Source of the DNA: Alphaproteobacteria bacterium
Lineage (GTDB): Bacteria > Pseudomonadota > Alphaproteobacteria > M2410
Direction of reading: 5' to 3'
Length of the DNA: 34,212 nucleotides
Assembly: GCA_006226415.1 (NCBI GenBank)
Contig: SBGZ01000015.1
Location: 1-34,212 of the forward strand
Shown: positions 1 through 34,212 of the stretch, piece by piece
Position numbering within the stretch: the stretch's first letter is position 1
How the letters are laid out: every line of letters starts with the position of its first letter
Program-made: the position numbers and the translations under genes
The notes under the pieces: generated by a model
The model's database searches: none
The model's input: only the letters and a program-made list of their open reading frames with translations
What the model was told of the DNA's origin: nothing

Positions 1-1059
1 GTAAACGCAAAAGAGTTTGCCGACATGCCCGAGGTGACCCAGGTCATCGGCAACACCGAAAAGCTGACGGCGGAAACCTATCAAAAGGATTTCGGCATCG
101 GCGCCGCCGAGAAAGTGCGCGTCAACGACATCATGTCGGTCACCGAGACCGCGCCGCAAATGCTGATCGAAGGCATCGAGGGCCGCGCCCGCGCCTTCGT
201 TCAGGTGCAAAACGGCTGCGATCACCGCTGCACCTTCTGCATTATTCCCTTTGGCCGTGGCAATTCCCGCTCCGTGCCGGCTGGCGAAGTCGTCCGCCAG
301 ATCAAAGCCCTGGTGGAGAGCGGCTACCGCGAAGTGGTGCTGACCGGTGTCGACATTACTTCTTACGGGCCAGACCTGCCCGGCGAAGCCGACCTTGGAC
401 GGCTCATCGAACAGATTCTAACAGGCGTGCCGGATCTGGATCGCCTGCGCATCTCTTCTATTGATTCCATTGAGATTGATGCGCGCCTGAAAGACCTCAT
501 CATTCATGAGCCACGCCTGATGCCCCATCTGCATCTGTCATTGCAGTCCGGCGACAACATGATTCTCAAGCGCATGAAGCGCCGCCACGCCCGCGAGCAG
601 TCCATCGACTTCTGCCGCGAGGTGAAGGAGGCTCGCCCCGATATGGTCTTCGGCGCTGACTTTATCGCCGGTTTTCCGACCGAAACCGAAGAGATGTTTG
701 AAAACACGCTGGCTTTGGTGGACGACTGCGACCTGACGCTGCTCCATGTTTTTCCCTATTCCATCCGCCCCGGCACGCCCGCCGCGAAAATGCCGCAAGT
801 GCCTGGCGATGTGATCAAGGCCCGTGCCGCCCGGCTGCGCGCCAAGGGTGAGGAAGCGCTGGCGCGGCATCTCCAATCCATGATCGGCACAACGCAAGAA
901 GTGCTGGTAGAAAATCCGCACATGGGCCACACACCCAACTTTACCCTCACCCGATTTGCCGAGCCGCTGGTGCCCGGCACCCTGGCCCGGGTCACCATGA
1001 CCGGCGCTAAAGAGGGCGCCCTTCAAGGCGCGCCCGTGAAAGAGAGAAAATCCGCGTGA
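1..1059 (+). CDS. mtaB: tRNA t6A37 methylthiotransferase MtaB (5' truncated by window edge)
   Basis: Radical SAM enzyme that adds a methylthio group to N6-threonylcarbamoyladenosine at position 37 of ANN-decoding tRNAs. The reading frame is open from base 1, so the ATG at 25 is internal and the N-terminal UPF0004 domain is only partly present. The radical SAM cluster motif CxxxCxxC is seen as CDHRCTFC (C73, C77, C80 counted from base 1), followed by typical family segments: GYREVVLTGVDITSYG, LSLQSGD, and GADFIAGFPTE. A C-terminal TRAM-like region closes the protein. It ends in a GTGA overlap with ftsY, so the two are probably cotranscribed and translationally coupled. Choice of MtaB over MiaB or RimO rests on overall resemblance and the neighbouring ftsY, as is common in alphaproteobacteria; confidence is high. 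Confidence 0.93.
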   Translation, partial: VNAKEFADMPEVTQVIGNTEKLTAETYQKDFGIGAAEKVRVNDIMSVTETAPQMLIEGIEGRARAFVQVQNGCDHRCTFCIIPFGRGNSRSVPAGEVVRQIKALVESGYREVVLTGVDITSYGPDLPGEADLGRLIEQILTGVPDLDRLRISSIDSIEIDARLKDLIIHEPRLMPHLHLSLQSGDNMILKRMKRRHAREQSIDFCREVKEARPDMVFGADFIAGFPTETEEMFENTLALVDDCDLTLLHVFPYSIRPGTPAAKMPQVPGDVIKARAARLRAKGEEALARHLQSMIGTTQEVLVENPHMGHTPNFTLTRFAEPLVPGTLARVTMTGAKEGALQGAPVKERKSA

Positions 1060-2126
1060 GCGACGAAGACACCAAAAAGAAACGCCGCTGGTTTGGCTTC
1101 GGCAAAACTGACGTTGAAGCTGAGGCCGAGCCGGTCAATGCGGCAACAGAGCAGCCACATGATGAGGCGGTGGAGGACACGGCCAAGCCTTCCCTCTTCA
1201 AGCGCCTGACCAAAGGCCTTTCGCGCTCTTCCGGCGCCATTTCTGACAGCGTCACCAGCATTTTTACCAAAGCCAAGCTCGACAGTGAGACGTTGCAAGA
1301 ACTTGAAGACGTTCTGATCACGGCCGATCTCGGTGTTGAGACCACCATGGCGATCACGGGTAAGCTCGCCAAGGACCGCTTCGACAAGGAAATCTCTCCG
1401 CAAGAAATCAAAACCTTCGTCGCCGAGGAAGTGGCGCAAATTCTAAGGCCCCTCGTCAGCCCCTTTAACATCGATCCTTCCCTAAAGCCCCATGTGGTGC
1501 TCATGGTCGGCGTCAATGGTGCCGGTAAAACAACCACCATCGGCAAGATGGCGCGCCGCGCCAAGGACGAAGGCCTGAAAGTGATGCTCGCCGCCGGTGA
1601 CACCTTCCGCGCCGCCGCCATTGATCAGCTCAAAGTCTGGGGCGAACGGGTCGGCGCGCCGGTCATCGCCCGTGATGTGGGCGCCGATGCGGCGGGCCTT
1701 GCCTTCGACGCCCTGGAGCAAGCAAGGCGCGACAACGTGGATGTGCTTTTCATCGACACTGCCGGGCGTTTGCAAAACAAAACTGAGCTCATGGCCGAAC
1801 TTGAAAAGATCACCCGCGTGATCAAGAAGGTCGACCCGAGCGCGCCTCACTCGGTGCTTTTGGTGCTTGATGCCACCACCGGCCAGAACGCCCTAAATCA
1901 GGCCAAGGTCTTTACCGAGATCGCCGGCGTCACCGGCCTTATCATGACCAAGCTCGACGGCACCGCACGCGGCGGCATCCTTGTCGCCGTGGCCGCCAAA
2001 CAGGGCCTGCCGATCCACGCCATTGGCGTGGGCGAAAGCATTGAAGATTTTCAACCCTTTGATGCCGAAGATTTTGCCCGCGCCCTCGTCGGCCTTGACA
2101 GCGCCGCGGCAGAAGCCGCTCAATAA
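1056..2126 (+). CDS. ftsY: Signal recognition particle receptor FtsY
   Basis: SRP receptor GTPase, which docks ribosome-SRP complexes at the inner membrane for cotranslational insertion. The 356-residue protein has a short charged, acidic N-terminal region (residues 1-45), then the N and G domains. GTPase motifs are clear: G1 GVNGAGKTT (152-160), the insertion-box/G2 DTFRAAA (182-188), G3 DTAGR (234-238) and G4 TKLD (298-301), followed by the GGG-like RGGILVA segment. The start is GTG at 1056, overlapping the TGA of mtaB by 4 nt (GTGA). The A domain is much shorter than in E. coli FtsY, which is normal for alphaproteobacteria. Identification is very secure. Confidence 0.97.
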   Translation: MSDEDTKKKRRWFGFGKTDVEAEAEPVNAATEQPHDEAVEDTAKPSLFKRLTKGLSRSSGAISDSVTSIFTKAKLDSETLQELEDVLITADLGVETTMAITGKLAKDRFDKEISPQEIKTFVAEEVAQILRPLVSPFNIDPSLKPHVVLMVGVNGAGKTTTIGKMARRAKDEGLKVMLAAGDTFRAAAIDQLKVWGERVGAPVIARDVGADAAGLAFDALEQARRDNVDVLFIDTAGRLQNKTELMAELEKITRVIKKVDPSAPHSVLLVLDATTGQNALNQAKVFTEIAGVTGLIMTKLDGTARGGILVAVAAKQGLPIHAIGVGESIEDFQPFDAEDFARALVGLDSAAAEAAQ

Positions 2127-2158
2127 CCATCTCATTGTAGAGTTGAAAGGTAAGACAC

Positions 2159-2758
2159 TTGTCAGAAATTAAGCAGCAGCCCCGCAAGATGTCCCACCGC
2201 ACGCGCACCGTCCTCGACTTCGGACCGCTGGTCGTGTTTCTCGCGGCCTATTATTTCGGCGGTAAGGACCCCATTTTAGCCACGGGCCTCTTCGTGGTCG
2301 CAACCTTTATTGCCCTCGCCATTATTTATGTCATTGAGCGCAAAATCGCGCCGCTCCCCTTGATAACAGGCGTCATTGTTGGGCTCTTCGGCGGCCTCAC
2401 CATTTACTTCAACAATGAGGCTTTCATCATGATGAAGCCCACCATTGTTTATGTATTGATGAGCGGTGCGCTCTTTGCCTCTGCCATGACCGGAAAAAAT
2501 TTCCTCGGATCCGCCATGTCGCCTTACATGAAGATGTCGCCCGAAGGCTGGAAAGGGTTTCTCCTGCGCTTTTCAACATTTTGCCTGTTGATGGCGGGCC
2601 TCAATGAGATCCTGCGCCGCGTCCTGGAGTTTGAATTATGGCTCGACGTCAAGGTGTTTGGCTTTATGGCGCTCTTCTTCCTCTTCTCGATGTCGCAGGC
2701 CCCTTACCTGTCCAAACACATCATTGAAGATGATGAGCTGATGCCTTTTGAAGACTAG
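2159..2758 (+). CDS. ispZ: Inner membrane septation protein IspZ/YciB
   Basis: Member of the YciB/IspZ (intracellular septation protein A) family, a small polytopic inner-membrane protein linked to envelope integrity and division. 199 residues with about five to six hydrophobic segments; family signatures visible are LDFGPLVVFLAAYYFGG near residue 20, GLFGGLTIYFNNEAFIMMKPT near 80, and NEILRR near 150. The TTG start at 2159 is preferred because an AAAGGT-like ribosome site precedes it by about 10 nt; ATG at 2189 is an alternative that would still keep all membrane segments. It sits 32 nt behind ftsY, in the same direction, so an mtaB-ftsY-ispZ operon is likely. Its TAG stop lies in a CTAG palindrome shared with the stop of the opposing NUDIX gene. 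Confidence 0.9.
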   Translation: MSEIKQQPRKMSHRTRTVLDFGPLVVFLAAYYFGGKDPILATGLFVVATFIALAIIYVIERKIAPLPLITGVIVGLFGGLTIYFNNEAFIMMKPTIVYVLMSGALFASAMTGKNFLGSAMSPYMKMSPEGWKGFLLRFSTFCLLMAGLNEILRRVLEFELWLDVKVFGFMALFFLFSMSQAPYLSKHIIEDDELMPFED

Positions 2759-3303
2759 GCCTTCTTCATCAGCGCCAGAAATTCACTCATTTCATCTTCC
2801 GGGTTGGTAAAGGGCGTAAAACTCTTTTGCGCCTCAATTTCCCGGTAATGCTTAAGGGCCCAAAGAACACTTGGGAAGGCAAGCTCCCCCCAAGGGATAT
2901 CTTCCCAGGTAAATAGACCCACTTCGAGACTTTCAGGCCCCGGCGCAATATGTGGCGACTTAAGCCGTGCTACATGCATCAATTGTACTTGGCTGATACG
3001 TGGAATATTGTACACCGCCAGCAAGTTTTCGATTTCAATTTCCGCGCAGGCCTCTTCTTGCGCTTCACGAATCGCCCCTTGCTCCGTCGTCTCGTGATGC
3101 TCTAAATATCCCGCTGGAAGCGTCCAATAACCTGCGCGCGGCTCTATCGCGCGTCTGCACAATAGAAATTTGTCTCCCGAAACAACAACAGATCCCACAA
3201 CAATCTTAGGGTTGGAATAATTAATGAAGCCGCAGGTGTCACACACCTCCCGCTCCCGGTCTTCCCCATCGGGCACCCGCAGAGAGAAATTCGGATCTGC
3301 CAC
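2755..3303 (-). CDS. NUDIX hydrolase with N-terminal CxxC knuckle
   Basis: Predicted nucleoside-diphosphate-linked substrate hydrolase; the substrate cannot be told from sequence. The NUDIX box occupies residues 65-87: G65, E71, R79-E80, E83-E84, giving the catalytic REx2EE core, but the usual Gly near the end of the box is Cys86 (EEACA). The N-terminus carries one CDTC knuckle (C21, C24) followed by GFINYSNPKIVVG, as in NUDIX proteins with an N-terminal zinc-ribbon (Nudix_N_2 type); I see only this single Cys pair. 182 residues. The gene converges on ispZ with a 4-nt overlap and is divergent from the marR-like gene. Family assignment is secure, specific function unknown. Confidence 0.88.
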   Translation of the reverse strand: MADPNFSLRVPDGEDREREVCDTCGFINYSNPKIVVGSVVVSGDKFLLCRRAIEPRAGYWTLPAGYLEHHETTEQGAIREAQEEACAEIEIENLLAVYNIPRISQVQLMHVARLKSPHIAPGPESLEVGLFTWEDIPWGELAFPSVLWALKHYREIEAQKSFTPFTNPEDEMSEFLALMKKA

Positions 3304-3373
3304 CTGCGCTCCTTTAGCGGTCTGAAACCTGGCATTTCATGACAAGAGTGTCTGCTCCCGAGAGATTTTGCAA

Positions 3374-3402
3374 CGATCAAGCTAATAAATTATTTGTGAT
3401 CG
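3374..3402. promoter_or_regulatory. Nested inverted repeat between NUDIX and marR genes (possible operator)
   Basis: Outer arms CGATCA (3374-3379) and TGATCG (3397-3402) flank an AT-rich inner palindrome AATAAATTATT (3384-3394). It lies in the divergent intergenic region between the NUDIX start (3303) and the marR-like start (3548). The symmetry suggests a dimeric repressor site, but no binding protein can be named; chance occurrence in AT-rich DNA is possible. Confidence 0.3.
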
Positions 3403-3454
3403 AATGGCTCCCACTTTCGACTTTTTTGGGGCCGCAGCGAAACCGCCTAAAGTT

Positions 3455-3491
3455 TGTCAAAATTGACAGTCAAGATGGGTTGCATACAGAC
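3455..3491 (+). promoter_or_regulatory. Candidate promoter/operator of the marR-like gene
   Basis: TGTCAA (3455-3460), 2 nt, TTGACA (3463-3468) form a perfect 6-bp inverted repeat. The right arm is a consensus -35 hexamer, and a poor TACAGA (3485-3490) lies 16 nt downstream as a possible -10. The overlap of a symmetric element with a -35 box 80 nt before a MarR-type gene is what an autorepressor site would look like. The -10 is weak, so the promoter call is tentative. Confidence 0.35.
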
Positions 3492-3547
3492 TAAATCTGA
3501 GTATGTTGTCGGTGAAAATAATCAGCCTACAAGTTTAGGAAATAATA

Positions 3548-4138
3548 ATGGCAAAATTTGATATCACGGATTCCCCCGGCCACCTTTTGCGCCGTGCACA
3601 ACAATACGCTTTCGACCTTTTCTCCGCGGAGATTGGCAACTCCAACCTGACACCGCGTCAGTTTACGGTTCTCTTGACCGTTCAGCAAAACGAAGGCTGC
3701 AGCCAGACCGATCTGGTGAAGATGACCGGGATTGACCGTTCAACCCTTGCTGACATGATTTCCCGCCTGATTGACCGCAAGCTGCTCTCACGTACCCGCA
3801 CCAAGGAAGATGCGCGTGCCAATGCCGTAAAAATCACGGCGGCTGGTAAAAAACAGGTGGCCTCTCACATGAACAGCGTGAAGAAGGCGGAAACCAAGAT
3901 TCTCTCCGTTTTGCCTGTCAGCCAACGCACTTCTTTTATGAATTCGTTGAAGACCATTGCCGCTGCTGCTGACGAACTTGACGCCGGCGGCACCAAACCG
4001 GCTGCGCCAAAGACACGCAAAGCTGCGAAAACAAAACCGGCGGCCAAAAAGTCCGCAAAAAAAGCAGCCAAAAAGTCTGCAAAAAAAGCAGCCAAGAAGA
4101 CCGCCAAGCGCAAAACCAAAGCAAAAAAGAAAAAGTAA
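3548..4138 (+). CDS. MarR-family winged-helix regulator with histone H1-like lysine-rich C-terminal tail
   Basis: DNA-binding regulator of 196 residues. Residues 1-145 form a MarR-type winged helix-turn-helix: LTPRQFTVLLTV (34-45), the recognition region CSQTDLVKMTGIDRSTLADM (51-70) and the wing with RLIDRKLLSRTRTKEDARAN (73-92). Residues 149-196 are a low-complexity tail with 22 Lys, 2 Arg and no acidic residue, built of AAKKSAKK-type repeats as in eukaryotic H1 and bacterial H1-like proteins. The tail is encoded by a 24-nt tandem repeat (4043-4066 and 4067-4090, one mismatch). The ATG is preceded by AGGA at 3537-3540. It is monocistronic, with a strong terminator behind it. The tail probably gives non-specific DNA binding or compaction; the target genes are unknown. 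Confidence 0.88.
   Translation: MAKFDITDSPGHLLRRAQQYAFDLFSAEIGNSNLTPRQFTVLLTVQQNEGCSQTDLVKMTGIDRSTLADMISRLIDRKLLSRTRTKEDARANAVKITAAGKKQVASHMNSVKKAETKILSVLPVSQRTSFMNSLKTIAAAADELDAGGTKPAAPKTRKAAKTKPAAKKSAKKAAKKSAKKAAKKTAKRKTKAKKKK
4043..4090 (+). repeat. 24-nt tandem repeat encoding the lysine tail
   Basis: Two copies of a 24-nt unit (4043-4066, 4067-4090) differ at a single base (tcc versus tct) and are followed by a degenerate third start (gccaagaag). Each encodes AKKSAKKA and contains a run of seven A. The repeat lies in frame in the marR-like gene, so copy-number change would lengthen or shorten the tail by 8 residues without a frameshift. Confidence 0.85.
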
Positions 4139-4168
4139 GTCGCGCCAGTTGATAAAGATCAAATTTCC

Positions 4169-4195
4169 AGGGCCGGATATCTTCCGGCCCTTTTT
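4169..4195 (+). terminator. Rho-independent terminator of the marR-like gene
   Basis: A perfect 9-bp stem AGGGCCGGA (4169-4177) / TCCGGCCCT (4183-4191) with a 5-nt loop runs into TTTTT. It lies 30 nt after the marR-like stop. The last bases overlap the stop codon of the opposing ccmG gene (4194-4196). On the minus strand the hairpin lacks a T-run, so it acts mainly in the plus direction. Confidence 0.9.
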
Positions 4196-4763
4196 ATTGA
4201 GTGTCTGACACCAAAACCGTTCGCGCCTCGGCTTCCTCAATGGCAGGCTCAATGATGCTGCGCAGACTTTGCGCATCGAGCGGACCCACATGTTTGTATA
4301 CGACGCGGCCATTGCCATCGATCACAAATGTTTCCGGCACGCCGTAAACCCCCCAGTCAATACCCGTGCGGCCAAGTGGGTCCACGCCGATTGCGGTAAA
4401 GGGATCGCCGAGGTCTCTGAGGAAGGCAAGAGCATCAGCGGTCTCATCTTTGTAGTTGAAGCCATAGATCGGTACATCGTGGGTCCGAGCCCAGGCAATC
4501 AGCGCCGGATTTTCATTGCGACAAGGGGCACACCAGGAAGCCCAGACATTGACCACCGACACCTGCCCCCGCGTAAAGAGATCATTGGTGAGACCTCCCT
4601 GGCCCTCCTTGTAGCCGGGAAGTGGTGCCAGATCGATCTGCGGTGCGGGCTCGTCAATGAATACGGAAGGGATCTCCTGCGGGTTGCCAATATATAGCCC
4701 GATACCCAGCAACAGTGACAGACCGGCAAACAGAGCCAGAGGCAAAAACCGAACGAAGTTCAT
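4194..4763 (-). CDS. ccmG: Periplasmic thiol:disulfide oxidoreductase CcmG/DsbE
   Basis: Membrane-anchored thioredoxin-like protein that helps reduce the CxxCH thiols of apocytochrome c before heme attachment. 189 residues: an N-terminal signal anchor (about residues 5-25), then the thioredoxin fold with active site WCAPC (C78, C81) in VVNVWASWCAPC, and the cis-Pro loop GVPET (141-145). The GFNYKDETADALAFL segment is typical of CcmG. It is the last gene of the ccmABCDG cluster; its ATG overlaps the TGA of ccmD (ATGA). No terminator of its own is obvious. Confidence 0.94.
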   Translation of the reverse strand: MNFVRFLPLALFAGLSLLLGIGLYIGNPQEIPSVFIDEPAPQIDLAPLPGYKEGQGGLTNDLFTRGQVSVVNVWASWCAPCRNENPALIAWARTHDVPIYGFNYKDETADALAFLRDLGDPFTAIGVDPLGRTGIDWGVYGVPETFVIDGNGRVVYKHVGPLDAQSLRSIIEPAIEEAEARTVLVSDTQ

Positions 4764-4933
4764 TGGCCGTCTTCTCCGCCGCGCCCACGGCGCTCAAACT
4801 GGCGCACCTTGTCCTCAGCCGCCCGGTAACTGCGAAAACTTTGAAAGGCAAGCCCGCCCAAAACAAGCGCCGACAAAAGATAGCAGGGCCAGACATAAAG
4901 CGCATAACCCCCCATCTGGAAAAATTCGCTCAT
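4760..4933 (-). CDS. ccmD: Heme exporter protein CcmD (small membrane protein)
   Basis: 57-residue protein starting MSEFFQMGGYALYVWPCY, with one transmembrane helix (about residues 10-30) and a basic, charged C-terminus (RSYRAAEDKVRQFERRGRGG). CcmD holds holo-CcmE release and ATP-dependent steps together with CcmABC. The start at 4933 is chosen because it overlaps the ccmC stop by ATGA and matches the family N-terminus; a longer frame reaching 5065 would overlap ccmC extensively and is not credible. Position between ccmC and ccmG and the membrane topology support the call, since the sequence itself is short and poorly conserved. Confidence 0.9.
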   Translation of the reverse strand: MSEFFQMGGYALYVWPCYLLSALVLGGLAFQSFRSYRAAEDKVRQFERRGRGGEDGQ

Positions 4934-5658
4934 GAAGCCCTCGCTCTTGCTTGTGACAGTTGCAGACTGCGTGCCCGGCGCAACAAAATTTCCATACGCA
5001 TGCGCAGGATCAGCACCGCCGCAAAAAACAAACCATAGGCGGCAAACATCACCAACAACGGCCACAGCATGGACGGATGAATGGCCGGACCTTCAAACCG
5101 CAAAAGACTGGCCGGTTGATGCAATGTGTTCCACCAGTTGACCGAGAATTTGATGACCGGCAGGTTGACGACACCCACCAGGGCGACCACCGCCGCCGCG
5201 CGGGCGGCCTTGATCGGGTCTTCCATGGCCTGCCAGATCGCCATGTAACCGAAATAGAGAAAAAGCAGTACCAGCTCAGACGTCAGCCGGGCATCCCAGG
5301 CCCACCAGGCGCCCCACATGGGCTTGCCCCAGAGCGATCCGGTCACTAGCGCCAGAAATGTAAAGCCCGCGCCAATCGGGGCCGCCGCCTTGGCCGCCAT
5401 ATCGGCGAGCGGATGTTTCATGATCAGCGCCAGGGCGCTCGCCAGCGCCATGAAAGCATAAACGCCCATCGACAGGGTCGCGGCGGGCACATGCACATAC
5501 ATGATGCGCACCGACTCCCCTTGCTGATAATCCGGCGGCGCAACAAAAAGCGCGAGATAAAGGCCGATCGCCAGCAAAATCACTGCTGCGCCGCTGATCC
5601 AGGGCAACAAGCGGGCGGAAAAGTCCATGAACTTTTTAGGGTTAGCAAGATCAAACAT
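4930..5658 (-). CDS. ccmC: Heme exporter protein CcmC
   Basis: Six-helix inner-membrane heme-handling protein that presents heme to CcmE in the periplasm. 242 residues. The WWD domain is clear: WGAWWAWDARLTSE (115-128). Candidate axial heme ligands are H56 (in YVHVPAA) and H180 (in NWWNTLHQPAS), as in the family. Hydrophobic helices span most of the protein. The 4-nt overlap with ccmD and the position 63 nt after ccmB place it in the ccm operon. Identification is firm. Confidence 0.96.
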   Translation of the reverse strand: MFDLANPKKFMDFSARLLPWISGAAVILLAIGLYLALFVAPPDYQQGESVRIMYVHVPAATLSMGVYAFMALASALALIMKHPLADMAAKAAAPIGAGFTFLALVTGSLWGKPMWGAWWAWDARLTSELVLLFLYFGYMAIWQAMEDPIKAARAAAVVALVGVVNLPVIKFSVNWWNTLHQPASLLRFEGPAIHPSMLWPLLVMFAAYGLFFAAVLILRMRMEILLRRARSLQLSQARARAS

Positions 5659-5721
5659 GGCGATTTATGTAGCCCTCGCAGACAGTTGAAGCAAGTGAGA
5701 CCAAACCGCGCATGGGGGGCC

Positions 5722-6381
5722 TCACCCAAGATTGAGCTTAAGAGCCGCTGCGCTGGCGATCGGGCCCACCACCACAAGCACCAGGCTGACCGCGCCCAAA
5801 AGATAAAAATTGCTCATATGGCCTTCAGCTGCCGCCGCGCCGAAGATAAGCGTCGGCACACAAAGCGGCAAAACCAACAAGGACAACAAAAGGCTGCCGC
5901 GCCTGAGGCCAACGGTCAGGGCCGCGCCCACCGCGCCCACCAGAGAGAGCGCGGGCGTCCCCACCAACAGTGAAAGCACCAAAAGCCCGTAGTTTTCAGC
6001 CGGCAGATTGAGCAAAACACCCAGGAGCGGCGCCACCAAAACAAGGGGCAAAGCCGTTGTGATCCAATAGGCCGCACATTTGGCAAGAACCAGGACCCCG
6101 AGCGAAAGAGGCGACAAAAACATCAGATCAAGCGATCCATCCTCATAATCGGCCTGAAACAGCCGATCCAGAGACAGAAGTGTCGACAGCACAACGCCGA
6201 CCCAGATGATCCCGATCGAAAGCTTTGACAAGAGCGCCGGTTCCGGCCCCACCCCAAAGGGCACCAGGGTGACCAGCACCACAAAGAAAGCAACCGCCAG
6301 CAAACCACCGCCGCCAAGCCGTGCGGCAAGCTTGAGATCCCGCCGCAGCTGGGTCACGATCATCTGGGTCCAGCTATTCAT
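5722..6381 (-). CDS. ccmB: Heme exporter ABC permease CcmB
   Basis: Permease subunit of the CcmAB ABC complex that powers release of holo-CcmE from CcmC-CcmD. 219 residues with six predicted transmembrane segments. Family segments visible are LKLAARLGGGGLLAVAFFVVLVTLVPFGVGP near the N-terminus and ADYEDGSLDLMFLSPLSL near residue 80. Its ATG overlaps the TGA of ccmA by 4 nt (ATGA at 6378-6381). A 63-nt gap separates it from ccmC; I see no terminator or promoter in it. Confidence 0.94.
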   Translation of the reverse strand: MNSWTQMIVTQLRRDLKLAARLGGGGLLAVAFFVVLVTLVPFGVGPEPALLSKLSIGIIWVGVVLSTLLSLDRLFQADYEDGSLDLMFLSPLSLGVLVLAKCAAYWITTALPLVLVAPLLGVLLNLPAENYGLLVLSLLVGTPALSLVGAVGAALTVGLRRGSLLLSLLVLPLCVPTLIFGAAAAEGHMSNFYLLGAVSLVLVVVGPIASAAALKLNLG

Positions 6382-7064
6382 GCGCCTCCCTCCAGCGGGA
6401 CATCTGAAAGCCGCGCGATCTTCAGGCTGTCTTGCGCCTCAAGTCCGAGATCGAGATGCGTCGTCACCAGGGTCAATCCCCCTTCCGCGCTGTGGCGCTG
6501 AATAAGTCCGCGCACGATCTCGGCCCCCTCCTGGTCGAGCGATGCGGTGGGCTCATCGAGCACCCACAAAGGTCGGTGAGACACCAGAAGCCGGGCAAGA
6601 TTAACCCGGCGCTTTTGACCGGCAGAAAGAAACTGCCCCGGCACATCCGCCAGAAACGTGATCCCGAGTTGCCCAAGTGCTTCGCCCACTGACACACGGG
6701 CGCCATAGAGCCTTTGCCAATAGGTCAAATTCTCCACCACCGTCAGGGCCGGCTTCACCGCATCCTGGTGCCCGAGATAGTGCATGAGATAACCATTTGA
6801 TTCGTCAGAAACCGGCGCGCCATCAGCCCCGGCAAACAAAAGCGTTCCTGCCTGATAAGACACCAGTCCGGCCACCAGCCTGAGAAGCGTCGACTTGCCC
6901 GCCCCATTAGGCCCCGTCACCACCAGCGGCCTGCCCGCAATTGCTTCGAAGCTCAGATCCTGCAGCACAACACGGCCCCCGCGCAGACAGGTCAGGCCCT
7001 CTCCAGACAACTTGAACAAGGGAGGGCATCGTTCTGCCATCAGAGGCTCACCGGTTTGTGCCAT
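6378..7064 (-). CDS. ccmA: Heme exporter ABC ATPase CcmA
   Basis: ATP-binding subunit of the CcmAB complex in cytochrome c maturation. 228 residues. Walker A GPNGAGKST (51-59), ABC signature LSAGQKRR (146-153), Walker B LWVLDEPT (166-173) and the H-loop TTHLDL (about 205-210). The variant signature LSAGQ is usual for CcmA. First gene of the ccm cluster, divergent from acnA. A second ATG (7040) gives a shorter N-terminus; the longer start at 7064 is kept but not proven. Its promoter should lie in 7065-7335 and is not obvious. Confidence 0.94.
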   Translation of the reverse strand: MAQTGEPLMAERCPPLFKLSGEGLTCLRGGRVVLQDLSFEAIAGRPLVVTGPNGAGKSTLLRLVAGLVSYQAGTLLFAGADGAPVSDESNGYLMHYLGHQDAVKPALTVVENLTYWQRLYGARVSVGEALGQLGITFLADVPGQFLSAGQKRRVNLARLLVSHRPLWVLDEPTASLDQEGAEIVRGLIQRHSAEGGLTLVTTHLDLGLEAQDSLKIARLSDVPLEGGA

Positions 7065-7335
7065 GGTTCTTCCAAAAAATCCTTATCGCTGAAAGGGTTA
7101 CCGGCTGGAACCGCAAAAATCCAGCCTCAAGCCAAGCCTGATTTCATTTTCCACCGGAAAAAGCAAAAAAATGTGCCTCCCTTCATTGAGATTTGTCGGA
7201 CTTGGGTCTAAAAAGGCCGCGCAAAAGACCCTTTTTCGCGCCATATCCCCGCGCAATCCGCGCCTTGCGTAGTAAGGCCGGACACAAATCCGTTTGATTA
7301 TTTAACAACCCTCGCACGTCCTTAAAGGAGGCCCC
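7065..7335. promoter_or_regulatory. Divergent ccmA/acnA intergenic region with leader hairpin
   Basis: 271 bp that must hold the promoters of ccmA (-) and acnA (+). I find no convincing -35/-10 pair. A hairpin CGCGCAAAAG (7218-7227) / CTTTTTCGCG (7231-7240), with a 3-nt loop and one internal mismatch, lies about 95 nt before acnA; it could be a leader structure. A possible competing stem pairs GGGTCT (7204-7209) with AGACCC (7226-7231) before TTTTT. The acnA ribosome site AAAGGAGG (7324-7331) is near consensus but only 4 nt from the ATG. Confidence 0.4.
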
Positions 7336-10032
<2,697 letters not shown>

Positions 10033-10047
10033 CAAACCCGTTTTCAA

Positions 10048-10202
10048 CCTCTCCCTTTGGGAGAGGCCAAAACACCTCTGTGTTTTGGGTGAGGGCGCGG
10101 CAAGTAAGATGTCAAGCGGGCCACTCTGGCCCCCCGCCTTCGCGGGGGAGCAAAGCTTTCAGGGGGCCCCGCGAGCATTGAAACCCCGGGTCAAGCCCGG
10201 GG
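10048..10202. repeat. Cluster of four palindromic hairpins downstream of acnA
   Basis: Four perfect hairpins in 155 bp: (1) CCTCTCCC/GGGAGAGG, 10048-10066, loop TTT; (2) CCAAAACAC/GTGTTTTGG, 10067-10088, loop CTCT, directly abutting the first; (3) CCCCCGC/GCGGGGG, 10131-10148, loop CTTC, which could also nest inside GGCCCCC (10128-10134)/GGGGGCC (10162-10168); (4) CCCCGGG/CCCGGGG, 10184-10202, loop TCAAG. None is followed by a T-run, so these look like REP-like intergenic repeats rather than classical terminators. They may still stabilise the acnA mRNA 3' end. Elements of the CCCGGGTCAAGCCCGGG type are widespread in alphaproteobacterial intergenic DNA (recollection, not searched). Confidence 0.75.
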
Positions 10203-10268
10203 CTTCACCTTCGCTCTAACATTTTTGTGACTCGCGCTCATCCGTCATATCTGGCTAAAATCCACCCC

Positions 10269-11015
10269 ATGAAGAAGCTTATGGGGAAATTGATGCTTGG
10301 GGGATGGGCGGCGCTTGCCGCTCTAGGCCTGACGGCTAGCTCTCTCGCGGAGGAATCCACCCCGGCCAGCCCGGTGGTGGTGGAGCTTTTTACCGCCCAC
10401 GACTGCCCCTATTGCCCGCCAGCCAATGCTTACTTGAAAAAATTATCGGCACGCGAGGACGTCATCGCGCTCTCCTTCATTGTCGACTATTGGGACAAGC
10501 CTGAGTTTAAAGATCTGCCCAACCACGAGCAGCGTCAGCGCACCTATGGCTGGATGATTGGCAAGAACAGTGTCTACACACCGGAGATGGTAATCGGCGG
10601 TGAGCGTCACGCGGCCGGTTATCGCCGGTTCAAAGTCGCCGGAAAAATCCGCGACGAACAAAAGGCTCAGGCAGAAAATGATCTGGCAATCCACGCCCGC
10701 CAGACGCCTCAGCTTTTGACCTTTGAGTTACCCGCTTCGGCGAAATACACAGAGCCCCACGATATCGTACTCATCCCTTACAAGTCCGAGATGACGGTTT
10801 CTGTCAGTCCCGGTACAGATGATGATCGCACCTATACCAATGTCGCCTTTCGGCCAAGATCCTTGGGTCTTTGGCAGGGTGAGGAACGCACGATCACTGT
10901 GGGCATTTCCGAAGACACCAAAGACAGCATTACCGGCTTCACGCTTCTCCTGCAGGAGCAAGGCCAGGGCACCATTCACGCCGCCAAGATGGTCCCCATC
11001 GACGGGCGCTCGTGA
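10269..11015 (+). CDS. Secreted DUF1223 protein with thioredoxin-like CPYC motif
   Basis: Predicted exported thioredoxin-fold protein of the DUF1223 family; biochemical role unknown. 248 residues from the ATG at 10269, which gives a standard signal peptide (MKKLMGKLMLGG, hydrophobic core, cleavage near ASSLAEE). The mature start VVVELFTAHDCPYCPPANAYLKKL carries the family CPxCPP motif; FIVDYWDKPEFKD and QRTYGWMIGKNSVYTPEMVIGG are also typical of the family. The frame extends upstream to a GTG at 10227 but that would place extra residues before the signal peptide. Adjacent to acnA, as in other alphaproteobacteria. Its stop is 3 nt from the stop of the opposing sdpI-like gene. Confidence 0.85.
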   Translation: MKKLMGKLMLGGWAALAALGLTASSLAEESTPASPVVVELFTAHDCPYCPPANAYLKKLSAREDVIALSFIVDYWDKPEFKDLPNHEQRQRTYGWMIGKNSVYTPEMVIGGERHAAGYRRFKVAGKIRDEQKAQAENDLAIHARQTPQLLTFELPASAKYTEPHDIVLIPYKSEMTVSVSPGTDDDRTYTNVAFRPRSLGLWQGEERTITVGISEDTKDSITGFTLLLQEQGQGTIHAAKMVPIDGRS

Positions 11016-11018
11016 GAT

Positions 11019-11672
11019 CTACTCCGCCTCCTGCGAGCGCTCCCGCGTCCAATAATAGACAAAAGAATAGATGCAGCCGATGAGGATCGGCACGACAAGG
11101 CCGGCGGCAAAGACTTCCATGGCCGGGTGAATAAAAGCGGCAATTCCCATGATCAGCCCGGCAATCACCATCAACATGCCCGTCAACCGATGGGTCGCCG
11201 ACCAATTATTGTCCGAGGCAATGGTCCAGGGCAGGCGCAGCCCAATGAAAAAATTCTTTTCACTTTTGCCGATGACATTGCCAAAGAGGATGAGAAAGAG
11301 AGCCCCGCTAAGCGCCAACGCAAAGCGAAAGGTTTCACCGCCCGTTGGGTCGAAGAGCGTACCAAAATGAATGCCCGCCAAAAGGACACCGACCGCCAGA
11401 TATATTTGCCCGAGCAGGGGGCGGGAATTGGGCATCGACCATTGCCGGGGAGAAACCCGAAGCAGCACAGAGATCAAACCCATGGCGCCCAGCAAGGCCG
11501 CCGGCATGATCCAGATAAAGGTCTGCGCCGCCTCATAGCGATCCGCCTCGCCCTGTATGTTGAAATGCACAGGCACTTCCGCCGGCAGATTGCCGCCCAG
11601 CACGAGATTTCCCACAGCCATGATGACAACCAAAAGCAATCCCGGACCAAATTCTTTCAGAAAAAGTTTCAT
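11019..11672 (-). CDS. SdpI/DUF1648-type integral membrane protein
   Basis: Membrane protein of 217 residues with about six hydrophobic segments. The N-terminal DUF1648 motif is clear: LPAEVPVHFNIQGEADRY (29-46). The C-terminal SdpI-like region reads GNVIGKSEKNFFIGLRLPWTIAS then NWSATHRLTG. In Bacillus subtilis SdpI gives immunity to the SdpC toxin and sequesters the SdpR repressor; in proteobacteria the role is unknown. The gene overlaps the upstream ArsR-type gene by ATGA, reproducing the sdpR-sdpI pairing. No toxin gene of the sdpABC type is seen nearby, so an immunity function should not be assumed. Confidence 0.82.
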   Translation of the reverse strand: MKLFLKEFGPGLLLVVIMAVGNLVLGGNLPAEVPVHFNIQGEADRYEAAQTFIWIMPAALLGAMGLISVLLRVSPRQWSMPNSRPLLGQIYLAVGVLLAGIHFGTLFDPTGGETFRFALALSGALFLILFGNVIGKSEKNFFIGLRLPWTIASDNNWSATHRLTGMLMVIAGLIMGIAAFIHPAMEVFAAGLVVPILIGCIYSFVYYWTRERSQEAE

Positions 11673-11941
11673 GGTGATTCTTCCTCTCTGCGAAACATAT
11701 CGGAGACCGCCTGCGCCGCCTCCTCAAAGACACTCATATGGACGCCATAGATGATCTGCTGCCCCTTGCGGCGCGTGATCACAAGTCCCGCCGCTTTCAA
11801 CTTGGCCAGATGATGGGACAGCGTGGCCCCGGAGAAATCAAAATGAGCATGGATCTCGCTCACGCTCATTTCGCCCCCTTTGAGAAGGGAGAGTATTTTG
11901 CGCCGATGCGGGTCGGCCAAGGCTTCCCAAACGCTCTGCAT
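11669..11941 (-). CDS. ArsR-family (SdpR-like) transcriptional repressor
   Basis: 90-residue winged-helix repressor: MQSVWEALADPHRRKILSLL, then the recognition region MSVSEIHAHFDFSGATLSHHLAKLKAAGLV and the wing RRKGQQIIYGV. It lacks the ELCVC-type Cys metal site of arsenic or cadmium sensors, so it is a non-metal, SdpR-type member. Start at 11941 is chosen because AGGAG (minus strand of 11947-11951) lies 5 nt upstream; ATG at 11959 would put the start inside the operator. It is followed by the SdpI-like gene with a 4-nt overlap. A symmetric operator lies in its promoter, so autorepression is likely. Confidence 0.88.
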   Translation of the reverse strand: MQSVWEALADPHRRKILSLLKGGEMSVSEIHAHFDFSGATLSHHLAKLKAAGLVITRRKGQQIIYGVHMSVFEEAAQAVSDMFRREEESP

Positions 11942-11957
11942 GACATCTCCTTTAGAC

Positions 11958-11989
11958 ATTTAGATAATTCTCTAAATAATAAATGTCAA
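11958..11989 (-). promoter_or_regulatory. Promoter and ArsR-type operator of the sdpR-sdpI pair
   Basis: On the minus strand a consensus -35 TTGACA (11989-11984) is followed after 17 nt by a weak -10 TATCTA (11966-11961). The -10 region lies inside a perfect inverted repeat ATTTAGA (11958-11964) - 6 nt - TCTAAAT (11971-11977). The size and AT-rich symmetry fit an ArsR/SmtB-type site. Occlusion of the -10 would explain autorepression. Confidence 0.6.
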
Positions 11990-12144
11990 GTATTGCAAAG
12001 AGCCATCGGTGAAAGTCAGGGGGAAACAGGCAGACAAACTTCATGAACGGGAAACCTTTTCAGGTCTACCCTTCCTGCTTGCAATGCGGTATTAAGATAC
12101 ACGAATATGAGTTTAAGACAATTCACTCGGGGGAACGAACATCC

Positions 12145-13080
12145 ATGACCAAATGGCTATTTTTTGCGGTTTTTACCGCCCTAGCGGTACCCGCTGCCGC
12201 AACCGCTGAAGAAGAAACCGCACCGGTTGAGACAACCGGCGAAATGGAAGAGCAAATGACGGCAGAGGATCTGGCCTATTTTGCCTGGGCAAATGAGTTC
12301 ATGGAAAGCCTGACCCCGCAGACAGGCGAAATTGATCTGCCTGGTGGCTTTGCCAAGCTGACGGTCCCTGAAAATTTTTATTATCTCTCCCCCTCTGACG
12401 CCAAGCGTGTGCTGGAGGAGGCTTGGGGCAATCCCCCGCAGGACGTGCCCAATCTGGGCATGCTGTTTCCAGCGGAACACAACCCCTTCACCTCTGGCTC
12501 CTGGGCGGTCGAAATCGACTTCGAGGAAGAAGGCTATGTCAAAGACGACGACGCTGAGGACATCGACTATGACGAACTTCTGGAGCAGATGAAAAAAGAT
12601 GTGGCGTCTGTTAATCCGGACCGTGTCGCCGCAGGCTATGACGAGATCGAGCTCGTGGGCTGGGCAGCCCCGCCCCATTATGACAGTGAAACCAAAAAGC
12701 TTTACTGGGCCAAGGAATTACATTTTTCCTCGGTGGAGACGAACACCCTGAATTACAACATTCGTGTTTTGGGGCGAAAGGGCTACCTCCTCCTCAACTT
12801 TATTGCGGACATGGAGCAGCTCAATGAGATCGAGGGGCAGCTGGATACTGTTCTCGCGATGTCTGAATTTAAAGAAGGTAGCCAGTACCGCGATTTCGAT
12901 CCGGACATCGACAAAGTCGCCGCCTATGGCATTGGCGGCCTCATTGCGGGCAAGGTTTTATTAAAGACGGGCATTATCGCCTCGGCCCTTCTTTTCTTGA
13001 AGAAATTCATCGTCATCATTGTTGTGGCGATCGGTGGTTTCTTTGCGCGCCTCTTCAAGCGCGGCAAGACGGAAGAATAA
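12145..13080 (+). CDS. DUF2167 family exported/membrane protein
   Basis: Function unknown. 311 residues from the ATG at 12145, which opens a clear signal peptide (MTKWLFFAVFTALAVPAAATAEEE). Family segments: GEIDLPGGFAKLTVPENFYYLSP, then GMLFPAEHNPF, WAVEIDFEEEGYVKDDDAEDIDYDELL and LVGWAAPPHYDSETKKLYWAKEL. The C-terminus has one or two hydrophobic segments (GIGGLIAGKVLLKTGIIASALLF and FIVIIVVAIGGFFARLF) and a short basic tail, so the bulk of the protein probably faces the periplasm. The frame is open to 12043 but the earlier start would bury the signal peptide. GGGGGAA about 11 nt before the ATG is a plausible ribosome site. Its stop is 5 nt from the htpG stop. Confidence 0.82.
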   Translation: MTKWLFFAVFTALAVPAAATAEEETAPVETTGEMEEQMTAEDLAYFAWANEFMESLTPQTGEIDLPGGFAKLTVPENFYYLSPSDAKRVLEEAWGNPPQDVPNLGMLFPAEHNPFTSGSWAVEIDFEEEGYVKDDDAEDIDYDELLEQMKKDVASVNPDRVAAGYDEIELVGWAAPPHYDSETKKLYWAKELHFSSVETNTLNYNIRVLGRKGYLLLNFIADMEQLNEIEGQLDTVLAMSEFKEGSQYRDFDPDIDKVAAYGIGGLIAGKVLLKTGIIASALLFLKKFIVIIVVAIGGFFARLFKRGKTEE

Positions 13081-13085
13081 CCGCC

Positions 13086-14963
13086 CTAGCCAAAGGCGCG
13101 GGTCATCACCGCGCCGAGGCGCCGGGCAAAATCTGTCGGATCGCTGAGCGGATCGCCCTCGATAATCTTGGCCTGGTCAAACAGTAAAAAGGCCGCATCT
13201 TCAAGATCGCTGGCGCCCGACCCGCTGGCGGCTTTGCCGGCGAGTGCCTTGATGAGCGGATGACCTGGATTAATTTCCAGCACTTTAAGGCCAATGTCGG
13301 ACTGATTGTGCTGCGCCAGGATTTTCTCCACCTGCAGATCAAGGCCGCTGTCCCCGGCGACAAAACAAACCGGGCTTTCTGTCAGGCGATTTGATGTACG
13401 CACATCCGCGACTTTGCCTTCGAGCGTGGTCTTCATGAACTGAGTAAGCGTTGCGATATCCGCGCGCGCTTCCTCTGCGTCCTCGCCCTCTTTGGCATCC
13501 TTCTTAAGGTCCGCCGCCCCTTTTGTAACAGAGCGGAAAGGTTTGCCATCATAGCCCGGCACGCTTTGCGTCCAAAAGCCATCAACAGCATCCGCAAGTA
13601 ACAAGACCTCAAGCCCGCGTGCCTTATAGCCCTCCAGCTGCGGACTGCGCGCAATCATTTCCGGATCAGACCCCGCCAGATAATAGATCGCCTCCTGATC
13701 TTCTTTCATATCGGCGACATAATCTTTTAACGATCGGAGCCCCTCACCCTTGGTGGTTTTAAACCGCGCCACCTCAAGGAGATCTCCCTGCCGCTCGAAG
13801 TCTTCATAAAGGCCTTCCTTCAGCACGGCGCCGAAGTTGTCCCAGAAAGTCGCAAAGCCTTCTGCGTCCTTTTCAGCCTTTTTGCCAAGTTCTGAAATCA
13901 ACCGCTTCGTCAGCGCCCCACGAATATTGCCGACCAACGGATTGTTCTGCAGCATTTCGCGGCTCATGTTGAGCGGCATGTCCTGACTGTCCACCACGCC
14001 GCGCATGAAGCGCAGATAGCCCGGCAGAAGCGGGGCATCCTCCGTGATAAAGACCCGGTTGACATAAAGCTTCACCCGGTTGGCGCGCTTCGGATCAAAA
14101 AGATCAAAGGGCGCCATGGTCGGCACATAAAGGAGGACCGTGTAGCTGTGACGCCCTTCCGCCGTGTAATGAATGTGAAACCAGGGTTCGTCAAAAGCAT
14201 GCGCCACATGGGCATAGAACTCTTTGTATTGCTCTTCGGAGACCTCTGACTTTGGCCGCGCCCAAAGCGCACTCGCCGTATTCAGAACCTGATCTTCCTC
14301 TTCGCCGGCGCCTTTGAGCGTCACCGGCAGCGCCACATGATCGGAATAGGTTTTCACCACTTGCGAGATACGCATGGGATCCAGAAAATCCTCATCCCCC
14401 TTCCGCACCTGCATAACAATGGCAGTGCCACGATCAGAAAACAGGAGATCTGTTTTTTCCGCGGGCGCCAGCGTGAAGGCGCCCGTGCCTTCCGACGACC
14501 AATGCCAGATTTCATCTGACCCGGCGCGGCGCGACGTGACGTCAACCCGCTCGGCAATCATAAAGGCGGAATAAAACCCGACACCAAACTGGCCGATCAG
14601 CGAGACCGCTTTGTCTTTATCCTGCGCCGCCTCAGCCATAAACTGGCTCGTACCAGAGCGCGCAATGGTTCCCAGATTATCGATGAGCTCATCATGGCTC
14701 ATGCCGATGCCATTGTCCGTCAGCGTCAGGGTGCGCGCCTCTTTGTCGATACAAATCTCAACCCGAAAGTGTTCGTCGCCCTTAGTCAGCTCCGGCCGGG
14801 TAATGGCTTCATAACGCAGCTTGTCGCAGGCATCCGAGGCATTGGAAATCAGTTCGCGAAGAAAAACTTCTTTTTCTGAATAAACCGAATGCACCATCAG
14901 GTGCAAAAGCTTGGCAACCTCCGCCTGAAACTCATGGCTTTCCGCGCTGGACGGGTTCGTCAT
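13086..14963 (-). CDS. htpG: Molecular chaperone HtpG (Hsp90)
   Basis: Bacterial Hsp90, an ATP-dependent cytosolic chaperone. 625 residues, normal length. GHKL ATPase motifs: ELISNASDACDKLRYEA (37-53, catalytic E37 and N41), DNGIGM (83-88) and GQFGVGFYSAF (about 123-133). Middle-domain signatures PLNMSREMLQ and VKLYVNRVFI are present. The ATG lies one base after the TGA of the DUF4340 gene (TGA-A-ATG), so htpG is translationally coupled to the Gld-like ABC operon. I see no separate heat-shock promoter or CIRCE element directly upstream, although one could lie inside the preceding gene. Confidence 0.97.
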   Translation of the reverse strand: MTNPSSAESHEFQAEVAKLLHLMVHSVYSEKEVFLRELISNASDACDKLRYEAITRPELTKGDEHFRVEICIDKEARTLTLTDNGIGMSHDELIDNLGTIARSGTSQFMAEAAQDKDKAVSLIGQFGVGFYSAFMIAERVDVTSRRAGSDEIWHWSSEGTGAFTLAPAEKTDLLFSDRGTAIVMQVRKGDEDFLDPMRISQVVKTYSDHVALPVTLKGAGEEEDQVLNTASALWARPKSEVSEEQYKEFYAHVAHAFDEPWFHIHYTAEGRHSYTVLLYVPTMAPFDLFDPKRANRVKLYVNRVFITEDAPLLPGYLRFMRGVVDSQDMPLNMSREMLQNNPLVGNIRGALTKRLISELGKKAEKDAEGFATFWDNFGAVLKEGLYEDFERQGDLLEVARFKTTKGEGLRSLKDYVADMKEDQEAIYYLAGSDPEMIARSPQLEGYKARGLEVLLLADAVDGFWTQSVPGYDGKPFRSVTKGAADLKKDAKEGEDAEEARADIATLTQFMKTTLEGKVADVRTSNRLTESPVCFVAGDSGLDLQVEKILAQHNQSDIGLKVLEINPGHPLIKALAGKAASGSGASDLEDAAFLLFDQAKIIEGDPLSDPTDFARRLGAVMTRAFG

Positions 14964-14964
14964 T

Positions 14965-16065
14965 TCACTCAGCCTCTTTCACCTGGATCATATTTGAGAG
15001 CGTCATCGTCAATTGATCACCTTTCCAGTCCGGCACCTTGAAGGCCCAGTCCTCTGTGCGCCCATTCAAAGCCGCGATGAGATCCTGACGTGCAGCTTCC
15101 GCCGCCGCATCGATAGGTGCCGGAGCCCCTTCTGGCCGAACATCCCGGGCCGCCATCTGCAGCCAATATTGATTGTCAATATCCGCTACTTTCACCTCAA
15201 TCTGAATGTCGTCGAAAGTGCGGTAGTAAAGCTCGGTCGCATCTGCAAAGCTCAGGTCCGCAGCACTTGTCACGTCCATAATCGACATGGACGCAAGCGC
15301 CGAGCCAACGCCATTGGCAATGCCGGGCGCCGTGGGCTGATACCCAAGCGGCATCTTCTCCAGAGTAAAATTATACGCCTCCGGTGTGGCGCGCGAGGCG
15401 GTAAATCCGCGTCGCTCCTCAGAGTTCTTGCCCGGAACAGACGTGACCGACTGATAGCGCGCCCGCTCCAGGGTAAGGAAATCCAAGTTCGCCCAGACAT
15501 CCATGGTCGGCCCCAGATCCAGCTGTCCCCGACTAAGATAGGTTTGTGGATTTTGTCCGAGCCTCACATAACGATAACTGGCACCGTTCATATCCGGCAG
15601 ACCCTGTTCCATGCCGACAAAAACTTCCGCCAAAAGTTCGCCATTGGCCTCATAGGCTTTGAAGCGGACCGCGCTGCCACCTTCTTCGGGATCTTCCAGG
15701 CCAAGGTGTTGATACCAGTCGCGCCGCGAAGTTTTAGCTTCGACAAGCTCAAGGTCCGCGAGGCCAATAAGCAACCGCCGGATGGAGGTGACTTCCGCCG
15801 GATAGTTATTCTTTTCCTCAATCACCCAATCCGTTGCCGAACGGCGATTGAGGGTCAAGGTACCATCAAGCGAGGTCACTTGGATCTTGGTGATATGATC
15901 GAGGCGGCCATCCAAGAAAGGAAAAGCCAGAGTCGGCTGAAATTTAGGCTCAGTCGCGCGCTCATGCAGGCTGACGGCAAAGACCGCGGCAAGAATAGTA
16001 AGCGCGGCAAGACCAAACAAAGCCATCAGGAATTTTTCACGCAAGGACCGTTGTGAATTAGACAT
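14965..16065 (-). CDS. DUF4340 domain protein of the Gld-like ABC operon
   Basis: 366-residue membrane-anchored protein: MSNSQRSLREKF, one transmembrane helix (about 12-31), then an extracytoplasmic DUF4340 region beginning near DGRLDHITKIQVTSLDGTLTLNR and WVIEEKNNYPAE. This domain is regularly found beside GldG-type proteins; its activity is unknown. The start at 16065 has an excellent ribosome site AAGGAGG (minus strand of 16074-16080), 8 nt away, and overlaps the end of gldG by 8 nt; a frame open to 16440 is only an upstream extension. The downstream neighbour htpG starts one base after the stop. Confidence 0.85.
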   Translation of the reverse strand: MSNSQRSLREKFLMALFGLAALTILAAVFAVSLHERATEPKFQPTLAFPFLDGRLDHITKIQVTSLDGTLTLNRRSATDWVIEEKNNYPAEVTSIRRLLIGLADLELVEAKTSRRDWYQHLGLEDPEEGGSAVRFKAYEANGELLAEVFVGMEQGLPDMNGASYRYVRLGQNPQTYLSRGQLDLGPTMDVWANLDFLTLERARYQSVTSVPGKNSEERRGFTASRATPEAYNFTLEKMPLGYQPTAPGIANGVGSALASMSIMDVTSAADLSFADATELYYRTFDDIQIEVKVADIDNQYWLQMAARDVRPEGAPAPIDAAAEAARQDLIAALNGRTEDWAFKVPDWKGDQLTMTLSNMIQVKEAE

Positions 16066-17995
16066 GAATAGCGCCTCCTTGCGTTCCCTGCATGCGCATC
16101 TGCCGACGCCGCCGGAAAGCGAGGAAGATCGCAAATCCCGCCACCAGCAACGGCACAAAGGCAATATTGAAAAACTTGATCCAGGCGCCCAGCCGATCAA
16201 TATCTGCGCCCAGTTCATACTGAATATCACGCTGCGCCTTGCGCGTTGTATCCGCTTCCAGAAGTAATCTCTGAAGCTCGGCCCTTTGCTCAGGCGTAAC
16301 CAACAAAGTGCCGTCATCGCTCTCGCCCATGCCGGACCCGCGAATTTCATCGACCCGCTGCACGATCTGATCAAGCTTGTCGTCAAGTGCCTGGCTTTGC
16401 GGTAAAAACCGCGCTTCTGCTTCCCGCCGCAAATCTTCAACCCGCGTGAAATCGCGTTTCACCGGTGCCCGGCTGCGCAGAGAAACAAGATCGTTCGACC
16501 CCATCATATTTTCAGCCGCGCCGAGTACCAGAGAGCCATTGTCTGAGGTTTCCTGCATCAACCGCTCGCCAAGGAAATCGCTCACCTGCACCCAGAACTG
16601 ATCATTGAAAAGATCGCTGTCCGCGATAATGAGGATATTGGCATTGTCTGTCGCCGCAATCGGGTCTGAAAGAGGCTCCGCATCCGGTTCGACTTGCGCA
16701 TCGGCATCCAGCGGCGGCGGTCCATCCGGAAATGCCGTCTTCACCGCGCCGGTCAGCCGCGCACCAATCACATAGGATTGACCGGAAGACTTATAGCTTC
16801 GCAAAAGCTCGTCCGGCGGTGTCTGGAACTGGGCTTCCTGGAAATCGACCAACATCGCATCCCGGCTCGATTTAAGGAGCGGTATAAAGCGCGTTGTCGC
16901 GCCTTCAAGAGGCTCAAGCGCGCCCACCGATGCCATCTGCAGGTAATTCAGGTTGGCGGTGACAAGATCGTCGCCATCCATGTCGCGATTGTCAAACCCG
17001 AGCCACAGCACATAGTCCATCGGCGGCATATTGGCGCCAAAGCCGACACGAAGCGCCCGCTGCCGATCCGCAACGACCTTCGAGCCATCCATCGTGACGC
17101 CCCAGGCCTCCATCAGGGGACCAAGCGAGGCCGCCGAAGAAAACGTATAGGCCTCTCCGCCCGGTCCGTTGACCTGGCTCATCTCTGAAAATGGGTCGAG
17201 AAAAGCGATGATCCGCCCCCCGCCCATGACAAACTGGTCAATGGCATAAAGCGCCGTATCCGAAAGCGCGGGCGGATGCACCAGCATCAGCACATCCACA
17301 TCTTCCGGTATTGAGGTGAGTTCGGGGCCAAGTTCCTGAAGCTCAAAATTTCCAAGCAACTGCTCATACATTACGAAAGGCTGCGAGCGACCCTGCATGG
17401 CGGCCATCATGCCGCCCGGCCCACTCGACAAGGGCAGGTCTGTCAACAGACCAAGAACCGGCGCGCGCTCCCGGTTAAGCCGGTCCACCAAGGACGCCAG
17501 GTCATACTCCAGACGCGCCTCACGCTCCGGCGCGAAGAAAGCGATGATCTCCTGCCCGTCAATGGCATTGGTGCCCACAAGCCCGAAGTAGACCACCTCA
17601 CCGGAGGCAAGAGGCGCCGCCGTCAGTCCTGCCGCCTCTGCTTCATCTTCGGCCTCCGTGTAGGGTTCCGGCTCGATAATTTCGACCCGCACCATGCCAT
17701 CGGAGATTCGCGAAAAAGCGCCCAGCATGTCCTTGACCCTTTCGGCCAGAACGCGCACCTGCGGAATATCCACCGCTTCTTTTTCGCTATAATAAAGCTT
17801 AAGGGTAATCGGCTCTTGAATGGACTTCATGAGATTGTGGGTGCCCTCACTCAGGGTGTAAAGGCGATCTTCCGTCAGGTCGATCTGGGCATCTCGCACC
17901 ACTGTCGTCATAAAAACATTGAGCGCCAGAAAAATGGCCACCAGAAGTACAAGGGTCGAGGTCACGAAGGACCGGTTCATGAATTTTCTCAACAT
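16058..17995 (-). CDS. GldG-like ABC transporter auxiliary protein
   Basis: 645-residue protein of the family annotated as an ABC-type transport component related to gliding-motility GldG. An N-terminal helix (about 11-32) is followed by VRDAQIDLTEDRLYTLSEGT, the start typical of this family, then a large extracytoplasmic region with ERAPVLGLLTDLPLS, VDVLMLVHPPALSDTALYAIDQFVMGGGRIIAFLDP and ILIIADSDLFND. A coiled-coil-like stretch (about 525-595) precedes a C-terminal helix (about 610-630) and basic tail. The ATG at 17995 has GAAGGG 9 nt upstream. It lies between the permease and the DUF4340 gene. The substrate is unknown; the name does not imply gliding. Confidence 0.87.
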   Translation of the reverse strand: MLRKFMNRSFVTSTLVLLVAIFLALNVFMTTVVRDAQIDLTEDRLYTLSEGTHNLMKSIQEPITLKLYYSEKEAVDIPQVRVLAERVKDMLGAFSRISDGMVRVEIIEPEPYTEAEDEAEAAGLTAAPLASGEVVYFGLVGTNAIDGQEIIAFFAPEREARLEYDLASLVDRLNRERAPVLGLLTDLPLSSGPGGMMAAMQGRSQPFVMYEQLLGNFELQELGPELTSIPEDVDVLMLVHPPALSDTALYAIDQFVMGGGRIIAFLDPFSEMSQVNGPGGEAYTFSSAASLGPLMEAWGVTMDGSKVVADRQRALRVGFGANMPPMDYVLWLGFDNRDMDGDDLVTANLNYLQMASVGALEPLEGATTRFIPLLKSSRDAMLVDFQEAQFQTPPDELLRSYKSSGQSYVIGARLTGAVKTAFPDGPPPLDADAQVEPDAEPLSDPIAATDNANILIIADSDLFNDQFWVQVSDFLGERLMQETSDNGSLVLGAAENMMGSNDLVSLRSRAPVKRDFTRVEDLRREAEARFLPQSQALDDKLDQIVQRVDEIRGSGMGESDDGTLLVTPEQRAELQRLLLEADTTRKAQRDIQYELGADIDRLGAWIKFFNIAFVPLLVAGFAIFLAFRRRRQMRMQGTQGGAIHV

Positions 17996-18001
17996 GAGCT
18001 C

Positions 18002-18736
18002 TTACCCTTCTCTCTTGGCGTCAATCAAAACACCATTGACCACAAGCGCGACACCTATCAGCGACAGGAAAAACACCACATCACGCAAATCAATGACGCC
18101 GCCTCGAATAGCTTCAAAGTGAGTGAGGAACGACAGGCCCGCTATCGCCTGCACTAACACCTGCGGCAAAAACCCTTGCATAAACCCAAGGACGAGCGGC
18201 AAACCCGAAACCGTAAAGAGAAAACAGACCGTCACGCTGACCACAAAGGCAATCACCTGATTATTGGTCGCCGCCGAGAGACAGGTCCCGATCGCAAGAT
18301 AGGCTCCCGCCATAAAAAAGCTGCCGATGTAAGAGGCGAGGATCACGCCATTGTCCGGGCTTCCCAGATAATTGACACTGATCCAGACCGGGAAGGTGAG
18401 CACCAGGGCCAAAGAGGTAAAGGCCCAGGCCGCCAAAAATTTGCCCAGCACCAGGCTTGAAATCGGGATCGGCAGGGTCATCAACACCTCAATGGTGCCC
18501 GTCTTTTGTTCCTCCGCCCAGAGCCGCATGGCGATGGCGGGTATAAAGAAGAGATAAAGCCAAGGGTGATAACCAAAGAAAGGCGACAAATCCGCCCGCC
18601 CCGCTTCAAAAAGATTACCAACATAAAAGGTGAAGGCGCCGGTGGCAAAAAGGAACACCACAATAAAAACATAAGCCAGAGGCGTCGCAAAATAGCCACT
18701 CATCTCGCGGCGGAAAACGGCTTTGAGCTCTCTCAT
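18002..18736 (-). CDS. GldF-like ABC transporter permease
   Basis: ABC-2-type permease subunit of 244 residues with six predicted transmembrane helices. Family features: MRELKAVFRREMSGYFATPLAYVF at the N-terminus and the intracellular coupling region AMRLWAEEQKTGTIEVLMTLPIP (about 69-91), also FLTHFEAIRGGVIDLRDVVFF near the end. The ATG overlaps the ATPase stop by ATGA, and gldG starts 6 nt after the stop. It should form the membrane channel or mechanotransmitter with the upstream ATPase. Substrate unknown. Confidence 0.9.
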   Translation of the reverse strand: MRELKAVFRREMSGYFATPLAYVFIVVFLFATGAFTFYVGNLFEAGRADLSPFFGYHPWLYLFFIPAIAMRLWAEEQKTGTIEVLMTLPIPISSLVLGKFLAAWAFTSLALVLTFPVWISVNYLGSPDNGVILASYIGSFFMAGAYLAIGTCLSAATNNQVIAFVVSVTVCFLFTVSGLPLVLGFMQGFLPQVLVQAIAGLSFLTHFEAIRGGVIDLRDVVFFLSLIGVALVVNGVLIDAKREG

Positions 18737-19707
18737 ACCACTGCCTCCTCGGATATATCATGGCGTTCGCTAACATCAGAGGTGGTCAGCATACGGAACA
18801 CTTCATCGAGCCGCCCCTCTTCCGCGTAAAGCGCGCGCACGTTCCAGCCCCTTGACTGGGCAAGAGCGCTCACCTCTTCGATCAGCAACCGCTCCTTGTC
18901 CGCCACAAAAAGCGTATAAAGGGCTTGCCCGCCTTCCTGCCTCTCATCAAGGCGTGTAATGCCGTTCAGGGCTTGCAGCTCTGGCAGAGCGCGCGGACCT
19001 TCTTCGCCCGCAAATCCAATGGTCACGGCATTATGATAGCTCGACCGCGCCGCCAATTCGCTCGGAGTGCCATCAGCCACCTGTCGGCCCCGGTCAATAA
19101 TAAGCGCGCGTGAACAGATCGCATCCACCTCTTCCAAAATATGGGTGGAAATAATGATCGCTTTGTCCGCCGACATCTCCTTGATCAGGCTGCGCACCGC
19201 ATGTTTCTGGTTGGGATCAAGACCGTCCGTTGGCTCATCCATAATGAGCACCGGTGGATTGTGCAGGATCGCCTGCGCCAGGCCCACCCGGCGTTTAAAG
19301 CCCTTGGAGAGAGTGTCAATTGGCTGATCAAGAACGCTGCCCAGATGCGCCCGCTCCACGGCCCGGTCGAGGGCCTTCACGCCCTCGGCGCCGGTCAGCC
19401 CGCGCACCTCGCCAATGAATTTTAAGTAGCCGCGCGGCGTCATCTCGCCATAGGCAGGCGCGCCCTCCGGCAAATAGCCAAGGCACCGCTGCGCCTCGAG
19501 CCCCTGTTGCGCCACATCATAACCGCAAACCGAAACCTGGCCGCTGGTCGGCGCCAGAAAGCCCGTGATCATGCGCATGGTGGTGGATTTACCGGCCCCG
19601 TTGGGGCCCAGGAAACCGAGAACCTCACCCTTCTCGACCGAGAAGCTGAGGCCATCGACTGCGGTGAAAGCGCCGAACCGTTTCACCAAGTCTGAAATGT
19701 TGATCAT
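18733..19707 (-). CDS. GldA-like ABC transporter ATPase
   Basis: 324-residue ABC ATPase. Walker A GPNGAGKST (34-42), signature LSKGFKRR (133-140), Walker B VLIMDEPTDGLD (153-164) and H-loop STHILEE (about 181-187). The LSKGFKRRVGLAQAIL variant and the long C-terminal extension (about 220-324) are typical of the GldA/YhaQ/CcmA2-like subgroup that pairs with ABC-2 permeases. First gene of the operon ATPase-permease-GldG-DUF4340-htpG. The 106-bp region upstream (19708-19813) presumably carries the promoter; I find no convincing hexamers there. Confidence 0.9.
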   Translation of the reverse strand: MINISDLVKRFGAFTAVDGLSFSVEKGEVLGFLGPNGAGKSTTMRMITGFLAPTSGQVSVCGYDVAQQGLEAQRCLGYLPEGAPAYGEMTPRGYLKFIGEVRGLTGAEGVKALDRAVERAHLGSVLDQPIDTLSKGFKRRVGLAQAILHNPPVLIMDEPTDGLDPNQKHAVRSLIKEMSADKAIIISTHILEEVDAICSRALIIDRGRQVADGTPSELAARSSYHNAVTIGFAGEEGPRALPELQALNGITRLDERQEGGQALYTLFVADKERLLIEEVSALAQSRGWNVRALYAEEGRLDEVFRMLTTSDVSERHDISEEAVV

Positions 19708-19813
19708 GAGAGGTCAAACCTGACGTCTGTGAAGAAGGAACTGCGGCTCATTAGATAGGAAAATCCACCCACCGGCGCAAGAGTCCCGACATAAATTCCA
19801 GTTAAGAATGCAC

Positions 19814-20572
19814 TCAAAACCTTAAAAGCAGCCCGCCGTCCGCCTGGATCCCCTGACCGGTAACAAAAGCCGCATCATCCGAGGCCAAAAACAGCGCCAC
19901 CCGCGCCACATCCAGAGGCACGCCCAGCCGCCGCAGCGCCGATTTTTTCTCCCAGATCGCGCGAACCGCCGGGTCCGCAAAACCGGCAGCCGTCATGCCG
20001 GTTTCAATCGCGCCCGGCATGATGTGATTGGCCGTAATGCCATATTTCCCGAGCTCAAGCGCCAGCGTGCGCGTCAGACCCCCAAGCCCCGCCTTCGAGG
20101 CGCTATAGGACGCCAGTCCGAAATTCGTCGCGAGCGCCGCAGTCGATGAAACATTGATAATACGGCCAGCCGCAGACGTTTTCAGCGCCGGGATCGCCGC
20201 CCGCGCCAGACGGAACGGCGCCTTCAAATTGACGTCCTGTTGCAGATCCCAATCAGCATCGGTCATTTCTTCCGCCAGGGCATTGCGGCCCACGCCCGCA
20301 TTGTTCATGAGAATATCGAGGCCGCCGAGATCAGCCAGCGCCAGATCGACGATCTGACGCGCCGCGCCCTCATCGCGCAGATCTTTTTCGCAGATATAAA
20401 TGTGAGAATGCCCGGAGTGCGATTCGTGCAAATTCGTGCCCGGCAGATCCACTGCCAGCACCCTTGCGCCTTCTTCGGCAAAGAGCCAGGCCGTGGCCTC
20501 GCCGATCCCTGAAGCCGCGCCGGTGACGATGGCGCAGCGCCCGGCAAGCCGCCCGGCAGCAGGTTCGCTCAT
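19814..20572 (-). CDS. SDR family NAD(P)-dependent oxidoreductase
   Basis: Classical short-chain dehydrogenase of 252 residues. Cofactor motif TGAASGIG (17-24), structural NNAG (90-93), catalytic Ser in NVSS (142/143) and YSASK (Y156, K160). The C-terminal FLASDDAAFVTGQGIQADGG is the common family ending. An Asp after beta-2 (AVDLPG, D42) suggests NAD(H) rather than NADP(H). Start at 20572 has GGAGG 7-8 nt upstream; an upstream extension to 20635 is unlikely. Substrate cannot be told from sequence. Same direction as the gld-like operon but 106 nt before it, so cotranscription is possible. Confidence 0.9.
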   Translation of the reverse strand: MSEPAAGRLAGRCAIVTGAASGIGEATAWLFAEEGARVLAVDLPGTNLHESHSGHSHIYICEKDLRDEGAARQIVDLALADLGGLDILMNNAGVGRNALAEEMTDADWDLQQDVNLKAPFRLARAAIPALKTSAAGRIINVSSTAALATNFGLASYSASKAGLGGLTRTLALELGKYGITANHIMPGAIETGMTAAGFADPAVRAIWEKKSALRRLGVPLDVARVALFLASDDAAFVTGQGIQADGGLLLRF

Positions 20573-20925
20573 CTCTTTTCCTCCCATGCAGATTTTGCCC
20601 GCATGGTACACCCCACGGCCCACAGACGCTAGCAAGGCAAAGCGCCGTGCGGGCGCCGGTCAAGGATTTGAATTTGAAAAAGGGAATTTGTTGACAGACC
20701 CATCCACCAAAACATCGGGGGGCTGGGGGGGCTGAGTTCAAATCCGAAGCTTTGGTACTCGGCTGAGTCTGCCAACACTTGAATAATCAACCCCTAATGG
20801 GGCAGCAAAGGGGGTGAACTAAGGCAAGATTAAGGCTCATTATTTCACCTAAAACTGGCAGAATTCTGCCGATTACATCCAGAAGACTTGCCAAGAAGAG
20901 AAAAACCCCACAAAATATTGTCCAC
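20573..20925. promoter_or_regulatory. Intergenic region between SDR and DUF2794 genes with 14-bp palindrome
   Basis: 353 bp without a gene; must contain the divergent promoters. Features seen: two long G-runs, 6 G (20717-20722) and 7 G (20725-20731) separated by CT; a small palindrome CCCC-TAAT-GGGG (20791-20802); a CtrA-like CTAA-N7-TTAA (20819-20833, one mismatch to the core); and a perfect 14-bp palindrome GGCAGAATTCTGCC (20857-20870), 55 nt before the DUF2794 start. The last is the strongest operator candidate. No clear -35/-10 pair and no RNA gene were recognised. Confidence 0.4.
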
Positions 20926-21312
20926 ATGGAGGATCCAAAGCCCATACGTGAGGCCCCGGCCATCGGGGCCAGCTTGCAAGCCTCATCTGCCACGGCCCGA
21001 AGGCCGAAGCAGGATGTCACTTCGTTTAACCGCAAAGAACTTGATCTCATTTTGTCGCTATACGGACGCCGGGTCGCTGGCGGAGATTGGCGCGACTACG
21101 CCATGGATTTCTTAAAAGACGTTGCGGTCTTTTCCATCTATCGCCGTGCCGCGGAAGTGCCCATCTACCGGATCGAAAAACGCCCCAAGCTTGCCCGCCG
21201 CCAGGGCGCCTACTCCGTCATCACGGCCACCGGCCTGATCCTTAAACGCGGCCACGATCTGAAAACGGTCTTGAAGGTCTTGGAGCCGAAAAAACTCCGC
21301 GTGGTGGATTAA
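20926..21312 (+). CDS. DUF2794 family protein
   Basis: Small soluble protein of 128 residues, function unknown. After a variable N-terminus (1-32) the conserved domain reads FNRKELDLILSLYGRRVAGGDWRDYAMDFLKD, then AVFSIYRRAAEVPIYRIEKRPKLARRQGAYSVITATGLILKRGHDL. I associate this family with alphaproteobacteria, which supports the taxonomic placement. The ATG at 20926 is the only upstream ATG keeping the N-terminus. Its stop TAA shares a TTAA palindrome with the stop of the opposing TPR gene. Confidence 0.88.
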   Translation: MEDPKPIREAPAIGASLQASSATARRPKQDVTSFNRKELDLILSLYGRRVAGGDWRDYAMDFLKDVAVFSIYRRAAEVPIYRIEKRPKLARRQGAYSVITATGLILKRGHDLKTVLKVLEPKKLRVVD

Positions 21313-22598
21313 ACCCTCATCTGCGCAAAGAGGTCATTGGGTCGAGCGTTTAGCCGTTCTTGCAGTCGATCTCGCACAACGCTTTCCTCGCCGCATTGAT
21401 ATCCCGCATCAAGCCAACATTGTTCGAAGAGATCACGCTGGGCATGAGACCCGCCAATCTTTTGCAAATCACCCATGACCGGCGTCATAAGTTCAAAGGC
21501 CGCGCGCATCTGCCCACGCCCATAAGCGGCGACGCCCTTGGCCGCAGGCAGACAGATCTTCTGCCAGACCTCTTCCATGCCCCCATTGACGGTTTTGCTG
21601 TGCGCTTCAAGTGACGTCAGAAATTCTTGAATCGGCTTGTCATCCTCTAGCCGCGACAGAGCGAAAACAAAATGCATGTCATGGAAAGGCTGCAAATGTT
21701 CATGCCCCCGCTCCAGAACCTTCTCAGCAACAGGCTGCCAACGCACGCCCACATCGATGCCCCTCAGCTCCATCCGCCAGAGCATGGAAGTTGCGCCGAT
21801 CTGTTCCTGCCCAAACTCCGGCCATTCCCCCCAAAGATGGGCATCATAATTGGCGAGCGCCTCTTCCTTACGGTCAAGGTCCAGGAGGTAAAGCCCCAAG
21901 TGCCACCAATTGTGCTCGCGGATAAAAACACCCTTGTCGTTCCAACTCGCCGACTGAGTTTTCAAAAAGGTGAGCCCATCCTCAATTCGCCCATCTGTCT
22001 CGAAGACATGGGCCAGGGCGTGATGCGCCCAGGCATCATCACTTTGGATCGCCACCGCGCGGCGCGCAGCTTCCTCAGCCCCCGCAAGGTCGTTCATTTG
22101 CTCAAGACCAAAGGCCAGCATGCCTTGCGCGTAAGGCGCCTCAGGCAGGACTTCCGTCAGCGCCGCGCCGAGGGCGAGCAGAGCTTCCCCATGACCAAGA
22201 TTAAAGGCCTGGGTCTGACCCCATTTAAGGGCGGCAATGTCGTTTGGAAAGATCGCGGCGAGCTCTAAGAATTTCCTCAACGCCGATCGAGGCTTTTGTT
22301 CCGCCTGAAAGAGCACGGCTTCACAAAAAAGCTGTTCGCGCTCATTGCCATTACCGAGATTCTCTTTAAGGGCCTTGACGAAGGGGATGGCGGCCTCGTA
22401 GCCAGAGGTCGCCTCCAACGACATATGCACCGCTGCCGCATGGGCATTCAAAAAGGCATTGTCGGGTGAGAGCGCCGCCGCCTTGAAGATGGGCGAATAG
22501 TCGACACCATAAGAAAGCAAATTTTGCACATAGGCGTCATAGGCCCGAACCGCTTCGCCGTCCATCGCCGTCATATCGAGATCATATGCGTCTTTCAT
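21309..22598 (-). CDS. Tetratricopeptide repeat protein, TTC38-like
   Basis: 429-residue soluble alpha-helical repeat protein resembling the TTC38 family; role unknown, probably a protein-interaction scaffold. TPR-like helices are seen throughout: PDNAFLNAHAAAVHMSLEA (45-63), PYAQGMLAFGLEQMNDLAGAEEAARRAVAI and DDAWAHHALAHVFETDGRIEDGLTFL in the middle. The family hallmark HNWWHLGLYLLDLDRKEEALANYD follows, and the C-terminal half has QPFHDMHFVFALSRL. No signal peptide. The ATG at 22598 has only a weak ribosome site. It lies 87 nt behind the BI-1 family gene, whose terminator sits between them. The stop overlaps the DUF2794 stop. Confidence 0.84.
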   Translation of the reverse strand: MKDAYDLDMTAMDGEAVRAYDAYVQNLLSYGVDYSPIFKAAALSPDNAFLNAHAAAVHMSLEATSGYEAAIPFVKALKENLGNGNEREQLFCEAVLFQAEQKPRSALRKFLELAAIFPNDIAALKWGQTQAFNLGHGEALLALGAALTEVLPEAPYAQGMLAFGLEQMNDLAGAEEAARRAVAIQSDDAWAHHALAHVFETDGRIEDGLTFLKTQSASWNDKGVFIREHNWWHLGLYLLDLDRKEEALANYDAHLWGEWPEFGQEQIGATSMLWRMELRGIDVGVRWQPVAEKVLERGHEHLQPFHDMHFVFALSRLEDDKPIQEFLTSLEAHSKTVNGGMEEVWQKICLPAAKGVAAYGRGQMRAAFELMTPVMGDLQKIGGSHAQRDLFEQCWLDAGYQCGEESVVRDRLQERLNARPNDLFAQMRV

Positions 22599-22633
22599 GG
22601 GGCAGAGACTGACCTGTTCGCGGACAAAAGAAA

Positions 22634-22662
22634 AGCCCCCGGCGGATCACCATCCGGGGGCT
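22634..22662 (-). terminator. Rho-independent terminator of the BI-1 family gene
   Basis: 9-bp perfect stem AGCCCCCGG (22634-22642) / CCGGGGGCT (22654-22662) with an 11-nt loop. Read on the minus strand it runs into TTTTCTTTT. It lies 24 nt after the BI-1 gene stop and 36 nt before the TPR gene start, so the TPR gene needs its own promoter or depends on read-through. Confidence 0.85.
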
Positions 22663-22685
22663 CTCATTCACAATTGCGTTATGTC

Positions 22686-23405
22686 TTAGTTCCGGTTGCC
22701 AAAGAGGCGCAGGAGAAACAAGAACATATTGATAAAGTCGAGGTAAAGCGCGAGCGCGCCCATGGTGGCGGCCTTCGAAGCGGTTTCGCCATCATGCGAA
22801 ACAAGGAAATAGGTTTCCTTGATCTTTTGCGTGTCCCAGGCGGTGAGGCCTGCAAAGATCAAAACACCGATCGCCGAGGTCGCGAAATAAAGCGCCGGCG
22901 ACTGCAAGAAGATATTGACCACCATAGCCACCAGAAGACCGATCAGCCCCATGAACAGGAAGGAGCCCATGGCGCTCAGGGAGCGTTTGGTCATATAGCC
23001 GTAAAGGCTTAAAGAACCAAACATGATCGTCGTGATAAAGAAGATCCGCGCCACATTGACCATGGGGTAGTCAATAAAAATCCTCGCGAGCATGAGTCCC
23101 AGGGATCCCGCATAGATCCAGAAGAACATCTGCGCCGTGGCGGCAGACATCTTGTGGATGCGGGCGCTCAGATAAATCACCAGACCCAGCGGTGCCAGAA
23201 AGACAACCCACTGCAGGGGGGTCCCATAAATGGCGCTCAACAAGGCCGGGGACTGGGCGACGAAATAAGCGATCACGCCGGTCAGGCCGACGCCCATAGC
23301 CATCATATTGTAGACACGGCTCATGTGCGCCCGCAGGCCCGCATCAAACTCGGCGGTCTGAGCGCCAGAGCGGGAATAGGCATCGCGGTCGTAATTGTTG
23401 GACAT
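22686..23405 (-). CDS. Bax inhibitor-1/YccA family membrane protein
   Basis: 239-residue protein with seven predicted transmembrane helices, of the BI-1 (UPF0005) family: MSNNYDRDAYSRS N-terminus, then LRAHMSRVYNMMAMGVGLTGVIAYFV, and the conserved C-terminal GLTAWDTQKIKE and ALYLDFINMFLFLLRLFGNRN. Family members are proton-sensitive calcium leak channels or, in E. coli YccA, modulators of FtsH. Start at 23405 fits the usual alphaproteobacterial N-terminus with AGGAAAGG about 12 nt upstream; a longer frame to 23456 runs into the promoter. A CtrA-type promoter lies upstream and a strong terminator downstream, so it is a single-gene unit. Confidence 0.92.
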   Translation of the reverse strand: MSNNYDRDAYSRSGAQTAEFDAGLRAHMSRVYNMMAMGVGLTGVIAYFVAQSPALLSAIYGTPLQWVVFLAPLGLVIYLSARIHKMSAATAQMFFWIYAGSLGLMLARIFIDYPMVNVARIFFITTIMFGSLSLYGYMTKRSLSAMGSFLFMGLIGLLVAMVVNIFLQSPALYFATSAIGVLIFAGLTAWDTQKIKETYFLVSHDGETASKAATMGALALYLDFINMFLFLLRLFGNRN

Positions 23406-23445
23406 AGGATTAAAGCCTTTCCTGACTAAAAGATATTTGACCCTT

Positions 23446-23490
23446 AATATGGGCAACTATAGAGCGCAGTTCAAGTTAACTGAGTGTTAA
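23446..23490 (-). promoter_or_regulatory. CtrA-type promoter of the BI-1 family gene
   Basis: On the minus strand TTAACACTCAGTTAAC (23490-23475) matches the full CtrA consensus TTAA-N7-TTAAC. It directly abuts a -35 TTGAAC (23474-23469), followed after 17 nt by a -10 CATATT (23451-23446). CtrA sites next to or overlapping the -35 usually activate transcription in Caulobacter and relatives. Binding is inferred; whether this organism has CtrA cannot be seen here. Confidence 0.55.
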
Positions 23491-23533
23491 AATCGCCCCA
23501 AAACCGCAGTTTCTTGGGGGGTTTCTCCCTACC

Positions 23534-26071
23534 TCACACCGTGCGCAACACCGGCGCGACCTTGGCAGACAGGGTCGTCCAGGTGCCAAGGAGGCCCAGG
23601 ACCACGCTCACGACCGTCGCCACAACCACGGTCAGGCCCAGCCGCAGCGGCAGGAAAACCCAGTCCGTCTCCATGGCGAAGATGACCACACCCCAGGCCG
23701 CCAGCGTGCCTAGACCCGCCGCGACCAGCGCCGTTAAGGCCCCCAGCAAGGCAAATTCGGCCACATAAACCCGGGCAATCCAGGACCGGGTCGCCCCCAG
23801 GGTCTTCAAAATCACCGCGTCATAGAGCCGGCGCCGATGACCCGCCGCCAACGCGCCCGCAAGCACAAAAAGCCCGGCAAGGACCGTCACCATCGAGGTC
23901 ACCCGGACCCCCATCACGAGATCGCTGAGCACATCATTGATCGACTTCAAGGCCTCCTTGACCCGGATCGTGGAAACACCGGGAAAGGCATCCGTTATGA
24001 TGTTGTAGAGATCTGCTTCCTTTTCCGGGCGCACCCGCACATTGCCGATAAAGGTATGGGGCGCAGCTTCCAGGGCGCCCGGCGCAAAAACAATCACATA
24101 GTTGAAATCCGGGGTCTCCCATTCCAGGGACCGGAAATTGCTCACCGTCACCTCAATCGGCCGGCCAAGCACGCTCAAAGTCAGCTTGTCGCCGGGCGTC
24201 AGGCCGAGCCCATGGGCGATTTCCGCTTCCATGGAAATCAGCGGCGGTCCGGCATAGTCCGGTGCCCACCAATCTCCTTCCACCACTTTGGAGCCTTTGG
24301 GCACTTCCGCGGAGTAGGTCAGCCCCCGGTCCCCGCGCAGCGCCCAGCGCACATCCGGCCCCACCTCAATCTCGGCGGCAGGCACGCCCTTCACCGACAA
24401 AATAGAGCCGCGCAAATTCGGTATGCTGACAAATTCTACACTGTCATCGACACTTTCAACGGCTCTGGTAAATTCCCCGATCTCGTTCTTTTGAATATCA
24501 ATGAAAAAGAAGCTCGGCGCCTCCTCCGGGATCTGCCCGTTAATCTGCTGGCTCAAATTGCCTTCAATCAATGACACGGTCACCACGAGCGTAAGCCCAA
24601 GCCCCATGGACAGCACCACGCTCGTGGTGGGCGCGCCGGGGCGGGACAGATTGCCAAGCGCCATGCGCAAGAGTGGGTTGCGCGCGCCGCGGAGACGCGC
24701 AAGGCCCCAGGTCAAAGCCCGCGAGATGCCGATAAGAAGCAGAAAGGCCGCCGAGACCCCGCCCAGAAAAACCGCCGAGAAGGGTGGATAGGATGACAGA
24801 AAAATGGCGCTCCCAGCCAAAAGGGCAAGCGATCCGAGGATGAGGCTCCAGGCGCCCCAGCCGATGCGCCCCTGATGACCACCGATAAGCTCACGAAAAA
24901 GCGCTGCCGGACTTTCCTGCCGGGCCCGGGCAAGCGGCCAGGTCGCAAAGCCGAGCGTGACCAAAAAGCCAAATAGCGCCGCCTGGCCCATCGCCAGCGG
25001 AAAGACCCCGATGGCCACCGGGATCGGCAATTTGTCGCCAAGCCCCAACGCCAGGAGATAGGGCACGAAGGCGCCAACGACCACCCCGGCCAGAATAGCA
25101 ACAGCGGCCAAGGCCAGCACCTGACCAAGATAAATCAGAAAGATCGTCCGGCCTTCTGCGCCGAGGCATTTCAAAGTCGCAATTACTTCCTGCTTGCGAT
25201 CGAGGTAGCTCTTCACCGCATTACCAACCCCGACACCGCCGACGATCAGCGCCGCCAGCCCCACGAGGGTCAAAAACATGGACACCCGATTGATGAAAAA
25301 CCGCGTGCCGGGCGCCGAATTGCTTCGGTCACGAATGCGCCAGCCGGACGCTGAAAATTTCTCCTCCGCTTCCGCCTTGAAGGCCTTGATGTCATCTTCA
25401 CCATTGGCCATGGCGGGCAGCGCAATACGGTAGCGGTAGCGCACCAGTGAGCCCATCTGAATGAGGCCTGTTGCCTTGAGCGCCTCATTCGTCACCAGGA
25501 CGCGGGGCCCATAACGCAAACCGCCGGCAACCCGGTCCGGCTCATCTTTCAGGACGCCCCGGATCGCAAACAATTGCGTGCCAACGCGAAGGCTGTCGCC
25601 GATTTCAAGATCAAGGCGTTTTAAGAGTGTCTCCTCGACCAGCGCGCCATGCCGGCCATCAAGTTCGGCAATACCGCCCGCCAGTGTGCCGTCACCCTCA
25701 AGTTTGACCACACCATAAAGCGGATAGAGCGCATCAATCCCTTTCATTTCCACCAGCATGCGCCTGCCGGATTTCGGGTCAAATCCCATGGTGTCATAAG
25801 TGATGACCTCGCTGACGAGGCCTTTGGATTTCAGCCAGACAAGTTCTTCTTCATTGGCGGGCCGATGCAAAAGCGAAACGTCGAGATCACCGCCAAGTAG
25901 GGCCTGGCTCTCGCGCGCCATGCCACTGACAAAGCTCTCTGTCACCGTGCCGACAGAGGCAATCGCCGTCACACCGAGAAAGAGGCACATCAAAAAGACG
26001 CGGAACCCCTTAAGGCCCCCACGCAATTCGCGCCGGATCTGTTTGGCGACAAAAGCAAGGTCCAGGCTCAC
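23534..26071 (-). CDS. ybbP: ABC transporter permease, YbbP/FtsX-like
   Basis: 845-residue permease with the YbbP layout: N-terminal helix (about 21-42), a large extracytoplasmic domain (about 43-265), a first FtsX-like block of helices (about 265-470), a second extracytoplasmic domain and a final FtsX block with three helices ending near 835. Helices ALIVGGVGVGNAVKSYLDRKQEVIATLKCLGA and RRLYDAVILKTLGATRSWIARVYVAEF carry the typical coupling sequence. The start is GTG at 26071 overlapping the ybbA stop (GTGA). With YbbA it should form an MacB-like, mechanotransmitting complex; the substrate is unknown, lipid or lipoprotein handling being a guess from the tesA linkage. Confidence 0.9.
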   Translation of the reverse strand: MSLDLAFVAKQIRRELRGGLKGFRVFLMCLFLGVTAIASVGTVTESFVSGMARESQALLGGDLDVSLLHRPANEEELVWLKSKGLVSEVITYDTMGFDPKSGRRMLVEMKGIDALYPLYGVVKLEGDGTLAGGIAELDGRHGALVEETLLKRLDLEIGDSLRVGTQLFAIRGVLKDEPDRVAGGLRYGPRVLVTNEALKATGLIQMGSLVRYRYRIALPAMANGEDDIKAFKAEAEEKFSASGWRIRDRSNSAPGTRFFINRVSMFLTLVGLAALIVGGVGVGNAVKSYLDRKQEVIATLKCLGAEGRTIFLIYLGQVLALAAVAILAGVVVGAFVPYLLALGLGDKLPIPVAIGVFPLAMGQAALFGFLVTLGFATWPLARARQESPAALFRELIGGHQGRIGWGAWSLILGSLALLAGSAIFLSSYPPFSAVFLGGVSAAFLLLIGISRALTWGLARLRGARNPLLRMALGNLSRPGAPTTSVVLSMGLGLTLVVTVSLIEGNLSQQINGQIPEEAPSFFFIDIQKNEIGEFTRAVESVDDSVEFVSIPNLRGSILSVKGVPAAEIEVGPDVRWALRGDRGLTYSAEVPKGSKVVEGDWWAPDYAGPPLISMEAEIAHGLGLTPGDKLTLSVLGRPIEVTVSNFRSLEWETPDFNYVIVFAPGALEAAPHTFIGNVRVRPEKEADLYNIITDAFPGVSTIRVKEALKSINDVLSDLVMGVRVTSMVTVLAGLFVLAGALAAGHRRRLYDAVILKTLGATRSWIARVYVAEFALLGALTALVAAGLGTLAAWGVVIFAMETDWVFLPLRLGLTVVVATVVSVVLGLLGTWTTLSAKVAPVLRTV

Positions 26072-26772
26072 GCGCGTTTGTCCTCATCCGACCCGATGCG
26101 GCCATCGCGCATGCGCACGATGCGGTCGCATTTTTGCGCCAGCGCCTCGTCATGGGTAATCAGAAACAACGTTGTATCCGTCGACCCATGCACATCAAAC
26201 AGGAGATCGATGATCTGCTCGCCGGTGCGCCCATCCAGATTGCCGGTGGGCTCGTCGGCCAGAAGCACTTTGGGCCGAGCGGCAATCGCCCGCGCCAAAG
26301 CCACCCGCTGCTGTTCGCCGCCCGACAGCTGCGCCGGGTAATGGGTGAGGCGATGGGAAAGACCAACCGCTTCAAGCCCCTCCGCCGCACGCGCCTGCGC
26401 GTCGCCAACACGCGCCAGCTCAAGCGGCACGGCAACATTTTCAAGCGCGGTCATGGTCGGGATCAGATGAAAGGATTGAAAGACAATGCCTACATGTTCC
26501 CGCCGGAACCGGGCCAGCGCATCCTCGTCGAGCTGAGACAAGTCCTGACCACTAATGGCAACGGACCCTTGGGTTGGACGCTCAAGCCCCGCCAGAACCA
26601 TCAACAAGGTGGACTTGCCGGATCCGGACGGGCCAACCACGCCGAGCGTGCTGCCCGCCTCCACGTCAAGGGTGAGGCCGCGCAAAATCGGCACTGGCCC
26701 CGCAGAAGAGGGTAAAGTGAGATGGAGATCACTGAGGCGTATAACTGGGTCTTTACGGGGGCTGGGGTTCAT
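26068..26772 (-). CDS. ybbA: ABC transporter ATPase YbbA
   Basis: 234-residue ATPase of the LolD/MacB group. Walker A GPSGSGKST (47-55), signature LSGGEQQR (149-156), Walker B VLLADEPTGNLD (169-180) and H-loop LITHDEALA. The divergent tesA gene starts 16 to 61 nt from its start codon depending on the tesA start used. The arrangement ybbP-ybbA/tesA matches that of E. coli and many proteobacteria, which supports the YbbA name over LolD. Confidence 0.92.
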   Translation of the reverse strand: MNPSPRKDPVIRLSDLHLTLPSSAGPVPILRGLTLDVEAGSTLGVVGPSGSGKSTLLMVLAGLERPTQGSVAISGQDLSQLDEDALARFRREHVGIVFQSFHLIPTMTALENVAVPLELARVGDAQARAAEGLEAVGLSHRLTHYPAQLSGGEQQRVALARAIAARPKVLLADEPTGNLDGRTGEQIIDLLFDVHGSTDTTLFLITHDEALAQKCDRIVRMRDGRIGSDEDKRA

Positions 26773-26787
26773 GCTTGGGTAGTTTCC

Positions 26788-27483
26788 GTGAGGATATTTT
26801 CTAAAACTTCAGGCGACTTTGGACCGGCGCGCATGTGGCTGGCAATACTGGCTGTCACATTTGTCAGCATTATGACCAACTTTGATACGGCGCGCGCACA
26901 AGAAGAGATCAGGCAAGAGGCCCAGATTCTGCTTTTTGGCGATTCCATCGCGGCAGGTTATGGCCTGCCGATCGAGGAGGGTCTGGCCGCTCAGCTGCAA
27001 ACCGCCCTGAACACCGAAGGCCTTGCGGCAACCGTTCTGCCCGCTGGCAACTCCGGGGACACCACGGCCGCGGGCCTTGCCCGGCTCGACTGGGCTATTG
27101 CCGGCCAACACGTGGACATCATGATCATCATCCTCGGCGGCAACGATGCTCTCAGAGCCATTCCGCCGGAAGAAACCCGCGCCAACCTAACCGCGCTCGT
27201 GCAGGCCGCCAAGGCCCGGGACATCAAGGTCCTCCTTACAGGCATGCGGGCGCCGCCCAACCTTGGCCCTGAATATGCCGCCGAATTTGAGCCGATTTTC
27301 GGCGAGATTGCCAAAGTCGAAGACACCGCTTTTTATCCTTTCATTCTGGAAGGGGTGGCCGCTGACCCGGCCCTTAATCAGGAAGACGGCATTCACCCCA
27401 ACGCGCAAGGGGCTCAAATGATCGCGCAGAGCCTCACGCCACTCATCAAGACACTTGTCGATAAGAATTCGGAGACAAAATGA
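26788..27483 (+). CDS. tesA: Periplasmic arylesterase/lysophospholipase TesA (SGNH hydrolase)
   Basis: Secreted GDSL-family esterase (thioesterase I/protease I/lysophospholipase L1). With the GTG start at 26788 it has 231 residues and a signal peptide with a basic n-region (MRIFSKTSGDFGPAR) and cleavage near DTARA-QEE. SGNH blocks are complete: block I GDSIAAGYG (S53), the Gly block GNSGDTT (88-93), block III GGND (117-120) and block V DGIH (D200, H203). ATG at 26833 is an alternative but leaves a signal peptide without basic residues; an ATG at 26722 would overlap ybbA and is less likely. It overlaps the aldo/keto reductase start by ATGA. Confidence 0.88.
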   Translation: MRIFSKTSGDFGPARMWLAILAVTFVSIMTNFDTARAQEEIRQEAQILLFGDSIAAGYGLPIEEGLAAQLQTALNTEGLAATVLPAGNSGDTTAAGLARLDWAIAGQHVDIMIIILGGNDALRAIPPEETRANLTALVQAAKARDIKVLLTGMRAPPNLGPEYAAEFEPIFGEIAKVEDTAFYPFILEGVAADPALNQEDGIHPNAQGAQMIAQSLTPLIKTLVDKNSETK

Positions 27484-28526
27484 AATACGTCAAACTCGGA
27501 CGCACAGATCTCAAAGTTCCTGAGATCTGCCTCGGCACCATGACCTGGGGCAACCAGAACACGGAAAAAGATGGCCACGCTCAGATGGATTATGCGCTGG
27601 ACCAAGGCGTCAATTTTTTCGACACGGCTGAGATGTATGCCATCCCGCCGAGCCCGGAAACCTCGGGCAAAACAGAAGCCATCATCGGCACCTGGTTCAA
27701 GGCGCGCGGCAATCGCGACAAGGTGATCCTGGCTTCCAAAATCTGCGGGCGCCACCCCCTGATCACCTGGACCCGCGATGCCGACAGCGGCACCGAGGTC
27801 AATCGCGCGCAGATCAAGGAAGCGATTGAGAAAAGCCTCAAGCGCCTGCAAACCGACTATATCGACATCTATCAGATCCATTGGCCCGATCGCCCGCTGG
27901 CCCTTTTTGGCGGCACCCTGGGTGAACCCCCCAAGGACGTTGAAATCAACGAGATCGGCGATCAGCTGCGCGCCTTCCAAGAGCTCGTCGATGAAGGCAA
28001 GATCCGCCATCTGGGCCTGTCCAATGAGACCGCCTGGGGGGTCATGAAATTCGTCACCCTTGCTGAGGCCGCCGGCTTGCCGCGCGTGGTCTCCATTCAG
28101 AACGCCTACAATCTGGTCAACCGCACCTTTGAGCAGGACCTGGCTGAGACCTGCATGAACGAGGAAGTGGCGGGCCTGCCTTACTCCCCGCTTGGGCAAG
28201 GCTATCTCTCCGGCAAATACCGCGACGGCGCCCTGCCCAAGGGCAGCCGCAAGGAGCGTGACAATCGCCTGCAACGCTACGAAGGCGTCAATTCACAAGA
28301 AGCCATCAATGCCTATGTGGATCTCGCCAAAGTGCACGGCCTTGACCCTTCGCAGATGGCACTGCAGTTCTGCATTTCGCGCCCCTTCAACACCTCGACC
28401 ATCATTGGCGCCTCCACTATGGAGCAGCTCAAGACCGATATCGGGTCCGCCGACATCACCTTGTCAGAAGAGGTGCTCAACGGCATCGCGGCGATCCATA
28501 AGCGTTACCCCAATCCCTGCCCATAA
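27480..28526 (+). CDS. Aldo/keto reductase (Tas-like)
   Basis: NADPH-dependent oxidoreductase of 348 residues with the complete AKR tetrad: D48 and Y53 (FFDTAEMY), K87 (ILASKICG) and H134 (IYQIHWPDRP). The N-terminus MKYVKLGRTDLKVPEICLGTMTWG and the PPSPETSGKTE insertion resemble E. coli Tas. The C-terminal NADPH-binding part is seen as NTSTIIGASTMEQLKTDI. Physiological substrate unknown. Overlaps tesA by 4 nt, so the two are cotranscribed, and the 2',3'-cyclic phosphodiesterase gene follows after 13 nt. Confidence 0.92.
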   Translation: MKYVKLGRTDLKVPEICLGTMTWGNQNTEKDGHAQMDYALDQGVNFFDTAEMYAIPPSPETSGKTEAIIGTWFKARGNRDKVILASKICGRHPLITWTRDADSGTEVNRAQIKEAIEKSLKRLQTDYIDIYQIHWPDRPLALFGGTLGEPPKDVEINEIGDQLRAFQELVDEGKIRHLGLSNETAWGVMKFVTLAEAAGLPRVVSIQNAYNLVNRTFEQDLAETCMNEEVAGLPYSPLGQGYLSGKYRDGALPKGSRKERDNRLQRYEGVNSQEAINAYVDLAKVHGLDPSQMALQFCISRPFNTSTIIGASTMEQLKTDIGSADITLSEEVLNGIAAIHKRYPNPCP

Positions 28527-28539
28527 GACTGTAGCTGCC

Positions 28540-29076
28540 ATGAAACGCCTCTTTGTTGGCATCCGTATATCCCCGGAACTTCAAAGCGCGCTCGCCCGCC
28601 GCCAGGGCGGGCTCGAGGGCGCGCGCTGGGTGGCGCCAGAAAATTTTCACATCACGCTTTTCTACATCGGAGAGGTGCCGGATGATGCGGCGCGCGAGGC
28701 CGCCCTCGTTCTGTCACGAATAAAAGCGGCGCCTTTTACGTTGCAGCTCGGCGGAGAAGATTTCTTTGGCAACCGGCGGCCCCACGCTCTGTTCACCCGG
28801 ATTGAAAAATCTGAATCCCTTGAAAACTTGGCCTTGAAAGTGCGCCATGCGGTCCTGCCATTAGCCGAAAGCAAAGAGACACGCAAGTTTACGCCGCATA
28901 TCACCCTGGCCTATCTAAAAGGTCTCGCCGAGGACGTCGTCATGCGGCATTTAAGTGCGCAACCTCTTTATGCGCCGCTCACCTTGCAGGTCGAAGCCTT
29001 TGAGCTCATCGAAAGTCATTTGCGGAACGAAGGTCCGATTTATCAAACCCTCGCCGAATTCCCTCTCAAAGCCTGA
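28540..29076 (+). CDS. thpR: RNA 2',3'-cyclic phosphodiesterase ThpR
   Basis: 2H phosphoesterase (LigT/ThpR type) that opens 2',3'-cyclic phosphates to 2'-phosphates and can ligate tRNA halves in vitro. 178 residues with both HxTx motifs: HITL at 37-40 and HITL at 120-123. The start MKRLFVGIRISPEL at 28540 is the typical N-terminus; the frame is open upstream to 28192 but that part overlaps the reductase in another frame. Likely the third gene of tesA-akr-thpR. It converges on the phosphatase gene with a 15-nt gap. Confidence 0.92.
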   Translation: MKRLFVGIRISPELQSALARRQGGLEGARWVAPENFHITLFYIGEVPDDAAREAALVLSRIKAAPFTLQLGGEDFFGNRRPHALFTRIEKSESLENLALKVRHAVLPLAESKETRKFTPHITLAYLKGLAEDVVMRHLSAQPLYAPLTLQVEAFELIESHLRNEGPIYQTLAEFPLKA

Positions 29077-29091
29077 GGGTCATAGAACTTT

Positions 29092-29571
29092 CTAAAGATC
29101 GTAATATTGAATGTGATCGAGAAGAGCCGCACTACCGGCTTCAATCATGTCGAGGACTTTGTGAAATTTCTCTTCGTCCCCGTCAAAGGGATCGGGCACT
29201 GACGGCGTGTTTTCTTCACAGGCAAAAGTCATGAAGAGATGAATTTTTTCGCCGCGCTCTTCAGAGGTTCCCTGCTTAAGGGTTTGTAGATTTACCTCAT
29301 CCATGGCCATGATGTAATCAAACTGACCGTAGTCCCGCCAGTCAACCGGACGTGAGCGACAAGGCGACAAATCATAACCGCGCATCGCTGCCGCCGTGAC
29401 CGCGCGCTCATCTGCGGGCGCATCCTCATGCCAGCCAGAGGTTCCGGCGGAATCCACAAGAATTGACTCAGAAAGCCCGGCTCTTTCTACCATGGTGGCA
29501 AACACCCGTTCTGCCATCGGCGAGCGACAGATATTGCCCATGCACACAAAAAGAACGCGAATTGGAGCCAT
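29092..29571 (-). CDS. Low-molecular-weight protein-tyrosine phosphatase
   Basis: Cytosolic phosphatase of 159 residues. P-loop CMGNICRS (C10 nucleophile, R16) right after the N-terminal strand, and the general acid D127 in the VPDPF loop (125-129). D-Y and GWH segments are those of the LMW-PTP fold. The ATG at 29571 has GGAGG 5-7 nt upstream. Not linked to exopolysaccharide genes here, so a housekeeping rather than a capsule-regulating role is likely. Divergent from lepB. Confidence 0.93.
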   Translation of the reverse strand: MAPIRVLFVCMGNICRSPMAERVFATMVERAGLSESILVDSAGTSGWHEDAPADERAVTAAAMRGYDLSPCRSRPVDWRDYGQFDYIMAMDEVNLQTLKQGTSEERGEKIHLFMTFACEENTPSVPDPFDGDEEKFHKVLDMIEAGSAALLDHIQYYDL

Positions 29572-29642
29572 TTATCCTCCAGGGGTTTGAATGTTAGGTA
29601 ATCGGGTTACATCTATATAAAATAAATATACCCCATCTGGAG

Positions 29643-29671
29643 TTGAGCCTTATAACTGTAGCCGCTAGACT
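29643..29671 (+). promoter_or_regulatory. Candidate promoter of the signal peptidase gene
   Basis: TTGAGC (29643-29648), 17 nt, TAGACT (29666-29671): both hexamers match the sigma70 consensus at four of six positions. The predicted start lies 25-40 nt before the gene. The AT-rich stretch 29610-29632 could hold the opposing promoter for the phosphatase gene. Confidence 0.35.
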
Positions 29672-29714
29672 TCAAGGGGATATTTAGAAACTGAAACGGG
29701 TGAATTTTGGGTTT

Positions 29715-30437
29715 ATGAAAGAACAAGTTATCGAATGGTCCAAATTTTTGGGCTCTGTGGCCCTCTTGGTATTTGCCATCAATACGGTGGCCCTCGCCTC
29801 ATTCCACATTCCGTCCGAAAGCATGGTGCCAACCCTGGAGGTAGGCGACCGTGTTGTCGTGACCAAAATGTCCTACGGCTATTCGAAATATTCTGTGCCT
29901 TTCGGTCTGGCGCCGGGCTTGCCGACAAAGACAGGCCGCATCCTGGGCAACCTTCCCGATCGCGGCGATGTGGTCGTCTTCAAGCACACACAAAGCTCAA
30001 CCACACTCATTAAACGGGTGATCGGCCTCCCGGGCGATCAAATTCAAATGAAGGCCGGGCAGCTCTATTTAAACGGCAAAGCGGTGCCCCACGAGCAAGT
30101 TTCTCAATTCATGTTCACCGACTATCATGGCCTCACCCGACAGGCGACCGAGTATATTGAGACATTACCAAATGGCGTCGAGCACAAAATCCTTGAAATC
30201 ACCGACGATGGCCCCCTCGACGACACCCCGCTGGTTACGGTGCCGGAGGGACATTTTTTTGCAATGGGCGACAACCGCGATATGTCGGCGGACAGTCGGC
30301 GCATGCACGGTCTTGGCATGGTGCCCGTAGAGAACCTGATTGGCCGCGCGCAGATTATTTCCTTTTCGCTCGCCAAATGCGGCAAGCTCAATCCGGAAAT
30401 CTGCTCAGGACGCCGGTTCCTGACCAGCCTGCGCTAA
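29715..30437 (+). CDS. lepB: Signal peptidase I
   Basis: Membrane serine protease that removes signal peptides from Sec and Tat substrates. 240 residues from ATG 29715. One N-terminal helix (about 8-29) precedes box B PSESMVPTL with catalytic Ser36; the general base Lys100 lies in TTLIKRVIGLPGD; box E is GDNRDMSADSR (185-195). A GTG at 29700 would add five residues; neither start has a strong ribosome site. Only one transmembrane segment is expected at the N-terminus, as in many alphaproteobacteria. Two Cys near the C-terminus (KCGKLNPEICSG) may form a disulfide. The pterin dehydratase gene follows after 12 nt. Confidence 0.94.
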   Translation: MKEQVIEWSKFLGSVALLVFAINTVALASFHIPSESMVPTLEVGDRVVVTKMSYGYSKYSVPFGLAPGLPTKTGRILGNLPDRGDVVVFKHTQSSTTLIKRVIGLPGDQIQMKAGQLYLNGKAVPHEQVSQFMFTDYHGLTRQATEYIETLPNGVEHKILEITDDGPLDDTPLVTVPEGHFFAMGDNRDMSADSRRMHGLGMVPVENLIGRAQIISFSLAKCGKLNPEICSGRRFLTSLR

Positions 30438-30449
30438 GGAACACTCGCC

Positions 30450-30743
30450 ATGGTCAAACCACTTTCAAAGGATGATCGCAAATCAGCGCTAAGCCAATTG
30501 GATGGCTGGCAGGACGCAGACGGACGCGATGCCTGGGTGAAGACCTTCACCTTTTCTGATTTCAATGAAGCTTTTGGATTCATGACGCGTGTTGCAATAT
30601 ACGCCGACAAACAGGACCACCATCCAGAATGGTTTAACGTCTACAATCGGGTTGAGGTCACACTCACCACGCATGATGCGGGTGGTGTGAGTGAACGTGA
30701 CATCAAAATGGCGCAATTTATGGAAAAGATTGCCGCCAAATAA
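30450..30743 (+). CDS. phhB: Pterin-4a-carbinolamine dehydratase
   Basis: 4a-hydroxytetrahydrobiopterin dehydratase (PCD/DCoH fold), which recycles the pterin cofactor of aromatic amino acid hydroxylases. 97 residues. Catalytic motif [24 protein letters not shown] with H57, H58, P59 and H75. No phenylalanine hydroxylase gene lies nearby, so the physiological partner is not shown by context. Likely cotranscribed with lepB (12-nt gap). Confidence 0.94.
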
Positions 30744-30776
30744 GTTTCGAACTGGGGGAATGAGGGGATATTCAAT

Positions 30777-31157
30777 ATGAGATCTGAAGGCTTGCGAATA
30801 TTTCTTTCGCGCTGGCTTCTGGCGCTGGTCATGGTATTTGGCACTTATAATGCGCAAGGTCGATCCTTTTATCACTTGTGGCGCGGTGACATTGAGGCCC
30901 ATCTCTCGGTCACTGTCCTCGCGGGATTGGTGCTGTTTATTCTTTTCGCGATTTGTTTGAAAACCACGATCCAGTCCATCCATTGGCTGGGCATGCTGGC
31001 GGCGGCCCTGGTGGTGGCAACCCTCATTTGGGTCATGAGTGATTACGATTTGCTCCATATTTCAAATGAAAGCTACATCCTCTATTTCGGGCAAATCGTC
31101 TTGGCAACAGTCATCGCCATTGGCATGTCCTGGGGTGAAGTAAGAAACCGCCGCTAA
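30777..31157 (+). CDS. Four-helix small membrane protein (DUF6524-like)
   Basis: 126-residue integral membrane protein with four predicted helices: about 10-27, 45-64, 70-88 and 100-119. The N-terminus FLSRWLLALVMVFGTYNAQGRSFYHL and the HWLGMLAAALVVATLIWVMSDYDLL segment resemble what I recall of the DUF6524 family; this is recognition from memory, not a search. Function unknown. 33 nt downstream of the pterin dehydratase gene in the same direction; GGGGATATT precedes the ATG. Confidence 0.72.
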   Translation: MRSEGLRIFLSRWLLALVMVFGTYNAQGRSFYHLWRGDIEAHLSVTVLAGLVLFILFAICLKTTIQSIHWLGMLAAALVVATLIWVMSDYDLLHISNESYILYFGQIVLATVIAIGMSWGEVRNRR

Positions 31158-31203
31158 AGACCCCCTTGGCAGCTCCCGGCGGCCACCCCATATAGGAGGG
31201 GCT

Positions 31204-31539
31204 ATGAGCAAAAGCTTTCAGAACCCACGAGGCTTTGACACGGAGGCCTTCTGGACAAAAACCCGCCGCACCCTTGGCAAGGTCCCCTTTCTGGAGGATG
31301 CGGTGGCGGCCTATTATTGTGCGCTCGACCCAGCCACCCCGACGCGTGTGCGCGGCGTCCTTCTAACCGCGCTGGCCTATTTCGTCCTGCCCACAGATAT
31401 GGTCCCGGATTTTATCCTTGGTTTTGGCTTTACCGATGACGCTACCGTTCTCGCCACCGCCATCGGCGTGGTGTCAGGTCACATTCGAGAACCCCACCGG
31501 ATCGCCGCCAATCAATTTCTTGAAAAAGAGATGTCTTGA
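31204..31539 (+). CDS. YkvA/DUF1232 family membrane-associated protein
   Basis: 111-residue protein of the YkvA family (DUF1232). The conserved core is seen as AVAAYYCALDPATPTRVRGVLLTALAYFVLPTDMVPDFI followed by GFTDDATVLATAI. This family motif (Y-x-LSPIDLIPDFI type) marks small proteins with one or two membrane-associated helices; function unknown. The ATG at 31204 has a good AGGAGGGG ribosome site (31194-31201). Its stop is 3 nt from the stop of the opposing gene. Confidence 0.88.
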   Translation: MSKSFQNPRGFDTEAFWTKTRRTLGKVPFLEDAVAAYYCALDPATPTRVRGVLLTALAYFVLPTDMVPDFILGFGFTDDATVLATAIGVVSGHIREPHRIAANQFLEKEMS

Positions 31540-31542
31540 CGA

Positions 31543-32334
31543 TCAGCTTCCGGAGAGAAAGCTTTTCATCCGCCAGGCGCCGCCTTCTTTAGCAAATTCC
31601 GCGCGTGCGCCGGCCACAAGCCAAATGTCAGATCGGGCAACAAAACCTGTTTCGCCGCTTTCCAGGATAACCTCCGCCCACAGAGGATCTTCCAGTGCCG
31701 TCGCCAGTTGGACAGACTGAAAGCTCAAACTGGTAACAACGACCGCCTCTGTGGAAGGGGCGGCCCGCACCGCGACGACAGGTTTGATGGTAAACGCCGT
31801 CTCAAACGGCTCAAGCATTTCGGCGCCCTCCGGCATCGCACCACAGCTGACATAGGGTGCACAAAAATCACCTCGAGAACTCTGATGGCTTGGCAACGCC
31901 AATATGTCTTCCATGATCTGCCATATGACCTCACCGTCATCAGGCGCTTCCAGAAGAGCCCCCAATTGAAGGCGGCCCTGCTCTCCATCGAGCGACACCA
32001 GGACATCAGGCGATGCAAGCGCCAGAACGGCTTCCAGATTGCGTGCCTCCACGGCAGCCTTGAGTTCGCCGCGATAGGCCAGAAATGTGGGATCAAATGC
32101 CTCTTCTGAAGGCGGCAGCAAAACAAAACTTGAAGGCGGCGCGCTGACCTCCCCCTGCGTGGGCGGCACGGCCTGTAGAACAAACGCCTCAAGCGTTTTA
32201 GCCTCACCCGCGGGCGCGCCGGGGCTGTCCCGAAAAGACTCCCAGAAACCCTCCGGATCTGAATAGATCGCCAGCCCATAAGTCACAGCGGCGATGACCG
32301 CAAAAGAAAAGGCCAACCCTTTAAGAAGCTTCAT
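31543..32334 (-). CDS. Exported protein with SH3-like domain
   Basis: 263-residue protein with an N-terminal signal anchor (MKLLKGLAFSFAVIAAVTYGLAIY), a Pro-rich linker, a middle helical region (about 80-150) and a C-terminal bacterial SH3-like domain: VVAVRAAPSTEAVVVTSLSFQSVQLATALEDPLWAEVIL then ETGFVARSDIWLV. Two Cys (DFCAPYVSCG) may form a periplasmic disulfide. Such domains often bind cell-wall peptides; no enzyme domain is present. Start at 32334 is preferred over ATG 32346 because the predicted transcript would begin near 32357 and GGTGGGG lies 6-7 nt before 32334. Confidence 0.78.
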   Translation of the reverse strand: MKLLKGLAFSFAVIAAVTYGLAIYSDPEGFWESFRDSPGAPAGEAKTLEAFVLQAVPPTQGEVSAPPSSFVLLPPSEEAFDPTFLAYRGELKAAVEARNLEAVLALASPDVLVSLDGEQGRLQLGALLEAPDDGEVIWQIMEDILALPSHQSSRGDFCAPYVSCGAMPEGAEMLEPFETAFTIKPVVAVRAAPSTEAVVVTSLSFQSVQLATALEDPLWAEVILESGETGFVARSDIWLVAGARAEFAKEGGAWRMKSFLSGS

Positions 32335-32363
32335 GAATTTCCCCACCCATTTTCCCGGGGAAA

Positions 32364-32392
32364 AGTATAGCGAAGGCGTAAGACTTCGTTAA
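32364..32392 (-). promoter_or_regulatory. Candidate promoter of the SH3-like gene
   Basis: On the minus strand TTAACG (32392-32387), 17 nt, TATACT (32369-32364): four of six and five of six matches to sigma70. The -35 overlaps the stop codon of the upstream EamA gene. A near-CtrA motif GTAA-N7-TTAAC (plus strand 32378-32393, one mismatch) covers the -35, and a symmetric TTTTCCC-G-GGGAAAA (32350-32364) surrounds the predicted start. Confidence 0.5.
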
Positions 32393-33384
32393 CTTTTTTT
32401 CATCTTTCCAGGATCATTTTCCAGGGCTGTCGCCTTAAGGGATTGAGAAAATTGAGGTTTTTCATCATCAACCACGGGGAGGCGGGCCAGGTTTGCCTCC
32501 CGCATGGTGATGTAAAGGCTGGAGCCCACGATGACAAAAGCCCCGATCCAGGTCCACAGATCCGGCATATTGCCGAACAGGAAATAGCCCACCATCGCCG
32601 CAAAAAGCAGGCGGGTATAATCCAGCGGCGCGAGCGCGCCCACCTCACCTACAGAGTAGGCCTTGATAAAGCAGGTCTGCGCGCTCACCCCAAAGGCGCC
32701 CATGGCGATCAGGCCGAAAAACTCCATCGGGGTTGGCCATGTCCAGGACAAATAGGCCGGGATGGAGGTCGCCGTCAGCCCGATGACCGAGGAATAAAAC
32801 AAAAGGGTCTGCGGCGATTCCGTGCGCGACAATAATTTGACGCAAATCGCCGCGCCCGCGACCGCCGCCGCACCCAGCGTTGCAATGAGCGCGGCAAATT
32901 CCATTTCGGCGCTCGGACGCAGAACAATCAACACCCCGCCAAATCCAATTACGGTTGCCAGCGTTCGGCGCAAACCAAGCGCCTCCCCAATGACAATGAC
33001 CGCCAGAGGCACAAGAAACAACGACCGGGAAAAGCTGATGGCACTTGCCGTGGCGAGGGGCAGAAAAATGACGGCATAAAAGCCGCACATCATGCCAGTC
33101 GTGCCAAATATCCCCCGTATGAGGTGCATAACCGGTCGGCGGGTGCGAAAGGCACCGCCAACACCGCGCGTCATGAAGGGCAGAACAAAGAGCAGACCCG
33201 TAAGAGCGCGAAAGAATGTCACCACAAAGGGATCAAGTCGACCGCCAAGAAGTTTGACCATGGTCGACATGGCCGTGAACAAGATCGCCGAGCTTAAGAT
33301 CCACAAAGAGCCTTGCACATTGGCAGGCAGAACCCGCCAACGCGCGCGCAAGGCATCAAGGCCAGGGTGAGACGTGATCCGCAC
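32389..33384 (-). CDS. DMT superfamily transporter (EamA domains)
   Basis: 331-residue inner-membrane protein with ten predicted helices in two EamA repeats. First repeat: LWILSSAILFTAMSTMVKLLGGRLDPFVVTFFRALTGLLFVLPF and ATASAISFSRSLFLVPLAVIVIGEALGLRRTLATVIGFGGVLIVLRP. Second repeat: VGEVGALAPLDYTRLLFAAMVGYFLFGNMPDLWTWIGAFVIVGSSLYI. This resembles riboflavin/S-adenosylmethionine-type and other drug/metabolite carriers, but the substrate cannot be inferred. A 47-residue cytosolic C-terminus ends in KMKKS. About 40 nt separate it from the oxidoreductase gene upstream. Confidence 0.9.
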   Translation of the reverse strand: MRITSHPGLDALRARWRVLPANVQGSLWILSSAILFTAMSTMVKLLGGRLDPFVVTFFRALTGLLFVLPFMTRGVGGAFRTRRPVMHLIRGIFGTTGMMCGFYAVIFLPLATASAISFSRSLFLVPLAVIVIGEALGLRRTLATVIGFGGVLIVLRPSAEMEFAALIATLGAAAVAGAAICVKLLSRTESPQTLLFYSSVIGLTATSIPAYLSWTWPTPMEFFGLIAMGAFGVSAQTCFIKAYSVGEVGALAPLDYTRLLFAAMVGYFLFGNMPDLWTWIGAFVIVGSSLYITMREANLARLPVVDDEKPQFSQSLKATALENDPGKMKKS

Positions 33385-33423
33385 CGAAATCGCCGCCTTC
33401 CATGTTAGAGGGAGACAGTATCC

Positions 33424-34212
33424 TTAAGGGATCAGAACAATCTTGCCGACAACCTTTCGGGCCGACATGTCCTGCAACGCCTGAACAGCATCGTCCAGCT
33501 TGTAGCGTTTGGAGATAAAAGGCTTGATCTTGCCTGCCTTGTACCAGCTCATGAGCTCGGCCATGTTTTCTTCATGCAGCTTGCGCTCAACGCCCGTAAA
33601 CATGCCCCAGAACACGCCGACAATCTGACAGCCTTTGAGCAAAGCCAGATTAAGCGGAATGCGCGGGATCTCGCCAGCGGCAAAACCCACCACCAGATAG
33701 CGCCCCTTCCAGGCAATCGCGCGAAGCGCCGGCTCTGCATAATCGTCGCCCACCGGATCATAAATCACATCAGCGCCCTTGCCGTCGGTCATTTCCTTGA
33801 TCTTGTCCGACAGCTCTTTCTGTTGCGCCCGATCCAGTGGATTGCGCGGATAGACAAAACCAGCGTCCGCCCCATGCTTGAGACAGACGTCGACTTTTTC
33901 CTGGGACGAGCAGGCGGCGATAACTTTCGCGCCCATCAATTTGCCAAGCTCGACCGCCGCAAGCCCGACACCGCCGGACGCCCCGAGCACAAGGAGTGTT
34001 TCGCCGGGCTTAAGCTCGCCGCGCTGTTTGAGCGCATGGTGCGATGTGCCATAGACCATGACAAAGGCTGACGCATCATCAAACGGCATGTCGTCGCCGA
34101 TCGGGATCACCCGCGGTGCGTCCAGCACGACCTGCTCGGCAAACCCGCCAAAGCCCGCCGAACCGATCACCCGGTCTCCCACTTTAACATGGGTCACACC
34201 CTCGCCCAATGC
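33424..34212 (-). CDS. NADPH:quinone oxidoreductase-like MDR protein (N-terminus cut by window edge)
   Basis: Medium-chain dehydrogenase/reductase of the quinone-oxidoreductase (QOR) type, without the catalytic zinc ligands in the visible part. The frame is open to the window edge (A-L-G-E-G-V), so the TTG at 34209 is an internal Leu codon, not a start; roughly 60-70 residues are missing judged by family length. The nucleotide-binding motif is LLVLGASGGVGLAAVELGKLMGAKVIAA, and GADVIYDPVGDDYAEPALRAIAWKGRYLVVGFAAG is typical. The C-terminal KVVGKIVLIP is the standard ending. Substrate unknown; an acyl-CoA or enone reductase is also possible. Confidence 0.9.
   Translation of the reverse strand, partial: ALGEGVTHVKVGDRVIGSAGFGGFAEQVVLDAPRVIPIGDDMPFDDASAFVMVYGTSHHALKQRGELKPGETLLVLGASGGVGLAAVELGKLMGAKVIAACSSQEKVDVCLKHGADAGFVYPRNPLDRAQQKELSDKIKEMTDGKGADVIYDPVGDDYAEPALRAIAWKGRYLVVGFAAGEIPRIPLNLALLKGCQIVGVFWGMFTGVERKLHEENMAELMSWYKAGKIKPFISKRYKLDDAVQALQDMSARKVVGKIVLIP

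Follow-up and report, generated by a model that had tools for sequence, protein, structure and literature searches.

We describe a MarR-family regulator that continues into a lysine-rich, H1-like tail and that belongs to one syntenic group of alphaproteobacterial orthologues, many of which carry a basic tail of the same type. The gene lies in a 34,212-nt stretch of alphaproteobacterial DNA (contig SBGZ01000015.1), hereafter called the window, where it forms an ORF with an ATG start at positions 3548-4138 of the plus strand, coding for 196 residues. The fold assignment, the tail, the conservation of its composition, the synteny and purifying selection within one long tail are established here. 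As for its function, we give about an even chance to a mechanism in which the winged-helix dimer recognizes specific sites and the H1-like tails grip further DNA, resulting in bridging or clustering of DNA and association with the nucleoid.

The protein scores 51.4 bits against Pfam MarR_2 (cut-off 27; E=1.2e-13, residues 33-91) and 46.4 bits against MarR (cut-off 24.6; E=3.7e-12). No equivalog cut-off was reached among the named MarR subfamilies of NCBIfam, of which the Saro_0803 family came top (61.7 bits vs 200). An AlphaFold model of the core, a monomer built on a 21-row alignment (pLDDT 88), predicts helices at residues 10-29, 36-47, 53-60, 64-76, 98-120 and 124-142, with strands at 80-83 and 93-96. 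The top solved structures retrieved with Foldseek are those of BpsR (6pcp/6pco, TM 0.86-0.88), with PcaV, 2nnn and CouR among the further best matches. Judged from the monomer model and these matches, the core has a MarR fold with N- and C-terminal dimerization helices. It is about 30% identical to BpsR, PcaV and CouR (6pcp, 6pco, 4fht, 6c28) over 137-141 columns; unlike in these regulators, an H1-like tail follows, outside the aligned region.

The recognition helix (TGIDRSTLAD) and, in the wing, R82 and R84-N92 do not vary among 21 diverse orthologues, whose identity to the window protein goes as low as 48%. BpsR is described as binding 6-hydroxynicotinate through Tyr15, His23, Arg26 and His32 (PMC6837509). 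In a profile alignment, these residues correspond to F4, H12, R15 and A21 of the window protein, meaning that two of the four (His23 and Arg26) persist, that His32 is not kept, and that position 4 is F where many relatives have Y. Because His23 and Arg26 fall on H12 and R15, which are nearly invariant among the 21 orthologues, a carboxylate ligand is possible for the window protein. Given the invariant recognition helix and the persistence of half of the BpsR ligand residues, specific binding and ligand control do not appear to be obviously lost. Together with the invariant wing, this gives no support to the suggestion, made in an initial annotation of the gene, that ligand control may have been lost and the product act as a nucleoid protein.

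The same annotation had placed a MarR core, ending at residue 145, in front of an H1-like tail. This order holds, but the tail itself begins at residue 149, after a short linker (AGG, residues 146-148) that follows the last predicted helix. Its composition is as had been claimed: the last 48 residues contain 22 K, 2 R and 14 A, without D or E, whereas the highest charge of any 48-residue stretch in 13 other nearby ORFs examined is +8. Of 45 tail codons aligned with the sister species, 21 differ synonymously and 7 change the amino acid; a further 10 are gap codons. The coordinates of the gene's features and its conserved neighbors are listed in the table.

Features of the MarR locus (window coordinates)
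Feature	Position	Strand	Evidence
NUDIX hydrolase, divergent, conserved neighbor	2755..3303	-	Pfam; synteny
43-bp block upstream of gene, identical in sister species	3469..3511	+	sequence comparison
Promoter-like pair TTGCAT-16-TATGTT, inside 43-bp block	3480..3507	+	inferred
MarR core, residues 1-143: dimerization helices and winged helix	3548..3976	+	Pfam, AlphaFold model, BpsR structural match
H1-like tail, residues 149-196, net +24, no acidic residue	3992..4135	+	composition; kept in relatives
Tandem repeat within tail, 24-nt unit x2.6, coding for AKKSAKKA units	4043..4104	+	DNA repeat search
Terminator-like stem-loop with T tract	4169..4191	+	weak: 2 found in region vs 1.7 expected in shuffles
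Thioredoxin-like protein, CcmG/DsbE type, convergent conserved neighbor	4194..4763	-	Pfam Redoxin; synteny

The tail is of the bacterial H1-like type in composition: a K/A/P-rich basic region, almost free of acidic residues, with a length that varies by repeats. Similar K/R/A/P/T-rich, low-complexity tails, with lengths set by repeat number, are described for Hc1, Hc2/BpH1, AlgP and PhaF, and for AlgP, Hc1 and Hc2 either the tail or the protein is reported to bind DNA (PMC2848022, PMC9239181). Any second domain described there is a dimerization domain (Hc1) or α-helical (AlgP), not a winged helix. The window protein has no match to Pfam HC2 (PF07382) up to E=1, and no linker-histone family is among the 19 Pfam families listed for it up to that value. 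The likeness is one of composition and gives no evidence of common descent. The window genome also encodes a stand-alone, lysine-rich protein of AKKKV repeats (~117 residues; L135:1278-1631, minus strand; G000:C85), which reaches 36.8 bits against HC2 in a genome search, below the cut-off of 40, and matches no Pfam family at 1e-5 in hmmscan. Its presence rules out that the tail is a stand-in for a missing H1-like protein. Over 385 genomes, PF07382 gave a match at E<=0.001 in 150, with 46 over the cut-off; as many of these lie in long frames, we draw no association from them.

To count as a C-terminal tail, a stretch had to be at least 20 residues long, with at least 30% K+R, at most three D/E and a net charge of at least +8. 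Public genomes yielded 54 loci, 53 of them with a complete end; 43 of the 53 carry such a tail and 10 do not, the latter being labelled Hyphomicrobiales (eight) or Alphaproteobacteria (two). Tailless close relatives had been named beforehand as counting against the reading and pointing to a recent repeat expansion. They are not what we find: the tail is present in every one of the 30 complete loci that bear the label Parvularculaceae, Parvularcula or Marinicaulis (counted by hand; L028, which is cut off, was left out), though more distant orthologues are tailless. A search of 385 further genomes gave a match at 1e-20 in 77 and 41 places of at least 125 bits. Forty of these places were examined, leaving out G204 (contig edge, 81/140 positions) and including L116 (half a gene) and L126 (a second copy in G094). 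Nineteen of the 40 homologues are tailed, spread over seven family groups (f1 4/4, f4 3/3, f10 4/4, f92 2/3, f121 3/3, f123 2/2 and f146 1/1): the window's own, in which all four genomes have a basic tail, and six others. No tail passing the threshold occurs in groups f5, f8, f64, f65, f66, f80, f94, f122, f126 and f167. Two f126 rows and three mixed tails in f64 fail this threshold, which L050 and L051 barely pass (net +8). The f64 tails (L111, L112 and L113) are lysine-rich with 5-9 acidic residues, and are either transitional or tails of another kind.

Among the 60 rows of the tree set that carry a tail, its length is 23-855 residues (median 42), with 31-62% K+R and at most two acidic residues in any. 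Pooled without the two giant ones, the tails consist of 35% K, 27% A, 12% R, 10% T and 6% P. Tail length drifts, but tail composition does not. The tree, made by a quick method from 99 rows and 140 columns, excludes duplicates, incomplete rows (L028, L057, L116 and L128) and rows below 60 bits, and has 42 open forks and several long branches. It places the tailed orthologues in one starred group of 80 rows, with tailless ones within the same group, and contains at least eight changes of tail state, in which gain is not distinguishable from loss.

The longest tail is found in L129 (G141, 995-3994, plus strand), a closed ORF for a 1000-residue MarR protein with an 855-residue K/R/A/T/P tail; its relative L130 (G239) has a tail of at least 386 residues that runs off the contig. 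L129 has no match to Pfam HC2 up to 0.01. Its longest exact repeat is 46 nt in DNA and 66 residues in protein. Between the two 66-residue copies, which start at residues 249 and 660, 39 of the 66 codons are different (39 nucleotide changes at third positions and 1 at a first) without a single amino-acid change. As these differences are all synonymous, the protein sequence of the repeats has been maintained as the underlying DNA diverged, placing this tail under purifying selection. Synonymous-only drift in one long tail, and retention of the tail among orthologues, uphold the earlier view that the tail matters; the same two observations rule out a recent repeat expansion.

In L131 (G128:C4), the C-terminal tail is absent; an 89-residue N-terminal extension, read from an in-frame ATG, is free of acidic residues and contains 34 A, 19 K, 13 P and 7 R. 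In G314 (L116/L128), from the same group, the protein begins with a short basic stretch and closes with a basic one of 13 residues, its gene lying on two contigs with ends identical over 149 bases. In the MarR family, the dimerization domain is built from both the N- and C-terminal helices, which would explain an N-terminal tail in one lineage; a tail at either terminus could leave from the same face.

Gene order in the window is mtaB-ftsY-yciB/ispA-nudix-MarR-ccmG-ccmD-ccmC-ccmB-ccmA-acnA, several of these names, including ccmG, being ones we presume from the products. Most loci have the nudix gene upstream of the MarR gene, and many have ccmG downstream; the Parvularculaceae loci keep the upstream side and, within the sequence stretch covered, do not show the ccm side. 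The genes nudix and ccmG adjoin both MarR genes without an H1-like tail (L038, L040, L041, L042 and L044) and MarR genes with one (L045, L048 and L049). These shared neighbors support orthology of the tailed and tailless forms, and since the tail is missing from syntenic orthologues of other groups and of MAGs that bear the label Hyphomicrobiales, the core function does not need it. Elsewhere in the window (11669-11959, minus strand), an ORF that looks by eye like an ArsR-like winged-helix protein adjoins a membrane protein.

The MarR gene is probably monocistronic. Its form of the promoter-like pair is present in each of the seven f1/f4 loci looked at and absent from 79 other loci, but the pattern was written after viewing the seven, so that the shuffle rate is no fair test. 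A palindromic EM search (width 20, 75 upstream regions) reached a log-likelihood of 162 vs 33-34 in three letter shuffles, a difference for which relatedness among the sequences and a common site immediately ahead of the start codon are confounders. Dyad symmetry in the window's upstream region was not above shuffles. A half-site, GCATACNGA, occurs with one mismatch in 29 of 96 upstream regions vs 11 in shuffles; the 96 include repeats of one locus, and the half-site overlaps the promoter-like block. Operator-pattern searches of the genome returned the window's own site only, with two hits for the backward control vs one in one of them. The protein may autoregulate at its own promoter.

The simplest mechanism would combine specific anchoring with a non-specific grip of further DNA, and we propose it because an AlgP/Hc1/Hc2-like tail joins an apparently intact specific-binding dimer. 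The winged-helix dimer would bind specific sites, probably its own promoter. Two disordered tails would leave the dimerization domain, presumably on the opposite side to the bound DNA, and may grip other DNA non-specifically. The dimer could then bridge or cluster DNA and associate with the nucleoid. Counting against this reading are the tailless syntenic orthologues, the f64 tails with their 5-9 acidic residues, the stand-alone AKKKV-repeat protein, which gives the genome a second H1-like element, and the missing HC2 match.

The main rival, which we consider rather unlikely, is that of an ordinary specific regulator with few targets, whose tail does no more than raise affinity and accelerate target search (through sliding and inter-segment transfer), without packing DNA. 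The invariant recognition helix and wing, the retained possible ligand residues and the shortness of most tails all agree with it, as does a 26-bp upstream element that has a single genome copy with up to three mismatches, in keeping with a small regulon, provided that this element is the operator. Against it, some tails (134, at least 386 and 855 residues) are much longer than target search calls for, and the candidate operator lacks dyad symmetry above shuffles. The long tails would favor nucleoid organization over a mere speed-up of target search. Improbable, in our view, is binding of the tail to a protein partner or to another polyanion (polyphosphate granules or RNA), by which the regulator would be coupled to that target; AlgP and PhaF have been proposed to work in this way. 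AlgP, with its KPAA-repeat H1-like domain, is described on polyphosphate granules, where this domain is required for granule spacing (PMC9239181); however, the description of AlgP gives it an α-helical N-terminal domain and not a winged helix, and no granule gene is among the conserved neighbors examined. Functionless, neutral expansion of an A/K-rich repeat fits the tandem DNA repeat and the greatly varying lengths but is highly improbable given the basic, acid-poor composition kept across many genera, the synonymous divergence in L129 and the predominance of synonymous changes in the sister species, the same kind of extension at the N-terminus of L131, and the absence of frameshift, acidic drift or tail loss in the 30 complete Parvularculaceae loci.

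Eukaryotic linker histone H1 consists of a winged-helix domain and a long K/A/P-rich basic tail. The window protein shares this architecture, but its core has a dimeric-regulator fold and we claim no homology. The archaeal chromatin proteins TrmBL2 and Sso10a likewise put a regulator-type winged-helix fold to use in chromatin, but belong to other families, and no H1-like tail is mentioned in the accounts of them drawn on here (PMC4877046, PMC4941522). Our literature search, with most subscription journals outside it, listed no report of an H1-like tail on a MarR protein. Here, a specific regulator and an H1-like tail, usually separate in bacteria, are united in one conserved gene, and natural variants (tailless, 23 to 855 residues, C- or N-terminal) make the function of an H1-like tail testable across orthologues. 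If DNA is bridged, this would show a route from transcription factor to chromatin protein, with the linker-histone plan repeated in bacteria. More speculatively, and with considerable doubt on our side, the protein may be a bacterial counterpart of linker histone that organizes the nucleoid in an alphaproteobacterial clade, having evolved from a ligand-sensing MarR regulator and still reading a metabolite; if so, a small molecule could tune chromosome architecture.
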